This document shows, piece after piece, positions 1-64,000 of a stretch of 64,000 bases of DNA. The DNA lies in the NCBI RefSeq assembly GCF_003384935.1, contig NZ_QTTQ01000009.1:434001-498000 (forward strand). Direction: 5' to 3'. This DNA comes from Lutibacter oceani. Lineage in GTDB: Bacteria > Bacteroidota > Bacteroidia > Flavobacteriales > Flavobacteriaceae. The notes under the pieces were generated by a model. The model did no database searches. It was not told the origin of the DNA and saw only the letters and a program-made list of their open reading frames with translations. A program made the position numbers and the translations under genes. Position 1 is the first letter of the stretch. Every line of letters starts with the position of its first letter.

Positions 1-180
1 TTTTTCCTCTTTTATCAATCGCAAAAACTTACGTGAACCTGCAACATTGGTACGTTCACCCACATTTATAAAATTACTTTCTGGGGTAATTATTAAAGGT
101 TCTAAACCTGAAAGTTTCAGCCCCCTAACCCCCGAAGGGGGAACAAATGGTGTTTCTATATTTTTTGTATCGTCTTGCAT
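1..180 (-). CDS. metH: Methionine synthase, second part (pterin-binding domain onward), 3' end outside window
   Basis: The gene starts at the ATG at 180 and runs off the left edge. The visible 60 residues contain [20 protein letters not shown], the signature opening of the methyltetrahydrofolate (pterin-binding) domain of cobalamin-dependent MetH. The homocysteine-binding half is a separate gene just upstream (223-1236), so MetH is split, as is common in this phylum. Residues 13-20 are encoded by a GC-rich dispersed repeat (119-143) and should not be part of the fold. Together with the upstream half it would transfer the methyl group of methyl-THF to homocysteine. Identity is seen directly; the cobalamin and activation domains are inferred to lie beyond the edge. 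Confidence 0.93.
119..143. repeat. GC-rich dispersed repeat, copy A
   Basis: A 25-base G/C-block sequence (core CCCCCTAACCCCCGAAGG) that stands out from the AT-rich surroundings. It lies in frame inside the start of the second metH gene. It is an exact inverted copy of 231-255, and degenerate relatives lie at 6360-6390 and 6436-6461. Confidence 0.9.
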
Positions 181-222
181 TATTTATATAATAGTAAATT
201 AGAGCAAATAAAAAATTACCTG

Positions 223-1236
223 CTAATTAATTCCCCCTTCGGGGGTTAGGGGGCTTCTTGGCTTATAATCTTTTACCAATTCAGCGATTGCATTAATATG
301 TGCGGGAGTTGTACCACAACAACCACCAATTATATTAATTAAACTTTTATCTAAATATTCTTTTATTTGGCTCGCCATCATTTCCGGAGTTTCATCATAT
401 TCCCCAAAAGCATTTGGCAATCCTGCATTTGGATGCGCAGATATTCTTAAATCTGATTTCTGCGCCAACACTTCTAAATGAGGTGTTAACTGACTTGCTC
501 CTAAAGCACAGTTAAATCCAACCGTTAATAATGGGATATGTGAAACTGAAATTAAAAAAGCTTCAGCAGTTTGTCCAGATAAAGTTCTTCCACTTGCATC
601 GGTAATTGTTCCACTCAACATAATTGGAATATCAATCTCTTTTTCAGATTTTATTTCTTCAATGGCAAATAAAGCGGCTTTCGCATTTAATGTATCAAAT
701 ACAGTTTCTACCAATAACAAATCTACGCCACCTTCAATTAAAGCTTCAGCTTGTTGCTTGTATGCTTTTCTTAAATCTTCAAAAGTTACTGCTCTAAAAC
801 CAGGATCATTTACATCTGGTGACATACTTGCCGTTCTGTTTGTAGGCCCAATTGAACCTGCAACAAAACGCGGTTTATCAGGGTTTTTAGCAGTAAACTC
901 ATCTGCTACCTCTTTTGCTATTTTAGCCGATTGATAATTCAATTCATATACAAAATCCTCCATTTCATAATCAGCCATTGCAATTGTAGTAGATGAAAAT
1001 GTATTGGTTTCTATAATATCAGCTCCCGCTTCTAAATATTTTGCGTGAATTGCTTTAATTGCTTTTGGCTGAGTAATTGAAAGCATATCATTATTTCCTT
1101 TCACAGAAATATGAAAATCTTTAAATTTTTCACCTCTATAATCCTCTTCAGTAAATTTAAACTGTTGAATCATAGTTCCCATTGCTCCATCGAGCACGAG
1201 GATTTTATTTTTTAATATGTTTCGGATATCTTCCAT
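223..1236 (-). CDS. metH: Methionine synthase, homocysteine S-methyltransferase part
   Basis: 337 residues covering only the N-terminal homocysteine-binding barrel of Met[11 protein letters not shown] at the start, [12 protein letters not shown] around residue 235 and [11 protein letters not shown] near residue 310 supply the three zinc/homocysteine-ligating cysteines. The last residues (RSPLTPEGG) are encoded by repeat copy B, so the natural protein end has been overwritten by the element. Downstream, 42 bases separate it from the second metH part, so the two are very likely co-transcribed and work as one enzyme. It is preceded by its own promoter and a SAM-I riboswitch, so the pair should be shut off when SAM is plentiful. 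Confidence 0.95.
231..255. repeat. GC-rich dispersed repeat, copy B (inverted relative to copy A)
   Basis: Exact reverse complement of 119-143 over 25 bases. It forms the last codons of the first metH gene. In the minus-strand transcript copies A and B can pair into a roughly 25-bp stem whose 87-base loop holds the stop of the first gene and the start of the second. Confidence 0.9.
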
Positions 1237-1299
1237 TTTATAAATTTGGCATAAACATAGGAAGTTAATAAGAAGAAATACTTTGTAAAGTATTGTATG

Positions 1300-1397
1300 T
1301 TATCTTTCCATTATTTTGGTAGAATGTAGCACCTTCTTTCTTTTTAAAGGGTTGCCAAGGCTTCAACAGGTCTATTCCCTCTGCCTTTCTTAATAAC
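1300..1397 (-). promoter_or_regulatory. SAM-I (S-box) riboswitch upstream of metH
   Basis: On the minus strand the conserved S-box core is readable: AAGAAAGGCAGAGGGA, then GACCTGTTGAAGCCTTGGCA, ACCC and GGTGCTA. The closing helix is TTAT near 1396 with ATAA near 1300. SAM-I aptamers bind S-adenosylmethionine and normally switch transcription off. Just downstream, 1277-1294 is a short palindrome (AATACTTT paired with AAAGTATT) followed on the transcript by TTCTTCTTATT, a weak candidate terminator. The aptamer call is secure; the expression platform is not. Confidence 0.93.
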
Positions 1398-1422
1398 TAA
1401 ATGTATGTTTATGAACTTTTTG

Positions 1423-1454
1423 CAAAGAAACGGCATATTCTTATAAATTACAAA
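1423..1454 (-). promoter_or_regulatory. Promoter for riboswitch-metH transcript
   Basis: On the minus strand TTTG (1451-1454), a 20-base spacer, then TTTCTTTG (1423-1430), a 7/8 match to the Bacteroidota -7 element TAnnTTTG. Transcription would start near 1416, about 20 bases before the SAM-I aptamer. The same layout, with a shared AGTTCATAAAC just downstream, precedes the other SAM-I riboswitch. Confidence 0.6.
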
Positions 1455-1478
1455 CAGCAATTAATAATTTATGAAGTT

Positions 1479-2048
1479 CTAAAGCAATTTTTCTGTTAAT
1501 TGATTCAATTGGTTCACTTTATCACTAAAATTACCTTTAATTGTTTTTCTAAATTTATTTAAGTTTTCAGCCAACTCATTAATATTTTCAGGAATTATAT
1601 CTTCTAAAAACTGACGTAATCTTTTTGCCAGTGTTGGTGATTTTCCATTGGTTGAAATTGCTATTTTAATATTCCCTTTTGTAACGATTCCTCCTAAATA
1701 AAAATCACATAAACTTGGTGTATCGGCAACATTTACAATAATATTATTAGCTTTACAATCCGCATAAATTTGTTTATTAATTTCTATATTATTTGTTGCT
1801 GCAATTACCAATTGCTTGTTTTTTAATGCCAACTTATTATAAGGTGCTTTTAGCAATGAAACTTGATATTTATTTGCTAAACGTAAAAAATCTTCATCAA
1901 AATCTTTTGAAACAACCAAAACAGTTGCATTAGGACTCGATTTCAATAAAAATGATAGTTTTTCTAATCCCACGGTTCCCCCGCCAACAATTAATACATT
2001 TAATACATTAAGCTTTAAAAAGATTGGATATAACTGGTTTTGCTCCAT
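1479..2048 (-). CDS. Precorrin-2 dehydrogenase / sirohydrochlorin ferrochelatase (Met8/CysG N-terminal type)
   Basis: 189 residues with a Rossmann nucleotide-binding motif VLIVGGGTVGLEK (about residues 18-30) and AATNN near residue 85, as in the NAD-binding domain of CysG and in yeast Met8. It would oxidise precorrin-2 to sirohydrochlorin and probably insert iron, giving siroheme for the sulfite reductase encoded two genes upstream. The C-terminal part is short compared with Met8, so the ferrochelatase role is inferred from family knowledge. It lies 112 bases downstream of cobA in the same direction, with a dispersed repeat in the gap. Confidence 0.88.
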   Translation of the reverse strand: MEQNQLYPIFLKLNVLNVLIVGGGTVGLEKLSFLLKSSPNATVLVVSKDFDEDFLRLANKYQVSLLKAPYNKLALKNKQLVIAATNNIEINKQIYADCKANNIIVNVADTPSLCDFYLGGIVTKGNIKIAISTNGKSPTLAKRLRQFLEDIIPENINELAENLNKFRKTIKGNFSDKVNQLNQLTEKLL

Positions 2049-2075
2049 TATTAGTTCTGCTTTTGATTACTTTTT

Positions 2076-2153
2076 CGTCACCCTAAATTTAATTCAGGGT
2101 CTCAAATTCTTACGCGATAAATTGTTTGAGGTACTGAAACAAGTTCAGCATGA
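2076..2153. repeat. Dispersed two-hairpin repeat
   Basis: Two imperfect hairpins in a row: GTCACCCT...AGGGTCTCA and GTACTGAAACAAGTTCAGCA. The second half recurs as a near copy at 53669-53696. It lies between cobA and the Met8-like gene. Sequences of this kind are scattered through flavobacterial genomes as I remember them; function unknown. Confidence 0.65.
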
Positions 2154-2160
2154 TATTATC

Positions 2161-2934
2161 TTAATATTGATTTTCAACTAAATTTAAACTTTCATAAAAA
2201 GCACGTAACTTGATACTCTCTTTTACCACTTCACCAATAACAATAACTGCCGGAGAAGATAAGTTTTTTTGAACCACAACTTCTTCAATGGTACTTATTG
2301 TTCCAAAACCTAATTTTTCATTTTTAGTAGTTCCATTTTGAATAATTGCTGTTGGAACTTCATTTTTATTAAACTTTTTAAAGATTGCAACAATTTCGGA
2401 AAGCTTACTCATTCCCATTAAAATAACAACTGTAGCGGTTGATTGTGCTGCTAAAAAAACATCATTAGATAATTTTCTTTCTGAAGTTGTTCCTGTAATT
2501 ACCCAAAAACTTTCTGACACACCTCTTTTGGTCAGTGAGATTCCCTGACTCGCTGGAACAGCCATAGAAGATGAAATACCTGAAATTACTTCAGTTGAAA
2601 TTCCAAAGGATTCAATATATTCAATTTCTTCTGAACCTCTTCCAAAAATAAATGGATCTCCACCCTTTAAACGAACTGCATTGCCATATTCAAAAGCACT
2701 TTTTACAATCAATTCATTAATTTCATCCTGAGAAAAACTATGTAAACCTTTACGTTTACCAACAAAAATCTTTTTTGCAGTTGGTGCATACTTCAATAAC
2801 TCTCTACTTATTAAAGCATCATATAAAATTACTTTGGCTTTTTGCAGTGCTTTTACTCCTTTTACGGTAATTAAATCCGGATCACCGGGACCTGCACCAA
2901 TTAAGGTTACTTTTTTATCTAATTTAGTTTTCAT
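2161..2934 (-). CDS. cobA: Uroporphyrinogen-III C-methyltransferase
   Basis: 257 residues, the usual length for a single-domain SUMT. The start carries VTLIGAGPGDPDLITVKG, the SAM-binding opening of tetrapyrrole methylases, followed by YDALIS, RLKGGDPFIFGRG and the SQGISLTKRG region. It makes precorrin-2, the first committed step to siroheme. Its start overlaps the end of the sulfite reductase gene by 11 bases, so the two are translationally coupled and the siroheme made here most likely serves that enzyme. Confidence 0.95.
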   Translation of the reverse strand: MKTKLDKKVTLIGAGPGDPDLITVKGVKALQKAKVILYDALISRELLKYAPTAKKIFVGKRKGLHSFSQDEINELIVKSAFEYGNAVRLKGGDPFIFGRGSEEIEYIESFGISTEVISGISSSMAVPASQGISLTKRGVSESFWVITGTTSERKLSNDVFLAAQSTATVVILMGMSKLSEIVAIFKKFNKNEVPTAIIQNGTTKNEKLGFGTISTIEEVVVQKNLSSPAVIVIGEVVKESIKLRAFYESLNLVENQY

Positions 2935-5014
2935 AACTCACAGTTTTAGTTCTATAGTCATTTCCTTTTTTATAAAACAACTGTGCTTCATTCAAATATT
3001 TTTCAGCAAATTGTTGTGTTGGTTCATTATTTTTTATTTGATAAATAAATTCAGAAAATGGTACACTTAAATCTATCTTTGAACCAAAAGTCTCTTCAAA
3101 TTCAGAAATAATTCCGGCATGTGTATTTGTTTTCTTCCCTTCTGAAATTAACAATGCTTTTGCTGTATTTACAATACTTGAATAGGTATAATAAATACTA
3201 TCTGAAAACTGATTTAATTTTAACGATTCTGAAGCATTTTCTAATTTCTCTTCACTTTCAAACAATAAGGTTGCAATTAAATCTATAACTACGCCCGCAC
3301 ATTCACCTACTCCAACTGCTTTTTCATAAACATGTTCACTTCCCCAATCAATAAAGTCATTTTGAATTAAATTAGTAGTATCCGCTAATGGTTTTAATAA
3401 ATTATAAAAATAACGTTCCCCTAAACGATCATAATATTTTATAAAAGACTCACCTTCAACTACATTCAATTCAAAATCGTTTAAAATTTCACGTAATGCC
3501 TGCGGACCTCTTTTGCTTGGAATTTTTAACACTTTATCTGCAATTCTTCCGTTTCCATCTCCCAAAACATTCCCACCTAATAACACTTGTAATGCAGGCG
3601 CAACCAATTTTCCAGATTTAATTGACATTCCTTGAAATCCGATATGAGCCATTGTATGTTGCCCGCAAGAATTCATACAACCACTAATTTTTATAGTAAT
3701 ATCTTTATTATTAACATATTGAGGAAACTCATCTCTCAACACTTTTTCAAGGGCTGCAGAAATTCCGGTACTACTAGCAATACCCAGATTACATGTATCC
3801 GTTCCAGGACAAGAAGTAATATCTAAAGTACTTTCATAACCCGTATCCACAAAGCCTAATTTTTGTAATTCAACATAAAAAAATGGTAGTAATTCATTTT
3901 TAACATGACGAATTAATATATTTTGACGCAATGACAATCGGATTTCATTACCAGCATATTTTTTAACTAAATCAGCTAAAATTCTGGCTTTATCTGTGTA
4001 AAAATCACCTAAATGAACTTTTATACCAATAGCACTAAAACCTTCTTGTTTTTGAGCAATTACATTGGTAGATTTCCACAATTCAAATGCTTGAGTATCT
4101 TTAATATTTACGGAAGGAATTTCAATAGTAGAAAAATCAATTTCTGAATCAAAACCAGTAGTATCAATTGGATATGAAGTTACAGATAATGCTTTCTGCT
4201 CTTCTTCAACTAACTTTACAAAAGCGTCAAAACCAATATCTTTTATTAAAAACTTTAGCCTCGCTTTTGCTCTTTTGGAACGCTCTCCATACCTATCAAA
4301 AACACGTAAAACCGACTCTGTTATTGGAATTATTTGATCTACAGTAACAAAATCAAATAAGGTATCAGCTAATCTTGCTTGAGAACCTAAACCTCCACCA
4401 ATCATTATTTTAAAACCTATTGCTCCATTTTTAATTTTTGCAATAAAACCTAAATCGTGCATAAAGCTCAATGCAGTATCTTTATCTGTTCCTGAAAACG
4501 AAATTTTAAATTTTCGCCCTAATTCCTGACAAATAGGGTTTCTTAAAAAGAATTCGAAAACAGCATGTGCATAAGGAGAAACATCAAAAGGTTCATCTTT
4601 ATCTATTCCTGCAGTTTCAGATGCGGTGACATTTCTAACTGCATTTCCACAAGCTTCACGTAACGTAATAGCGTCTTTTTCTAATTCGGCCCAAAGTTCA
4701 GGAGTTCTATCTAAACTTACATGGTGAATTTGAATATCTTGTCTGGTTGTAATATGCAATCTTCCTCGAGAATATTCATCTGAAACATTGGCAATTCTAT
4801 GTAATTGTTCGCTGCTAAGTTTTCCATAGGGAAGTTTAATTCTAATCATTTGAACCCCAAACTGACGTTGCCCGTAAACTCCACGAGCTAAACGCAAACT
4901 TCTAAAACGTTCCTCATCAATTTTACCTTCGTAAAATAATTGAATCTTTTTTTCCAGGTCAATAATATCCCTCTCGACGATCGGATTTTCGATCTCGCTT
5001 CTAAAGCTTTTCAT
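2924..5014 (-). CDS. Siroheme sulfite (nitrite) reductase with C-terminal HEPN-like domain
   Basis: 696 residues. Residues 1 to about 560 are a ferredoxin-type sulfite/nitrite reductase with duplicated ferredoxin-like halves. The siroheme/4Fe-4S cysteines are visible as TSCPGTDTCNLG and ISGCMNSCGQH. Residues about 575-690 form an extra helical domain with FSDSIYYTYSSIVNTAKALL, which looks like a HEPN domain. Position in a cys operon directly before siroheme genes argues for assimilatory sulfite reduction to sulfide rather than nitrite reduction. No flavoprotein partner (CysJ) is nearby, consistent with ferredoxin as electron donor. The role of the HEPN part is unknown. Confidence 0.9.
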   Translation of the reverse strand: MKSFRSEIENPIVERDIIDLEKKIQLFYEGKIDEERFRSLRLARGVYGQRQFGVQMIRIKLPYGKLSSEQLHRIANVSDEYSRGRLHITTRQDIQIHHVSLDRTPELWAELEKDAITLREACGNAVRNVTASETAGIDKDEPFDVSPYAHAVFEFFLRNPICQELGRKFKISFSGTDKDTALSFMHDLGFIAKIKNGAIGFKIMIGGGLGSQARLADTLFDFVTVDQIIPITESVLRVFDRYGERSKRAKARLKFLIKDIGFDAFVKLVEEEQKALSVTSYPIDTTGFDSEIDFSTIEIPSVNIKDTQAFELWKSTNVIAQKQEGFSAIGIKVHLGDFYTDKARILADLVKKYAGNEIRLSLRQNILIRHVKNELLPFFYVELQKLGFVDTGYESTLDITSCPGTDTCNLGIASSTGISAALEKVLRDEFPQYVNNKDITIKISGCMNSCGQHTMAHIGFQGMSIKSGKLVAPALQVLLGGNVLGDGNGRIADKVLKIPSKRGPQALREILNDFELNVVEGESFIKYYDRLGERYFYNLLKPLADTTNLIQNDFIDWGSEHVYEKAVGVGECAGVVIDLIATLLFESEEKLENASESLKLNQFSDSIYYTYSSIVNTAKALLISEGKKTNTHAGIISEFEETFGSKIDLSVPFSEFIYQIKNNEPTQQFAEKYLNEAQLFYKKGNDYRTKTVSYEN

Positions 5015-5110
5015 TCTATTTGATTTTTTAGTTAGTAATAATAGATTCCCTAGTTCATAAGGAATTATGAGCTTTAATAATTTATATGTAACTGATTTTC
5101 TTTTAGTTGC

Positions 5111-6358
5111 CTATTCAATAAATCCTACTCCAGCTGTATTATTGCTTTGTGAATCTATTAAAATAAATGCTCCATTTGTTCTGTGCTCTTTAAAAGCATC
5201 AAAAAATATTGGCTTATTTAATTGAAATGAAACTGATGCAATATCATTCATTTTTAAACTTGAAACCCCCGTTTCTATACCCGAATAATCAGGATTAATT
5301 TTATTATTAATTGCACTCACTTTTGCTAAAACTTTATTTACACCATGTTGCAATGTATATTTTGCGCCAGGCACAAGTTCTTTAGCATCCATCCAGGAAA
5401 TAGTTGCAGTTAATTTTTTTTCTATTTTTGGCAACTCTCCAACTTTCACAATCATATCACCTCTACTCACATTTACATCGTTTTCTAATGTTAATGTAAC
5501 TGAAGATCTACGAGCTGCAGATTGGTATTTTTTATCGTAGAAATATATTTCTTTAACTTTTGTTTTAGTTTCAGAAGGTAGCACCATTACCTCGTCTCCA
5601 ACATTTATATCTCCTCCATATACTTTACCTGCATACCCTCTGTAATCGTGGTATTCTTCGGTTTTTGGCCGAATTACATATTGCACAGGAAAACGAGTTC
5701 TCCCCCTATTATAAATATCTGCAGTATCAATTTTTTCCAAATGCTCTAATAAAGTTTGTCCTTTATACCAATCCATTTTATTAGATTTTTCAACAACATT
5801 ATCTCCTTTTAAAGCACTCACAGGAATAAAAGTAATTTGCTGATCTTCATAATCACTTTTAGTAACTAAATTTTGAAAATCAGCTTTAATTTGGTTGTAT
5901 TTTTCTTCGGAAAAATCAACTAAATCCATTTTGTTTATAGTAACAATCACGTCCTTAATTCTCAATAAATTATTAATAAAAAAGTGACGGTATGTTTGCT
6001 CAATTACACCATGACGCGCATCAATTAACACAATTGCAACTTGCGAAGTTGAAGCTCCGGTAACCATATTTCTTGTATATTCAACATGTCCTGGAGTATC
6101 CGCAATTATATAACTTTTTGTAGCTGTTGAAAAATAAATATGCGCTACATCAATTGTAATTCCTTGTTCACGCTCAGCTACCAAACCATCAGTTGCCAAA
6201 GAAAAATCTAAATAATCATATCCTTTTTGTTTTGAACTGCGTTCTATTGCTTCTAATTTATCAGATGTTAATGATTTTGTATCATATAATAACCTTCCAA
6301 TTAAAGTACTTTTCCCATCATCTACACTTCCTGCTGTTGCTATTTTTAAAACTTCCAT
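5111..6358 (-). CDS. cysN: Sulfate adenylyltransferase subunit 1 (GTPase)
   Basis: 415 residues from the ATG at 6358. A GTG nine bases further upstream is open but lies inside a repeat and is unlikely. GTPase motifs are clear: AGSVDDGKSTLIGRLLYD (G1), DTPGHVEYTRNM (G3), NKMD (G4). It follows the EF-Tu fold and lacks a C-terminal APS kinase (CysC) domain, since it ends after the beta-barrel domains. With CysD it makes adenosine 5'-phosphosulfate from ATP and sulfate, using GTP hydrolysis. It lies 101 bases downstream of cysD, with inverted GC-rich repeats in between. Confidence 0.95.
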   Translation of the reverse strand: MEVLKIATAGSVDDGKSTLIGRLLYDTKSLTSDKLEAIERSSKQKGYDYLDFSLATDGLVAEREQGITIDVAHIYFSTATKSYIIADTPGHVEYTRNMVTGASTSQVAIVLIDARHGVIEQTYRHFFINNLLRIKDVIVTINKMDLVDFSEEKYNQIKADFQNLVTKSDYEDQQITFIPVSALKGDNVVEKSNKMDWYKGQTLLEHLEKIDTADIYNRGRTRFPVQYVIRPKTEEYHDYRGYAGKVYGGDINVGDEVMVLPSETKTKVKEIYFYDKKYQSAARRSSVTLTLENDVNVSRGDMIVKVGELPKIEKKLTATISWMDAKELVPGAKYTLQHGVNKVLAKVSAINNKINPDYSGIETGVSSLKMNDIASVSFQLNKPIFFDAFKEHRTNGAFILIDSQSNNTAGVGFIE

Positions 6359-6359
6359 A

Positions 6360-6390
6360 AGCCCCACCTAACCTCCCCGAAGGAGAGGAA
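6360..6390. repeat. GC-rich dispersed repeat, copy C (degenerate)
   Basis: GCCCCACCTAACCTCCCCGA and the bases after it resemble copies A/B (119-143, 231-255) with several changes. It ends immediately before the cysN start codon and is inverted relative to copy D. Confidence 0.75.
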
Positions 6391-6435
6391 TATTTTATTT
6401 AATTATTTGTTAAAATTGTTATTTGTTAATTCGAT

Positions 6436-6461
6436 TATCCCCCTTTGGGGGCAAGGGGGCT
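6436..6461. repeat. GC-rich dispersed repeat, copy D
   Basis: CCCCCTTTGGGGGCAAGGGG with flanks, same family and orientation as copy B. It overlaps the cysD stop codon (6460-6462). Copies C and D bracket the cysD-cysN junction just as A and B bracket the metH junction. Confidence 0.8.
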
Positions 6462-7359
6462 AAAAGTACCCTTGTTGTTTACGTTCTTCCATCGCCGCTT
6501 CAGATCGCTTATCATCAATTCTGGCTCCTCGTTCTGAAATACTAGAATCTCTAATTTCTGCAACAACTTCACTTATTGTTGTTGCATATGAAGCTACTGC
6601 TGCCGTACAACTCATATCACCAACTGTTCTAAATCTAACAATCCGTTCTTCAACTTCTTCTTCTTCATCTTTATAAACAAATTCTGATGCTGACCATATT
6701 AAACCATCTCGCACAAAAGTTTCTCTAGGATGTGAAAAATAGATAGAAGGAATTTCTAAATTTTCTCTTTCAATATAAGTCCAAACATCTAATTCGGTCC
6801 AATTTGAAATAGGAAAAACACGAACATTTTGTCCAAAATCAATTTGTCCGTTTAACATATCAAACAATTCCGGACGCTGATTTCTTTCATCCCATTGACC
6901 GAAATCATCACGAACAGAAAAAATACGTTCTTTTGCTCTTGCTTTTTCTTCATCTCTTCGTGCACCACCTATACAAGCATCAAATTTAAATTCTTCAATA
7001 GCATCTAATAAGGTTGTTGTTTGTAACATATTTCTACTAGAATACCTTCCAGATTCTTCTTTTACTTTACCTTGATCTATTGAATCCTGAACGTTTCTTA
7101 TTATAAGTTCTAAGCCTAATTCTTCAACCAAACGATCTCTAAATTCAATTGTTTCAGGAAAATTATGACCTGTATCAATATGCATTAATGGAAAAGGAAT
7201 TTTTGCAGGATGAAAAGCTTTTTGAGCTAACCTTACTAATGTTATTGAATCTTTTCCACCGGAAAATAATAATACTGGTTTTTCAAATTGAGCCGCAACT
7301 TCTCTAAAAATATAAATTGCTTCATTCTCAAGGGCGTTTATTTGAATTTTATCTGTCAT
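6460..7359 (-). CDS. cysD: Sulfate adenylyltransferase subunit 2
   Basis: 299 residues from the ATG at 7359 (protein start MTDKIQINALENEAIYIF), close to the usual CysD length. An in-frame upstream ATG at 7386 would overlap cysH and adds nine residues without family support. The PP-loop SGGKDS near residue 32 marks the ATP pyrophosphatase fold; HIDTGHNFPETIEFRD and GGARRDEEKARAKER are typical of CysD. It pairs with CysN to form ATP sulfurylase. It lies 10 bases downstream of cysH. Confidence 0.95.
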   Translation of the reverse strand: MTDKIQINALENEAIYIFREVAAQFEKPVLLFSGGKDSITLVRLAQKAFHPAKIPFPLMHIDTGHNFPETIEFRDRLVEELGLELIIRNVQDSIDQGKVKEESGRYSSRNMLQTTTLLDAIEEFKFDACIGGARRDEEKARAKERIFSVRDDFGQWDERNQRPELFDMLNGQIDFGQNVRVFPISNWTELDVWTYIERENLEIPSIYFSHPRETFVRDGLIWSASEFVYKDEEEEVEERIVRFRTVGDMSCTAAVASYATTISEVVAEIRDSSISERGARIDDKRSEAAMEERKQQGYF

Positions 7360-7369
7360 TTTTATTATT

Positions 7370-7987
7370 TTATGTATGCAATCCACATTCTCTATTTGAC
7401 AATACTTTTGTTGGATCGAAATATTTAAACTCGTTTGGTAAATTATTTTCTTCTAAATAAGCATCTAATTCCATGTCAGACCAATGATAAAATGGGCTCA
7501 CTTTTAAAACTCCATCTTTACTTACTGAAACCACATCAATACTGTTTCTAAATGCTGTTTGTCCACTTCTTAAATTAGTAAACCAAACATCTGGTTTGTG
7601 CTCAGCCATTGCCCTGTTGAATGGTTCTAATTTCACTTGTTCGGTAAAAATTGCATGTTGTGGATCTTCAATTTGAGGAATCCCCATAATAGAATCTCTA
7701 TGTGCAGAAGTTTGCTGAGGAACATATAAATGCACATTTAAGCCTAATGAATTAATTAACTCGTTAGCATGTTTGTATGTTTGTGGTGTATTATAACCAG
7801 TATCACACCAAATTACTTTTAAATCTTGCTCCACTTGTGTACACGCATGTAATATTGCAACTTCATACGGTCTAAAATTTGTTGTTACCAAAGGATTATT
7901 TGCAATTTCGATTGCCCAAGCAATAATTTCAGCCGGAGATTTATCTTTTAAATCTTTATTTATTTGTTCTAAGTCTATATTTTTCAT
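7370..7987 (-). CDS. cysH: Phosphoadenylyl/adenylyl-sulfate reductase
   Basis: 205 residues from the ATG at 7987, which overlaps the stop of the upstream gene as TAATG. The C-terminal ECGLHT carries the catalytic cysteine. The place where 4Fe-4S APS reductases have a CC pair reads TEQVKLEPFNRAM, with no cysteines. By that criterion it resembles iron-free (PAPS-type) reductases. However, no APS kinase is visible in the window, so the true substrate is open. It reduces activated sulfate to sulfite with thioredoxin or similar donors. Confidence 0.88.
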   Translation of the reverse strand: MKNIDLEQINKDLKDKSPAEIIAWAIEIANNPLVTTNFRPYEVAILHACTQVEQDLKVIWCDTGYNTPQTYKHANELINSLGLNVHLYVPQQTSAHRDSIMGIPQIEDPQHAIFTEQVKLEPFNRAMAEHKPDVWFTNLRSGQTAFRNSIDVVSVSKDGVLKVSPFYHWSDMELDAYLEENNLPNEFKYFDPTKVLSNRECGLHT

Positions 7988-8253
7988 TATTTCCACCATT
8001 TTATATAATTCCAGATACGTTCGTGCCCATAGTATAAAACCATTTTTGTAACAACTTCAATAGATCCTATAGATATTGCCATTGCTAATTCACCTGTTAT
8101 AACCCAAGAAATAACCATTGTATCTAAAGTTCCTACTATCCTCCAACTTATAGCTTTAACAACACTACGTATAGGTTTTTCCGAAGATTTCGACTTGCTA
8201 TAATTAGCAGCAGGTTTATGTTTTTCCGAAATAAAAATTTGATCGAGTATCAT
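7987..8253 (-). CDS. DUF2061 small membrane protein
   Basis: 88 residues. The core SWRIVGTLDTMVISWVITGE and GSIEVVTKMVLYYGHERIW matches the DUF2061 family, with two predicted membrane segments. It is the first gene of the sulfate-assimilation operon and its stop codon overlaps the cysH start. The association with cys genes suggests a part in sulfate or sulfite handling at the membrane, but no activity is known to me. Confidence 0.87.
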   Translation of the reverse strand: MILDQIFISEKHKPAANYSKSKSSEKPIRSVVKAISWRIVGTLDTMVISWVITGELAMAISIGSIEVVTKMVLYYGHERIWNYIKWWK

Positions 8254-8279
8254 TTTCTTCTTTACTTATTTTAAAAGTA

Positions 8280-8311
8280 CAAACATACTATTTTTTTATT
8301 ACTCTACCAAT
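8280..8311 (-). promoter_or_regulatory. Promoter of the cys operon with overlapping inverted repeat
   Basis: Minus strand: TTG (8308-8310), 20-base gap to TATGTTTG (8280-8287), a full match to TAnnTTTG. An imperfect inverted repeat, TCTATC-N5-GGTAGA (8303-8319), sits on the -33 element, where a repressor would block polymerase. The promoter is well supported by sequence; the operator is inference. Confidence 0.6.
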
Positions 8312-8376
8312 TCGATAGACTTATAGATTATCATTTTTAAAAGAATTATCATATTCTCAAAATACACTATTTATTT

Positions 8377-9546
8377 TTAACTATTTAAAGCCTGATTTAT
8401 ATCTTGAAGTATGTCATTAATATTTTCTAAACCAACTGAAATACGAACCAAACCTGGAGTAATTCCGGCTGACAAACGCTCTTCTTCGCTTAATTTGCTG
8501 TGTGTTGTAGATGCTGGATGCGTAACTATGGTTCTAGTATCACCTAAATTAGCTGATAATGAGCACATTTTAATTGAATTTAAAAATTTTCGCCCAGCTT
8601 CAATTCCTCCTTTTACATCAATTGCAATAATATTTCCTCCTAATTTCATTTGCTTTTTTGCAATTTCATATTGAGGATGAGATTTTAAAAATGGGTATTT
8701 AACACTTGAAACTTTAGAATTTTGCTGTAAAGATTCAGCTATAATTAAAGCGTTTTCACAATGTTTATCTACACGAACCGCTAAAGTTTCTAAACTTTTA
8801 CTTAAAACCCAAGCATTAAATGGAGACATTGCCGGACCTGTATTGCGAGAAAACAAATAAATTTCACGAACAAGATCGGAATTACCAACAACAACACCAC
8901 CTAAAACTCTACCTTGACCATCCATTAATTTAGTTGCTGAGTGCACTACTAAATCAGCCCCAAATTTTATTGGTTGCTGAATGTAAGGAGTTGCAAAACA
9001 ATTATCAATAATTAATATTAAATTGTGTTTTTTAGCAATTTCACCCAACAATTCCAAATCTATAATATCAACTCCCGGATTGGTTGGAGATTCTGCATAT
9101 AATATTTTTGTTGAAGGCGTAATTAACCCTTCTATTTCGTCTGGATTATTTATATCAAAATAAGAAGTTGTAATATTCCATTTAGGAAAATACTTTGTAA
9201 ACAATGTATGCGTTGAACCAAAAACAGAACGCGCAGAAACTATATGATCTCCACTACTTAATAAAGCTGCAAAAGTTGAATAAATTGCCGCCATTCCAGT
9301 TGCAAAAGCATAACCGTCTTCTGCTCCTTCCATTTTAATCACTTTTTCAACAAACTCCGTCGTATTTGGATTGCTAAAACGAGAATAAATATTTCTTACT
9401 TTTTCTTCGGTAAATGAAGCTCTCATATCTTCAGCATCTTCAAATACAAAACTAGAAGTAACATACATTGGTGTTGAATGTTCCTGAAATTGAGAACGTT
9501 CTAATTGCGTACGTATCGCTTCTGTTTCAAAATTTTTGTTATCCAT
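8377..9546 (-). CDS. metZ: Trans-sulfuration enzyme, O-succinylhomoserine sulfhydrylase / cystathionine gamma-synthase type
   Basis: 389 residues of the Cys/Met-metabolism PLP family. YSRFSNPNTTEFVEK and SATKLMDGQGRVLGG (PLP-binding lysine near residue 205) are visible. The SATKLMDGQGR form and the length favour MetZ-type sulfhydrylases, which place sulfide on an activated homoserine, over cystathionine lyases. It lies downstream of the metX fusion. With MetX-like and MetY genes also present, this may be a second route to homocysteine. Substrate choice within the family cannot be settled from sequence alone. Confidence 0.8.
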   Translation of the reverse strand: MDNKNFETEAIRTQLERSQFQEHSTPMYVTSSFVFEDAEDMRASFTEEKVRNIYSRFSNPNTTEFVEKVIKMEGAEDGYAFATGMAAIYSTFAALLSSGDHIVSARSVFGSTHTLFTKYFPKWNITTSYFDINNPDEIEGLITPSTKILYAESPTNPGVDIIDLELLGEIAKKHNLILIIDNCFATPYIQQPIKFGADLVVHSATKLMDGQGRVLGGVVVGNSDLVREIYLFSRNTGPAMSPFNAWVLSKSLETLAVRVDKHCENALIIAESLQQNSKVSSVKYPFLKSHPQYEIAKKQMKLGGNIIAIDVKGGIEAGRKFLNSIKMCSLSANLGDTRTIVTHPASTTHSKLSEEERLSAGITPGLVRISVGLENINDILQDINQALNS

Positions 9547-9565
9547 TTTAATATATTACTTTTTT

Positions 9566-9652
9566 GGGCGTTCCCTTTCAGGTCGCGCTATCCGTTATAT
9601 CTTTTTTTTCGTTGCACTTCAAAAAAGGACGCCACTCCTATCGCTAACGCAT
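9566..9652. repeat. Flavobacterial GGGCGTTCC...GCTAACGCA dispersed element
   Basis: Starts GGGCGTTCCCTTTCAGGTCG and ends CACTCCTATCGCTAACGCAT, with a T-rich/A-rich complementary middle (TTTTTTTTCG... TTCAAAAAAGG). I recognise this layout from memory as a short non-coding repeat seen many times in Flavobacteriaceae genomes, mostly between genes. Function and mobility are unknown. Only one copy is in this window. Confidence 0.6.
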
Positions 9653-9653
9653 T

Positions 9654-9690
9654 GTAAACCTAACAGGTTTTGAAAACCTGTTAGGTTTAC
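9654..9690. repeat. Perfect inverted repeat (GTAAACCTAACAGGTTTT)
   Basis: Two 18-base arms with a single-base centre, perfectly complementary. It lies directly after the GGGCG element and 10 bases before the end of the metX-thrA gene, so on the minus transcript it could act as an end-of-message hairpin. There is no strong U-run. Confidence 0.85.
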
Positions 9691-9700
9691 ATTTTTACTC

Positions 9701-12700
9701 TTAATTTTTTTCTGCCAAACGTAAAATATCACCAAATACACCACGAGCGGTAACTGCTGCTCCTGCTCCTGCACCCTGAATAACAATAGGTTTTTCACCA
9801 TAAGATTCCGTAGATACTTCAAAAATAGCATCCGCTCCTTGTATTTGCCCCAAAGCACTATTTGCTGGAACTGAAATTAATTTTACTTCCAAAACACCTT
9901 TATCTTCTTGTAAATTTCCAGATAAATCTCCAATATATCTTAGCACATGACCTTCTTTCTGATTGTCTTTTACATTTTGATAATAAGCATCCATCTCTTC
10001 TAATTTACTTAAAAATTCTTTGGCAGAACCTTCTCGTAAATCTTCCGGAATTAAATTTTCAATTTTTACATCGTTAAATTCGTTTTGTAAATCAAGTTCT
10101 CTAGCTAAAATTAACAATTTTCTTCCAACATCATTTCCACATAAATCTTCACGAGGGTCTGGCTCCGTAAAACCACTATCAATTGCTTCTTTTAAAACAG
10201 CGCTAAAAGGCCTATCCTGAACAGAATAATTGTTAAACAAATAACTTAATGATCCTGAAAAAACACCTCTAATTCCTGTGATATTTTCACCTGAATCATG
10301 TAATAATTTAATGGTATCAATTAAAGGCAAACCTGCACCAACATTAGTTTCATACAAATAAGCTTTCTTATTTTCCTTTAACTTTTTACGCAATTCCTTA
10401 TAAAAAGAATAATCCAACGTATTTGCAATTTTGTTTGAAGAAATTAAATCGAATCCGTTTTCAACTAAATCAATATAATTTTTAACAAACTCGCTACTTG
10501 CTGTATTATCAATTGCAATTAAATTTTCCAAGTGAAACTTTTCAGCATAATCTATAATGTTTTGAACACTGGTTGCAACCTCACTGTTTTCTAACTCTTT
10601 TTCCCAATTTTCTGCAACACCATTTTTACTCAACAATACTTTTGATGAATTTGAAACTGCAAAAATATTTAGGTTGATGTTTTTTCTTTTAATAATATTT
10701 TCTTTACTTTTTAATATTTGATTTATAAGAGTTCCTCCTACTAAACCTTTCCCAAAAATAGCAATGTTTATATTTTTTGAAACTCCAAAAATCTCTCCGT
10801 GAATAACATTTACGGCCTTTTTTAAGTCCGTTTTTTTAACAACCAAACAAACATTTTCTCCTGTTACGGTATTGTTAATTAAAATCGGAGTAATATGGTT
10901 TTTAATTAAAGCACTGTATGGCTGATTAAATGAATATAAACTTTGTCCGATAATAGATATAACTGATACATTTTCAGTAATATAAATCTGGCTTACATCT
11001 TTACTTTGAAATTCGCTTTTAAATTCATTTTCAAGCACTTTTTTAGCTTTATAACCATCTTTTGCATCAACAATAAATCCAATTCCACGCTCTGATGAAC
11101 CTTGAGAAATAATGCTAACACTTATATTTTCCTTTCCTAAAGCACTAAAAATTCTACCATCAACACCAACTTTACCCAATAAACCTCTACCGATTAAATT
11201 AACTAGTGCAACATCTTGTTCAACAGAAAGTGATTTAATTCCTCCTCGTTCAGTTTCAGAACCAATTAAAGTTCCTGTGTTATCAGCGTTAAATGTATTT
11301 AAAATTCTTAGTGGAATATTTTTTTCAATTAAAGGTATAATCGTTTTTGCATGTAAAATATTAGCCCCAAAATTTGCCATTTCATTAGCTTCCTGGTACG
11401 ATAATTTTTCAATTTTCTTTGAATTTTCAACTAAATCTGGATTTGCAGTATAAATTCCGTTTACATGTGTGTAATTTTGAAATTCTTCAGCATTTAAAAA
11501 ATTAGCAATTAATGCCGCGGAATAATTACTTCCATTTCTACCCAAAGTAGTAGTTTCTCCATTTAAATTTGAGCCAATAAAACCTGTAATTACCTGAATT
11601 ACATCATCTTCTGCATTCCTAAAATGTTCAATAACATTCTCTTCCGAAACACTTTCAAATGGCAAGGCTGCACCAAATTGATTATTTGTTTTTATTAATT
11701 TTCTTGAATCTACAAAATTAGCATTAACCCCATTTTTATTTAATAAATGAGTAATAACTTTACCAGCTAAAATTTCTCCCTGGGCAAGAATTTGATCTTT
11801 TACTTTCGGACTGTAATCACCTAATAAATTTACACCTTTAAAAATTTCATCTAATAATTGAAATTCTTGAGCCACGTCCACTGAATTATCAACTACTAAT
11901 TGATACGCTTTCAATTGCTGTAATTCCTCTAAATACGGTAAACTATTTTTTGCTTTTTCTAAAATAGATTCTAATTGATTAGTTGTATTACCTCTTGCCG
12001 AAACAACAACTGCAATTTTTTCACCATTAGCCACCTTATTTGAAACTATAGTTAAAACACTTTCCAAACCATTTCCATTGGCTAATGATTTCCCTCCAAA
12101 TTTTACTACTTTCATTGTATTGTTTTTAGAACGTTGATTAAATATTGGTTCTATAATTTTTCCTAATTGTTTGTATTCTATTAAAAAAGCATCGTGCCCA
12201 TGTACTGAATTAATTTCGTTATAAGTTACATTTGGGTTTAACAATGCTAGTTGTTTATGCGTTTCCTTGTTTTCTTCAGCTGTAAAAAATAAATCCGAAT
12301 CAACTCCAATTATGTGAATATTCGCTTTTATTGAATCTAAAATTGTAGTTTCTCTATCTTTTGTAACATCAATAGTTTTTAACAATTGATTCATTAATTT
12401 ATATGCCGATAATTGGAAACGCTCTTGTAATTTTTTACCGTGATGCAACAACCAGCTTTCTACATTAAAAACTTCTGATTCCTCGTTTTTTGAACGCTGA
12501 AAACGTTCCTTAAAAGATTCTGGAGTTCTGTAACATAACATTGCGTGCATACGAGCATCATGCACAGGATTGCTCGAGTTTGATAAAAACTGTTCTTGTA
12601 TTTGACAGTTTGCAATTAACCAGTCTGTAGATTTCCAATCGGTTGCTATGGTGATTAAATGTTTGGTAATTGTTGGATTAATCACTGCCATTTCCCAAGC

Positions 12701-13090
12701 GATTCCTCCTCCCAATGATCCACCAACCAATGCAAAAACTTCTTCTAATTTTAATTCAACTAAACCTTTTAAAAAGATCTTAGCAATATCTCTGGCAACA
12801 AAATCTTTATAATTATCTATAACAAAACCATCAAAACCATTTCCCGGAATATTAAAAGACAAAATTGTATATTGATCTGTATCAATTACTTTATTGCTAC
12901 CAACCAAATCTTTCCACCAACCATTTTCACCTGCAACTTCTGAATTTCCTGTTAACGCATGATTTACTAAAACAACAGGTGCAGTATATAATTCTTTCCC
13001 GAAAAGCTGATATGAAAGGTTAATATCCTGACCTTCATTTCCCTTTTCAGGAATAAAATTAGTAATTGTTATGTGTTTTAATTGACTCAT
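9701..13090 (-). CDS. Homoserine O-acyltransferase - aspartokinase - homoserine dehydrogenase fusion
   Basis: 1129 residues in one uninterrupted frame. Residues 1-325 are a MetX-like alpha/beta hydrolase with nucleophile motif VGGSLGGG (about 122-129), acid motif GVDSDLFFTAEE and histidine motif VHGHDAFL. Residue 326 (MKVVKFGGKSLANGNG) starts an aspartokinase with two ACT domains. From about residue 773 (NIAIFGKGLVGGTLINQIL) follows homoserine dehydrogenase. It would phosphorylate aspartate, reduce the semialdehyde to homoserine, and acylate homoserine for methionine synthesis. A SAM-I riboswitch precedes it, which commits the whole polypeptide to methionine control. Acetyl versus succinyl donor cannot be told. 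Confidence 0.92.
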   Translation of the reverse strand: MSQLKHITITNFIPEKGNEGQDINLSYQLFGKELYTAPVVLVNHALTGNSEVAGENGWWKDLVGSNKVIDTDQYTILSFNIPGNGFDGFVIDNYKDFVARDIAKIFLKGLVELKLEEVFALVGGSLGGGIAWEMAVINPTITKHLITIATDWKSTDWLIANCQIQEQFLSNSSNPVHDARMHAMLCYRTPESFKERFQRSKNEESEVFNVESWLLHHGKKLQERFQLSAYKLMNQLLKTIDVTKDRETTILDSIKANIHIIGVDSDLFFTAEENKETHKQLALLNPNVTYNEINSVHGHDAFLIEYKQLGKIIEPIFNQRSKNNTMKVVKFGGKSLANGNGLESVLTIVSNKVANGEKIAVVVSARGNTTNQLESILEKAKNSLPYLEELQQLKAYQLVVDNSVDVAQEFQLLDEIFKGVNLLGDYSPKVKDQILAQGEILAGKVITHLLNKNGVNANFVDSRKLIKTNNQFGAALPFESVSEENVIEHFRNAEDDVIQVITGFIGSNLNGETTTLGRNGSNYSAALIANFLNAEEFQNYTHVNGIYTANPDLVENSKKIEKLSYQEANEMANFGANILHAKTIIPLIEKNIPLRILNTFNADNTGTLIGSETERGGIKSLSVEQDVALVNLIGRGLLGKVGVDGRIFSALGKENISVSIISQGSSERGIGFIVDAKDGYKAKKVLENEFKSEFQSKDVSQIYITENVSVISIIGQSLYSFNQPYSALIKNHITPILINNTVTGENVCLVVKKTDLKKAVNVIHGEIFGVSKNINIAIFGKGLVGGTLINQILKSKENIIKRKNINLNIFAVSNSSKVLLSKNGVAENWEKELENSEVATSVQNIIDYAEKFHLENLIAIDNTASSEFVKNYIDLVENGFDLISSNKIANTLDYSFYKELRKKLKENKKAYLYETNVGAGLPLIDTIKLLHDSGENITGIRGVFSGSLSYLFNNYSVQDRPFSAVLKEAIDSGFTEPDPREDLCGNDVGRKLLILARELDLQNEFNDVKIENLIPEDLREGSAKEFLSKLEEMDAYYQNVKDNQKEGHVLRYIGDLSGNLQEDKGVLEVKLISVPANSALGQIQGADAIFEVSTESYGEKPIVIQGAGAGAAVTARGVFGDILRLAEKN

Positions 13091-13192
13091 TAAATACTAT
13101 ATAAATTGATTTAAAATCAAAGTTTATTTGTTTCAGCTTAAAAAATAGTGTTACGAGAAATTGCGGAAATTACACGAAGTAATTACGTTGAG

Positions 13193-13289
13193 TTATCTAT
13201 CCAAAAATGGGTAGAATTTAGCACCTTCTTTAATTAATAAAGGGTTGCTAAGGCTTCAATGGGTCTATTCCCTCTGCCTTTCTTGATAA
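13193..13289 (-). promoter_or_regulatory. SAM-I (S-box) riboswitch upstream of metX-thrA fusion
   Basis: Minus strand reads TTATCAAGAAAGGCAGAGGG, then GACCCATTGAAGCCTTAGCA, ACCC, GGTGCTA and a closing AGATAA. This is a full S-box aptamer, about 80% like the one at 1300-1397. About 100 bases separate it from the start codon. I see no clear terminator hairpin with a U-run there, only a small AATTAC/GTAATT stem around 13170-13187, so the mode of control is unsettled. Confidence 0.94.
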
Positions 13290-13319
13290 CAATAGTCAAT
13301 AAGTTTATGAACTAAGCGG

Positions 13320-13351
13320 CAAATTAACGCAATAATTTTTTCTCATACAAA
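13320..13351 (-). promoter_or_regulatory. Promoter for riboswitch-metX-thrA transcript
   Basis: Minus strand TTTG (13348-13351), 20-base spacer, TTAATTTG (13320-13327), a 7/8 match to TAnnTTTG. The start would be near 13313, about 24 bases before the aptamer. It gives this gene an initiation point separate from metY. Confidence 0.6.
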
Positions 13352-13374
13352 ACATTTCGGCAAAATTTAAAATG

Positions 13375-14655
13375 CTATTTTATAATTGTTTTAAAAGCTG
13401 CTGCTAAATCTTGCTTTAAATCTTCAATATCTTCAAGCCCTACTGACAATCTAATTAAATCTTGTGATACACCGGCTCCTTCCTGTTGCTCAACAGTTAA
13501 TTGTTGATGTGTTGTGCTTGCCGGGTGAATAATTAACGATTTTGTGTCACCAATATTTGCCAGTAATGAAAATATTTTAGTAGCGTCAGTCACTTTTTTA
13601 GCGGCTTCAAAACCACCTTTTACGCCAAAAGTAACCAGTCCACTTTGTCCTTTTGGTAAATATTTTTTAGCCAAGCTATTGTATTTACTACTTTCTAAAC
13701 CAGGGTAATTTACCCAAGCCACTTCGTTTCTACTTTCTAACCATTTTGCTAATTCCAATGCATTTGCACTGTGCTGTTTTATACGAACAGGCAACGTTTC
13801 TAACCCTTGAATAATTTGAAAGGCATTATATGGACTTAATGCTCCACCAAAATCACGCAATCCTTCTAAAATTAATTTAAATGTAAAAGCTGCAGCACCT
13901 AATGCTTCGCTATAAACTAGCCCATGATAACCTGCAGATGGTTCTGTAAATTCAGGAAACTTTCCATTTGTCCAATCAAAAGTTCCAGCATCAATTATAG
14001 CACCACCTAATGAATTTCCTTGTCCGCCAATATATTTTGTTAATGAATGAATTACAAGATTTGCTCCGTGCTTGATTGGATTTAACAACGCCGGACTTGC
14101 AACTGTATTATCCACAATAAATGGAACTCCGGCAGCTTTTGAATGTGCTGCAATTGCTTCTAAATCCAGTACATCTAATTTTGGATTCCCCAAAGATTCC
14201 ACAAAAAAGGCTTTTGTATTATCCTGAACTGCCTTTTTAAAATTTTCAGGGTTTGATGCATCAACAAATGTAGTTGTAATTCCTAGTCTTGGTAAGGTAA
14301 CATTTAACAACGTAAACGTACCTCCATACAAACTGCTGGAAGCTACTATATGATCTCCAGCTCTTAATAAAGTTAATAACCCTGTTGAAATTGCAGAAGT
14401 TCCAGAAGCAAAAACTACAGCTCCTATTCCTCCTTCAATGGCTGCCAAACGCTGTTGTAAAATATCGTTTGTTGGATTATTTAAACGTGTATAAATAAAA
14501 CCTAATTCTTTTAATGAAAATAAATTAGCTGCATGTTCTGTATCATTAAATACATACGACGTTGTTTGATAAATTGGAACCGATCTTGTTCCTGCTGTTT
14601 TGGTGGTATCGTGTCCTGCGTGTAATGCTTGTGTTGAAATTTTTTGAGTACTCAT
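13375..14655 (-). CDS. metY: O-acetylhomoserine aminocarboxypropyltransferase (sulfhydrylase)
   Basis: 426 residues, the typical MetY length. It has the family opening ALHAGHDTTKTAGTRSVPIY, FASGTSAISTGLLTLLRAGD and SLTKYIGGQGNSLGG with the PLP lysine near residue 205. It would combine O-acetylhomoserine with sulfide to give homocysteine. It is the only gene of the sulfur cluster preceded by the two Met-rich leader peptides and terminators (14696-14993). This makes it the likely target of methionine attenuation rather than a SAM riboswitch. The next gene downstream has its own promoter. Confidence 0.94.
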   Translation of the reverse strand: MSTQKISTQALHAGHDTTKTAGTRSVPIYQTTSYVFNDTEHAANLFSLKELGFIYTRLNNPTNDILQQRLAAIEGGIGAVVFASGTSAISTGLLTLLRAGDHIVASSSLYGGTFTLLNVTLPRLGITTTFVDASNPENFKKAVQDNTKAFFVESLGNPKLDVLDLEAIAAHSKAAGVPFIVDNTVASPALLNPIKHGANLVIHSLTKYIGGQGNSLGGAIIDAGTFDWTNGKFPEFTEPSAGYHGLVYSEALGAAAFTFKLILEGLRDFGGALSPYNAFQIIQGLETLPVRIKQHSANALELAKWLESRNEVAWVNYPGLESSKYNSLAKKYLPKGQSGLVTFGVKGGFEAAKKVTDATKIFSLLANIGDTKSLIIHPASTTHQQLTVEQQEGAGVSQDLIRLSVGLEDIEDLKQDLAAAFKTIIK

Positions 14656-14695
14656 TTTATATGATTTTTATATTTTAATTCAAATTTTTAACTGA

Positions 14696-14735
14696 AAAAG
14701 TCCCTTTGGTTTTAGGTATTACCAAAGGGACTTTT
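14696..14735 (-). terminator. Attenuator terminator 2, between leader peptide 2 and metY
   Basis: Strong hairpin: arms 14721-14735 and 14696-14710 (AAAAGTCCCTTTGGT with its complement), 15 bp around a 10-base loop. On the minus strand the 3' arm ends in a run of T. Its 5' arm and loop (14715-14726) are complementary over 12 bp (one G-U) to 14766-14777 inside leader 2, giving an antiterminator alternative. Confidence 0.9.
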
Positions 14736-14760
14736 ATCTAATCAGATTTTATTTTTCCAT

Positions 14761-14853
14761 TTATTTTTGGCAATACCAGTTCATTGTGCTCTGCATCATT
14801 TGCATAGACATTTCAATTCGATTGCACATGTTTTTTTGAAAATTAAAATTCAT
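14761..14853 (-). CDS. Met-rich leader peptide 2
   Basis: An ATG at 14853 opens a 30-codon frame ending in TAA at 14761-14763. Seven of 30 residues are Met (positions 1, 9, 15, 17, 19, 20, 24), with two Cys and one Trp. The segment EMSMQMMQSTM is the densest. Codons 25-29 (14766-14777) form one arm of an antiterminator. A ribosome stalled at Met19/20 would leave that arm free, while one reaching the stop codon would cover it. No similarity to a known protein is claimed; the case rests on the Met content and RNA structure. Confidence 0.78.
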   Translation of the reverse strand: MNFNFQKNMCNRIEMSMQMMQSTMNWYCQK

Positions 14854-14873
14854 TTTAGTTATTCTTTTAAAAT

Positions 14874-14897
14874 AAAAAACCTCTGATAAATCAGAGG
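14874..14897 (-). terminator. Attenuator terminator 1, between leader peptides 1 and 2
   Basis: Perfect palindrome CCTCTGATTTATCAGAGG (14880-14897) followed on the minus strand by TTTTTTATTTT. Its 5' arm CCTCTG (14892-14897) is also complementary to CAGAGG (14939-14944) within leader 1. Confidence 0.85.
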
Positions 14898-14944
14898 CTT
14901 CTAGTTGTTATATATTATTACATTTTAAACAATAGCATCCTCTG
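14891..14944 (-). promoter_or_regulatory. Antiterminator alternative to terminator 1
   Basis: Minus-strand pairing seen by eye: 14939-14944 with 14892-14897 (6 bp), 14933-14935 with 14901-14903 (3 bp), 14928-14932 with 14905-14909 (5 bp). A 3x3 internal loop and a one-base bulge separate the helices. It cannot coexist with terminator 1. It begins about 15 bases after the Met11-Met12 codons of leader 1 and contains its stop codon. Confidence 0.7.
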
Positions 14945-14993
14945 TGTAAATTTTACACATCATAATAGGCATATTGTTAAACATAATTTTCAT
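14925..14993 (-). CDS. Met-rich leader peptide 1
   Basis: An ATG at 14993 opens a 22-codon frame ending in TAA at 14925-14927. Five Met (positions 1, 4, 8, 11, 12), including MPIMMC. The start codon is about 14 bases after the predicted transcription start, so this is the first thing translated. The final third of the frame supplies the upstream arm of an antiterminator. This matches the classical layout in which ribosome stalling on scarce Met-tRNA lets transcription proceed. Confidence 0.8.
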   Translation of the reverse strand: MKIMFNNMPIMMCKIYTEDAIV

Positions 14994-15013
14994 TTTTCTT
15001 TATTTTGATGTGA

Positions 15014-15044
15014 CAAATGTAATCACATTTTTTTTAAATGCAAG
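15014..15044 (-). promoter_or_regulatory. Promoter of the metY attenuator transcript
   Basis: Minus strand CTTG (15041-15044), 19-base spacer, TACATTTG (15014-15021), an exact TAnnTTTG match. The predicted start is near 15007, just ahead of leader peptide 1. Confidence 0.7.
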
Positions 15045-15054
15045 AAAAAAATAA

Positions 15055-15477
15055 TTATTTTAATTCGGCGGTACCAAAACTTACTGAAAAATCTACACAC
15101 CAAATATTTACAATTTTATATTTTGATAGATCCGTACTTGCAGGAATCGAATACGTAAAATCACCTGATACACCTTTTAAATTTCCAAGATTTACATATT
15201 CAGTTGAATTGGTATCTGTTGATAAATAAACCAACAATTTTGGTCCGTTATCGGTTTTAAAGTTTGTAAATGTTAACGTCGTTTTATCAGAATTAACAGC
15301 AGCTTTCCCAGAAGTTGGATGTGCACCATCTATAAAATCTCCCATTATAAAAATGGTTTCATTCATATTATTTTCTTCATTTTCGATTTGCTCAACAATA
15401 GTTTCCATTTCATCGGCTCCTGAACAATTGCTAAATACTAAAGTAAAAAGCACTAATACGGTTATTTTTTTTAACAT
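15055..15477 (-). CDS. DM13-domain lipoprotein
   Basis: 140 residues from the ATG at 15477; earlier in-frame Met residues would bury the signal peptide. A hydrophobic stretch ends in the lipobox VFSNC (Cys near residue 17). Residues about 45-140 match the DM13 fold: GDFIDGAHPTSGKAAV, LLVYLSTDT and the C-terminal VNIWCVDFSVSFGTAEL with the conserved Cys. DM13 domains are proposed to take part in redox or adhesion; the true role is unknown. It sits between metY and metK but shows no functional link. Confidence 0.87.
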   Translation of the reverse strand: MLKKITVLVLFTLVFSNCSGADEMETIVEQIENEENNMNETIFIMGDFIDGAHPTSGKAAVNSDKTTLTFTNFKTDNGPKLLVYLSTDTNSTEYVNLGNLKGVSGDFTYSIPASTDLSKYKIVNIWCVDFSVSFGTAELK

Positions 15478-15583
15478 AAATATGAGTTTTATGTATAAAA
15501 GTCGTAAAAAGCTTAAAATCATTACAAGATATATATTTAGAAATTATTTAACAGTTATTTTTCGTTTAGCTTTTAAATTTTCA

Positions 15584-15591
15584 TAAATTTG
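15584..15591 (+). promoter_or_regulatory. -7 promoter element of metK
   Basis: TAAATTTG, an exact TAnnTTTG match. The -33 region is weak. Transcription would start near 15598, directly ahead of the SAM-II aptamer. Confidence 0.55.
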
Positions 15592-15603
15592 CAAACGAAA
15601 TAT

Positions 15604-15655
15604 TCAGAGGAAAAATTTGAACTGATTGCAACCTCATTAAAAAATGCTAAAGCAG
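15604..15655 (+). promoter_or_regulatory. SAM-II riboswitch upstream of metK
   Basis: GAGG, then ATTTGAACTGATTGCA, CCTC, ATTAAAAAATGCTAAAGC. The GAGG/CCTC helix, the ATTT...ATTGCA loop at standard spacing and the 3' GCTAAAG agree position by position with published SAM-II aptamers as I remember them (alphaproteobacterial and marine metX leaders). It forms an H-type pseudoknot around SAM. Downstream, 15669-15676 (CTTTTAGC) can pair with the aptamer's GCTAAAG, and 15684-15689 (GCAATC) with its GATTGC, an alternative fold. No U-run terminator is present, so output mode is open. Confidence 0.88.
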
Positions 15656-15724
15656 TAATAATTTACTCCTTTTAGCGACCAACGCAATCTTCAATTTTCT
15701 TAAACAATTTAAAATTAAATAATT

Positions 15725-16981
15725 ATGTCATATTTATTTACGTCCGAATCAGTTTCTGAAGGACATCCAGATAAAGTTGCTGATCAAATTTCAGATGCAT
15801 TAGTTGATAACTTTTTAGCTTTTGACCCGAACTCAAAAGTTGCCTGTGAAACCTTAGTAACTACTGGCCAAGTGATGTTAGCTGGTGAAGTAAAATCTAA
15901 TACCTATTTAGATGTTCAAAAAATAGCAAGAGATGTTATTAATAACATTGGTTACACAAAAGGTGAATATATGTTTGATGGAAATTCTTGCGGTGTTTTA
16001 TCTGCAATCCACGAACAATCTCAAGATATAAACCAAGGTGTAGATAGAGCTACAAAAGAAGAACAAGGCGCTGGAGATCAAGGAATGATGTTTGGTTATG
16101 CTACCAATGAAACTGAAAATTTAATGCCATTAGCATTGGATTTAAGTCATAGAATTTTGCATGAACTTGCTGAATTAAGAAGAGAAAATAATGCTATTAC
16201 CTATTTACGCCCAGATTCTAAAAGTCAGGTTACCATTGAATATACCGATGATAATGTACCTTTTAGAATTAAAGATATTGTAGTTTCAACTCAACACGAT
16301 CAATTTTTAGATAATGATGATGAAATGTTGGCTAAAATTAAAAGTGACGTTATTCATATTTTAATTCCAAGAGTAATTGCAAAATTACCTGCAGCTATTC
16401 AAGCATTATTTAATGATAATATTGTGTATCACGTTAATCCAACCGGAAAGTTTGTAATTGGTGGACCTCACGGTGATACAGGTTTAACAGGACGAAAAAT
16501 TATTGTTGATACTTATGGAGGAAAAGGTGCTCACGGTGGTGGTGCTTTTTCAGGAAAAGATCCAAGTAAAGTTGATAGAAGTGCGGCCTATGCAACACGC
16601 CATATCGCAAAAAACTTAGTTGCTGCTGGTGTAGCTGATGAAATTTTAATTCAGGTTTCATATGCAATTGGAGTTGCAAAACCAATGGGGATTTATGTAA
16701 ATACTTATGGAACTGCCAACATTGATAAAGCAGATGGTGAAATTGCTGAAATAGTTGAAAGTTTATTTGATATGAGACCAGCAGCCATTGAAGAACGTTT
16801 AAAATTGCGTCAGCCAATGTATTTAGAAACTGCTGCTTACGGGCATATGGGACGCGACAACAGAACAGTTACTAAAACCTTTTCAAACGTTGATGGTACT
16901 GAGAAAACTATTGAGGTTGAATTATTTACTTGGGAAAAATTAGATTATGTTGATAAGGTAAAGGAAGCCTTTAATTTATAA
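15725..16981 (+). CDS. metK: S-adenosylmethionine synthetase
   Basis: 418 residues, a few dozen longer than the roughly 385-residue E. coli enzyme, as is usual in this group. Catalytic motifs are intact: [20 protein letters not shown] at the start, [12 protein letters not shown] near residue 118, and [16 protein letters not shown] near residue 275. It makes SAM from methionine and ATP, supplying the ligand of all three riboswitches in the window. It is a stand-alone transcript with its own promoter, SAM-II leader and terminator. Confidence 0.97.
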
Positions 16982-16984
16982 AAA

Positions 16985-17020
16985 CAAAAAAGCTGTTAAT
17001 TTTTTAACAGCTTTTTTTTT
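16985..17020. terminator. Bidirectional terminator between metK and the tyrosine operon
   Basis: AAAAAGCTGTTAA paired with TTAACAGCTTTTT around a short T-rich loop, with a T-run on the plus side and an A-run on the other. It can end both metK and the convergent minus-strand operon. Confidence 0.9.
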
Positions 17021-17049
17021 GAATAAAATTTATTTACTTCAACTGTTTA

Positions 17050-17949
17050 CTACAAACAAAACAATGTTTTTATTGCTAACAATAAATTGTTATCTTCAAG
17101 CTGTTTTTTTACTAGTAAATGAAGCTGTTCCAATTTCAACTGCTCATTTTCAATATTCAAAACTTTATTAACTTCAGGTAGTTTTTTATGTAATTCTATT
17201 TCAGAATCTGAAGGAATTTCGTTACAATTCCCTAACCTTCCCAAATTATTCCCAGTAAGTATTTCAGTTTTATAAACATGATTAGGAAGTTTATCTACAC
17301 CAATCCCTTTTGTATTTAGAGGTTTTGGGATTTCAAATATTGATTGTTTTGTACATCTTGTATACCAACTTCCACCCATTCTAGCTACCAAATCCAATTT
17401 TTCTGTATCTAATTGATTTTTCTCATCCAAATATTTAGTGTTCAGATGAATATAAACTACCTTACAAATAACCAAATTTCCTGCTCCAGCTTCATTTCCC
17501 AATGCAATAATATCATCTACCACACATTCAAAAGAAACTGGAGATTCTCCAACTCGAGGAGGTTTTACTTTTATAGATGCTTTTTCTGTTAATCCGGATT
17601 TAGTAAATTCATTTACACCATCTCCATATTCTGTACTAGCTAAAGACATTTGTTCAACTAGTTGATGATTCACAATATTAATTACTACCTCTTTAGTTTG
17701 TTCAACATTTTTTAATGTATGTTTTGTAGTATTATCTCTAACTCTACGAGCTGGTGAAAATATTAATATTGGCGGATTAGAACTAAAAACATTAAAAAAA
17801 CTAAAAGGACTCAAATTTACATTTCCAAATTTATCAACAGTACTAGCAAAAGCAATTGGCCTTGGAGCAACCGCTGTAAGCAATATATTTTGAAGATTTG
17901 CAGTAGTAATTGAACCTGGTTCAAAAGATTTCACATTTTCCATATGCAT
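17050..17949 (-). CDS. Flavin reductase-like FMN-binding protein in tyrosine catabolic operon
   Basis: 299 residues. Residues about 10-210 follow the flavin reductase-like/FMN-binding split-barrel fold: AVAPRPIAFASTVDKFGNVN, SPFSFFNVFSSNPPI, MGGSWYTRC. A C-terminal tail of about 85 residues has no recognised domain. Its ATG overlaps the fahA stop as TAATG, so it is translationally coupled and the last gene of the operon. Its part in aromatic catabolism is not known; it could reduce flavin for a monooxygenase or act on a pathway intermediate. Confidence 0.82.
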   Translation of the reverse strand: MHMENVKSFEPGSITTANLQNILLTAVAPRPIAFASTVDKFGNVNLSPFSFFNVFSSNPPILIFSPARRVRDNTTKHTLKNVEQTKEVVINIVNHQLVEQMSLASTEYGDGVNEFTKSGLTEKASIKVKPPRVGESPVSFECVVDDIIALGNEAGAGNLVICKVVYIHLNTKYLDEKNQLDTEKLDLVARMGGSWYTRCTKQSIFEIPKPLNTKGIGVDKLPNHVYKTEILTGNNLGRLGNCNEIPSDSEIELHKKLPEVNKVLNIENEQLKLEQLHLLVKKQLEDNNLLLAIKTLFCL

Positions 17950-19187
17950 TATTTTTTAACTGGTAAAAGTTGAGATTTCACTTCACCAAAACCAACCCTA
18001 ATCCCATCTTTTTCACAATAACCTCTCATAATAACTGTATCATAATCTTCAATAAATTTTCTCTTTTCACCATTTGAAAGTTGTATAGGATTTTTACCCG
18101 CCCAAGTAAGTTCTAACATTGAGCCATATGAATTTGGGTTTTTACCGCTAATAGTTCCTGAAGCCATTAAATCCCCAACATTTATATTACAACCATTACT
18201 TGTATGATGTGCAAGTTGTTGTGACATGTTCCAATACATAAATTTAAAATTTGATTCACTAACAATGGTTTCGTTACCATTTTTTGGTTGAATAGAAACC
18301 TCTAAATTAATATCATAATTTTTCATTCCTTGGAAAGCTAAATAAGGTAAAACTTTAGGCTCTTGTTTTGGACCACTAACTCTAAAACGGTCTAAGGCTT
18401 CAAGAGTAACAATCCAAGGCGAAATTGATGACGCAAAGCTTTTTGCTAAAAAAGGTCCTAATGGAACATACTCCCACTTTTGAATATCTCTAGCTGACCA
18501 ATCATTAAACAGTACTTTTCCAAAAATATATTCTTCAGCATTATCAATCGATACTGAATCTCCTATTGTAGTTTTTTTTCCAATAACAAAACCCATTTCT
18601 AATTCAAAATCAACTCTTGAAGATTGTTGAAAAATAGGATTCATTTCATTTGGAAGTACTACTTGACCTTTAGGACGGTGTATATTTTCTCCACTAATTA
18701 ATATTGATGAAGATCTTCCGTGATATCCAACAGGTATATGTTTCCAATTTGGCAATAAAGCATTTTCAGGATCTCTAAACATTATCCCTACATTTGTAGC
18801 ATGTTCTATACTTGAATAAAAATCAGTATAATCTCCGATTAAAACAGGTAAATGCATACTTACCTCTTTTTGTAAATAAAAAATATTTTTTCCTGTTCTT
18901 AATAAAGAAGTCTCATCGCATAATTGTTCTTGAATAATAGTTCGAACTTTTGTTGTTACAGGTTTTCCTAAAGAAATAAATTCATTTAAATAATTTGCTT
19001 CAAATACTTCAAGCTCTATATCTAATTTATCAAAAATTCCTAATTTAGAAACTTCATACAAATCCATTACAAACTCTCCAATTGCTATTCCAACTCTTCG
19101 CTTATTATAAGGTGTTGAAAAAATTCCAAAAGGAATATTATATATACTAAAATCTGAATTCTCAGAAATTGGAACCCATGTTTTCAT
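17949..19187 (-). CDS. fahA: Fumarylacetoacetase
   Basis: 412 residues, standard length. The N-terminal SH3-like domain (NIPFGIFSTPYNKRRVGIAI) is followed by the catalytic domain with YTDFYSSIEHATNVG, VGYHGRSSSI, DFELEMGFVIG (metal-binding acids) and NDWSARDIQKWEYVPLGPF. It splits fumarylacetoacetate to fumarate and acetoacetate, the last step of tyrosine breakdown. It lies 22 bases downstream of the hydroxylase gene. Confidence 0.95.
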   Translation of the reverse strand: MKTWVPISENSDFSIYNIPFGIFSTPYNKRRVGIAIGEFVMDLYEVSKLGIFDKLDIELEVFEANYLNEFISLGKPVTTKVRTIIQEQLCDETSLLRTGKNIFYLQKEVSMHLPVLIGDYTDFYSSIEHATNVGIMFRDPENALLPNWKHIPVGYHGRSSSILISGENIHRPKGQVVLPNEMNPIFQQSSRVDFELEMGFVIGKKTTIGDSVSIDNAEEYIFGKVLFNDWSARDIQKWEYVPLGPFLAKSFASSISPWIVTLEALDRFRVSGPKQEPKVLPYLAFQGMKNYDINLEVSIQPKNGNETIVSESNFKFMYWNMSQQLAHHTSNGCNINVGDLMASGTISGKNPNSYGSMLELTWAGKNPIQLSNGEKRKFIEDYDTVIMRGYCEKDGIRVGFGEVKSQLLPVKK

Positions 19188-19209
19188 AATTTATCTAAAA
19201 TCTATTTAA

Positions 19210-20973
19210 TTATTTTTTATTATTGGCTAATATTCTTAACCCATCTTCAATCAACTTTGTATATTTATTTTCCGATCGTAAAGTGTTCAAAACATTCAGA
19301 ACATCTTCAGAAAAATGATAATTTATATGTGAAACCAATTCATAAATTTCCAAAAATAATAACCATTCTTGGCTGTTATTTTTTAACACTTCATTAAATA
19401 TTTCCTTTAATCGAATTTCATCAACCTTCTTTTTCTCTCTCATCTCTCTAACTTCTCCATAAAAAGAGTGTAATATTCTTTCATTTTCTGAATAGGTTAT
19501 TTTATGCGTTTTTTCTTTGGAAACTTTAAAAATATTATCAAAAGAATCAAGTGAGGCTGGACCTGAAAAAGCTGAAGTAACTTCTTTTCCAACTGCCATA
19601 TCATAAATACCCCATTCAGGCCTAAATAATGTTTGATTTTTATAAGTTACTGTACAATTTTCAAATGATATTAAAAGAATTTTACCTTGCAAGTCTCTTT
19701 TTCCAGTTATAATTTTTCCAACAACCTTAACTCCTCCTTCAAAAACCAGTTCAGTTATTAAACCTTCATAAATTCCATATACCTCCAAATCTTTTGGTGA
19801 CATATCTTCAATTGCTAAGTTAATACCTTCCAATTTTCCTACTGGGCTTCCAAATCCTTCTTTATGATAAGTTATTCCATGACCAATTAGTTCTTTTTCT
19901 CTTGAAGCTAAAGCTGTATTACCTATAGTTTGAATATAAATCACTTTACCCTCATAACTTATAACGTTTGTAAAAACTCCTGAAATTTGTATTCCTGTAC
20001 TCAGCTCAACTGTTCCTAGACTTTTTGAAGTGATTAATTTTTTTACCCCTTGCAAACCACCTTTTCTAATAGCCATTTTATTTGCAAATTTCTCTAAAAC
20101 ATAGCTTAAATGCGAAAAATTTGGTGTTACAAATAACTGTGGTTGTGGTTTAGTAATATCAAAATTTACTTTTGCAGCCTCTATTGTGTATGGAATTTTA
20201 ATTACATCATCACTTAAACAAGCTTTACTTTCACCTATTGATGATAACAATCCTGCTCCATAAATTTTTGGGTTTTCAATAGTTCCAATCAATCCATATT
20301 CAACGGTCCACCAATGCAAATTTCTAATTTGAGCCATTTCAGATAATTCACCTTGCCCACTCTGTAATTTATTCACTTTTTCAACAGCTTCCTTAATTAC
20401 ATTTAATGGTGTATTCGGATCTTCCTTAACAATTGACAGATGTCTTACAGCATCATAAAGTTCATAGTCTTCTGCAGATGAAATTGCTTTACAACCAATT
20501 TCACCAAATCTTCTCAAATATTCTGCATATTCAGGATTTGCAATTATAGGAGCATGGCCAGCAGCCTCATGTATAATATCAGGTGCTGGTGTATATGCAA
20601 TATGTTCCAAGGTTCTTATATCAGAGGCAATTACAAGTACATTATATGCTTGAAATTCCATAAATGCATTTGGAGGAATAAATCCATCAACGGCAACTGC
20701 CGCCCAACCAATTTCTTTCAAAATACGATTCATTCCTTCCATTTTAGGAATAATATCTATAGAAATACCTGTTTTTAATAGCCCTTCTAAATAATAGCCA
20801 CTTGCCGTATTTTTTAAATAATCTATATTTAAACGCATCACATAGCGCCATACTGCCTGATTTTGGGCTGTATATTCTTCATAAGGCTGTTTAACAATGA
20901 ACTTATGTAAATGTTTAGGCAACCTTTTTGTTACACTATTTAATAATGGTTTATATTCAGAAACGTATTTCAT
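19210..20973 (-). CDS. Phenylalanine 4-hydroxylase, long Bacteroidota form
   Basis: 587 residues. Residues 1-300 are the aromatic amino acid hydroxylase catalytic domain: iron-ligand motif YTPAPDIIHEAAGHAPI (two His), IRNLHWWTVEYGLIG with the Glu ligand, and YGAGLLSSIGE. The regulatory ACT domain of animal enzymes is absent. The remaining 280 or so residues have no domain I recognise and are about as long as the catalytic part. The enzyme should convert phenylalanine to tyrosine with a pterin cofactor, feeding the HPPD-HGD-FAH pathway encoded around it. Confidence 0.9.
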   Translation of the reverse strand: MKYVSEYKPLLNSVTKRLPKHLHKFIVKQPYEEYTAQNQAVWRYVMRLNIDYLKNTASGYYLEGLLKTGISIDIIPKMEGMNRILKEIGWAAVAVDGFIPPNAFMEFQAYNVLVIASDIRTLEHIAYTPAPDIIHEAAGHAPIIANPEYAEYLRRFGEIGCKAISSAEDYELYDAVRHLSIVKEDPNTPLNVIKEAVEKVNKLQSGQGELSEMAQIRNLHWWTVEYGLIGTIENPKIYGAGLLSSIGESKACLSDDVIKIPYTIEAAKVNFDITKPQPQLFVTPNFSHLSYVLEKFANKMAIRKGGLQGVKKLITSKSLGTVELSTGIQISGVFTNVISYEGKVIYIQTIGNTALASREKELIGHGITYHKEGFGSPVGKLEGINLAIEDMSPKDLEVYGIYEGLITELVFEGGVKVVGKIITGKRDLQGKILLISFENCTVTYKNQTLFRPEWGIYDMAVGKEVTSAFSGPASLDSFDNIFKVSKEKTHKITYSENERILHSFYGEVREMREKKKVDEIRLKEIFNEVLKNNSQEWLLFLEIYELVSHINYHFSEDVLNVLNTLRSENKYTKLIEDGLRILANNKK

Positions 20974-20986
20974 CTATTATTTTAAG

Positions 20987-22153
20987 TTATAAAGTACCTC
21001 TATTTTCTTGTTCTCGTTCTATAGCTTCAAACAATGCCTTAAAATTACCTTTTCCAAATGACTTAGCTCCTTTTCTTTGTATAACTTCAAAAAACATTGT
21101 TGGTCTATCTACTACTGGTTTTGTAAATAATTGCAACAAATATCCTTCATCATCTCTATCTATTAAAATACCATGTTCTTTTAGAACTTCAATATCTTCA
21201 TCAATATCTCCAACGCGTTCTAATAAGTCATCATAATAATTTTCAGGAACATATAAAAACTCTACACCACGGCTTCTCATATCTGATACGGTTTTTACAA
21301 TATTATTGGTTGCTACAGCAATATGTTGAATTCCTGGACCATTATAAAAATCTATATATTCTTCTATTTGAGATTTTTTCATTCCTTCTGCAGGCTCATT
21401 TATTGGAAACTTTATACGTCCATTTCCATTTGACATTACTTTACTCATTAAAGCCGTATAATCTGTTGAAATATCATTATCATCAAAAGATACAATTTGA
21501 GCAAACCCCATTACTTTAGCATAAAATTCACACCATTTATTCATCTCGTTCCAGCCTACATTTCCAACCATATGATCAATAAATTTCAATCCGACTGTAC
21601 TTGGATTGTAGTATGTTTCCCATTTTTTATAATTGGGTAAAAAAACACCTGAATAATTTTTTCTCTCAACAAATATATGAACTGTTTCTCCATACGTATA
21701 AATTCCTGAGCGAACAACATATCCATTTTCTCCATCATCCTCTCTTGTTGGTTCCAAATAAGACTTCGCTCCTCTTTTTGTTGTTTCCTCCCAAGCATTT
21801 GTTGCATCCTCAACCCATAGGGCTATAACTTTAACACCATCTCCATGTTTATCAATATGCTCATTAATTGGTCCTCCTTTTACTAAGGAAGTTGTTAAAA
21901 CCAACCTAATTTTATCCTGTTTTAACACATACGAAACTCGATCTTTCATTCCAGTTTCTAATCCTGCATAGGCTTCTGATTGAAATCCAAATGCTGTTTT
22001 ATAATAATTAGCTGATTGTTTTGCATTTCCAACATACAGTTCCACATAATCTGTTCCTAACAAAGGAAGAAAATCCTCAGCTTCATCAAACATTTTTTTT
22101 AATGAATATTCTGTATTTTGCAGGTCTTTTAAATTTTTTATTTCTGTTGACAT
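20987..22153 (-). CDS. hppD: 4-hydroxyphenylpyruvate dioxygenase
   Basis: 388 residues. Two vicinal-oxygen-chelate halves are visible: DYVELYVGNAKQSANYY, and KFIDHMVGNVGWNEMNKWCE with the first iron-binding His. GPGIQHIAVATNNIVKTV gives the second His and GYLLQLFTKPVVDRPTMFFE the Glu. It converts 4-hydroxyphenylpyruvate to homogentisate. It sits between hmgA and the hydroxylase gene with 13-15 base gaps, so it is one transcript with them. Confidence 0.96.
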   Translation of the reverse strand: MSTEIKNLKDLQNTEYSLKKMFDEAEDFLPLLGTDYVELYVGNAKQSANYYKTAFGFQSEAYAGLETGMKDRVSYVLKQDKIRLVLTTSLVKGGPINEHIDKHGDGVKVIALWVEDATNAWEETTKRGAKSYLEPTREDDGENGYVVRSGIYTYGETVHIFVERKNYSGVFLPNYKKWETYYNPSTVGLKFIDHMVGNVGWNEMNKWCEFYAKVMGFAQIVSFDDNDISTDYTALMSKVMSNGNGRIKFPINEPAEGMKKSQIEEYIDFYNGPGIQHIAVATNNIVKTVSDMRSRGVEFLYVPENYYDDLLERVGDIDEDIEVLKEHGILIDRDDEGYLLQLFTKPVVDRPTMFFEVIQRKGAKSFGKGNFKALFEAIEREQENRGTL

Positions 22154-22168
22154 ATTTAATTTTTTTAA

Positions 22169-23326
22169 TTAAACTTTCCAAGATTTATAATAGTCTTCAA
22201 CTATCAGTTTCATTGCTTCTTTTGTAATAGCCATTGGTTTAAACGGATCAATCATTACTGCTAATTCTTGCGTTTCTTTTTTTCCAATACTCCTTTCTAT
22301 TGCTCCGGGATGCGGTCCATGTGGAACCCCACCAGGGTGCAAAGTAATTTGACCTTTTTCAATATTATTTCTACTCATAAAATTTCCATCAACATAGTAC
22401 AACAATTCATCCGAATCAATATTAGAATGGTGGTATGGAGCTGGTATCGATTTTGGATGATAATCATACTTTCTAGGTACAAAACTACACACCACAAACC
22501 CTGCAGATTCCCAAGTTTGATGAATTGGTGGTGGCATATGAATTCTACCAGTTATTGGCTCAAAATCATGTATTGAAAATGCGAAAGGGTAATGATACCC
22601 ATCCCAACCTACAACATCAAAAGGATGATTTCCATAAATATATTCCCACAAATCTCCTTGCTTTTTTACCTTAATTTTAAAGTTGCCTTTTTCATTAAAA
22701 GTTTGCAAATCTTTAGGTAAACGAAAATCACGTTCACAAAAAGGTGCATGTTCTAAAAGCTGGCCAAAATTATTACGATATCTTTTAGGTGTAAAAATCG
22801 GCTCAAAAGATTCTACATATAAAATTCTATTCTCAGTTGAATCAAAATCTATTTTATAAATAACACCTTTAGGTATAATTAAATAATCTCCATATTTAAA
22901 TACTATATTTCCATAACAGGTTTTTAAAATTCCTGATCCTTTGTGAATAAAAAGCATTTCATCTGCATCTGCATTTTTATAAAAATAGTCTTTTGAAAAA
23001 TCTTTGGGAGCAGCCAAACCTATATGCAAATCTTTATTAACAAATAGTGTTTTTCTACTTTTAAGAAAATCATTTTCAGGCTTTATAGAAAACCCTTTAA
23101 AGCTCAATGCTTTCATATTTTTCTCAATAGCAATTTCTGGAGATACCGAACCCAAATTTTTGATCTCATTTACAACTGTTGGTGGATTTATATGGTATAA
23201 CAAAGATGATATCCCTGAAAATCCAGCTGTTCCAAAAAGTTCTTCTTGATAAATTCCGCCATTTGGATTTTCGAAAATTGTATGCCTTTTATTTGGCACC
23301 TTTCCTAATATATGATATCGTGACAT
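22169..23326 (-). CDS. hmgA: Homogentisate 1,2-dioxygenase
   Basis: 385 residues of the cupin-type homogentisate dioxygenase family. It shows NPNGGIYQEELFGTAGFSG near the start, DADEMLFIHKG, VVGWDGYHYPFAFSIHDFEP, MPPPIHQTWESAGFVVCSFV and HPGGVPHGPHPGAIE, which carry the iron-binding His/Glu set. It opens the ring of homogentisate to maleylacetoacetate. It is second in the operon after the aminotransferase. Confidence 0.95.
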   Translation of the reverse strand: MSRYHILGKVPNKRHTIFENPNGGIYQEELFGTAGFSGISSLLYHINPPTVVNEIKNLGSVSPEIAIEKNMKALSFKGFSIKPENDFLKSRKTLFVNKDLHIGLAAPKDFSKDYFYKNADADEMLFIHKGSGILKTCYGNIVFKYGDYLIIPKGVIYKIDFDSTENRILYVESFEPIFTPKRYRNNFGQLLEHAPFCERDFRLPKDLQTFNEKGNFKIKVKKQGDLWEYIYGNHPFDVVGWDGYHYPFAFSIHDFEPITGRIHMPPPIHQTWESAGFVVCSFVPRKYDYHPKSIPAPYHHSNIDSDELLYYVDGNFMSRNNIEKGQITLHPGGVPHGPHPGAIERSIGKKETQELAVMIDPFKPMAITKEAMKLIVEDYYKSWKV

Positions 23327-23360
23327 AAACTTATTTATTTTAGTTATTAAAAACTGCTTA

Positions 23361-24488
23361 TTAACTATTTGTAGCTAGTATATTTATTTTTTTAATTGCC
23401 TTAATAAGTGCTTCGTTAGCTTCTCTATTTCCTATAGAAATTCTTACTTTTCCAACTGCACCAAAATTCTCAACTGGACGAACTGCAATTCCCTCTTCTG
23501 CTAAATATTTAACAAAATCATCTGCTGGAATTGGAGGGTTAATTAAGAAAAAATTAGCTTGAGAAGGATAATAGTCTATACACATTTTTTCAAATTGTGA
23601 TTGTAAAAAAATACGTTCATTTTTAATTATATTCATAGTTCTTTTAATAAAAAAAACATCTTTTAAAGCCGCTATTGCTCCTTGTAATGATAATTTTGTG
23701 ATTAAAAAAGGTTTGCAAATTTGATGTAAATAATTTGCAACTTCTTTATTCGTATATGCATAACCAACCCGTAAAGCTGCTAAACCGTAAGTTTTTGAAA
23801 AACTATTAATTGCAATAATATTTGGATACTGAGAAATATATGGCAAAGCTCGAACATAATCATTCGCTTCTGCAAAATGCCAATAAACTTCATCAAAAAC
23901 AACAACAATATTTGAAGGTATTTTAAACATGAAATCCTCAAAAACATCTTTAGGTATATAAGATCCTGTAGGATTATTAGGGCTTGTTAAAAAAATTATT
24001 CTGGTTTTATTTGAAATTGCATTAACTATCCCCTCAACATCTAATCCATAATCTTCTATAAATAATGGTACATCAATAATAGTAGCACCTGCCCATCTAG
24101 AAAACATTTTATAAGGCACAAAACAAGGGGTAGATACAATTACTTCTTCACCTTCTCTTACAAAACCTCTAACTATCAAATCTAAGAGTTCAGACCCACT
24201 AGCAGCACAAACAAACTGCTCTGCTTTTAACTGATAGTTATAATAAACTTCCAGAGCTTTTCGTAAACGGATATCTGTTGTATCTGGATATAAATGCAAA
24301 TCCTTTAAATTATTTTTAATGGCTTCAATTGCCATTGGCGAAGTACCAATTGGATTTTCATTTGATGAAAGTTTGTAAACCTTTTGATTTTGATTTTTCG
24401 GAACAATTCCCTTACCTCCTTTATAGCTATTTTTTACAGTTAAAAAAGATTTAAAAAGTGTAGATATGTTGTTTAATTTATTGTTCAT
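23361..24488 (-). CDS. Class I/II (HisC-like) aminotransferase, probable aromatic aminotransferase
   Basis: 375 residues, fold-type I PLP aminotransferase. YKLSSNENPIGTSPMAIEAI, FLTSPNNPTGSYIPKDVFED and SFSKTYGLAALRVGYAY (PLP lysine near residue 225) resemble histidinol-phosphate aminotransferases. Position as first gene of a phenylalanine/tyrosine catabolic operon, away from any his genes, makes tyrosine/phenylalanine transamination the likely job. That is inference from context; specificity is not readable from the motifs. Confidence 0.82.
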   Translation of the reverse strand: MNNKLNNISTLFKSFLTVKNSYKGGKGIVPKNQNQKVYKLSSNENPIGTSPMAIEAIKNNLKDLHLYPDTTDIRLRKALEVYYNYQLKAEQFVCAASGSELLDLIVRGFVREGEEVIVSTPCFVPYKMFSRWAGATIIDVPLFIEDYGLDVEGIVNAISNKTRIIFLTSPNNPTGSYIPKDVFEDFMFKIPSNIVVVFDEVYWHFAEANDYVRALPYISQYPNIIAINSFSKTYGLAALRVGYAYTNKEVANYLHQICKPFLITKLSLQGAIAALKDVFFIKRTMNIIKNERIFLQSQFEKMCIDYYPSQANFFLINPPIPADDFVKYLAEEGIAVRPVENFGAVGKVRISIGNREANEALIKAIKKINILATNS

Positions 24489-24508
24489 AAATGCGATTTT
24501 AATAAAAT

Positions 24509-24524
24509 CAGAATTATTATTCTA
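24509..24524. promoter_or_regulatory. Lrp-like box 1 (tyrosine operon side)
   Basis: CAGAATTATTATTCTA, with AGAAT/ATTCT arms and one base more than the 15-base E. coli Lrp consensus. It lies 5 bases downstream of the minus-strand -7 element (24529-24536), over the expected start site of the operon. Confidence 0.5.
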
Positions 24525-24528
24525 TTAA

Positions 24529-24536
24529 CAAACTTA
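24529..24536 (-). promoter_or_regulatory. -7 promoter element of tyrosine catabolic operon
   Basis: Minus strand TAAGTTTG, an exact TAnnTTTG match, 41 bases upstream of the aminotransferase ATG. No good -33 element at the expected distance, consistent with an activated promoter. Confidence 0.5.
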
Positions 24537-24571
24537 ATCTGTTGCTTTAAAATATTATTATTTTTAACCAT

Positions 24572-24579
24572 TATATTTG
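24572..24579 (+). promoter_or_regulatory. -7 promoter element of the Lrp-family regulator
   Basis: TATATTTG, an exact TAnnTTTG match. The start would be near 24586, inside Lrp-like box 2. The -33 element is not clear. Confidence 0.5.
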
Positions 24580-24586
24580 TATTATT

Positions 24587-24601
24587 TAGAATATTATTCT
24601 A
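24587..24601. promoter_or_regulatory. Lrp-like box 2 (regulator side)
   Basis: TAGAATATTATTCTA, a perfect 7+1+7 palindrome that fits every position of the E. coli Lrp consensus YAGHAWATTWTDCTR. It covers the predicted start of the regulator transcript, suggesting autorepression. Centre-to-centre distance to box 1 is about 78 bases. Confidence 0.62.
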
Positions 24602-24660
24602 TATTTTGAATCATATAAGTATTATTATTCTTTAATATATAGTAACCATAAAAAAAATAA

Positions 24661-25146
24661 ATGAAAGGAAAACTCGATGAAATAGATCTTAAAATATTAG
24701 ACCTTTTACAAAACGACTGTAGAATTACAACCAAAAATTTAGCTAAAAAATTGAACCTTTCTACAACTCCTGTTTTTGAAAGAATAAAAAAATTAGAAAA
24801 AGAAGGGTATATAAATAAGTATGTAGCTTTGTTAAATGAACGTAAAATAGGTTTAAAACAAACCGTTTTTATTGGTGTTAAATTAAAAGGGCACACCAGA
24901 AGTTATTTACAAAAATTTTTAGCACAAGTAAATGCTTTTACTGAAGTAATGGAGTGCTACCAAGTATCTGGTAATTTTGATTTTTTATTAAAAATTGTAT
25001 TAGCAGATATTGATGCTTATGAAACATTTGTACAAACAAAACTATCTTTAATTTCAGAACTTGGAAATGTACATAGTTATATAGCAATTAAAAAAGGAAA
25101 AAACATTACAACCTTAGATTTAAAGTCTTTACAAAATTCTATTTAA
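24661..25146 (+). CDS. Lrp/AsnC-family transcriptional regulator
   Basis: 161 residues. An N-terminal winged helix (LKILDLLQNDCRITTKNLAK, then STTPVFERIKKLEKEGYI) is followed by a RAM ligand-binding domain with VMECYQVSGNFDFLLKI. It is transcribed divergently from the tyrosine catabolic operon across a 172-base gap with two Lrp-like boxes, so it probably controls that operon in response to an amino acid such as phenylalanine or tyrosine. Effector and direction of control are inferred. It is similar in layout to the second regulator at 60945-61409. Confidence 0.93.
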   Translation: MKGKLDEIDLKILDLLQNDCRITTKNLAKKLNLSTTPVFERIKKLEKEGYINKYVALLNERKIGLKQTVFIGVKLKGHTRSYLQKFLAQVNAFTEVMECYQVSGNFDFLLKIVLADIDAYETFVQTKLSLISELGNVHSYIAIKKGKNITTLDLKSLQNSI

Positions 25147-25207
25147 TATTTTTAATACATCATTAACAAATCAAACCAATTATAAACCCAAACAAACAAT
25201 AATAACA

Positions 25208-25240
25208 AATCCCAACTTTTTAAAAAGTTGGGATTTTTTT
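25208..25240. terminator. Terminator between regulator and PepSY gene
   Basis: AATCCCAACTTTTT paired with AAAAAGTTGGGATT followed by T6 on the plus strand. A-rich on the other flank, so it may also serve the convergent minus-strand operon ending at 25264. Confidence 0.9.
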
Positions 25241-25263
25241 GTTCTTAAAACACACTTAAATTT

Positions 25264-25779
25264 TTATATAAAAATTAGAATTAGTGTTAATACAACTCCA
25301 CCAAGTGTAAAATACATTCCTTTTTTAAATGTTTTAGTTTTTGGTAAAAACATCCAAAAGGACGAAACTGCAAAAAACAACAGTGATAATCCAAAAAATA
25401 TATTTAACCAATATAGTGGATTATCAGTTGTAGCTTTATGTAAATGTGTCATTTTATCCAACACAAAAGGAAGCTCTTTGGATGTATAATTTGCAACTCC
25501 TGTGCTATTATTATAAGTTCCGTTATTAAAATATAAAATATTGTTCTCGGTTTTTTCAATTTTAATATCTCTTATTCTTAACATTTTACCAAGTTCTGCA
25601 ATTTCTAAACCTGGTTGCAATTTCTTTTCATTTTGTTTTTCTACTTTAAAAGCATCTGTATTTCGAAAAATAAGAACAGTTCCGCTTAGCGCATAAACAA
25701 TCATAATTCCAATTAGAAAAAATCCTAAATATCGGTGGATAATTCGCATATAAAAATTTGTTGATTTTTTACTTTTCAT
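25264..25779 (-). CDS. PepSY-associated TM helix membrane protein
   Basis: 171 residues. The first membrane segment IIHRYLGFFLIGIMIVYALS with its leading His and HRYLG pattern is typical of PepSY_TM proteins. A roughly 75-residue periplasmic part follows, then MTHLHKATTDNPLYWLNIFF and two further helices. Members often sit beside outer-membrane iron/siderophore receptors and may act as ferric reductases. Here it follows a receptor gene by 34 bases, so a shared role is plausible but unproven. Confidence 0.82.
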   Translation of the reverse strand: MKSKKSTNFYMRIIHRYLGFFLIGIMIVYALSGTVLIFRNTDAFKVEKQNEKKLQPGLEIAELGKMLRIRDIKIEKTENNILYFNNGTYNNSTGVANYTSKELPFVLDKMTHLHKATTDNPLYWLNIFFGLSLLFFAVSSFWMFLPKTKTFKKGMYFTLGGVVLTLILIFI

Positions 25780-25813
25780 AAATTGTATTCTAGTTATTAA
25801 TAGTTGTTTTTAA

Positions 25814-28483
25814 TTATAAATTATATTTTACAGACAACATAAATAAACGTGGCTGAATATAATATAATGATGTAGAATTGCTATCTACAACTTCATTATA
25901 TCTATCACTGTTCATTGAAATATTATCTGTTAAATTATTTCCTGAAATCTTAAATTCCCATTTACTATCTTTTTGTTGGTAATACAAGTTTGCATTTAAA
26001 AATGAATAGTTGTTTTTAACTGTATTTTCATCATTTTTGTAATTGTAATGACTATAATCTGCTGTTAAAATAAAATTCTTTAAAAACCCTATTTCAACAT
26101 TAGCAAAAGGTCGATCTGTTGTACTTCCTGTATTTGAATAATCTGTAAACGATTTTTGATAACCAATTTCAAAATTAGGAGCGTCCTTAAATTTTGTTGC
26201 AACACTTCCCTGATAGCTATGTGTTAGTGTTTTGGATTCAATTTGCTCGTTATTTACTATATTATTAAATATCGAATTTGAAACATTTGCTCTAAAATTT
26301 GTTTTTAGTCTACTATACGTTTTCCCATATCTAAAATTTGCCGATACAGTTTCATCTGCAAAATCAGAATTTATAGGATATGAAATTCTATCAACCCCAA
26401 TAAGTTTACTACTATTTTTAACGCCATTTACACTTTTAGTATAATTAACAGATGCGTGAATATTGGTAAAAGAAAACATACTAAAACTAAAATAACTTAG
26501 TGAATAACTATGACGTAATGAATTTTCAATAGTTCTATTTCCGCGTGATAAAGAATTATAATTATCTAAAATATATCCTTCGGCAACAGTATTTATATCA
26601 GAAAATTGTGAAGTAATAGCATAATTAAACCGTAAACTTTCAGAAGATTTAAATTGTAAATTTGCATAAACATCAGGTAAAACTTTGGTTAAATTATCTT
26701 TATTTACTGTACCTAATTGCGTATCTTTTGTTATGTATTTATGTAATTTAACTCCTGGATTAAATGTAAAAATTCCTGAAACCATTTTATAATGCACACC
26801 TAAAAATACATCTGAAAAATTATAATTTGCATCATTATTTAACACAGTATCATTAAAATTTAAGATGGACCCATTATCTAATTCTTGCGAAATACCAGAT
26901 GTAAACTGTTGTCCGCTTAGGGTGGTTCCTAAAGAAAAATTAATATTACTTTTTGGTGTTAATAAGTAGTAATAGTCAAATTTTGCATCAAATTTATTGG
27001 TGCTTGTTTTTTTATTTTGAATAATATTGTAAATACTTTCAGAATTTGAAGAAGGGATAAGTTCAAATGGTTGTGAAGTTGCGAGCGCATTATACAACGG
27101 CTGATCTTTTTGGTACAAATACTGCATTTCAGCTGAAAAAATATTTTTATCATCAATGGTATAATACAAATTAAAATTCTGATTTAACGAAACAGGTTTT
27201 TCTTCTTTATAAGTATCAACAGTTCCTCTATTTGTTGAAGTTACATCGTTAAATTCTGTTTGCTCAGAAATTTTTCCAAAAATATCATAATCAATATGAA
27301 CATTGGTATTTGGTTTATATGTTGTACTGAATTTTAAAAGACCTAATTTACTTCCTTGTGTAGCTGAATTTTCGCTATCTTCAGTTAAACCTGTTTTATT
27401 ATAAACTGTATTAGATTGCGTAAACATATTTGTTTCAGAATCATTTACAATAGCAAAACCATTAAAATCTAATCCTTTTTTGGGTACCAAACTAAAGTTT
27501 AAAGCTCCAAATTTAGATATTATTTCTTGAGCTCTATTATTTTGAACAGTCATAAAACCTAATCCACCAGAGGCTACATTAAAACTTGTACCACTTCCAC
27601 TCATACCACCTCGTAATCCGCCGGTAAACCTAAAATAATCGCGCATTGTAAAAGGTGTTTCACCAATATTATTAAAATCAGCTAAAACATTCACACTTTT
27701 ATTTGTGCTGTAATAAAATAATTTCGGTTTCGCTATATATTTTTCGTTATCACCAGCTCCTGCATTTATTTCACCAAACCAAAATTTATCTTTTCCTTTT
27801 TTCAGTTTAATGTTTAAAGCAATATTATCCTCGTTATTGGTAACACCACGCATCCCTGAAACCTCGTTGTAATTTTTTAGAACTTGCACTTTATCAATTG
27901 CGCTTGCAGGTATATTTTGAGTTGCTAATTTAGAATCTCCGTCAAAAAATTCTTTCCCTTCCACTAATACTTTTTGAACTTTTTTGCCTTCAACCTCTAC
28001 TTCTCCATTATCATCAATATCAATTCCTGGAAGTTTTTTAAGTACATCTTCTAGTTTTTTTTCTTTTCCTGAAGTAAATGAATCGGAATTATAAACTATG
28101 GTATCTCCTACAATTTTAACAGGCATTTCGTAAGTAATTTCAACAGTACTCAACTCTTCATTTGACTCCTTTAAAACAATATCTTTTGAAAAACTTTCAG
28201 TAATATTATCAGTAGTTACTTCAACATCTTGAGTGTTAAAACCTAAATAACTTACTTTTAATGTATAAGCTTCATTTTCTTCCAAACTTAGCTTATAATT
28301 CCCTTTAGAATCTGTTATTGAATAGGATTGCAAAAATTTTGTTCCCTTTTTAAAAGCAATAACATTCGCCATTTCAAGCACTTCGCCTGCTTCATTTTTT
28401 ACAATTCCTTCAAGTTTTACATTTTGTGAAAATGCTACTATTGAAATAAGAAAAAACAATACTAATAATGAGCTTTTTTTCAT
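25814..28483 (-). CDS. TonB-dependent receptor-like outer-membrane beta-barrel protein
   Basis: 889 residues. A signal peptide (LLVLFFLISIVAFSQ) precedes a carboxypeptidase-regulatory-like domain at about 25-110 (LEGIVKNEAGEVLEMANVIA). Then comes a plug-like part (VEGKEFFDGDSKLATQNIPA, KVQVLKNYNEVSGMRG) and a large beta barrel ending in aromatic FMLSVKYNL. It belongs to the outer membrane beta-barrel family found with GLPGLI proteins. No classical TonB box is evident. It is transcribed after the GLPGLI gene (29-base gap) and before the PepSY gene. Substrate unknown; metal or siderophore uptake is one guess from the PepSY neighbour. Confidence 0.9.
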   Translation of the reverse strand: MKKSSLLVLFFLISIVAFSQNVKLEGIVKNEAGEVLEMANVIAFKKGTKFLQSYSITDSKGNYKLSLEENEAYTLKVSYLGFNTQDVEVTTDNITESFSKDIVLKESNEELSTVEITYEMPVKIVGDTIVYNSDSFTSGKEKKLEDVLKKLPGIDIDDNGEVEVEGKKVQKVLVEGKEFFDGDSKLATQNIPASAIDKVQVLKNYNEVSGMRGVTNNEDNIALNIKLKKGKDKFWFGEINAGAGDNEKYIAKPKLFYYSTNKSVNVLADFNNIGETPFTMRDYFRFTGGLRGGMSGSGTSFNVASGGLGFMTVQNNRAQEIISKFGALNFSLVPKKGLDFNGFAIVNDSETNMFTQSNTVYNKTGLTEDSENSATQGSKLGLLKFSTTYKPNTNVHIDYDIFGKISEQTEFNDVTSTNRGTVDTYKEEKPVSLNQNFNLYYTIDDKNIFSAEMQYLYQKDQPLYNALATSQPFELIPSSNSESIYNIIQNKKTSTNKFDAKFDYYYLLTPKSNINFSLGTTLSGQQFTSGISQELDNGSILNFNDTVLNNDANYNFSDVFLGVHYKMVSGIFTFNPGVKLHKYITKDTQLGTVNKDNLTKVLPDVYANLQFKSSESLRFNYAITSQFSDINTVAEGYILDNYNSLSRGNRTIENSLRHSYSLSYFSFSMFSFTNIHASVNYTKSVNGVKNSSKLIGVDRISYPINSDFADETVSANFRYGKTYSRLKTNFRANVSNSIFNNIVNNEQIESKTLTHSYQGSVATKFKDAPNFEIGYQKSFTDYSNTGSTTDRPFANVEIGFLKNFILTADYSHYNYKNDENTVKNNYSFLNANLYYQQKDSKWEFKISGNNLTDNISMNSDRYNEVVDSNSTSLYYIQPRLFMLSVKYNL

Positions 28484-28512
28484 TTAATTATTTTTAGAAT
28501 TTTAATTCTTTA

Positions 28513-29379
28513 TTAACCTCCTATTCTAATTCTATGCCCTTCATTTCCACCTTTTTGACGCTCATTTCTCATACGCTCTCTCATTTCTTTCATTTTTTCT
28601 ACAATAATTTCATCATATTCTTTTTGACTTACTTCTTTTCCTTTTGAAGGTTCTGTAATTTCAATTTTATCTTTAGGATTCATTATAATTTTAGTACACA
28701 AAATATTTGTATTAGCATAAGCTACTTCTAAAATTAAGCCAGGTAACCCCCAATAATCTCCAGGACCATGACTTACAGGAACATCTAAAGTATACCAAGC
28801 CGTTACAATTACTTGTTCCATTTCTGGCTCTTTATTTTCTTCTTCATCCTCTTCATTTGAACCTCTTCTTCCAAATCTAAAATTGGTTTCTCTTTTAGGC
28901 ATTTCAATAACAGTTGTTGCTTTAAAACATAAATTTTGACCAATCATTTTTGTTTCTTGCTCCATTTTCCAATCATAAACAACCAAGTTATCTTTAATTA
29001 AAAAGTTTTTACCGCTAAATTCGCTCTCTTTTGAAGAAGTTTTAGTTTGTGTATTTTTATAATAATTACCAGATGCTCCACCACCCATCATCATAAAACG
29101 CATACCACCTCTACCTCCAGCAGTTTGGTCTAATTTTTCTTCCTCCTTATAAATTGAAGCCGTTTTATTAAAAGTTAAAGTATATGTTTTTTCTAACTGA
29201 CTTTTCATTCGTTCCTTTATCATTTCTATTCTATCAGCCGGAATTCCGCTACCTGCAAAATCCATATCTAAAGTAGTTTTTGTTTGATAAATTGCTTTCC
29301 CTTGAAAATCTTGAGCAAAAGCAACTGAACTTACAAGTAAGATTAAAATTGTAACAATTTTGAATATTAAATTAGTCAT
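28513..29379 (-). CDS. GLPGLI family protein
   Basis: 288 residues from the ATG at 29379, which places a clean signal peptide at the start (ILILLVSSVAFAQ). The family-defining motif GLPGLILEVA is near residue 210, preceded by PVSHGPGDYW. The C-terminal end is rich in charged residues and Gly. GLPGLI proteins are secreted Bacteroidota proteins of unknown function, regularly encoded next to barrel proteins of the kind found downstream here. A good -7 element lies upstream at 29409-29416. Confidence 0.9.
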   Translation of the reverse strand: MTNLIFKIVTILILLVSSVAFAQDFQGKAIYQTKTTLDMDFAGSGIPADRIEMIKERMKSQLEKTYTLTFNKTASIYKEEEKLDQTAGGRGGMRFMMMGGGASGNYYKNTQTKTSSKESEFSGKNFLIKDNLVVYDWKMEQETKMIGQNLCFKATTVIEMPKRETNFRFGRRGSNEEDEEENKEPEMEQVIVTAWYTLDVPVSHGPGDYWGLPGLILEVAYANTNILCTKIIMNPKDKIEITEPSKGKEVSQKEYDEIIVEKMKEMRERMRNERQKGGNEGHRIRIGG

Positions 29380-29408
29380 TTTCTTTAATTTTAAAATTAA
29401 TTTCAATA

Positions 29409-29416
29409 CAAATATA
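29409..29416 (-). promoter_or_regulatory. -7 promoter element of GLPGLI-receptor operon
   Basis: Minus strand TATATTTG, an exact TAnnTTTG match, 30 bases before the ATG at 29379. The -33 position (ACGG) is poor, and the GTTAA repeats lie just upstream of it, as expected for an activated promoter. Confidence 0.6.
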
Positions 29417-29438
29417 ACCGCTTCATTAAAAAACTACC

Positions 29439-29468
29439 GTTAATTAGTGTTAACTACTGTTAACCCAT
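29439..29468. promoter_or_regulatory. Three GTTAA direct repeats at 10-bp spacing, probable response-regulator operator
   Basis: GTTAA starts at 29439, 29449 and 29459, exactly one helical turn apart, in the gap between the divergent GLPGLI operon and the two-component genes. OmpR-family regulators, one of which is encoded next door, bind tandem direct repeats with this periodicity. Confidence 0.65.
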
Positions 29469-29491
29469 TCGGATTTACCGTTTTATGTGCT

Positions 29492-29499
29492 TAACTTTG
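29492..29499 (+). promoter_or_regulatory. -7 promoter element of the histidine kinase gene
   Basis: TAACTTTG, an exact TAnnTTTG match. The start codon is only 5 bases further on (29505), so the transcript would be nearly or fully leaderless. The -33 position is weak. Confidence 0.5.
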
Positions 29500-29504
29500 A
29501 AGTT

Positions 29505-30974
29505 ATGAATAAGCAAAATTATAAATGGGTAGTTTATTTTATTGGTATAACCATACTAATAACAATTGCTGCCCAGGTATATTGGAATTATAGAGAGTAC
29601 CAAATAAACAAGCAAAACCTTATTAGTAAAGTCCAACTAAGTTTAGACAATGCTGTAGAAGCCTATTTTGTAAATTTAACCAAATCAGGTATTATTACTT
29701 TTACTTCCGTGGATTCTATTGGTGAAAACAAAAAAACTGATACTATAATTGTAAAAACAAATTCCAGAAGAGGATTGCGTAAAAAACTTGATAGTACCTT
29801 ACAAAATATAGCCATTTTAGAAAATGACAAACCTTTATTTATTGAAACTCCTAGAAATGATCCATATCCATTTTTTACTAGAAATAAAATGATTCCAAAA
29901 AACATTGACAGTTTAATGTCTAAAGTTTTTATTTCAATTTCCAGAGACACTTTAGATTTAAATAATTTAGATACTTATTTAAATAATGAATTTAATAGAA
30001 ATAATATTGATGTAACCTATGGTTTAAAATATAGTTATGGTGAAAGAACTGGAAATGATGAATTTATTCATAATACCATTGAATATAAACTTGAAAAATT
30101 TCCTGAAAAGCATTTAACAACAACCTCAAAATCAACCTTTTTACCGCACAGAAGTAAGTTAGAATTATTTTTCACCAATGAAACAAAATTACTTTTAAGA
30201 AATTCATTTATTAGCATTTTACTTTCTTTATTGTTGTCGGCCAGTATTATTGCAAGTATTATATATTTGTTAAAAACCATATACAAGCAAAAACAATTGG
30301 CTGAAGTAAAAAATGATTTAATTAATAATATTACACACGAATTTAAAACACCTATTGCAACTATTTCAACAGCCTTAGAAGCTTTAAAGAATTTTAATGC
30401 TTTGGATGATAAAGTAAAAACTGAAAAATACATATCCATAGCAAATTCTCAAGTTTCTAAACTTCATGTTATGGTTGAAAAAATTTTAGAAACCGCTTCC
30501 TTAAATCAAGAGAATTTAGTTTTAACCAAAGAGCCTATTGAATTGGCTAAGCTAATTGAAAATGTAATTGAAAAATATGAATTAATAAATACAAATAAAA
30601 AATTCAATTTTAAAAACAGCATAGGCAATGTAGTTTTAAATTTAGATAAATTTCATTTTGAAAATGCTATTGGAAATATTATTGATAATGCCATTAAATA
30701 TGGTGGAAATAAAATTACTATTGAATTGGTTTTTGATAAAAAAAATATTGTTATTTTAATTAAAGACAACGGAAATGGTATTCACAAAAATGAGAAAGAT
30801 AAAGTTTTTGATCAATTTTATAGAATCCCAACTGGTAATACACACAATGTAAAAGGATTTGGAATTGGCTTGTTTTACACCAAAAATATTATTGAAAAAC
30901 ATAAAGGTAAAATTGATATTATTTATGATAAAAACAATAACACCCTTTTTAAAATTGAATTGCTAAATGAGTAA
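29505..30974 (+). CDS. Sensor histidine kinase
   Basis: 489 residues from the ATG at 29505; an open GTG at 29487 lies upstream of the -7 element and is less likely. A first membrane helix at about residues 9-28 and a second around 230-250 enclose a roughly 200-residue periplasmic sensor domain. H-box ITHEFKTPIATI is near residue 280, N-box NAIGNIIDNAIKYGG near 386, then DNGNGIHKNEKD and FGIGLFY. It overlaps the response regulator gene by 8 bases. It probably controls the divergent GLPGLI/receptor operon; the signal is unknown. Confidence 0.94.
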   Translation: MNKQNYKWVVYFIGITILITIAAQVYWNYREYQINKQNLISKVQLSLDNAVEAYFVNLTKSGIITFTSVDSIGENKKTDTIIVKTNSRRGLRKKLDSTLQNIAILENDKPLFIETPRNDPYPFFTRNKMIPKNIDSLMSKVFISISRDTLDLNNLDTYLNNEFNRNNIDVTYGLKYSYGERTGNDEFIHNTIEYKLEKFPEKHLTTTSKSTFLPHRSKLELFFTNETKLLLRNSFISILLSLLLSASIIASIIYLLKTIYKQKQLAEVKNDLINNITHEFKTPIATISTALEALKNFNALDDKVKTEKYISIANSQVSKLHVMVEKILETASLNQENLVLTKEPIELAKLIENVIEKYELINTNKKFNFKNSIGNVVLNLDKFHFENAIGNIIDNAIKYGGNKITIELVFDKKNIVILIKDNGNGIHKNEKDKVFDQFYRIPTGNTHNVKGFGIGLFYTKNIIEKHKGKIDIIYDKNNNTLFKIELLNE

Positions 30975-31647
30975 TCCTATAAAAATATTATTAGCTGAGG
31001 ACGAACCTTCATTAGGACAAATAATAAAAGAAAGCCTAGAAACCAGAAATTTTGAAGTTTTATTATGTGAAAATGGTGAAGAAGCTTATAAAACCTATAA
31101 AGCTGAAAAACCGCTTTTGTTGGTTTTAGACATTATGATGCCAAAAAAAGATGGTTTTACACTGGCTAAGGAAATTAGAGTTGAAGATTCAGAAATTCCA
31201 ATAATATTTTTAACAGCAAAATCACAAACCGAAGATGTAGTTGCAGGTTTTAACCTTGGTGGCAACGATTATTTAAAAAAACCCTTTAGTATGGAGGAAT
31301 TAATTGTTAGAATTAATGCTCTTTTAAAAAGAGGAAAAAATGATATAAATAATGGTCCAATACATTTAGGTAATTTTATTTTTGACTTAAAAAAACAAAC
31401 GCTTCAGTTTAACTCTCATATTGAAACATTAACTCATAGAGAAGCACATTTATTATTTCATTTAGTGAAAAATAAAAATCAAACTTTAGAACGCTCCTTT
31501 ATTTTAAAAAAACTATGGGGAGACGACGATTTTTTTAACGCGAGGAGTATGGATGTTTTTATTACAAAACTTCGAAAAAAATTAAAAGAAGACCCTTCAA
31601 TTCAAATTATAAATATTAGAGGCTACGGTTATAAGTTGATTTATTAA
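30967..31647 (+). CDS. OmpR/PhoB-family response regulator
   Basis: 226 residues. The receiver domain has ILLAEDEPS acidic pocket, phosphoacceptor Asp in LVLDIMMPKKDG (about residue 54), FLTAKS and the conserved Lys in NDYLKKPFS. The C-terminal winged-helix domain shows LTHREAHLLFHLV and a final INIRGYGYKLIY. The reading frame overlaps the kinase gene. It is the likely binder of the GTTAA repeats at 29439-29468. Confidence 0.95.
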   Translation: MSNPIKILLAEDEPSLGQIIKESLETRNFEVLLCENGEEAYKTYKAEKPLLLVLDIMMPKKDGFTLAKEIRVEDSEIPIIFLTAKSQTEDVVAGFNLGGNDYLKKPFSMEELIVRINALLKRGKNDINNGPIHLGNFIFDLKKQTLQFNSHIETLTHREAHLLFHLVKNKNQTLERSFILKKLWGDDDFFNARSMDVFITKLRKKLKEDPSIQIINIRGYGYKLIY

Positions 31648-31723
31648 TCCGTTAAAATTGTATTACTAATTCATAAAAAATTTATTTAACTTTAGCGTTT
31701 TAAATTTTACATATAAATTAATT

Positions 31724-32338
31724 ATGCATGTAGCCATTGCGGGTAATATAGGAGCAGGTAAAACTACTTTAACCAAACTTTTAGCAAAACATTATAGATG
31801 GGAACCTCATTACGAATCTGTTGAAGAAAACCCATATTTAGATGATTTCTATGGTGAAATGGAACGTTGGTCTTTTAATTTACAAGTATATTTTTTAAAT
31901 AGCAGATTTCGACAAATTTTAGAAATTCGTGAAAGTGGTAAAAATATAATTCAAGACAGAACTATTTATGAAGATGCTAGAATTTTTGCGCCAAATTTAC
32001 ATGCAATGGGTTTAATGCCAAATAGAGATTATCAAAATTACGATTCTCTTTTTGATTTAATGGAACGATTGGTAACTCCTCCCGATTTATTAATTTACTT
32101 AAGAGCATCAATACCTACTTTAGTTGGTCAAATTCATAAAAGAGGTAGAGATTATGAAAACTCTATAAGTATAGATTATTTAAGCAGACTTAATGAACGT
32201 TATGAAGCTTGGATTACAAAATACACTAAAGGAAAGCTTTTAATAATTGATGTTGATAATTTAGATTTTGTTGATAATCAAGAAGATTTAGGATCTATTA
32301 TAGATAAAATTGACGCTCAAATAAACGGATTATTTTAA
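31724..32338 (+). CDS. Deoxynucleoside kinase
   Basis: 204 residues. The P-loop GNIGAGKTTLTKLL opens the protein, with ESVEENPYLDDFY, SFNLQVYFLNSRF, the QDRTIYEDARIFA (DRS-like) segment and the lid region RGRDYENSI. This matches the bacterial deoxyadenosine/deoxyguanosine kinase family, which salvages deoxynucleosides. Base preference cannot be read directly. Free-standing gene with its own terminator. Confidence 0.92.
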   Translation: MHVAIAGNIGAGKTTLTKLLAKHYRWEPHYESVEENPYLDDFYGEMERWSFNLQVYFLNSRFRQILEIRESGKNIIQDRTIYEDARIFAPNLHAMGLMPNRDYQNYDSLFDLMERLVTPPDLLIYLRASIPTLVGQIHKRGRDYENSISIDYLSRLNERYEAWITKYTKGKLLIIDVDNLDFVDNQEDLGSIIDKIDAQINGLF

Positions 32339-32357
32339 AATTCTTTTTATTTTTTAA

Positions 32358-32388
32358 TAAAAAAAGCTCGCCAATGGCGAGCTTTTTT
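32358..32388. terminator. Bidirectional terminator between kinase gene and pckA
   Basis: AAAAAGCTCGCC, four-base loop, GGCGAGCTTTTTT. It serves both convergent genes. Confidence 0.93.
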
Positions 32389-32409
32389 GTAAGCAAAATG
32401 TTTAATTTA

Positions 32410-34032
32410 TTATAATTGAGGTCCTGCAGCAACTAATGCTTTTCCTTCTTCATTATCTGTATATTTCTCAAAGTTTTTGATAAATAAACCAGCTAATTTA
32501 GTAGCTTTTGTTGTCCATTCTTCAGTATTTTCATAAGTATCTCTAGGATCTAAAATCTCAGTATGCACACCTGGTAAGGCAGTTGGAACTTCTAAGTTAA
32601 AAATTGGAATTACTTTTGTTTCAGCTTTTTCAATAGAACCATCTAAAATTGCATTTATAATTCCACGAGTATCTTTAATAGAAATACGTTTTCCTGTTCC
32701 ATTCCATCCAGTGTTTACTAAATAAGCTTCAGCTCCATTAGCTTCCATTTTTTTCACTAACTCTTGACCATATTTTGTTGGGTGTAAAGTTAAGAAAGCT
32801 GCACCAAAACAAGCAGAGAATGTTGGAGTTGGCTCAGTAATTCCTCTTTCTGTACCAGCTAATTTAGCTGTAAACCCTGATAAGAAATGGTATTTAGTTT
32901 GCTCCGGAGTTAATTTAGAAACTGGAGGTAATGTACCAAATGCATCTGCAGATAAGAAAATTACTTTTTGAGCAGCACCTGCTTTAGAAACTGGGGCTAC
33001 AATATTTTCAATATGATTAATTGGGTAAGAAACACGTGTGTTTTCAGTTACTGAATTATCATCAAAATCAATTTTACCATTAGCATCAACAGTTACGTTT
33101 TCTAATAAGGCATCTTTTTTAATAGCTGCATAAATTTCCGGCTCAGAATCTTTATCTAATTTTATAGTTTTTGCATAACAACCACCTTCAAAGTTAAATA
33201 CACCTTCATCATCCCATCCGTGCTCATCATCTCCAATTAATTGACGACTAGCATCAGTAGATAATGTAGTTTTACCAGTTCCTGATAATCCAAAGAAAAT
33301 TGCAGTATCTCCATCTTTTCCAACATTAGCTGAACAATGCATAGAAGCAATTCCTCTTAATGGTAAATAATAGTTCATCATTGCGAACATACCTTTTTTC
33401 ATTTCACCACCATACCAAGTACCTCCAATAATCTGGATTTTTTCAGTTAAGTTAAACAATACAAAATTTTCTGAATTTAATCCGTGATCCTTCCAGTTTG
33501 GGTTTGATGTTTCAGAACCATTCATTACAACAAAATCAGGTTCTCCAAAGTTTTCCAATTCTTCAGCTGTAGGTCGAATAAACATATTTGTTACAAAATG
33601 TGCTTGCCATGGAACTTCAACAATAAAACGAACTTTTAAACGTGTATCTTCATTTGCACCACAAAAAGCATCAACAACAAATAATCTTTTTCCTGATAAT
33701 TCGTCAATTACCAATTCTTTTAGTTCATTCCAAACTGCTTGAGTTGTTGGCTTGTTATCGTTTGGAGCTTGTGGAGAATTCCACCATAAAGTATCTTTAG
33801 TAACATCATCTTTTACAATAAACTTATCTTTAGGAGATCGTCCTGTAAATTTCCCTGTCATTACATTAACGGCTCCTAGTTCAGTTAAATATCCTCTTTC
33901 ATATCCTTCTAATGAAGAATCCAATTCATATTCATATAATTCATCATAAGATGGATTATATATCACTTCTTTAACATCTTTAACACCTAAGTCGTTTAAC
34001 GACGTAATTACTGATTTGCTTAGAATTTCCAT
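32410..34032 (-). CDS. pckA: Phosphoenolpyruvate carboxykinase (ATP)
   Basis: 540 residues, standard length for the ATP-dependent enzyme. [24 protein letters not shown], the P-loop [11 protein letters not shown] near residue 245, [20 protein letters not shown] and [11 protein letters not shown] are intact. It converts oxaloacetate to PEP in gluconeogenesis. This fits a cell that grows on amino acids, such as those fed in by the tyrosine and methionine catabolic genes here. Confidence 0.97.
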
Positions 34033-34341
34033 AAGTCTTTGTTTTAATCTGTTATTTATTTCAATTATTTCTTTAACAAATTTACATATAATTAAAAGTT
34101 CTTGTTTATGACATTTATCAGTAAAAAACTGCTATTTACTAAAACGTTTTCCAAGACTTAATATATTGATATTGTTTTGTTTAAAGCATATAATTATTTT
34201 TATATTTTTAACGAAAACATTTTCGTAAAATTTCAAAAAAAATCAATTTCTTCTTTTTTTGGTTTTTAATTTTTCAAAAATATATTTAATTAATTAAGCC
34301 CACAAATAAAAAGAAGTAGTTTCTGCAATTTTAACGTTCTA
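34033..34341. other. Intergenic region upstream of pckA
   Basis: 309 bases without a gene. On the minus strand TAAATTTG (34077-34084) is an exact -7 match for pckA, about 45 bases from its ATG; no -33 partner is clear. The rest is very AT-rich with T-runs around 34230-34275, and I see nothing else in it. Confidence 0.5.
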
Positions 34342-34716
34342 TTAATAATTCTCCTTTTTTATAAATGAAAAAGCCAATTTTAACCAACCTAAAATAAAAA
34401 GCAAACCTCCCAGAGGGGTTAAAAACCAAATGTATTTTGCATTAACACCAAAAGTTATTGCATAAATAGAACCTGAAAAAAATAGAATTCCAGCCAAAAA
34501 AAAGTAAGTAACAACATTTTTGGTTTTTAAATTAAAACCTGAAAAACTATTAACAAACATTAAAACAATAACGTGGTACATTTGGTATCTTACACCCGTT
34601 TCAAAACTTTTTAATTCATTAACACTTAAAACTTCTTGTAAAGCGTGTGCCCCAAAAGCACCTAAAATAATTGTAAGCGCTCCAATAACCGCCGCAATTA
34701 ATAAATTTTTATTCAT
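34342..34716 (-). CDS. DUF423 membrane protein
   Basis: 124 residues with four hydrophobic segments. IILGAFGAHALQE near the start and FETGVRYQMYHVIVLMFVN are the DUF423 (YgdD/YwdK) hallmarks. Function unknown. It stands alone between pckA and a divergent gene. Confidence 0.92.
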   Translation of the reverse strand: MNKNLLIAAVIGALTIILGAFGAHALQEVLSVNELKSFETGVRYQMYHVIVLMFVNSFSGFNLKTKNVVTYFFLAGILFFSGSIYAITFGVNAKYIWFLTPLGGLLFILGWLKLAFSFIKKENY

Positions 34717-34801
34717 TTTAATAGTTATTTAACACCAAATATAAAATTTTAAATAGTTTTAAATTGCTAAATTTCTTATATTTAAGTAAAAATAAATAAT
34801 T

Positions 34802-35035
34802 ATGAAAAATAACTCAGAATTATTAGTTACAGTTTTAACGGCAAGTTTAATTCATGAAATTCACATTGCAAAAGCATTGTTATCCAGTCGGGGAATTAAT
34901 AGTTATATTTTTGATGAAAATATAGCAACAAGTATTGGAACAGCATTTGTTGAAGGTTACAAACTTGAAGTAGATCCTTCAGATTTTAAAAAAGCTAAAA
35001 AAATATTAGATGAAATAAATTCATCCAATAATTAA
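34802..35035 (+). CDS. DUF2007 small protein (putative signal-transducing)
   Basis: 77 residues. TASLIHEIHIAKALLSSRGI, then a C-terminal EVDPSDFKKAKKIL match the DUF2007 fold, which resembles a PII-like alpha/beta unit. No signal peptide or membrane segment. Function unknown; possibly co-transcribed with the downstream dehydrogenase (71-base gap). Confidence 0.82.
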   Translation: MKNNSELLVTVLTASLIHEIHIAKALLSSRGINSYIFDENIATSIGTAFVEGYKLEVDPSDFKKAKKILDEINSSNN

Positions 35036-35106
35036 TTCGAATTATGTAATTTTTACCCTTTTAAATTAGTAATTTCGTATTTAAAGCACATTTGAAAAAA
35101 ATTACG

Positions 35107-36477
35107 ATGCGAAAAATATTAGTAATTGGAGCAGGAAAATCTTCTTCATCTTTAATAACTTATTTATTAAACAAATCAACTTCAGAAAACCTGCATATTA
35201 CTGTTGCAGATATTTCTTTAGAATTAGCTAAAAGTAAAATACAAAACCATAAAAATGGAACTGCAATTGCGTTGGATATTTCTGATGATATTCAAAGAAC
35301 AAAAGAAATAAATAATACCAATATTGTTGTTTCTATGTTACCTGCACATTTACACATAAATGTTGCTAAAGATTGTTTAAAATATGGTAAAAATATGGTA
35401 ACTGCTTCTTATGTTTCAAAAGAAATAATGGAACTGAATGAAGAAGTATCAAAAACAGGCTTAATATTTATGAATGAGGTAGGCCTAGATCCTGGAATAG
35501 ACCATATGAGCGCTATGCAAATAATAGATTCAATTAGAGAAAAGGGTGGTAAAATGCTGCTTTTCGAATCTTTTTGTGGAGGCTTGGTAGCCCCGGAAAG
35601 TGACAATAATTTATGGAATTATAAGTTTACCTGGAATCCAAGAAATGTAGTATTAGCAGGACAAGGAGGTGCTTCAAAATTTATTCAGGAAGGCACTTAT
35701 AAGTATATTCCTTATCATAAATTATTTAGACGTACTGAAATTTTAAATATAGATGGTTTTGGGAAATTTGAAGCTTATGCAAACCGAGATTCTTTAAAAT
35801 ATAGAAGTATTTATGGATTGGATGATATTTTAACACTTTACAGAGGCACAATTAGGCGTGTTGGTTTTTCAAAAGCCTGGAATATTTTTGTACAATTAGG
35901 AATGACAGATGATAGTTATATTATGGAAAACTCAGAAAACATGAGTTATCGTGATTTTACAAATTCGTTTTTAGCGTACAACCCAAATGATTCTGTTGAA
36001 TTAAAATTAAGATATTATCTAAAAATTGATCAAGATGATATTATTTGGGAAAAATTGTTAGAATTGGATATCTTTAATAATACCAAAAAAGTAGGTTTAA
36101 AAAATGCTACTCCTGCTCAAATACTTGAAAAAATTCTTAAAGACAGTTGGACTCTCCAAAAAGATGATAAAGATATGATTGTTATGCAACATCTTATTGG
36201 CTATGAACTGAATGGTAAAAAACAACAAATTGAAAGTAGTATGGTGTGCATTGGAGACAACCAAACATATACTGCCATGGCAAAAACTGTTGGTTTACCA
36301 GTAGCAATTGCTACTTTAAAAATATTAAATGGAGAAATTAATGCAACTGGGGTTTTAAGACCTGTAACAAAAGAAATTTACAAACCTATTTTAAAAGAAT
36401 TAGAAGAAAATGGGATAAATTTTAGTGAAAAAGAGGTGCCCTATTTAGGTTATAATCCTGAACATGTTATCGGCTAA
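35107..36477 (+). CDS. Saccharopine dehydrogenase-family protein
   Basis: 456 residues from the ATG at 35107; a TTG 15 bases upstream is open but less likely. A Rossmann N-terminus (KILVIGAGKSSSSLITYLL) and NEVGLDPGIDHMSAMQIID, FESFCGGLVAPESDNN are typical of glutamate-forming saccharopine dehydrogenase (LYS9-like). In bacteria this enzyme usually acts in lysine breakdown with lysine-ketoglutarate reductase, but that partner is not in the window, so the substrate is inferred from family resemblance. Confidence 0.88.
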   Translation: MRKILVIGAGKSSSSLITYLLNKSTSENLHITVADISLELAKSKIQNHKNGTAIALDISDDIQRTKEINNTNIVVSMLPAHLHINVAKDCLKYGKNMVTASYVSKEIMELNEEVSKTGLIFMNEVGLDPGIDHMSAMQIIDSIREKGGKMLLFESFCGGLVAPESDNNLWNYKFTWNPRNVVLAGQGGASKFIQEGTYKYIPYHKLFRRTEILNIDGFGKFEAYANRDSLKYRSIYGLDDILTLYRGTIRRVGFSKAWNIFVQLGMTDDSYIMENSENMSYRDFTNSFLAYNPNDSVELKLRYYLKIDQDDIIWEKLLELDIFNNTKKVGLKNATPAQILEKILKDSWTLQKDDKDMIVMQHLIGYELNGKKQQIESSMVCIGDNQTYTAMAKTVGLPVAIATLKILNGEINATGVLRPVTKEIYKPILKELEENGINFSEKEVPYLGYNPEHVIG

Positions 36478-36484
36478 CAAAAGG

Positions 36485-37201
36485 CTACATTTTTATATAA
36501 AATTCTTGAACTAATTTTTTATATTCATCTGAATAAACATGACGCTCTAGCTCAATAATAAGATTGCTCTTTTCTATTAATTTTTCAGAAAAAGAAAACT
36601 GTAATAAACTTCTTTTAATAGGCGTATTTTTAGCACCTTTTACCCTGGTAATCCTATTTGGAAAAAGTTTAAATTTCTTAGCTTCTGCAATAAATTCTTC
36701 TTCTTCGCAAAAAGGAATAATAAATGCGCAACTTCCCTTTTCTGACAACATTTTTGCAACACCTGCCAATAAATCTGAATAAGGAAGACTTTCAGCATGT
36801 CTGGCCATTGCTCTATCTTCCGATAAATCTTTATAAGTTGAAGTATAAAATGGTGGATTCGAAATTATTAAATCATAGGTATCATCTATTTCTTCAGTAA
36901 ATTCTTGCAAAGATGCATGATAACAAAACAATCTGTCTCCCCACTGGCTTTGCTCAAAATTATTAACTGATTCTTCGTAGGCATCATTATTTAATTCAAC
37001 GGCATCAATTAATTCAATAGTACTTCTTTGCGCAATCATTAAAGCTATTAAACCAGTTCCAGCTCCAATATCTAAAGCACTAAAATAATTTGAATCTATT
37101 TTTACCCAAGCACCTAGTAATACACCATCCGTACCAACTTTCATAGCTGTTTTATCTTGATGAATAGTAAATTGTTTGAATTGAAAGGGTTTACTTAACA
37201 T
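36485..37201 (-). CDS. tRNA1(Val) adenine-37 N6-methyltransferase type (TrmN6/YfiC)
   Basis: 238 residues from the ATG at 37201. The frame stays open further upstream but runs through the tRNA-Ser gene, so that extension is false. The protein starts with FQFKQFTIHQDKTAMKVGTD, has the SAM-binding motif ALDIGAGTGLIALMIAQ and the adenine methylase motif NPPF. The family methylates A37 of tRNA-Val. It ends 8 bases from the convergent dehydrogenase gene. Confidence 0.9.
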   Translation of the reverse strand: MLSKPFQFKQFTIHQDKTAMKVGTDGVLLGAWVKIDSNYFSALDIGAGTGLIALMIAQRSTIELIDAVELNNDAYEESVNNFEQSQWGDRLFCYHASLQEFTEEIDDTYDLIISNPPFYTSTYKDLSEDRAMARHAESLPYSDLLAGVAKMLSEKGSCAFIIPFCEEEEFIAEAKKFKLFPNRITRVKGAKNTPIKRSLLQFSFSEKLIEKSNLIIELERHVYSDEYKKLVQEFYIKM

Positions 37202-37217
37202 TAAAAATAGTATTTTG

Positions 37218-37302
37218 CAGAGAGGAAGGGATTCGAACCCTCGATACGTTGCCGTATACACACTTTCCAGGCGTGCGCCTTCGACCACTCGGCCACCTCT
37301 CT
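37218..37302 (-). tRNA. tRNA-Ser (GGA anticodon)
   Basis: 85 bases. The acceptor stem pairs 37296-37302 with 37219-37225 (AGAGAGG/CCTCTCT). The D-arm GTGGCCGAGTGG, anticodon loop CCTGGAAAG (GGA), long class II variable arm GTATACGGCAACGTAT and T-arm GAGGGTTCGAATCCC are all visible. CCA is not encoded. It lies between rimM and the methyltransferase gene, same strand. Confidence 0.97.
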
Positions 37303-37307
37303 ATAAT

Positions 37308-37838
37308 TTAATTATTTAGATATAAATCTATTAATCCAGCAGGTGCTTCAACAATAATTTTCTTATTATCTCTATCTACCTTTTTAATAAAGTCATCTAT
37401 CATTGGAATAAAAACTTCTGCTCCGTTTGAATCTATTTCAAACAATGGTTGGGCTGACGAATCATTAACTCCAGTTATAACACCAACATACCCATAATTT
37501 AAATCTTCAATATCGAAACCAATTATTTCGTGAAAATAAAATTTATTTCCTGTTAATTTTGGAAGAAATTCTAAAGGTAAATACAATTCTGAACCCAAAA
37601 TAGCATCAGCATCTTCTTCACTTTCAACATCTTCAAACTGAATTCTTAGTTGATTTCCTTTTTGAAGTAAACTTTCTTCAATAAAAAATGGAACCAGATT
37701 ATTACCTAAAGCAACAAATACTGATTCCAAATTTTTATAAAGTTCAGGTTCATCTGTGTCTAATTTAGCAACAACTTCACCTCTAAAGCTATGTTTCCTT
37801 ACGATTTTGCCTAAATAAAAACAATCTTGTTTACGCAT
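37308..37838 (-). CDS. rimM: Ribosome maturation factor RimM
   Basis: 176 residues. The N-terminal barrel has LGKIVRKHSFRGEVVAKLDT, and the PRC-barrel half has KFYFHEIIGFDIED and the closing PMIDDFIKKVDRDNKKIIVE. It binds S19 and helps 30S head maturation. It follows rpsP by 15 bases in the same direction, the usual ribosomal pairing. Confidence 0.95.
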   Translation of the reverse strand: MRKQDCFYLGKIVRKHSFRGEVVAKLDTDEPELYKNLESVFVALGNNLVPFFIEESLLQKGNQLRIQFEDVESEEDADAILGSELYLPLEFLPKLTGNKFYFHEIIGFDIEDLNYGYVGVITGVNDSSAQPLFEIDSNGAEVFIPMIDDFIKKVDRDNKKIIVEAPAGLIDLYLNN

Positions 37839-37853
37839 TATCGAAAAAATAGC

Positions 37854-38438
37854 TTACTCTTTTTTTCCTTCTTCTTGAGCCGCAGCTTGTACGTCATCAA
37901 TTGTTTGAGGAGCCTCTTCTTCAACTACTTCTGTTGCAGCTTGTGCAGCAGCTTTAGCATCTGCTTCAGCTTTAATAGCAGCTTCTTCTACTTCTTTAGC
38001 AGCAGCAGCACGCTCTTCGTTAATTTTTACTTCAGCTTCAAAAGCTTTAGCTTTTGCATCAGCTTCTGCTTTTGCTAAACCATCTACTTTTGCACTAATT
38101 TTTCCTGCTTTTTCATCTACCCAAGCTTGGAATTTTTCTGCTGCTTGTTCTTCAGTTAAAGCACCTTTTCTAACACCACCTGCTAAATGATTTTTTAACA
38201 AAGCACCTTTATAAGATAAAATTGCTTTTGCAGTATCAGTTGGTTGTGCACCATTTTGCAACCATTTTACGGCTCCATCTAAGTCTAAATCAATAGCTGC
38301 TGGATTTGTATTAGGATTATAAGTCCCAATTTTTTCTAAGTATTTACCATCTCTTTTTGAACGTGCATCTGCTGCAACAATCCAATAAAATGGTTTTCCT
38401 TTTTTACCGTGTCTTTGTAATCTAATTTTTACTGACAT
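37854..38438 (-). CDS. rpsP: 30S ribosomal protein S16 with long C-terminal extension
   Basis: 194 residues. Residues 1-80 are canonical S16 (VKIRLQRHGKKGKPFYWIV, then DGKYLEKIGTYNPN). After about residue 85 comes a tail of more than 100 residues rich in Ala, Glu and Lys, predicted helical, which E. coli S16 (about 82 residues) lacks. Such tails occur in this phylum as I recall. No signs of frameshift. Confidence 0.95.
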   Translation of the reverse strand: MSVKIRLQRHGKKGKPFYWIVAADARSKRDGKYLEKIGTYNPNTNPAAIDLDLDGAVKWLQNGAQPTDTAKAILSYKGALLKNHLAGGVRKGALTEEQAAEKFQAWVDEKAGKISAKVDGLAKAEADAKAKAFEAEVKINEERAAAAKEVEEAAIKAEADAKAAAQAATEVVEEEAPQTIDDVQAAAQEEGKKE

Positions 38439-38590
38439 TTTTTTTAATTTTTAAGGTTCTCGACCTTGGTTATAAATTTTGAGGTTGCAAATATAATGAG
38501 ATATTTTAATATATAAGGTTAAAAAGTATAAAAGTTTGGTTTTCAGTTGTGAGAAGTCAAAAAGTAAGAAGTAGGTTTTACATTTAACGA

Positions 38591-38662
38591 AAAAAACACA
38601 AAGTCCTCAGAGAATATTATTCGTGGCGTACTCTGTAATTTCTTTGTGTATTTTGTGAAAAA
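38591..38662. repeat. Degenerate ACACAAAG...CTTTGTGT inverted-repeat element
   Basis: ACACAAAG (38596-38603) and CTTTGTGT (38644-38651) flank a middle with partial complementarity (CTCAGAGA against TCTGTAAT). It lies in the 290-base gap after rnfA and before rpsP, which otherwise holds only AT-rich sequence. It resembles dispersed repeats of this phylum from memory. Confidence 0.4.
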
Positions 38663-38689
38663 ATTATTTTCAATAACCTTTTAACCTTT

Positions 38690-38726
38690 CACTTTTAAAC
38701 TTTTAAACTTTTAAACTTTTAAACTA
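38690..38726. repeat. Short tandem repeat of CTTTTAAA
   Basis: About four tandem copies of the octamer CTTTTAAA directly before the rnfA stop codon. Boundaries are approximate. Probably slippage-derived. Confidence 0.6.
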
Positions 38727-38728
38727 AA

Positions 38729-39304
38729 CTAAACCAACCCTGTAAAACCTAAAAATGCCAAGGATAACAACCCTGCAACTAATAAATTAATAGGTACTCC
38801 TTTCATACCATTTGGAATATTTGCCAGTTCTAAATGCTCACGAATACTTGCAAAAACTATTAAAGCCAGTCCAAAACCGATAGAGTTTGATACCGCGAAA
38901 AATACTGCTTTTAATAAGCTTCCACCTTCTAATCCTAGGGCTAAAATTGCCACACCTAAAACAGCACAGTTAGTTGTTATTAAAGGTAAAAATACTCCCA
39001 AAGCCTGGTACAATGGCGGACTCACTTTTTTCAGAATTATTTCAACCATTTGTACTAATGCAGCTATTACTAATATAAATGTAATAGTTCTTAAATAATC
39101 TAAACCTGCTGGCACTAATATAAACTCATGTAGTAAATAAGTTGCCATTGTTGCAATTGTCATTACAAACAAAACAGCTCCAGACATACCCACAGAAGTA
39201 GACACTTTGTTTGAAACTCCTAAAAATGGGCAAATTCCTAAAAACTGAGAAAGTACAATGTTGTTTACAAAAACAGCTGCTATTAAAATAATAATATAAT
39301 CCAT
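38729..39304 (-). CDS. rnfA: Rnf electron-transport complex subunit A
   Basis: 191 residues, all hydrophobic with six predicted helices. VNNIVLSQFLGICPFLGVSN at the start and ITTNCAVLGVAIL in the middle are RnfA/NqrE signatures. It is an integral part of the ion channel/iron-sulfur core of Rnf. Last gene of the rnf operon, one base after rnfE. Confidence 0.95.
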   Translation of the reverse strand: MDYIIILIAAVFVNNIVLSQFLGICPFLGVSNKVSTSVGMSGAVLFVMTIATMATYLLHEFILVPAGLDYLRTITFILVIAALVQMVEIILKKVSPPLYQALGVFLPLITTNCAVLGVAILALGLEGGSLLKAVFFAVSNSIGFGLALIVFASIREHLELANIPNGMKGVPINLLVAGLLSLAFLGFTGLV

Positions 39305-39305
39305 T

Positions 39306-39911
39306 TTATGTTGTTTTAATTGAAATTTTGTTAAATAAAACAGTTAAATATGCTAATGCAATAAAGGCTCCTGGAGGCAAAATAAACAGGATAAAAGTAT
39401 TGGCATCTTCAGGCACAAATTTTAATCCAAATAAGCTTCCACTTCCTAATATTTCACGAGTAGCACCTAAAAGTGTTAAGGCAACTACAAAACCTAATCC
39501 CATTCCTAAAGCATCTAAAATTGATGATAATATATTGTTTTTTGATGCGAATGCTTCTGCTCTTCCCAGTATTAAACAATTCACTACAATTAACGGAATA
39601 AAAATCCCTAGTTGCTCGTATAAAAATGGTACGAAAGCCTCTAAAACCATTTCAACTATGGTAACAAATGAAGCTATAATAATAATAAATGCTGGAATAC
39701 GAACTTTGCTTGGTATTTGTGATTTTACCAATGAAACTACAATATTTGACATTAATAATACAAATAAAGTAGCAACTCCCATTCCTAACCCGTTAAATGC
39801 TGATGAGGTAACTCCTAAAGTTGGACACATCCCTAACAACATTACAAATACCGGATTTTCTTTAACGATTCCTTTTAAGAAATTCTGGGTTTGATTTACT
39901 TTTTCAGCCAT
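39306..39911 (-). CDS. rnfE: Rnf electron-transport complex subunit E
   Basis: 201 residues, membrane protein paralogous to RnfA. NPVFVMLLGMCPTLGVTSSA and IPLIVVNCLILGRAEAFA are typical RnfE; the second Cys region matches RnfA's TNCAVLG. Five bases downstream of rnfG. Confidence 0.95.
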   Translation of the reverse strand: MAEKVNQTQNFLKGIVKENPVFVMLLGMCPTLGVTSSAFNGLGMGVATLFVLLMSNIVVSLVKSQIPSKVRIPAFIIIIASFVTIVEMVLEAFVPFLYEQLGIFIPLIVVNCLILGRAEAFASKNNILSSILDALGMGLGFVVALTLLGATREILGSGSLFGLKFVPEDANTFILFILPPGAFIALAYLTVLFNKISIKTT

Positions 39912-39916
39912 AATTC

Positions 39917-40513
39917 TTAATTTTTAAGTCTTATTAATGAACCATTATTTTTTACAAACTCATCAAAAGCCATTTGCACAGCTTCTCCAAAAGCACGAGA
40001 TGTAATAGTTGCGCCAGTTAAAGCGTCAACTTCACCTCCATCCTTGGTAACCTTTAAATTATATGAAGCTGGATTTTTATCTCTAAATTGAGCCAAAAAC
40101 TTTTCGTCTTTCATTTTTGTTCCCAAACCTGGAGTTTCTTTCTGTTCTAAAACTGCAATATTTTGAATAGTTCCGTCAGGTTTAAAACCAACCATAATTT
40201 TAATTAATCCGCTAAAACCTTTTTCGGTTGAACCAATAATTGCTGCTCCTACAAATTCATTACTTTGATAGGCTGGATAAACTTCAACACTAACTTTTAT
40301 ATTTTCCACCTGTATCAATAAAACATCTTCAACAGGATTATTGTCAAAAGTTGGCAACACTAACTTTAAGGCATTTACCTTCTTTTCTAACTTAGCTTTA
40401 GCTTTTGGTTCAAGTGTTAAATCGTTAACAAATCCCAACGAAAATCCTGAGATTATGGTAATCACAAATAACGATACTACCATATTTATAAATGTATCTT
40501 TCTTTTTACTCAT
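39917..40513 (-). CDS. rnfG: Rnf electron-transport complex subunit G
   Basis: 198 residues. One N-terminal membrane helix, then the FMN-binding domain with EQKETPGLGTKM and DALTGATITSRAFGEA, whose Thr in GATITS is the covalent FMN site in the family. It carries electrons on the outer face of the membrane. Two bases downstream of rnfD. Confidence 0.95.
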   Translation of the reverse strand: MSKKKDTFINMVVSLFVITIISGFSLGFVNDLTLEPKAKAKLEKKVNALKLVLPTFDNNPVEDVLLIQVENIKVSVEVYPAYQSNEFVGAAIIGSTEKGFSGLIKIMVGFKPDGTIQNIAVLEQKETPGLGTKMKDEKFLAQFRDKNPASYNLKVTKDGGEVDALTGATITSRAFGEAVQMAFDEFVKNNGSLIRLKN

Positions 40514-40515
40514 AA

Positions 40516-41523
40516 TTACACAATTTTGGATTTGATTTTTGAACCAAATCTTCTTGGTTTAAAATAGGTATTGATTAATGGTACAAATGCATTCATTATT
40601 AAAATTGCAAACGAAACACCTTCAGGATATGCTCCAAACAATCTAATTACAACTGTAATTACTGCAATACCAATAGCAAAAATTAGCATTCCTTTTTTTG
40701 TCATTGGGCTGGTTACTAAATCCGTTGCCATAAAAAATGCTCCTAATAGCGCTCCACCTGAAAGAATGTGAATTAAAGGGCTTGCATATTGCTCTGGGTT
40801 TATTAGCCAAAAAATTCCAGTCATAACAGCCATAGTAACTAACATAGTTACTGGAATATGCCAAGTAATAACTTTTCTAACTATTAAATAAATTCCACCT
40901 AACAACAATGCTAGTGCTGATATTTCTCCAATTGAACCACCTGTTAGCCCTATAAATAAATCTATATTTGATGGTAAATCAGCACTTATATTAGTCATAG
41001 TATCACCAAACATTAACCCTTCTTTTATTAATCCTAAAGGAGTGGCTCCAGTAACTGCATCGGCAATAGAAGTGTTATTAACAACAGCCGTAGGCCACAT
41101 TGTCATTTGCACGGGAAAAGACACCAATAAAAATACACGCCCAACTAAGGCTGGATTAAAAATGTTAAACCCGAGTCCTCCAAAAGATAATTTTGCAATT
41201 CCAATAGCAACCAAACTACCAACAATTATCATCCAAATTGGCAAACCTGAAGGTAAATTAAATGCTAATAAAATTCCAGTAATTAATGCTGAACCATCAC
41301 CAATGGTAACTTCGGTTTTTAACAAAAACTTCTGAATCAGATATTCAAACAATAAACATGATATTACTGCAACTGCAGTAACTATAAATGCTCCAATTCC
41401 AAATACATATAATGAAACTAAAAATGCAGGAATTAAAGCTATCACAACATCGTACATTAATTTTTTTGAAGTTCTATCTGAATGCACGTGTGGTGAGGCC
41501 GATATTATAATAGGTTGACTCAT
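40516..41523 (-). CDS. rnfD: Rnf electron-transport complex subunit D
   Basis: 335 residues, multiple membrane helices. SASPHVHSDRTSKKLMYDV at the start and FMATDLVTSPMTKKGMLIF near the end, the latter including the Thr region that holds FMN covalently in RnfD/NqrB. GGLGFNIFNPALVGRVFLL is the other conserved block. It is the main ion-translocating subunit candidate. Confidence 0.95.
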   Translation of the reverse strand: MSQPIIISASPHVHSDRTSKKLMYDVVIALIPAFLVSLYVFGIGAFIVTAVAVISCLLFEYLIQKFLLKTEVTIGDGSALITGILLAFNLPSGLPIWMIIVGSLVAIGIAKLSFGGLGFNIFNPALVGRVFLLVSFPVQMTMWPTAVVNNTSIADAVTGATPLGLIKEGLMFGDTMTNISADLPSNIDLFIGLTGGSIGEISALALLLGGIYLIVRKVITWHIPVTMLVTMAVMTGIFWLINPEQYASPLIHILSGGALLGAFFMATDLVTSPMTKKGMLIFAIGIAVITVVIRLFGAYPEGVSFAILIMNAFVPLINTYFKPRRFGSKIKSKIV

Positions 41524-41524
41524 T

Positions 41525-42853
41525 TTAATTTTTAGAGGTTTCTAACTTTTTAACAATACTTTTTCCAAAACGGATATAATCTAACAACGGACGATGTGAT
41601 GGACATACATAACTACATGAACCACACTCAATACAAGTCATAATATCTTCATTTGAAGCTTTTTCATACAATCCTTTTTCTGATAAATTCATTAATAAAT
41701 GAGGTTCTAATCCCATTGGGCAAACAAAAACACATTCACCACAACGAATACAATTTTTTGCTTCGCCTCTACTGGCTTCATCTTCTGAAATAACTAAAAT
41801 CCCTGAAGTTCCTTTTGTAACAGGAACATCGGTATTTTTAATAGCTTTTCCCATCATTGGACCACCATTTACTAACTTTCTTGTTCCCTCAGGCAAGCCT
41901 CCAACTTCAGCAATTAAATCTTTAATTGGTGTTCCAATTTTTACCCAAAAATTTGATGGATTTTCTAAATTTTTACCGGTAACTGTTACAACACGTTCAA
42001 TTAAAGGTTTGTTATGTTGAATAGCTTCATAAATAGCAAAAATGGTTCCTACATTATGCACAATTACGCCTACATCTAAAGGCAATCCGTTTTTAGGAAC
42101 TTCTCTCTTTAAAATTGACCTTACCAGCTGTTTTTCACCACCTTGCGGATATTTTACTTTAAGTGCGGCAACTTCAATTCCAACTTCATTTTTTACACTA
42201 TTTTTAAAAAGATTAATGGCATCTTTTTTATTATTTTCAATTCCAATTACTGCTTTATCAATTTTTAAGGCAAACATTAAAATTTTAATTCCAACAACAA
42301 TTTCTTCGGCCTTTTCTAACATTAATCTATGATCGGCAGTTAAATAAGGTTCACATTCTACACCATTAATAATAAGACAATCAATTTTTTTATCTTCTCG
42401 AACATTCAATTTTACGTGTGAAGGAAATGTTGCTCCACCTAAACCAACAATACCGTATTCAGAAATTCGTTTTAAAATTTCTTTAGGTTCTAGTTCAATG
42501 TTCTTTTTCAAAGGGTATTCCTTTTCTTCAAAATTAGCTTCATCTTTAGCATCAGTTCTAATTACAATACATTGTTTTTTATAACCACTTGTATCAATAA
42601 TCATATCTAACTTGGTTACTACACCTGCTACTGGAGCATGTATATTTGAAGAAACAAATCCACCAGATTTTGCAATTACCTGACCAATTTCAACTTTGTC
42701 TTTTTTATCAACAACAATTTCCGCAGGAATACCAATATGCTGAGCAATTGGGACATTTACCACTTTTGGAACTGTCATTCTTTTAATTCCTTTGGATGAA
42801 GTAATTTTATTTTCAGGAGGGTGAATTCCACCTTTTGGAAATGTTTTAAGCAT
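41525..42853 (-). CDS. rnfC: Rnf electron-transport complex subunit C
   Basis: 442 residues from the ATG at 42853, which overlaps the rnfB end by 8 bases. The N-terminus TFPKGGIHPPENK is standard. GLGGATFPSHVKLNV and INGVECEPYLTADHRLMLEK form the NADH/FMN region. Two ferredoxin motifs follow (CIRCGECVFVCP, CIECGSCSYVCP). It is the NADH-side soluble subunit. The long C-terminal repeat tail of proteobacterial RnfC is absent. Confidence 0.95.
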   Translation of the reverse strand: MLKTFPKGGIHPPENKITSSKGIKRMTVPKVVNVPIAQHIGIPAEIVVDKKDKVEIGQVIAKSGGFVSSNIHAPVAGVVTKLDMIIDTSGYKKQCIVIRTDAKDEANFEEKEYPLKKNIELEPKEILKRISEYGIVGLGGATFPSHVKLNVREDKKIDCLIINGVECEPYLTADHRLMLEKAEEIVVGIKILMFALKIDKAVIGIENNKKDAINLFKNSVKNEVGIEVAALKVKYPQGGEKQLVRSILKREVPKNGLPLDVGVIVHNVGTIFAIYEAIQHNKPLIERVVTVTGKNLENPSNFWVKIGTPIKDLIAEVGGLPEGTRKLVNGGPMMGKAIKNTDVPVTKGTSGILVISEDEASRGEAKNCIRCGECVFVCPMGLEPHLLMNLSEKGLYEKASNEDIMTCIECGSCSYVCPSHRPLLDYIRFGKSIVKKLETSKN

Positions 42854-43766
42854 CTGTTTTACTTTTTTTGGATTCAGCAACTATTTGTTCTTTTACCACT
42901 GCTACTTTTACTTCAACTTTCTTTTCAACTTCTTTTTTTACTTTTTTAGGCGGAAAATTAGTTTCAATAATTGAATGTGTTGGACAAACATCTACACATT
43001 TTCTACAAAGTGTGCACAAAACCGGGTCTATATATGCCAAATTATTTACCATTACAACAGCATCTTTCGGACAAATATCTTCGCATTTTGAACATCCAAT
43101 ACAAGCCACTGAACAAGATTTTTTCGCAATACCACCTTTATCTTCATTTAGGCAACCAACAAAAACTTTTAGGTCGCGTTTATTACGCGGGCGCATTTCA
43201 ATTATATCTCTAGGGCATTCTTCAACACAAGCACCACACGATGTACAATTGTCTGTAATTATTACAGGTAAGCCAGTGGCTTCATCCATATACATGGCAT
43301 CAAACTTGCACACCTTAACACAATCTCCATCACCTAAACAACCATATTGGCAATCCGTTTCACCACTATAAACCATTGCAGAAATAGCACAAGTTCTTGG
43401 GCCTTGATATTCGGTAGTTTTTGGTCTAACCTCACAACTTCCTTGACAGCGCAAAACTGCTACAGTTGGATCTCTTTCTACTACTTCTTTTCCTAATATT
43501 GCAGCAACTTCTTTCATAATATCATTTCCTCCTACCGGACAAAATAAATCTGAAATATCTTCTGTATTCACCAATCTTTCGGCAAAAGATTTACATCCTG
43601 GAGAACCACAACCTGCACAATTAGCTCCTGGCAAAATTTCGTCAACATCTGCTATTAAAGGATTTTCATACACATAAAACTTTTTAGAAACCACATAGAG
43701 CACAACCGCCGCTACAATCCCTAAAGAAGCTAATAAAAAAACACTATACAAAACTGAATCTGTCAT
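42846..43766 (-). CDS. rnfB: Rnf electron-transport complex subunit B (multi-cluster ferredoxin)
   Basis: 306 residues from the ATG at 43766, two bases after the upstream gene. An N-terminal membrane anchor is followed by the four-Cys motif GANCAGCGSPGCKSF...LFCPVGG. Then come four further cysteine clusters (CQYGCLGDGDCVKVC, CTSCGACVEECP, CSVACIGCSKCEDICP, CTLCRKCVDVCP). This is more iron-sulfur content than E. coli RsxB. A Lys/Val-rich tail ends the protein. It passes electrons to or from ferredoxin. Confidence 0.94.
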   Translation of the reverse strand: MTDSVLYSVFLLASLGIVAAVVLYVVSKKFYVYENPLIADVDEILPGANCAGCGSPGCKSFAERLVNTEDISDLFCPVGGNDIMKEVAAILGKEVVERDPTVAVLRCQGSCEVRPKTTEYQGPRTCAISAMVYSGETDCQYGCLGDGDCVKVCKFDAMYMDEATGLPVIITDNCTSCGACVEECPRDIIEMRPRNKRDLKVFVGCLNEDKGGIAKKSCSVACIGCSKCEDICPKDAVVMVNNLAYIDPVLCTLCRKCVDVCPTHSIIETNFPPKKVKKEVEKKVEVKVAVVKEQIVAESKKSKTDA

Positions 43767-43768
43767 TC

Positions 43769-44224
43769 TCAACTAAATTTTAAAATTGAAATTTGAAATG
43801 CTTTTTGAAATGAAGATTTCATTTTATAAAGCACAAAATAATAAGGGATTAGCATAAATAATGATACCAATCCTGCAATCCATTCTTTAAGAAAATTTGA
43901 AGTAATTATAAGTGTAAGCATCATTAAAATAAAAGGAAAAACATAAGCCCAAAAAACAGCTTTTAAACCCAAACTTTTTTCTAAAACCACATTTACAGGG
44001 TCACTAAGTTTAAACGACTGATTGGTATTAAGAATTTCTATTTCTTTATCGTTAGATTCTGAAACACCGCAAGCAGATTGGGCTTTACATCCCTCACAAT
44101 TAACATTTCCCTTTAAAGACACCGTAATAACTTGGTTAGTAATTTTTGAAATATAGCCTTCATGTTTTATTTCATTTTTATTACCACCTTTGTAGCTTTC
44201 TAAGTCCAATTTTTCCATAACCAT
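43769..44224 (-). CDS. RseC/SoxR-reducing-type membrane protein
   Basis: 151 residues. An N-terminal cytoplasmic part has two Cys pairs (NCEGCKAQSACG), followed by two adjacent membrane helices (WAYVFPFILMMLTLIITS; GLVSLFMLIPYYFVLY). This matches the RseC family, which in Bacteroidales heads the rnf operon. It may help assemble or regulate Rnf. First gene of the operon. Start could also be the ATG at 44218. Confidence 0.88.
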   Translation of the reverse strand: MVMEKLDLESYKGGNKNEIKHEGYISKITNQVITVSLKGNVNCEGCKAQSACGVSESNDKEIEILNTNQSFKLSDPVNVVLEKSLGLKAVFWAYVFPFILMMLTLIITSNFLKEWIAGLVSLFMLIPYYFVLYKMKSSFQKAFQISILKFS

Positions 44225-44488
44225 AAATCTTCATTAAAATGGAATTGTAAAATTAACACTTAAAAATATTTTAAAAACTGACGAATGTTAGTGTTTTACC
44301 AAAAAAAATTGTTTGAATTACAATTTAACATAATTCCCTTTTAATGTTAAAATTTTAAAAAACAGGCGCATTTCATTTTTTGAATGATAGGAAAATAGGA
44401 TTGTTAATAAAAAAGACTTATTATAGAATTTAGATTTTCATTAAATTCATACTTTTAAAAACTCATTATTTACAACAAATAACATTAC

Positions 44489-47400
44489 ATGTTTTTAATA
44501 TTTGACACTGAAACCACAGGTTTACCAAAAAAATGGAATGCGCCAATTACAGACACTAATAATTGGCCTAGATGTGTTCAAATTGCTTGGCAATTACATA
44601 ATGAATTAGGTGAATTAATTGAACAGCAGGATTATTTAATTAAACCTGAAGGTTATAATATTCCATATGATGCGGAACAAATTCATGGAATTTCAACCGA
44701 ATTAGCTCAGGAAAAAGGTGAAGACTTAGAAAAAGTTTTATTTCTATTTAATGAAGCCTTATCTAAATCTAAATTTGTAGTTGGTCAAAATGTAAATTTC
44801 GACCTTAATATAATGGGTTGCGAGTATTTTAGAAAAAAATTAAAAACTCCGTTAAATGAATTACCTATATTAGATACTTGTACAGAAACTACAGCAACTT
44901 TATGTCAATTACCAGGTGGTAGAGGCGGAAAGTTTAAATTACCAACATTAACTGAATTACACCAACATTTATTTAATACTCCTTTTGCTGAAGCACATAA
45001 CGCAACTGCAGACGTAGAAGCTACTACACGTTGTTTTTTAGAATTAATAAGGCAACGCGTTTTTACAAAAGAAGAGCTTGATGTTCCTTCTGATTATTTT
45101 GGAAAATTTGATGTTAAAAATCCATCAGTTATAAACGTAATTGGGTTAAAACATTTAAACTTAAAAAAAGAAAGTAAGCGTTTAAAGAAAAAATCTGAAG
45201 AGAAACCTGAAATACTTAAACATTCTGAAAAAACACTTCAAAATCTTGAAAGTTCAAATTTTGCACATTTACATTGTCATTCTCAATTCTCAATTTTACA
45301 ATCCACTTCCAGTGTAAGTAACCTTATAAATTCAGCCATAAAAGATAAAATGCCAGCTGTAGCAATTACAGATACCGGAAATATGATGGGTGCATTTTAT
45401 TTTGTGAGAGAAGCGTTAGCACATAACAACGCAGTAGAAAAGTTTAATAAAAATTTAAAAGAAGGGGAACATCCAAAATTACCTATAAAACCAATTTTAG
45501 GATGCGAATTTAATGTTTGCGTGAATCATTTAGATAAAACTCATAAAGATAATGGTTATCAGATAGTTATTTTAGCTAAAAACAAAAACGGCTATCATAA
45601 TTTGGCTAAAATGTCTTCCATTTCTCATACCGATGGATTTTATTATGTACCCAGAATAGACAAAAATATAATTGCACAATATAAAGAGGACTTAATAGTA
45701 CTTTCAGGAAATTTATACGGTGAAATTCCTAGTAAAATTTTAAATATTGGTGAAAAACAAGCTGAAGAAGCATTAATTTGGTGGAAAGAACAATTTGACA
45801 CAGATTTTTATCTAGAAATTATGCGTCACAATCAAGAAAATGAAAATCACGTTAATAACGTACTTATTGAATTTTCTAAAAAACATCAAGTAAAATTAAT
45901 AGCCACAAATAACACATTTTATACCACTGAAGATGAGGCAGAAGCACATGATATTTTATTATGTGTAAAAGATGGAGAAAAAACAGCAACTCCAAAAGGT
46001 AAAGGAAGGGGTTTTAGATACGGTTTACCAAATAATGAATACTATTTTAAATCTCAGGAACAAATGAAAAATTTGTTTAAAGATTTACCAGATTCCATTA
46101 TTAATATTCAAGAAATTGTTGATAAAATTGAAGTATATACTTTGGCGCGTGATGTATTACTTCCAAAGTTTAATATCCCAAGCCAGTTTGTTAATTCTGA
46201 AGATGAAAAAGATGGTGGTGTGCGTGGTGAAAATGCCTATTTAAAATATTTAACATTTGAGGGTGCCAAAAAAAGATACGGAGAAAATTTAGATGCTGAT
46301 ACACAAGAACGTTTAGATTTCGAACTCTCAATTATTGAAAAAACGGGCTATCCTGGATATTTTTTAATTGTTTGGGATTTTATTTTGGAGGCACGAAAAA
46401 TGGGAGTTTCAGTGGGGCCAGGCCGTGGTTCTGCAGCAGGATCTGCAGTTGCATATTGTTTATGGATTACAAATATTGACCCAATTAAATACGATTTACT
46501 TTTTGAGCGTTTTTTGAATCCAGATCGTGTTTCATTACCCGATATTGATATTGATTTTGATGATGAAGGAAGACAAAAAGTTATAGATTTTGTAATTGAA
46601 AAATATGGTGCCAGCCAAGTTGCTCAAATTATTACTTATGGTACTATGGCTGCAAAATCATCTATTAGAGATACTGCCAGAGCCTTAGATTTGCCGTTAC
46701 CAGATGCTGATAGAATTGCAAAATTAATTCCTGGAATAAAATTGCAGCATATTTTTGGTGAAGATGCAAAAAGCAAAGAAAAAGTTAAGGGTTTACGTGC
46801 TGAAGAAATTGAAAATATAAATGAATTAATAAAAATTGCAGAAGGTGATAATTTAGAATCACAAACTATTAGGCAGGCAAGATCTTTAGAAGGTTCTGTA
46901 AGAAATACTGGAACACACGCCTGTGGAGTTATTATTACACCTGAAAAAATAACCAACCTTATTCCTGTGGCAACTGCAAAAGATTCAGACATGTACGTTA
47001 CACAGTTCGACAATAATGTTGTTGAAAGTGCCGGGTTGCTTAAAATGGATTTTTTAGGGTTAAAAACATTGACATTAATTAAGGATACTGTTAAAATTAT
47101 TAAAGCAAAACACGGTATTGAATTAATTCCTGATGATTTCCCTTTAGATGATGAAAAAACGTATGAGCTTTTTCAAAAAGGTGAAACTATTGGAGTTTTT
47201 CAATATGAATCTCCAGGTATGCAAAAGCATATGAAATCTTTAAAACCAACAGAGTTTGCTGATTTAATAGCCATGAATGCTTTGTACAGACCTGGCCCAA
47301 TGGAATATATTCCACTTTTTATTATGCGAAAGCATGGAGAGGAAGCCATAGAGTACGATTTACCTGAAATGGAAGAACACTTAAAAGAAACATATGGTGT

Positions 47401-48844
47401 TACAGTATATCAGGAACAGGTAATGTTACTTTCACAAAAATTGGCTGGTTTTAGCAAGGGTGATGCAGATATGCTAAGAAAAGCAATGGGTAAAAAGATT
47501 TTTGCATTACTTGAAAAATTAAAACCAAAATTTATTGAAGGAGGTAAAAAGAATAACCATCCTGAAGAAAAATTAGAAAAAATTTGGAAGGACTGGGAAG
47601 CTTTTGCTGCTTATGCATTTAACAAATCTCACTCTACTTGCTATGCATATATTGCTTACCAAACAGCCTATTTAAAAGCCCATTATCCAGCTGAATATAT
47701 GGCTTCCGTTTTATCTAACAATATGAATGACATTAAGCAGGTTACATTTTTTATGGAAGAATGTAAACGTGCTGGAATTCCTGTTTTGGGTCCTGATGTT
47801 AACGAATCCTATTATAAATTTGCGGTAAATAAAGAAGGTGCTATCCGTTTTGGAATGGGCGCTATAAAAGGCGTTGGAGCAGCTGCCGTTGATGCCATCG
47901 TAAAAGAGCGAAAAAATAATGGTAATTATTCTTCAATTTTTGATTTGGCTAAACGTGTTGATTTAAGAGCTGCCAGTAAAAAGGCTTTTGATGGTTTGGC
48001 AATGGCTGGTGGATTTGATTCCTTTAAAAATGTGCATCGTGCTCAGTATTACCAATTAGATGATAAAGGCGTAACATTTATTGAACGTGCTATTCGCTAC
48101 GGTAATAAATATCAAGAAAATAAGAATTCTGCTCAAGTTTCTTTATTTGGTGAAACTTCTGAAATTCAATTTCCAGAACCAGAAATTCCATTTGCTGAAA
48201 AATGGGGAGTTATGGAAGAGTTATCCAAAGAAAAAGAACTAATTGGTATTTATATTTCAGGGCATCCTTTAGATGATTTTAAAACTGAAATTAAATATTT
48301 TTGCCACACGCAACTTTCCGCATTTCAAAACCAAGATAATTTACTAAACAGAGAATTAGCAGTTGGTGGTATTTTAACAAATGTTGAACATAGAATTTCA
48401 AAAAATGGAAAAGGCTGGGCATTATTTACTGTTGAAGACTATTCTGGCTCTTATGAATTTAGAATTTTTGGTGAAGAATATTTGAGGTTTAAACATTTTT
48501 TTGTTCCAAATTCATTCTTATTTATTAAAATATTTGGTAAAAAAGGTTGGAATAATGATGTGCGCTTATCTTTTACTAACATTCAATTACTACAAGATAT
48601 TTTAAAGGAATTTTCAAAAAAGATTACTTTAAACCTTGATATCAAAGATGTAAATGAGCAGAATATAAAAAAAATTAATACTATTTTAAACGATTTTAAA
48701 GGCACTAAAAACTTGCATTTTACCGTTAGAGACACACAAGAAAAATTACAATTGAATTTACCAAGTCGCAGTTTTAAAATAGATATTTCAAACGAATTAC
48801 TAGAGGTTTTCAAAAATGAACAAATTAACTATAAACTTAATTAG
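44489..48844 (+). CDS. dnaE: DNA polymerase III alpha subunit with N-terminal 3'-5' exonuclease
   Basis: 1451 residues. Residues 1-185 form a DnaQ-like exonuclease (FLIFDTETTGLPKKW, GQNVNFDLNIMG, AEAHNATADVEATTRCF). After a charged linker the PHP domain starts near residue 257 (FAHLHCHSQFS). The polymerase core shows VGPGRGSAAGSAVAY and catalytic acids in LPDIDIDFDDEGR near 684, then RNTGTHACGVIIT and FNKSHSTCYAYIAYQTAYLK. A C-terminal OB fold follows. It replicates the chromosome; the attached exonuclease suggests proofreading in cis. About 260 bases of AT-rich sequence with no evident signal precede it. Confidence 0.96.
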   Translation: MFLIFDTETTGLPKKWNAPITDTNNWPRCVQIAWQLHNELGELIEQQDYLIKPEGYNIPYDAEQIHGISTELAQEKGEDLEKVLFLFNEALSKSKFVVGQNVNFDLNIMGCEYFRKKLKTPLNELPILDTCTETTATLCQLPGGRGGKFKLPTLTELHQHLFNTPFAEAHNATADVEATTRCFLELIRQRVFTKEELDVPSDYFGKFDVKNPSVINVIGLKHLNLKKESKRLKKKSEEKPEILKHSEKTLQNLESSNFAHLHCHSQFSILQSTSSVSNLINSAIKDKMPAVAITDTGNMMGAFYFVREALAHNNAVEKFNKNLKEGEHPKLPIKPILGCEFNVCVNHLDKTHKDNGYQIVILAKNKNGYHNLAKMSSISHTDGFYYVPRIDKNIIAQYKEDLIVLSGNLYGEIPSKILNIGEKQAEEALIWWKEQFDTDFYLEIMRHNQENENHVNNVLIEFSKKHQVKLIATNNTFYTTEDEAEAHDILLCVKDGEKTATPKGKGRGFRYGLPNNEYYFKSQEQMKNLFKDLPDSIINIQEIVDKIEVYTLARDVLLPKFNIPSQFVNSEDEKDGGVRGENAYLKYLTFEGAKKRYGENLDADTQERLDFELSIIEKTGYPGYFLIVWDFILEARKMGVSVGPGRGSAAGSAVAYCLWITNIDPIKYDLLFERFLNPDRVSLPDIDIDFDDEGRQKVIDFVIEKYGASQVAQIITYGTMAAKSSIRDTARALDLPLPDADRIAKLIPGIKLQHIFGEDAKSKEKVKGLRAEEIENINELIKIAEGDNLESQTIRQARSLEGSVRNTGTHACGVIITPEKITNLIPVATAKDSDMYVTQFDNNVVESAGLLKMDFLGLKTLTLIKDTVKIIKAKHGIELIPDDFPLDDEKTYELFQKGETIGVFQYESPGMQKHMKSLKPTEFADLIAMNALYRPGPMEYIPLFIMRKHGEEAIEYDLPEMEEHLKETYGVTVYQEQVMLLSQKLAGFSKGDADMLRKAMGKKIFALLEKLKPKFIEGGKKNNHPEEKLEKIWKDWEAFAAYAFNKSHSTCYAYIAYQTAYLKAHYPAEYMASVLSNNMNDIKQVTFFMEECKRAGIPVLGPDVNESYYKFAVNKEGAIRFGMGAIKGVGAAAVDAIVKERKNNGNYSSIFDLAKRVDLRAASKKAFDGLAMAGGFDSFKNVHRAQYYQLDDKGVTFIERAIRYGNKYQENKNSAQVSLFGETSEIQFPEPEIPFAEKWGVMEELSKEKELIGIYISGHPLDDFKTEIKYFCHTQLSAFQNQDNLLNRELAVGGILTNVEHRISKNGKGWALFTVEDYSGSYEFRIFGEEYLRFKHFFVPNSFLFIKIFGKKGWNNDVRLSFTNIQLLQDILKEFSKKITLNLDIKDVNEQNIKKINTILNDFKGTKNLHFTVRDTQEKLQLNLPSRSFKIDISNELLEVFKNEQINYKLN

Positions 48845-48857
48845 CAATAAGTAACTT

Positions 48858-49958
48858 ATGAAAAAAATATTTTATTTATTATTAATTGCTAGTTATTCAA
48901 TAAGTTATTCCCAATCTAATTCCTCTTATTTACAAGCCGATTATTTTTACGGAAATATATTGCGCCAAAATCCGGATGCATCAATTTTGTTACAAGGACA
49001 TCCAACGGGAATTTTTATGAGTTATAATAAAAGGACGTATGGAGAAGAAAACTGGCAAGAACATTACAATTATCCTGATTTTGGATATTCTATTGGTTAT
49101 CAGGATTACAAGTCAGATATTTTAGGTAAATTATATTCTGTTTACGGCCATTATAATTTTTATTTCACCAATAAAACTTCACTAAATCAATTAATATTTA
49201 GAACCGGAATTGGATTAGCATATAATACAAATCCTTATGATAAAGAAACAAATAACAAGAACACTGCATTTGGGTCTCATTTAAATTCAAGCACCTATTT
49301 TAAATTATATTTTCAACGTGAAAAATTGATTAATAATTTAGGGTTAAATGCTGGTTTAACTTTTATACATGCTTCAAATTCAAATATTAAATCTCCTAAT
49401 TCCGGTACAAATGTTTGGGCAGTAACCTTAGGATTAAACTATGATTTTGATGCCAACAGTGGTACCCTAAATTATATTCCTTCTTCAGAAAGCAAGCATT
49501 TTACTGAACCTGTAAAATATAATTTTGCTATAAGAAGCGGTATTAACGAATCTGAAATTATTGGTAGTGGTATAAAACCCTTTTATGTTTTTTCAGCTTA
49601 TGCAGACAAACGTTTAAATAGAAAGTCTGCCTTACAATTTGGAGCAGATTTATATATTTCCCCTATTTTAAAAGATTATTACGAATTGAGTTTATCTATA
49701 CCTCATTTAAATTTTAAGGAAACTTCCGATTTTTCGAGAGTTGGGGTATTTCTAGGACACGAATTGTTTATAAATAAAGTTTCCATTGAAACTCAAGTTG
49801 GATATTATGTAAAATACCCTTTTAATTATGGTGGCAGAGTTTATGAAACACTTGGTTTAAAACGCTATTTAAACGAAAAATGGTTTGCTTCTATAAGGCT
49901 GAAGGCACATGCCGCTGACGCCGAAACTGTTGAATTTGGTGTTGGAATTAGACTTTAA
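48858..49958 (+). CDS. PagL-like acyloxyacyl hydrolase / lipid A deacylase, copy 1
   Basis: 366 residues. Signal peptide (LLIASYSISYSQ), outer-membrane beta-barrel character, closing Arg-Leu. The PagL-type site reads LTFIHASNSNIKSPNSGTN: His and Ser (HxSN) are present, but the residue 14 after His is Asn where PagL has its third catalytic residue, Glu. It lies 13 bases after dnaE and 9 bases before its paralogue. Activity on lipid A is inferred and uncertain. Confidence 0.78.
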   Translation: MKKIFYLLLIASYSISYSQSNSSYLQADYFYGNILRQNPDASILLQGHPTGIFMSYNKRTYGEENWQEHYNYPDFGYSIGYQDYKSDILGKLYSVYGHYNFYFTNKTSLNQLIFRTGIGLAYNTNPYDKETNNKNTAFGSHLNSSTYFKLYFQREKLINNLGLNAGLTFIHASNSNIKSPNSGTNVWAVTLGLNYDFDANSGTLNYIPSSESKHFTEPVKYNFAIRSGINESEIIGSGIKPFYVFSAYADKRLNRKSALQFGADLYISPILKDYYELSLSIPHLNFKETSDFSRVGVFLGHELFINKVSIETQVGYYVKYPFNYGGRVYETLGLKRYLNEKWFASIRLKAHAADAETVEFGVGIRL

Positions 49959-49967
49959 AAATTATTT

Positions 49968-51068
49968 ATGAAAAATTTAATAATTGTATTTTTTCTACTT
50001 TTCACATTACAAGGTGTTTCGCAAAATGAAACTTTTAAATACAATAATATTCAAACCGATTTCTTTTTTGGAAAACCGATTGAACACGATAAAAAACTAA
50101 AAGATGCTATTGAGGGAAATTCTTTTGGAGTACTTTTAAGTTTCAATACAACAAATACAAAAAACACTCATTTTAATAAACTTTATAACTACCCAGAAAG
50201 AGGTTATTCTTTTTTATATCAAAACTTTAACTCTTCTGTTTTAGGTGAAGTGTTTGGAGGTTATAGACATTACAGTTATAATTTAAAAAATACTTCAAAT
50301 AACCAATTAAAACTTATCAGTGGTTTTGGTTTGGGATATGCAACCAAAACTTACGATGCTGAAACAAATCCAAAAAATCAAGCAATTGGTTCTAAATTAC
50401 TTGCATCAGCATTTTTAAAATTACAATTTTTTCAATTATTAAAGAAGGAAAAATTAAGTGTAAATACTGGAGTAAGTTTAATACATTTTTCAAACATTGC
50501 ACTAAAAAATCCCAATTTAGGAATTAACACCGTTAATCTTAATTTAGGAATTAACTATTTATTAGAACCTATAAAAATAGCAACCTCAAAAGATGAAAAC
50601 ACAATTTCTGAAATTGATAAAAAGCTGTATTTTAATTTAATTTTAAGAGCTGGATACAACGAATCGTTAGAAATTAACAGCGGTTTATTTCCTTTTTATA
50701 CCCTTACCTTTTATGGTAGTAAAACACTTAATAAATTCTCTAATTTAACCTTTGGAACAGATTATTTTAAATCAGAATTTTTAAAAAATCACATTAAAAA
50801 CATTAATACAGAAGAAGGAAAAACCTATAATGAAAATGATTATTCAAGGGCTGGAATTTTTGTTGGTCATGAGTTAATGCAAAACAATTTTTCTTTTATT
50901 TCTCAAATTGGATATACAATTTATTATCCTTTTCCATACGTTAGTAGAGTTTATGAACGTTTTGGTTTAAAGTATAAATTAAGTAAACACCTATTTTCTG
51001 AAATTACTATGAAAATAAATTTATTTAGGGCTGAAGCATTGGAATTTGGAATAGGATATAAATTCTAG
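49968..51068 (+). CDS. PagL-like acyloxyacyl hydrolase / lipid A deacylase, copy 2
   Basis: 366 residues, same length as copy 1 and plainly homologous: signal peptide VFFLLFTLQGVSQ, shared YPERGYSFLYQ and SRAGIFVGHEL...ISQIGY blocks. The active-site region is VSLIHFSNIALKNPNLGIN, again with HxSN and with Asn at the +14 position. The pair looks like an old tandem duplication, since the sequences have diverged widely. Co-transcribed with copy 1. Confidence 0.78.
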   Translation: MKNLIIVFFLLFTLQGVSQNETFKYNNIQTDFFFGKPIEHDKKLKDAIEGNSFGVLLSFNTTNTKNTHFNKLYNYPERGYSFLYQNFNSSVLGEVFGGYRHYSYNLKNTSNNQLKLISGFGLGYATKTYDAETNPKNQAIGSKLLASAFLKLQFFQLLKKEKLSVNTGVSLIHFSNIALKNPNLGINTVNLNLGINYLLEPIKIATSKDENTISEIDKKLYFNLILRAGYNESLEINSGLFPFYTLTFYGSKTLNKFSNLTFGTDYFKSEFLKNHIKNINTEEGKTYNENDYSRAGIFVGHELMQNNFSFISQIGYTIYYPFPYVSRVYERFGLKYKLSKHLFSEITMKINLFRAEALEFGIGYKF

Positions 51069-51087
51069 TTTTATTTAATAACTATTT

Positions 51088-51831
51088 ATGAAAAAAATAA
51101 TTTACATAATTTATTTAATTGGTTTTATTAGCTGTAACAGTGAAGATGCAGGAAATTGCTGGCAAACTGCGGGTACAATAATTCAACAAGAATTTGAAAC
51201 ACCTGTTTTTACAAGAATATTAGTACAAAAAAAAGTGGAACTTATTATTACTGAAGGTCCAACTCAAAAAGTAGTTGTAGAAACTGGAAAAAATTTAATG
51301 CCCGATATTGAAGTTCAAGTAGTAGATAACCAAATAATTATTACAAATCACAATACGTGTAACTTTTTAAGAGATTATGGCTTAACAAAAGTATATATTA
51401 CTTCACCAAATATCACTGAAATTAGAAATGCCTCAGAACTTAATGTTTCATCAGCGGGTGTTTTAACATATCCTACAATATATTTAAGATCAACTGGAGA
51501 AAAAAATGATTATTTGGCAGTTGGTGATTGGCATTTAAATATTGAAAATACCAAAGTAATTATTTGGAGTAATGGTATTTCTAACTTTTATATAAATGGC
51601 ACTACCAATAATTTAGATATCAATTTTTCTGACGGAGATACCCGATTTGAAGGTAAAAACTTTATAGCCCAACAAGTTAAAGTTAAAAATGTAAGCTCTA
51701 ATGATATGCTTATAAATCCGGTAGAAAGTTTAACTGGCTCTATACATTCTACTGGAAATGTTGTTTCTTATAACACACCTCCTGTTGTAAATGTTGAAGA
51801 ATTAAGCGTAGGTAAATTAATTTTTAAGTAG
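51088..51831 (+). CDS. DUF2807 (head GIN domain) lipoprotein
   Basis: 247 residues. A short signal peptide ends in lipobox GFISC (Cys 16). The rest is a right-handed beta-helix-like DUF2807 domain (FTRILVQKKVELIITEGPTQ; LRSTGEKNDYLAV). Such proteins are surface or periplasmic anchors of unknown function. It lies 19 bases after the second PagL-like gene and its end overlaps the convergent gldA by 8 bases. Confidence 0.86.
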   Translation: MKKIIYIIYLIGFISCNSEDAGNCWQTAGTIIQQEFETPVFTRILVQKKVELIITEGPTQKVVVETGKNLMPDIEVQVVDNQIIITNHNTCNFLRDYGLTKVYITSPNITEIRNASELNVSSAGVLTYPTIYLRSTGEKNDYLAVGDWHLNIENTKVIIWSNGISNFYINGTTNNLDINFSDGDTRFEGKNFIAQQVKVKNVSSNDMLINPVESLTGSIHSTGNVVSYNTPPVVNVEELSVGKLIFK

Positions 51832-52717
51832 TTAATTCTCTAAATAAGCTTTCTAAATTTTTGTTTTTTGCATTTAATTGAAGTGTTTTTAAGCCATTAT
51901 CATGCGCAAAATCAAATACAACAGGGCGCATATCTTTAGTTGTATTAAAAGTTAATAACCAACTTGTATCGTGTATGTTATCTGCCGATTTTAAATACGG
52001 AATTGTTTCAATAAATTGTTTCTCTATTTTAAAATCAAATTCTACTTCTAAAACTTGATCCTGATTTCCTCTTAGCTCATTTAACTTTTTATCAGCAATA
52101 ATTTTTCCTTTATTAATTAAAATAACCCGGTCGCAAATTGCTTCAACTTCTTGCATAATATGTGTTGAAAAAAGTACTGTTTTATCTTTACCTATTTCCT
52201 TAATTAAGTTTCTAATTTCAACTAATTGATTTGGGTCTAAGCCTGTTGTAGGTTCATCTAAAATTAATACTTCAGGGTTGTGCAATAACGCTGCAGCCAA
52301 ACCAACACGCTGGCGATATCCTTTTGAAAGTTGATTGATTTTTTTATGTGCTTCAGGTTGTAATCCAACTTTTACAATAATTTTATCAACTTCATTTTTA
52401 GAAACTTTATGAATACCTGCATTAAAAAGCAAATACTCTTTCACATACATTTCTAAATAAAGCGGATTGTGTTCTGGCAAATAACCAATGTTTTTTTGAG
52501 CATCAATTTTAGTTGTTTCAATATTAAAATTGCTCACCAAAACATCACCTTCAGATGCATTTACAAAACCAGTAATAATTTTCATCATAGTTGATTTACC
52601 AGCTCCATTTGGACCTAAAAAACCAACTATTTCACCTTTTTTTATTGAAAAACTTACATTATCTAATGCTTTTTGTTGTTCATAAAACTTGGTTATATTT
52701 TTTACTTCTATTGACAT
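51824..52717 (-). CDS. gldA: Gliding motility ABC transporter ATP-binding protein GldA
   Basis: 297 residues. Walker A GPNGAGKST, signature LSKGYRQRVGLAAAL, Walker B VLILDEPTTGLDP, H-loop FSTHIMQEVEAI. The opening VKNITKFYEQQKALDNVSF, the length and the C-terminal extension fit GldA of flavobacterial gliding motility. Partner permeases GldF/GldG are not in the window, so the symbol rests on similarity and phylum. Confidence 0.82.
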   Translation of the reverse strand: MSIEVKNITKFYEQQKALDNVSFSIKKGEIVGFLGPNGAGKSTMMKIITGFVNASEGDVLVSNFNIETTKIDAQKNIGYLPEHNPLYLEMYVKEYLLFNAGIHKVSKNEVDKIIVKVGLQPEAHKKINQLSKGYRQRVGLAAALLHNPEVLILDEPTTGLDPNQLVEIRNLIKEIGKDKTVLFSTHIMQEVEAICDRVILINKGKIIADKKLNELRGNQDQVLEVEFDFKIEKQFIETIPYLKSADNIHDTSWLLTFNTTKDMRPVVFDFAHDNGLKTLQLNAKNKNLESLFRELTT

Positions 52718-52806
52718 TTAACAAAAATACATTTTAATTACAATTAGTTGTTACAAAATAACGTTGTATGCGTCATATAATTTTAAGAACTTTGAAAAAA
52801 ATAATT

Positions 52807-52965
52807 ATGGGTTGTTTTAGAGTATTACTTTGTATCATTTTTCCTCCGTTAGCAGTTATTGATAAAGGGTGTGGATCAATTATTATTGTATTTATTTTAA
52901 CTTGTTTAGGTTGGATCCCAGGAGTTATTGCAGCATTAATTATTAACAACAATCCTAAAAACTAA
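52807..52965 (+). CDS. Pmp3/YqaE-family small membrane protein
   Basis: 52 residues from the ATG at 52807 (an upstream ATG at 52768 would add 13 basic residues). [20 protein letters not shown] and [18 protein letters not shown] are the two helices of the Pmp3/UPF0057 family, linked elsewhere to membrane potential and salt stress. Its stop overlaps the lipB start as TAATG, so the two are coupled. Confidence 0.87.
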
Positions 52966-53660
52966 TGCAAAAAGTTAAATTAATTGATTTAGGTTTAAAA
53001 GATTATAAAGAAACTTGGGAATATCAAGAAACGCTTTTTCAAGACACTATAAATATAAAAATTAATAATAGACGTAATAATTTAATAAATGAAACTTCAA
53101 ATTATTTTTTATTTGTTGAACATCCACATGTTTACACTCTAGGAAAAAGTGGAGATATTAGTAACTTGTTATTAAATGAAGAACAATTAAGCCAAAAGGG
53201 AGCTACTTTTTATAAAATAAACCGAGGTGGTGATATTACGTATCATGGCCCTGGACAAATTGTTGGTTATCCTATTATAGATTTGGACAATTTTTTTACT
53301 GATATTCATAAATACTTACGTTTTTTAGAAGAAGTTATTATAAAAACTTTAGCAGAATATAACTTAAAATCTGAACGTAGCGAAGGTGAAACTGGTGTTT
53401 GGCTTGATGTTGGGACTCCTTTTGCTCGTAAAATTTGTGCTTTAGGTGTAAGAACAAGTAGATGGGTAACAATGCACGGTTTTGCTCTAAATGTAAATAC
53501 CAATTTAGGTTATTTTGATAATATTATTCCCTGCGGAATTAAAGGTAAAGCAGTTACTTCTTTAGAGGCTGAATTAGGTGAAAAAGTTGATTTAGAAGAA
53601 GTAAAAGAAAAAATCTTAAAACATTTTACTGAATTATTTGAAGTTGAATTTTTAAATTAA
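52965..53660 (+). CDS. lipB: Lipoyl(octanoyl) transferase
   Basis: 231 residues. Conserved [27 protein letters not shown]...[20 protein letters not shown] and [13 protein letters not shown], with the catalytic Cys in PCGI and Lys in RKICALG. It moves octanoyl groups from acyl carrier protein to lipoyl domains of ketoacid dehydrogenases. Start overlaps the previous stop. Confidence 0.95.
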
Positions 53661-53668
53661 AATAGGAT

Positions 53669-53696
53669 GAGATGCTGAATCAAGTTCAGCATGACG
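53669..53696. repeat. Dispersed hairpin repeat (GATGCTGAATCAAGTTCAGC)
   Basis: TGCTGAA paired with TTCAGCA plus flanking TGACG. Near copy of the right half of the repeat at 2076-2153. It lies just after lipB; the remaining 100 bases to the convergent gene show nothing else. Confidence 0.6.
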
Positions 53697-53797
53697 TTAA
53701 TGTTCTAGATAATTATTAGCTAAAAAAAACTTTAGAAAATCATGGATGAAATTTACCTCTGAGCCTTTGTTACTTATAACTTTTGCGCTTTTAAAAT

Positions 53798-54850
53798 CTA
53801 ATCTTCTTCGTTAAAATAAACCTTGTAAAATTTCATTTTTTTCTCCTCATCAAATCCTTTTTCTAAATACTCACTTGCCGCGTCGGGAGCGTCAATATCC
53901 AACTTAATTTGAATATTGGTATCTAATTTTATTTCAGTTTTAATTTTTTGTTTTTGCTTCTTTAAAACAATGTCAGAAATAGCAAATTGGTTTCTAACCA
54001 AAACATCATTTATTTCTTCAAACTGTTTTTTATAGTTATCAAACAATGGCTTAAAATCTTCATTTTCTTCAAAAACCTCATCTTTAAAATCGTGAATATT
54101 TACATCCTCATTTTCTTTGAAAAAATCGACTGTTTTTGCTAAAAATTTTGTTTTCTCCTGTACACCAAAATCTTCTTTTATCACTTCTTCAGAAAAATCT
54201 TTACACATTTCAATGTAGTTTTGGGTATGCTGGTTGCTATCATCTGCATACTTAACATTTAAAAAGTTTTTAACCCAATATTGCGCATCATAATTATTTG
54301 TATCTACACTTAAAACCACTCTTCCTTCAGCATCTGTTGAATTAATTATTAAACAACCTTTATCTAACTTTTTGGTGCTAATTCCTTTTTGAACAAAAAC
54401 ATCTAAACTGTCTTTTTCCATGAAGGTTTGAAAGAAATTTATTTTGTTTTCAATTTTAAAAATACCTAAAGCCTGCGTAATAACATCATTATATTCAATA
54501 TCTTCAAATAATGCAATAATTACATCTCCGGTTTTTATTTGTGCTGAATTTGATTGCTCAAATAAATGATTTACAATATGTTTTGAAATATCAACAAATG
54601 AAGTTTCATCCTTAAATATTTCAGCAGCATAATTATTTATTTCATTCAGCTCTATATTTGCATGGTGATTAAAACGAAAACTTTCCGCAACATTTCCAAA
54701 AGGTTTCAATAAAAAAGGTTTCATTAACTCGTAACTTTCTTCATCAAAAGTGATAACATTTTCTGAAAAAATATTGGTAGCACTATTAAATTTGTTACCC
54801 ACTTTATGAATTATAAACTTTGAAATTGAAACTCTATTTCTTTTAATCAT
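53798..54850 (-). CDS. Nucleoid-associated protein (NdpA/YejK family)
   Basis: 350 residues. The start VSISKFIIHKVGNKFN, SDA-like patches and GCLIINSTDAEGRVVLSVDT, then VKNFLNVKYADDSNQHTQNY agree with the 37-kDa nucleoid-associated protein family. The second half is strongly charged and probably helical. The family is known from E. coli YejK, which binds the nucleoid and topoisomerase IV; the Bacteroidota version is uncharacterised to my knowledge. Confidence 0.8.
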   Translation of the reverse strand: MIKRNRVSISKFIIHKVGNKFNSATNIFSENVITFDEESYELMKPFLLKPFGNVAESFRFNHHANIELNEINNYAAEIFKDETSFVDISKHIVNHLFEQSNSAQIKTGDVIIALFEDIEYNDVITQALGIFKIENKINFFQTFMEKDSLDVFVQKGISTKKLDKGCLIINSTDAEGRVVLSVDTNNYDAQYWVKNFLNVKYADDSNQHTQNYIEMCKDFSEEVIKEDFGVQEKTKFLAKTVDFFKENEDVNIHDFKDEVFEENEDFKPLFDNYKKQFEEINDVLVRNQFAISDIVLKKQKQKIKTEIKLDTNIQIKLDIDAPDAASEYLEKGFDEEKKMKFYKVYFNEED

Positions 54851-54906
54851 TTTTTACATTTTTTAAAGAACGCAAATGTAAAATTTTAATGACACTTTTT
54901 AAGAAA

Positions 54907-55509
54907 TTATAGCTCTAATTTTAATTGTTCAGGAAGTAAACGAAATGTTTTTCTATGATAATTGGTTATTCCAAGCGCTCTAATTGCGTCTCTATGCTGT
55001 TTTGTTGGATAACCTTTGTTTTGCTTCCAAAAATAATTAGGGAATTCCATATCAATTTTTTGCATAAACTCATCTCTATACGTTTTTGCTAAAACGGAAG
55101 CTGCAGCAATACTCATATATTTAGCATCTCCTTTTACAATTGTTTTGTGAGGAATATTTTTAAAAGGTTTAAATTTATTACCATCAACAATTATATGCTC
55201 AGGAGCAATAGAAAGCATTTCAATAGATTTATGCATTGCCAAAATAGAAGCTTGTAAAATATTTATTTCATCAATTTTAAGTTCGCTTATAAATGCAACT
55301 CCAAAAGCCAAAGCATTTTCTTCAATAAAAGGCTTTAAAATAATACGCTGTTTTTCAGTTAGTTGTTTAGAATCATTTAATAATGGGTGTTCAAAATTTT
55401 CAGGTAAAATAACTGCTGCAGCCACCACAGGACCAGCCAAACAACCTCTACCTGCTTCATCTGTACCTGCTTCTAGCTGATTTTTAAAATAATATTTTTT
55501 GAGTCCCAT
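54907..55509 (-). CDS. rnhB: Ribonuclease HII
   Basis: 200 residues. [20 protein letters not shown] carries the first catalytic acids (DEAGRG), HIIVDGNKF the third, and [21 protein letters not shown] the fourth. It removes ribonucleotides from DNA duplexes. Stand-alone gene. Confidence 0.96.
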
Positions 55510-55584
55510 TTAAAAAAAATAATAATGTAAAATTAATAAAACTTATCATTGCAATTTACTATTATTATTTTCGTTCAAATATTT

Positions 55585-55592
55585 TACCTTTG
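55585..55592 (+). promoter_or_regulatory. -7 promoter element of the putative porin gene
   Basis: TACCTTTG, an exact TAnnTTTG match 17 bases before the ATG at 55609. The -33 is unclear. Confidence 0.55.
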
Positions 55593-55608
55593 CCACTTAA
55601 TGTTTTAT

Positions 55609-58026
55609 ATGAAAAAAGTATTATTAGTATTGTTTTTGGTTTTTTACTTTGTAAATGCTAGTGCCCAAGTTATGAAGATGCAAGGACAAGGAGGAGGAAT
55701 AGGTGGAAATAATATGTTTAAAAGTGATTCCTCTAAATTTAATAGCAAAGTTGATATTAAACTTAGCGGAAAAACTAAGTACACAGATTTTAAAATGTTT
55801 TCGATTGATAATGATACTACATATATTGATACTACTTTAACTTTACAAAAAGATTTTATATTTAATTATATCCGTAAAGATAATTTTGAATTATTGCCTT
55901 TTCATAACCAAGGACAAACTTTTAATAAATTAGCCTATAATTTTGAAACAAATTCTGTTTTTCCAGAAATGGGAATGGATGCAAAACAATTTAATTATTA
56001 TAAAGTTGAAGATATAAAATACTACTACATTCCAACCCCAACTTCTGAAGTTATGTATAGAACTGGCCTTGAACAAGGACAAGTTTTAAACGCATTTTTA
56101 ACAATGAATACTTCGCGTCAGTTTAATTTTTCAGTTGCTTATAAAGGGTTACGATCTTTAGGAAAATATAGAGAATCATTAGCCAGTCACGGTAATTTCA
56201 GAACAACTTTCAATTATCATTCTAAAAATGAAGTTTATGCTTTAAAAGGACATTTCTCTTCATTTGATCTTCTAAATAATGAAAACGGTGGTTTGACAGA
56301 GCAATCTATAATTTATTTTGAAGAAAATGATCCAAATTATACAGATAGAGGTCGTTTAGATGTTAATTATTCAGATGCTGAAAATATGTTGGAAGGAAAA
56401 CGCTATTTTATAGACCAAACCTTTACACTTTTTTCTAAAAAAAATACACTTACAAAAAAGCATTTAAAAATTCAGAATTTAATAAAACAACAAAAATTAG
56501 ATTCCATTAAAAATGCTCTTGCCGCTAAAACAGTAGATTCTACAAAAGTAGATTCAATAAATCCCAAAAAAATAGAACCTAAGGAAATTTCTAAAATTAA
56601 AAAAGGAACTCTTAAAAAGGACTCATTATCCTTACAAAAAAAATTATTAGACTCAACACAAACGTTTATTAAGAATGACTCTTTAGCAATATTAAATACA
56701 CCTTTAGATGCTGTTGTTTTAATAAAAAAAGATACTTTAATACCTTTACCTCAAATTGATTCGACAAAAATTTCAATTAAAAAGAAGGATTCTATACTTC
56801 CAAATTTGAAAAGCAAAAAAGAGTTGGTCTTAAACAAAAAAACTTCTAAAAAAATAAAGGAAACTTCGAAAGATTCTTCAAAAGTTACTGTTTCAAAATT
56901 AGATTCAATTAAGAATATTACAGATAATGTGGAGTTTAAATTTGGTCATAAATTTATATACGAAACCAAACACTATAGATTTAAAAAAGTTGAAGCAGGA
57001 ACATTTTTTGGAGGTGCTTATGAAAGTCCTATCGCAGATCATACTTCATATCAAAATATGGAGAATCAAGTATATTTAGAGTTAAATACACATTATACCG
57101 GTGTTATAAGAGCAAAAGCTAATTATTACAACTATAATTATCACTATAACAGTATTTTATATTTAGATACTATCACTATTTCTGATAAATTAAAAGGAAA
57201 TGCACTTTCTGTGGGTGCAGATTGGAAAGCAAAAATTGGTAAGTTAATTTTAAAGGCTGATGTTAATTCAATGATTTCTGGCAACTTAACTGGAAACTCT
57301 ATAAAAGCTTCAGTAAATTATAAAAAAGATAGTGTTTTTAGCATAAAAGGATATGCTGAAGTTACTTCTAAATCGCCAACTTTAAATAAAATATTATATC
57401 AAAGTGCTTTTAAAGATTACAATTGGAAAAACGATTTTAATAATGAAGAAATTAAAAATGCAGGTGTTGAATTTATATTAAACAAGTGGGGAAGCATTAA
57501 TGCCTCCTACAATTTAATTGATAATTATACTTATTTTGATACTATTTCTCGCCCAACACAAGCTAATGAAACTTTAAATTACATTAAAGTAAAAGCAAAT
57601 CAGCACTTTACTTATAAAAAATTTACTCTTGACAATACAGTAATGTACCAAACGGTATTGGATGGAGAATCCTTTTTTAATGTACCACAAATTGTTTCAA
57701 GAAACACCTTGTATTTTGCCAGCCATTTATTTAAAGGGGACCCATTATACTTACAAACCGGTGTTACTTTTAAATATTTTACAGCATTTAAAGCGAATGC
57801 TTATAATCCTTTATTAAGTGAATTTGTTCTTCAAAATAAAACAGAAATTGGCAATTACCCTATTTTAGATTTTTTCTTTAATATGCAGGTTCAAAGAACA
57901 CGTATATTTTTAAAAGTGGAAAATTTTGGTGCTGGCTTTACAGGTAGAAATTATTATTCTGCACCGTCATATCCATACAGAGATTTAACTGTTAGATTTG
58001 GTTTGGTTTGGAATTTCTTTATTTAG
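55609..58026 (+). CDS. Putative porin, outer-membrane beta-barrel protein
   Basis: 805 residues from the ATG at 55609, which gives a clean signal peptide (VLLVLFLVFYFVNASAQ) and follows a good promoter; the frame is open further upstream. The two flanks (about 25-280 and 440-805) match the Bacteroidota putative porin family, ending in aromatic VWNFFI. Between them, roughly residues 285-440, lies a Lys/Ser/Asp-rich low-complexity stretch with repeated DS-K patterns (DSTKVDS, KDSLSLQKK, KDSSKVTVSKLDS). It is probably a flexible loop or linker. Function as a porin is a family label only. Confidence 0.82.
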   Translation: MKKVLLVLFLVFYFVNASAQVMKMQGQGGGIGGNNMFKSDSSKFNSKVDIKLSGKTKYTDFKMFSIDNDTTYIDTTLTLQKDFIFNYIRKDNFELLPFHNQGQTFNKLAYNFETNSVFPEMGMDAKQFNYYKVEDIKYYYIPTPTSEVMYRTGLEQGQVLNAFLTMNTSRQFNFSVAYKGLRSLGKYRESLASHGNFRTTFNYHSKNEVYALKGHFSSFDLLNNENGGLTEQSIIYFEENDPNYTDRGRLDVNYSDAENMLEGKRYFIDQTFTLFSKKNTLTKKHLKIQNLIKQQKLDSIKNALAAKTVDSTKVDSINPKKIEPKEISKIKKGTLKKDSLSLQKKLLDSTQTFIKNDSLAILNTPLDAVVLIKKDTLIPLPQIDSTKISIKKKDSILPNLKSKKELVLNKKTSKKIKETSKDSSKVTVSKLDSIKNITDNVEFKFGHKFIYETKHYRFKKVEAGTFFGGAYESPIADHTSYQNMENQVYLELNTHYTGVIRAKANYYNYNYHYNSILYLDTITISDKLKGNALSVGADWKAKIGKLILKADVNSMISGNLTGNSIKASVNYKKDSVFSIKGYAEVTSKSPTLNKILYQSAFKDYNWKNDFNNEEIKNAGVEFILNKWGSINASYNLIDNYTYFDTISRPTQANETLNYIKVKANQHFTYKKFTLDNTVMYQTVLDGESFFNVPQIVSRNTLYFASHLFKGDPLYLQTGVTFKYFTAFKANAYNPLLSEFVLQNKTEIGNYPILDFFFNMQVQRTRIFLKVENFGAGFTGRNYYSAPSYPYRDLTVRFGLVWNFFI

Positions 58027-59479
58027 ATGCTAATTGTTTAATTTTAATATTTAAAGCAGCAAAAAATAAGGTCATAAATGGACTTAGCCAATTGAATATT
58101 GCATACACAAAATAATCTGCAACACCCACTCCTAAAACAGTAGATTGATAAGCTCCACAAGTGTTCCAAGGTATTAAAACAGATGTAACAGTACCTGAAT
58201 CCTCTAAACTTCTACTTAAATTTTCAGGTGCTAAACCTTTATCTTCAAAAGCTTTTTTAAACATTTTTCCAGGAATTACAATAGCTAAATATTGATCGGA
58301 AGCAATGGCATTTAAACCTAAACAACTAACAACAGTACTTGCAAATAAACCAAATACTGAAGAGGCTATTTTTAATAAAGCGTCTGTAATTCTTGTTAAT
58401 GCACCTATACCATCCATTATACCTCCAAAAACCATTGCACAACAAATCAAGAAAATAGTCCATAGCATTCCTTGCATTCCTCCTGCGCTAAATAGTTCAT
58501 TTAGCTTTTCATTATCAGTTGTAATTTCAGTATCAATAAATATAGCGTTTATTATAGATTGAAAATTGGAATCAGACAACGTATTTAATATATCTGATTG
58601 AAAAATAAATGCGAAAACAGCTGCCAATAAAACCCCAACTCCAAGTGCAATTAACGGCTTTGTTTTGGTAACAATTAATATAATTACAACCAAAGGAACA
58701 ATAAACAAATATGGTGAAATATTAAATGTATTACTTATAGTATTTAATAAACCACTAACATCAGCATTACCCGAAGTATCAATAGTTAAACTTAAAATAC
58801 TAAATACCACAATTGTAATTAATATTGTAGGCACCGTTGTAATTGACATATATCGTATATGCGTAAATAAATCTGTTCCTGCCATAGCTGGTGCCAAATT
58901 AGTTGTATCACTTAAAGGTGACATTTTATCACCAAAATAAGCTCCAGAAATTACTGCTCCAGCAATCATTCCTGTAGGTATTCCTAAAGCTGTTCCAATA
59001 CCAACCAAAGCAATACCTACTGTTGCTGATGTAGTCCAAGAGCTTCCTGTTGCAACCGAAATTATTGCTGCAATAACAACCGATGCTGGCAAAAATATTG
59101 ATGGATTTAATACTTGCAATCCGTAATATACCATTGCCGGTATTATACCACTTACCAACCAGGTGCCTGCTAATGCGCCAACTAAAAACAATATCATTAT
59201 AGGAATAAGAACACTCTTTAAGTTATCAATAATTTCAGTAATCATTGTTTTAATGTTTACTTTATTGAAAAAACCTACTATTGCTGCAACCAAACCACCT
59301 AACAACAAAATAAACTGATTAGAATATTCACCTAATAACTCGCCCCCTGCATAAAAAATATTATAGGCTAACATAAGCATTAAGGCAACCACAGGAATTA
59401 GTGCTTCCCAAATATTAAGTTCAATATTATTTATAATATCATGGTCTTCATTTTCAGGTAGGTTCTTGTTTTCTTGCAT
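58019..59479 (-). CDS. nhaC: Na+/H+ antiporter, NhaC family
   Basis: 486 residues with about 11-12 membrane helices. SVATGSSWTTSATVGIALVG, ISGAYFGDKMSPLSDTTNLA and the late SRSLEDSGTVTSVLIPWNTC blocks are NhaC hallmarks. It would exchange Na+ (or an organic acid) for protons. Its neighbour upstream is a methionine gamma-lyase-like gene in the same direction, after a terminator. Relatives include malate/lactate exchangers, so the substrate is not certain. Confidence 0.9.
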   Translation of the reverse strand: MQENKNLPENEDHDIINNIELNIWEALIPVVALMLMLAYNIFYAGGELLGEYSNQFILLLGGLVAAIVGFFNKVNIKTMITEIIDNLKSVLIPIMILFLVGALAGTWLVSGIIPAMVYYGLQVLNPSIFLPASVVIAAIISVATGSSWTTSATVGIALVGIGTALGIPTGMIAGAVISGAYFGDKMSPLSDTTNLAPAMAGTDLFTHIRYMSITTVPTILITIVVFSILSLTIDTSGNADVSGLLNTISNTFNISPYLFIVPLVVIILIVTKTKPLIALGVGVLLAAVFAFIFQSDILNTLSDSNFQSIINAIFIDTEITTDNEKLNELFSAGGMQGMLWTIFLICCAMVFGGIMDGIGALTRITDALLKIASSVFGLFASTVVSCLGLNAIASDQYLAIVIPGKMFKKAFEDKGLAPENLSRSLEDSGTVTSVLIPWNTCGAYQSTVLGVGVADYFVYAIFNWLSPFMTLFFAALNIKIKQLASK

Positions 59480-59534
59480 GTTTAATTTTTAGGAATGTAA
59501 TAATACACAAATTTGCAAGTTTACACAAATGAAA

Positions 59535-59562
59535 AGCCTCATTCTAAATTTAGAATGAGGCT
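59535..59562 (-). terminator. Terminator after the gamma-lyase-like gene
   Basis: Perfect 28-base palindrome with AGCCTCATTCTAAA as its half, followed on the minus strand by TTTTCATTTG. It separates this gene from nhaC. Confidence 0.85.
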
Positions 59563-59587
59563 AAGGATATATAAAAAGAACCGTAAT

Positions 59588-60787
59588 TTACAATACACCC
59601 ACTTTTACCATACACTTTCTCATTGCTCTGTATGTACGTTCAATATCATTGTCCAAGCCAATAGAAAATCGAATAATCCCATCTGAAAGCCCCATTTCAA
59701 TTTGTTCCTCTTCAGGAATTTCTGAAGAAGTACTTGTTCCTGGTGCACTAAACAATGTTTTATAAAAGCCCAAACTAACTGCTAAATAACCTAAATTTTC
59801 ATTTTGCATAAGTTCCATTAACTCGTTTGCTTTACCTAAATTACCAACATCAATTGTTAAAATACCTCCAAAACCATATTCTTGATTGTACATTTTTTTA
59901 AAAAGTTCATTGTCTGGATGACTTTTTAACCCTGGATATACAACTTTTAAGCCATCGTCTTCAAAATTTTCAGCTAAATACATTGCATTTTCACTGTGTT
60001 TTTTCATTCTGATATGAAGTGTTCTCAGATTTTTTAAAATGCTAGCAGCACGTAAACTATCCATAACTGGGCCTAATAACATTGCAGCTCCATCATTTAC
60101 ATTTCTTAAACTATCAATAAATTCTTGACTTCCACAAACTACACCTCCAACAGTATCATTTGTACCATTTATAAATTTTGTTAAACTATGAATTGTAATA
60201 TCTGCACCCAATTTTTGCGGTGAAATTATTAATGGAGAAAAGGTATTATCAACAACCAATAAAATATTGTGCTTTTTAGCAACTTTAGATAATTCAGCAA
60301 TGTTTGCAATTTCTAATAACGGATTGCTAATTGCTTCACAATAAATCATTTTTGTAGTTGGAGTTATAGCATTTTCAACAGCTTCCAAAGAAGTAATATC
60401 GATAAAAGAAGTTGTTATATTAAGTTTTGGAGCAAAGTTTTTTAGAAAAGCATAACTTCCACCATAAATAGTTCTGCTTGAAACAATATGATCTCCCGCA
60501 GCACAAATTTGTAAAAAAACAGAGGTAATTGCTCCCATACCTGAAGCTGCAACATTTGCTGTTTCAGTAAATTCCATGGCTGCTAACGCCTTGCTTAAGT
60601 ATAAATTACTTGGACTTGTATGACGCGAATACAAATAACATCCTTCTGCGTGACCTTCAAAAGTATCAAGCATCGTTTTTGCGTGTAAAAACGTATAGGT
60701 TGCCGAATCTGAAATTGAAGGATTTACACCTCCAAATTCTCCGAAATATTGTAAATCTTGTATTTTATTTGCCGGTTTATTACTCAT
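59588..60787 (-). CDS. Methionine gamma-lyase-like PLP enzyme
   Basis: 399 residues from the ATG at 60787; an in-frame start at 60826 adds a non-conserved hydrophobic lead. Cys/Met PLP family: LYSRHTSPSNLYLSKALAAM, ASGMGAITSVFLQICAAGDH, SLTKFINGTNDTVGG (PLP lysine), and SLGFYKTLFSAPGTSTSSEI near the end. It resembles lyases that break methionine to methanethiol, ammonia and 2-oxobutyrate more than the synthetic enzymes at 8377 and 13375. The divergent Lrp-type regulator supports a catabolic role. Substrate is inferred. Confidence 0.78.
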   Translation of the reverse strand: MSNKPANKIQDLQYFGEFGGVNPSISDSATYTFLHAKTMLDTFEGHAEGCYLYSRHTSPSNLYLSKALAAMEFTETANVAASGMGAITSVFLQICAAGDHIVSSRTIYGGSYAFLKNFAPKLNITTSFIDITSLEAVENAITPTTKMIYCEAISNPLLEIANIAELSKVAKKHNILLVVDNTFSPLIISPQKLGADITIHSLTKFINGTNDTVGGVVCGSQEFIDSLRNVNDGAAMLLGPVMDSLRAASILKNLRTLHIRMKKHSENAMYLAENFEDDGLKVVYPGLKSHPDNELFKKMYNQEYGFGGILTIDVGNLGKANELMELMQNENLGYLAVSLGFYKTLFSAPGTSTSSEIPEEEQIEMGLSDGIIRFSIGLDNDIERTYRAMRKCMVKVGVL

Positions 60788-60869
60788 GATAAAAACATTT
60801 ATTTTTATAAAGTTACAATACATCAACTTAATAAACTGTAATAATTAATTTATTTAGTGTTTTTTACTT

Positions 60870-60888
60870 CTATTTAGGCATTAAATAG
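60870..60888. promoter_or_regulatory. Inverted repeat between gamma-lyase-like gene and Lrp regulator
   Basis: CTATTTA-N5-TAAATAG, perfect 7-bp arms, in the 157-base divergent gap. A natural candidate operator for the adjacent regulator. Confidence 0.5.
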
Positions 60889-60944
60889 CATATTTTCCTT
60901 TTGTAATAAATTATTTTTTATATTTTTAGAAAAAATTACTATTC

Positions 60945-61409
60945 ATGATAAATTTAGACGAAACCGATAAAAAAATATTGACAATTCTTCAACAAAATTC
61001 TAAAGCAAATATTAAAGAAATAGGGTTAAAAATTAGTTTAACACAAACTCCAACTTATGAACGAATTAAAAGATTGGAGAAATTGGGTATTATTCAAAAG
61101 TATATTGCCGTATTAAATAAAGAAAAAATTGGCTATACCGTTGAAGTATTTTGTCAGGTAACTTTATTGGTTCATTCAAAAGAATTAATCACAAAATTTG
61201 AAAAAGCGGTGAATGCTATGGAAGAAGTTATTGAGTGTTTTCACGTTGCTGGTAATTATGATTATTTATTAAAAGTTATTGTTAAAAATATGAATAGCTA
61301 TCAATATTTTTTAAAAAATAAATTGTCTGTTTTAGATTCAGTTGGCAATGTACAAAGCACCTTTGTAATGAGTTCAACAAAAGACAATTCTATTTTTAAT
61401 TTGACATAA
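60945..61409 (+). CDS. Lrp/AsnC-family transcriptional regulator
   Basis: 154 residues. Winged helix (KKILTILQQNSKANIKEIGL, TQTPTYERIKRLEKLGII) and RAM domain with VIECFHVAGNYDYLLKVIV. Divergent from the methionine gamma-lyase-like gene, so it probably senses methionine or a related amino acid and controls that gene. Clearly a paralogue of the regulator at 24661-25146. Confidence 0.93.
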   Translation: MINLDETDKKILTILQQNSKANIKEIGLKISLTQTPTYERIKRLEKLGIIQKYIAVLNKEKIGYTVEVFCQVTLLVHSKELITKFEKAVNAMEEVIECFHVAGNYDYLLKVIVKNMNSYQYFLKNKLSVLDSVGNVQSTFVMSSTKDNSIFNLT

Positions 61410-61410
61410 A

Positions 61411-61441
61411 AAAAAGCTCAAATTTTAAATTTGAGCTTTTT
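61411..61441. terminator. Bidirectional terminator between Lrp and YceI genes
   Basis: AAAAAGCTCAAATTT paired with AAATTTGAGCTTTTT, T-run on plus and A-run on minus side. Confidence 0.92.
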
Positions 61442-61460
61442 AATTAAATATTTTTTAATC

Positions 61461-62045
61461 TTATTTATTTGCAACTAGTGTAACCTGCAAATCAAACTCA
61501 TCGTTTACAAACTTATCTTTTAAATCATTAAAAAACGTTTTTGATTTGTACTTAACATTAAAATCGGCTCTATTAATTTGAAAAACACTACTCATTAAAG
61601 TAACCGCTCCTTCGGTTTCAGAAATCTCTGCTTCAAAAGAAATTTCTTTAGTAATTCCTTTTATGGTCATATTTCCAGTAATAATTGCATTTCCATCTTC
61701 CATTTCAACTTCTGTAATATTAAAAGTTGCAGTTGGGTAAGTTTCAATTTCAAAAAAGTCTGCAGATTTTAAATGCCCTTCTAATTTAGCACTACCATCT
61801 GCATCTTTAATTGATGACATATCTGCAATAAAAGAGCCTCCTATTATATATTCATCTTGCATTGCTAAAGTTCCGGACTGTAGCATAATTGTTCCAGTAT
61901 GTGAACCCGTTGGTTTGTAACCGCTCCAAGTTATTGTAGAACTTGTTACATCAACCTTTAAAGTATTTTGAATAGTTGGTATTTGGTTTGTAAATGACAT
62001 TGCAATAAATGCAACTGCCAAAATCAAAATTCCTGTTTTTTTCAT
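61461..62045 (-). CDS. YceI-family periplasmic protein, copy 1
   Basis: 194 residues from the ATG at 62045. Signal peptide (ILILAVAFIAMSFT), then the YceI lipocalin-like barrel: ITWSGYKPTGSHTGTI, KLEGHLKSADFFEIETYPTA, GNMTIKGITKEISFEAEI. YceI folds bind polyisoprenoid-type lipids. It is the second of two tandem paralogues. Confidence 0.93.
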   Translation of the reverse strand: MKKTGILILAVAFIAMSFTNQIPTIQNTLKVDVTSSTITWSGYKPTGSHTGTIMLQSGTLAMQDEYIIGGSFIADMSSIKDADGSAKLEGHLKSADFFEIETYPTATFNITEVEMEDGNAIITGNMTIKGITKEISFEAEISETEGAVTLMSSVFQINRADFNVKYKSKTFFNDLKDKFVNDEFDLQVTLVANK

Positions 62046-62145
62046 TTTTTTTATTATTTTTATAGTTAGCAATTACAATAGTACACTTTTATTGTAAAAC
62101 CTTACAAAAAAATTACCTCATTTAATAATACATTAACAATACTTT

Positions 62146-62796
62146 TTATTTTGAGGCATTAATTTCAAAAGAAATTTCAAATTCGTCATTAATAAACTGA
62201 TCTTTTAAATCGTTAAAGAATTTTTGAGATTTAAATCTGATATCAAATTCAGTTCTATCTATTTTAAAAGCATTACCGGTAAGCTTAACACCTGTATCTG
62301 TAACTTTTAGTTCAGCTGGAAATTCAATACTTTTAGTAATTCCTTTAATAGCTAAATTTCCTTTAATAAAAATTTCATCACTTTTATTAGCTACCTCAAC
62401 TATTTCAAAAGTTGAAGTTGGATTGTTTTCAACATCAAAAAAATCACCACTTTTTAAATGCCCTTTTAATTTTGCATTGTACTCATCATCTTCAGGCATA
62501 TCCAATACGGTAATTGTATTCATATCAAATACAAATTTACCTGCTATTAATTTTCCTCCTTTAATTTCCATAGAACCTTTATTAACAGTTACAGTTCCAT
62601 TGTGAGTACCCGTTGGTTTAGAACCTTTCCAATTTAAAATTGAAGTTTTAGAGTTTACCATATAAACAGCATCGGCTATTTTTGGAGTTTCTGTTATAGT
62701 TGCTTCAACTTCATTCACTTTTTCTTCTTTAGTTTTCTCTTTACAAGAAATAAATAGTACGCTTAATCCTAAAATAAATACACTTAATTTTTTCAT
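62146..62796 (-). CDS. YceI-family lipoprotein, copy 2
   Basis: 216 residues. Signal with lipobox LFISC (Cys 18), an acidic linker (KEEKVNEVEATITE), then the same YceI barrel: LNWKGSKPTGTHNGTV, KLKGHLKSGDFFDVENNPTS, KGITKSIEFPAEL. Both copies end with a FFNDLKDxFxNDEF block. A 100-base AT-rich gap separates it from copy 1. The lipid anchor distinguishes it from copy 1. Confidence 0.93.
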   Translation of the reverse strand: MKKLSVFILGLSVLFISCKEKTKEEKVNEVEATITETPKIADAVYMVNSKTSILNWKGSKPTGTHNGTVTVNKGSMEIKGGKLIAGKFVFDMNTITVLDMPEDDEYNAKLKGHLKSGDFFDVENNPTSTFEIVEVANKSDEIFIKGNLAIKGITKSIEFPAELKVTDTGVKLTGNAFKIDRTEFDIRFKSQKFFNDLKDQFINDEFEISFEINASK

Positions 62797-62888
62797 TTTT
62801 ATAGTAGTTTATAATTTAATAGCAATTATACTAAATAAATTTTTAGGATAATTCGTCAAGAAAAATAATTGATTTTAAAATGGAAATA

Positions 62889-64000
62889 TCAGCCTTTTAC
62901 AAGTACTATTTTTTCTGTATTTTTTTCTACAATAATTTTATAAAACCCCTTAATTTCTTGATAATTTTGAGCTGGTATTACTCCTTGATTTACTTCAACA
63001 AATGATGTTAATAAAATTTTAGTACCAGACTGCTTAATTGAATAAATAAACTTACCAATATTATTACTTAATCCAATTGCCAAATTTTCTGGTAACGATT
63101 CTATACTATAACCTGCTGGAATTTCTATTGCAGTTATTACTCTTTTTTGCCAAGGCGCACCAAAATCTATTGGGTATTCTCTTTTTTCTAACTTAAATGG
63201 ATTTTCTTTTTCAGACAAAAATAACATAGGCGACAAATACATTTTATCCCCAATTATTTCTACACCATCTTCTTTTTCAAATTGATAAATTTCAAGAATT
63301 GGTTTAGAAATTTCATTTAAATTTGTAACTCTAAAATTCAATATTTCAATATCATTATTACGCTGTTCAATATTACTTATTAATTCGTCTTCATCAAGAT
63401 CAGTATTTTCATTTCTATAATTAATTGTTGCCAAATTTTCATATTTAACCCTTGTTAATCCTTCTATTAAACCATCTTCATTTATTTTATAGTCTAAAGT
63501 AAATTCATTATTTGAAGGTATTGAAGTAGCTAAATCAATAAAATCAACAGTTTCATTATCTCTAATAATTGTTCCTTTCCAATTTAATGCCCTAATTGGC
63601 AATACATTTGTTAAACTGAATTTTTCCGATGCATCAACTAAAACCTCTCCTTCTTCAGTCTCTGCCAATGCAACAACATAGTTAAACCCTCTGTTAGTTG
63701 GTGTTATTGGAATCCCATGTTTTCGGGTACTTACTAATACAGGATTTGCATTAATACCTAATTCTCTTAAAACTGCAACAAGTGTTAAATTAATATCTCC
63801 AATATTTCCACTTCCTTCAGAATAGGCTTTTTTTAATCCTTTTTCTGAATACTGACCAAAATTTCCATTCCATTTTATCTTACTTTTTACAAACTCTAAT
63901 GCACCTGCAATTTTAGCTTGATTTGTTTTAAATTCCCCTTTTAATTTAATTATATCTTCTTTTAAGTGCTTTGTTTTTTTCAATTCCCCGCCAAATGATG
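62889..64000 (-). CDS. Transglutaminase-like (DUF3857-type) protein, 5' end outside window
   Basis: At least 370 residues are visible; the frame continues past the right edge, so the in-frame TTG near 63983 is not the true start. The segment ALEFVKSKIKWNGNFGQYS and SGNIGDINLTLVAVLRELGI, NPVLVSTRKHGI resembles the transglutaminase-like core of DUF3857/DUF3858 proteins. The catalytic Cys position reads SGNIGD, with no Cys, so this domain is probably not an active protease or transglutaminase. A beta-rich C-terminal domain follows. Confidence 0.8.
   Translation of the reverse strand, partial: SFGGELKKTKHLKEDIIKLKGEFKTNQAKIAGALEFVKSKIKWNGNFGQYSEKGLKKAYSEGSGNIGDINLTLVAVLRELGINANPVLVSTRKHGIPITPTNRGFNYVVALAETEEGEVLVDASEKFSLTNVLPIRALNWKGTIIRDNETVDFIDLATSIPSNNEFTLDYKINEDGLIEGLTRVKYENLATINYRNENTDLDEDELISNIEQRNNDIEILNFRVTNLNEISKPILEIYQFEKEDGVEIIGDKMYLSPMLFLSEKENPFKLEKREYPIDFGAPWQKRVITAIEIPAGYSIESLPENLAIGLSNNIGKFIYSIKQSGTKILLTSFVEVNQGVIPAQNYQEIKGFYKIIVEKNTEKIVLVKG

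Follow-up and report, generated by a model that had tools for sequence, protein, structure and literature searches.

Two methionine-rich leader units in series upstream of metY in Lutibacter oceani, with the features of ribosome-mediated transcription attenuators

The metY gene of Lutibacter oceani lies in the 64,000-nucleotide stretch of DNA analysed here (the window) and is preceded by two complete leader units, each with a short Met-rich open reading frame (ORF), an antiterminator arm inside that ORF and an intrinsic terminator. We interpret these units as two trp/his-type ribosome-mediated transcription attenuators placed one after the other between a single promoter and metY, a reading to which we assign a probability of about 0.92. 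Such a two-gate arrangement had been proposed from the letters of the window alone, and comparison with related sequences supports it through conserved Met codons, conserved helices and compensatory changes. The leaders would respond to the charging of tRNA-Met and probably also to that of tRNA-Cys.

Organization of the metY leader

All elements of the leader are located on the minus strand (Table 1). The promoter, both leader frames with their Met counts, terminator 2 and the order of these elements ahead of metY agree with the sequence-only reading, and both antiterminator pairings were recovered as it had described them. Terminator 1 is likewise present, but its stem reaches 14902, past the boundary of 14897 given earlier. 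Arm 1 begins 13 nt past the second codon of the Met-Met pair and ends 11 nt short of the stop codon, and arm 2 begins 16 nt past the Met-Met codons and 4 nt past a last Met codon, ending 2 nt short of the stop codon of leader 2.

Table 1. Elements of the metY leader of Lutibacter oceani (positions in the window)
Element	Position	Strand	Description
Bacteroidota-type promoter	15014-15044	-	CTTG 15044-15041, 19-nt spacer, TACATTTG 15021-15014; read from sequence; would start the leader transcript
Leader ORF 1	14925-14993	-	MKIMFNNMPIMMCKIYTEDAIV; 22 codons, five Met; key ATG-ATG-TGT 14963-14955
P1 hairpin, unit 1	14943-14959	-	starts in the second Met-Met codon; minimum-free-energy fold; candidate pause or protector
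Antiterminator arm 1	14939-14944	-	CAGAGG, within leader 1; pairs with CCTCTG 14897-14892
Intrinsic terminator 1	14875-14902	-	12-pair stem, then T-run
Leader ORF 2	14761-14853	-	MNFNFQKNMCNRIEMSMQMMQSTMNWYCQK; 30 codons, seven Met; key ATG-ATG 14799-14794
Antiterminator arm 2	14766-14777	-	GGTATTGCCAAA, within leader 2; 12 pairs with TTTGGTAATACC 14726-14715, one G-U
Intrinsic terminator 2	14696-14735	-	loop holds part of the antiterminator target
metY	13375-14655	-	O-acetylhomoserine sulfhydrylase, putative regulated gene; TIGR01326, 619.4 bits against a cut-off of 495.1

The two units are real features and far from a chance occurrence. With a unit detector devised after the finding was known (an ORF with three or more internal Met and over 9% Met, and a terminator at most 120 nt away), exactly these two units were detected across 64 kb on both strands, and none of 2000 dinucleotide shuffles of 14656-15100 held even one unit. 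The motif TAnnTTTG, given as the sigmaA -7 consensus in PMC9723704, occurs no more than 70 nt ahead of leader 1 in 43 of 49 unit-1 rows (5% in mononucleotide shuffles), and in 35 of those 43 it lies 19-20 nt 5' of the ATG. A scan for this promoter type only found TAnnTTTG between terminator 1 and leader 2 in 0 of 39 gaps, which makes it probable that leader 2 is reached only by transcripts that have passed gate 1.

Conservation and covariation of the competing helices

To compare the helices, we aligned each unit with its counterparts in relatives. The unit-1 alignment has 29 rows, comprising 28 of the 29 left after a 90% redundancy filter (L042 was taken out) and L126, which was added manually; the filter input was 49 rows, with L040 and L074 omitted for length and L108 by name. 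The unit-2 alignment has 22 rows, namely the 23 of 42 rows that passed the filter minus L032 (empty reference), and omits five long rows (four from Kordia and one other) as well as L108, which contains an N. The Met codons and both helices are kept in these relatives, with compensatory changes.

In the unit-1 antiterminator, 84.7% of cells are paired and two pairs have two-sided changes (five cells in the 29 rows). Its covariation is 0.127 against 0.076 in shuffles, and its number of pair types is not above the shuffles (325 of 500 as high). For the unit-2 antiterminator, 92.0% of cells are paired, two pairs show two-sided changes (six cells in the 22 rows), and the covariation is 0.146 against 0.090 in shuffles. 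The terminators themselves are strongly conserved: the 8-pair core of terminator 1 is paired in 100% of 232 cells, with two-sided changes in four pairs, and terminator 2 in 97.3% of 264 cells, with two-sided changes in three pairs. The two-sided changes of the unit-2 antiterminator (G-C to A-U or C-G) fall within the terminator loop, and therefore the terminator cannot explain them.

Arms were then swapped between rows. In unit 1, 32 distinct arm pairs gave 192 of 224 pairings with their own partner against a mean of 184.9 after swapping, and in unit 2, 19 distinct arm pairs gave 207 of 228 against a mean of 198.6; none of 10,000 swaps reached the observed value in either unit. The swap test omits five unit-1 rows (L036, L007, L008, L042 and L122) and one unit-2 row, its motif filter favours look-alike rows, and both the shuffle and the swap controls leave shared ancestry in. 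The unit-1 antiterminator is not uniform: it is weak in L033 and L039, with only four continuous pairs and about -6 kcal/mol, and its pairing is different or doubtful in L007, L008 and L036. An ungapped scan ranks another site higher in 9 of 49 unit-1 rows (L007, L008, L018, L024, L036, L038, L039, L121 and L138).

A candidate third helix, hairpin P1, is conserved in unit 1 with weak covariation and had not been described in the earlier reading. It is predicted in most of the 29 unit-1 sequences, with 91.9% of cells paired, a covariation of 0.237 against 0.161 in shuffles and one pair with two-sided changes (four cells); the number of such pairs is not above the shuffles (398 of 500). P1 overlaps the first bases of antiterminator arm 1, and the Cys codon after Met-Met is also within it. 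P1 may act as a polymerase pause or as a shield of the arm, and would open when a ribosome stands on the Met-Met codons. The predicted fold of unit 2 has no evident hairpin of the P1 type.

Methionine and cysteine codons in the leader peptides

Analysis of the leader ORFs indicated that Met codons are held in frame and in register. In the 48 distinct unit-1 ORFs, 180 of the 193 ATG triplets after the start are in frame and 13 are out of frame; in the 42 unit-2 ORFs the figures are 242 in frame and 22 out of frame (242/264). Both counts are partly circular, since the ORFs were chosen for in-frame Met. Among 35 distinct unit-1 peptides with a common C-terminal register, Met stands at -12 in all 35 and at -11 in 30, and Cys at -10 in 25; among 35 such unit-2 peptides, Met stands at -16 in 28, at -14 in 32, at -12 in 27, at -11 in 31 and at -7 in 34. 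Position -12 of unit 1 is thus invariably Met and -7 of unit 2 nearly so, and the intervening residues are highly variable.

The earlier reading can be extended to Cys, whose codons are enriched to the same degree as those for Met. With the start codon and the antiterminator-coding end left out, Met makes up 24.6% of residues in unit 1 and 23.2% in unit 2, or 16.8 and 15.9 times its share in 23 window proteins, and Cys, for which the ORFs were not selected, makes up 11.9% and 9.5%, or 19.8 and 15.8 times. TGT and TGC, counted only where not preceded by A so that overlaps with ATG are removed, are in frame 86 times and out of frame 8 times in unit 1 (86/94) and 94 and 2 times in unit 2 (94/96). 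Decay of Met codons is an unlikely origin for the Cys codons, because these are more than one mutation away from ATG. Being both enriched and in frame, they suggest that the leaders read both sulfur amino acids.

The strongest alternative is that the leaders sense methionine only and that the Cys codons are there for RNA structure or by chance, which we consider slightly less than an even chance. It draws on the constancy of Met, the most constant residue (35/35 at -12 of unit 1), on the predominance of methionine genes downstream and on the inclusion of the unit-1 Cys codon after Met-Met in P1. Against these points stand the roughly 20-fold (unit 1) and 16-fold (unit 2) enrichment of Cys over the window proteins, the frame counts of TGT and TGC, and the leaders of Kordia and Flavobacterium sp. 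AED, which have Cys codons at other places too.

Proposed mechanism

When charged Met-tRNA, and probably also Cys-tRNA, is plentiful, the ribosome would reach the stop codon of leader 1 and cover the antiterminator arm, upon which terminator 1 would fold and transcription would end. When charged tRNA is scarce, the ribosome would stall on the Met-Met(-Cys) codons and leave arm 1 free to pair with the 5' side of terminator 1, allowing RNA polymerase to pass. Beyond gate 1, leader 2 would be transcribed and the same test repeated before metY.

With an ordinary ribosome footprint, a stall on Met-Met would leave the arm free, and a ribosome at the stop codon would cover it. Together with the geometry of the arms, this suggests that a low level of charged Met-tRNA, probably also of Cys-tRNA, would open both gates. 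In leader 2, a ribosome that stalled on the last Met would partly cover arm 2. Methionine starvation also affects translation initiation, and methionine shortage could lower initiation on the leaders as well. The minimum structure predicted for the ribosome-free RNA is the terminator. Since the isolated RNA prefers the terminator, which is what a device dependent on a ribosome stalled at the right moment would show, the antiterminator would have to win by timing.

Distribution of the leader units

A metY match at E <= 1e-120 was found in 29 of 38 same-genus genomes. Removal of L018 (a near-duplicate of L017 near the gene) and L023 (a fragment) from the 30 same-genus loci, which include L024, left 28 distinct metY upstream regions. 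All 28 have at least one unit, and 25 have both by the Met threshold; in L004 and L010 unit 2 alone passes this threshold, yet terminator 1 is kept, and L032 is cut by the contig end. The 'uncultured Lutibacter sp.' L105 has SAM-I and no leaders 5' of metY and groups with other genera on the MetY tree. In L012 and L015, and by its spacing also in L038, terminator 2 is separated from metY by an insert of about 250 nt that contains G+C-rich repeats.

Unit pairs are also located upstream of metY in Kordia and Flavobacterium sp. AED, and single units in two other Flavobacterium species and one Flavicella; several further genera also carry units. The 53 leader-bearing regions comprise 38 with both units, 9 with unit 1 only, 3 with unit 2 only and 3 unclassified, a locus whose unit is identical to that of another (L221) being scored as unclassified. 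In L330 and L331, both from the family, the Met-rich ORFs lack a terminator. Outside the family, one Met-rich ORF with a terminator was found in L325, and no such unit 5' of metY in L327-L329, L021 and L022. Outside the family but within the order, L020 (with the Met run MMMSLSMMM) and L326 have units of a Met-rich ORF and a terminator that are unlike those described here and are possibly independent inventions.

To identify the genes downstream of the units, covariance models were searched against 397 family genomes. The unit-1 model gave 35 matches at E <= 1e-6, of which 33 directly precede methionine genes: 29 metY, three metX (G194, G130 and G275) and one O-succinylhomoserine sulfhydrylase-type gene (G351). 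The other two are followed by a TonB-receptor gene and then unit 2 and metY (G367), and by a long ORF that is transposase-like by eye, metY being absent from the stretch examined (G059). All 20 unit-2 matches at the same threshold precede methionine genes, 19 of them metY and one metX. These counts are lower bounds because the strict search filters lose weak matches. At E <= 0.01 the unit-1 model matches in 298 of 397 genomes, mostly weakly. Six matches weaker than 1e-6 were opened: L339 has a leader pair before metY, L340 a leader 5' of an OsmC gene and metX, and L344 one Met-rich unit 5' of a gene, and inspection of L341-L343 found no Met-rich unit. Because of this mixed outcome, the weak matches were left out of the counts.

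At one Flavobacteriaceae metY leader (L332, 356-3971), a TonB-dependent receptor gene (PF00593, PF07715) lies between units 1 and 2, as if placed under gate 1 alone. At L290, an ORF judged transposase-like by eye lies downstream of a Met-leader pair.

Exclusion between SAM-I riboswitches and leader units

SAM-I (RF00162) is the regulator usually seen at metY in this comparison, and it differs from the leader units in that its aptamer senses SAM. We searched 255 loci with a SAM-I model derived from 18 Rfam-identified members and, after deduplication by the last 120 nt, compared 235 distinct metY upstream regions, three of them from other families. SAM-I is present in 171 regions, leader units in 53, both in none and neither in 11. 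The SAM-I copies are on the same strand, upstream of metY, at a median distance of 121 nt. In none of the 53 leader-bearing regions did the SAM-I model find a match ahead of metY, and the detector, run with slightly different thresholds, found no leader unit in the 171 SAM-I-bearing regions. As SAM-I and leader units are never together at metY, the units appear to take the riboswitch's place. This exclusivity at one gene was not part of the sequence-only reading. Some of the 11 regions with neither device resemble SAM-II by eye. Placed on a quickly built MetY tree with 124 rows, the regulator takes four changes, two of which are forced by well-supported branches; on this tree, the regulator would have switched at least twice and most simply four times.

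The position of the leader, where SAM-I riboswitches stand at other metY genes, fits the alternative of a metabolite riboswitch or a T-box in the upstream RNA, with ORFs that are incidental. We regard this as highly improbable and rejected it: conservation tracks the codons and the antiterminator, and an Rfam scan of the window at gathering thresholds found no family in the metY leader. Equally improbable is that the Met/Cys-rich peptides function as microproteins in their own right, such as metal binders, and that regulation is secondary; their composition is like that of copper-binding stretches, but the residues between the Met positions vary freely, and the arms of the terminator that closes each unit covary with the ORF.

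Elsewhere in the window, SAM-I copies lie before a metX-thrA fusion (13190-13292, minus strand) and before the gene for the N-terminal part of metH (1297-1399, minus strand), and none was found directly upstream of metY; SAM-II lies before metK (15601-15660, plus strand). The metY leader, the two SAM-I copies and SAM-II make four RNA regulators of three kinds within about 15 kb. Other RNA elements in the window are a Flavo-1 RNA (9577-9653, minus strand) between metX-thrA and an O-succinylhomoserine sulfhydrylase-type gene, and an S16-Flavobacteria ribosomal protein leader (38443-38477, minus strand).

Comparison with known systems and implications

To our knowledge, methionine is rarely named among the amino acids with leader-peptide attenuation, and the literature searched agrees with this. 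The metY leader is real and conserved, and it is best read as a variation on ribosome-mediated attenuation with no new principle. It shares with the textbook trp/his-type attenuators a leader ORF with codons for the pathway product, an antiterminator that competes with an intrinsic terminator and, as proposed here, a choice that depends on stalling; it differs from them in its Met (and Cys) codons, its Bacteroidota host and its two complete serial units.

The nearest parallels come from other bacteria. The mgtCBR leader of Salmonella likewise has two leader ORFs and two attenuators within one leader (PMC3641672). Its attenuators answer different signals, ATP and proline (PMC3641672), whereas the metY leaders share the same kind of codon, and the two serial metY units look like answering the same signal. 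The metL leader peptide of Streptomyces lividans, which precedes metNIQ, has several Met before methionine genes (PMC8079986), but is reported to show no typical Rho-independent terminator (PMC8079986), and it differs from the metY leader in phylum, gene and arrangement. The uORFC-8-2 element of Rhodobacterales cysS is a leader ORF that has Cys codons in tandem and an attenuator structure (PMC8632094); it differs in having Cys codons, in its position before cysS and in its phylum (PMC8632094).

Clues to leader-peptide attenuation at amino-acid operons have been reported in Flavobacterium psychrophilum (PMC9723704), and the word 'methionine' is absent from the main text of that source. For Actinobacteria, PMC1262725 reports that conserved RNA structures were not seen ahead of methionine operons. 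The sequence-only reading knew of no described methionine attenuator of this kind in Bacteroidota, and the literature searched does not contradict it, S. lividans metL being the nearest case (PMC8079986). None is described in the passages considered from PMC2965389, PMC1262725, PMC8079986, PMC7366714, PMC4833913, PMC8632094, PMC10272879, PMC9723704 and PMC3641672, and an earlier account of a flavobacterial Met leader is possible.

The metY leader thus represents a covariation-supported candidate attenuator for Met (and Cys), in series, in a phylum in which such regulation has been little studied. The distribution at metY provides a natural comparison of riboswitch and attenuator at one gene, and makes it testable what advantage a cell would draw from responding to charged tRNA instead of SAM, and from double gating. 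More broadly, the odds are about even that the units represent a general sulfur-amino-acid attenuator of Flavobacteriaceae, which reads the charging of both tRNA-Met and tRNA-Cys through two similar gates in series and has been exchanged repeatedly with SAM-I at metY. If this is true, metY would be under end-product (SAM) control in some lineages and under the control of translational demand in others.
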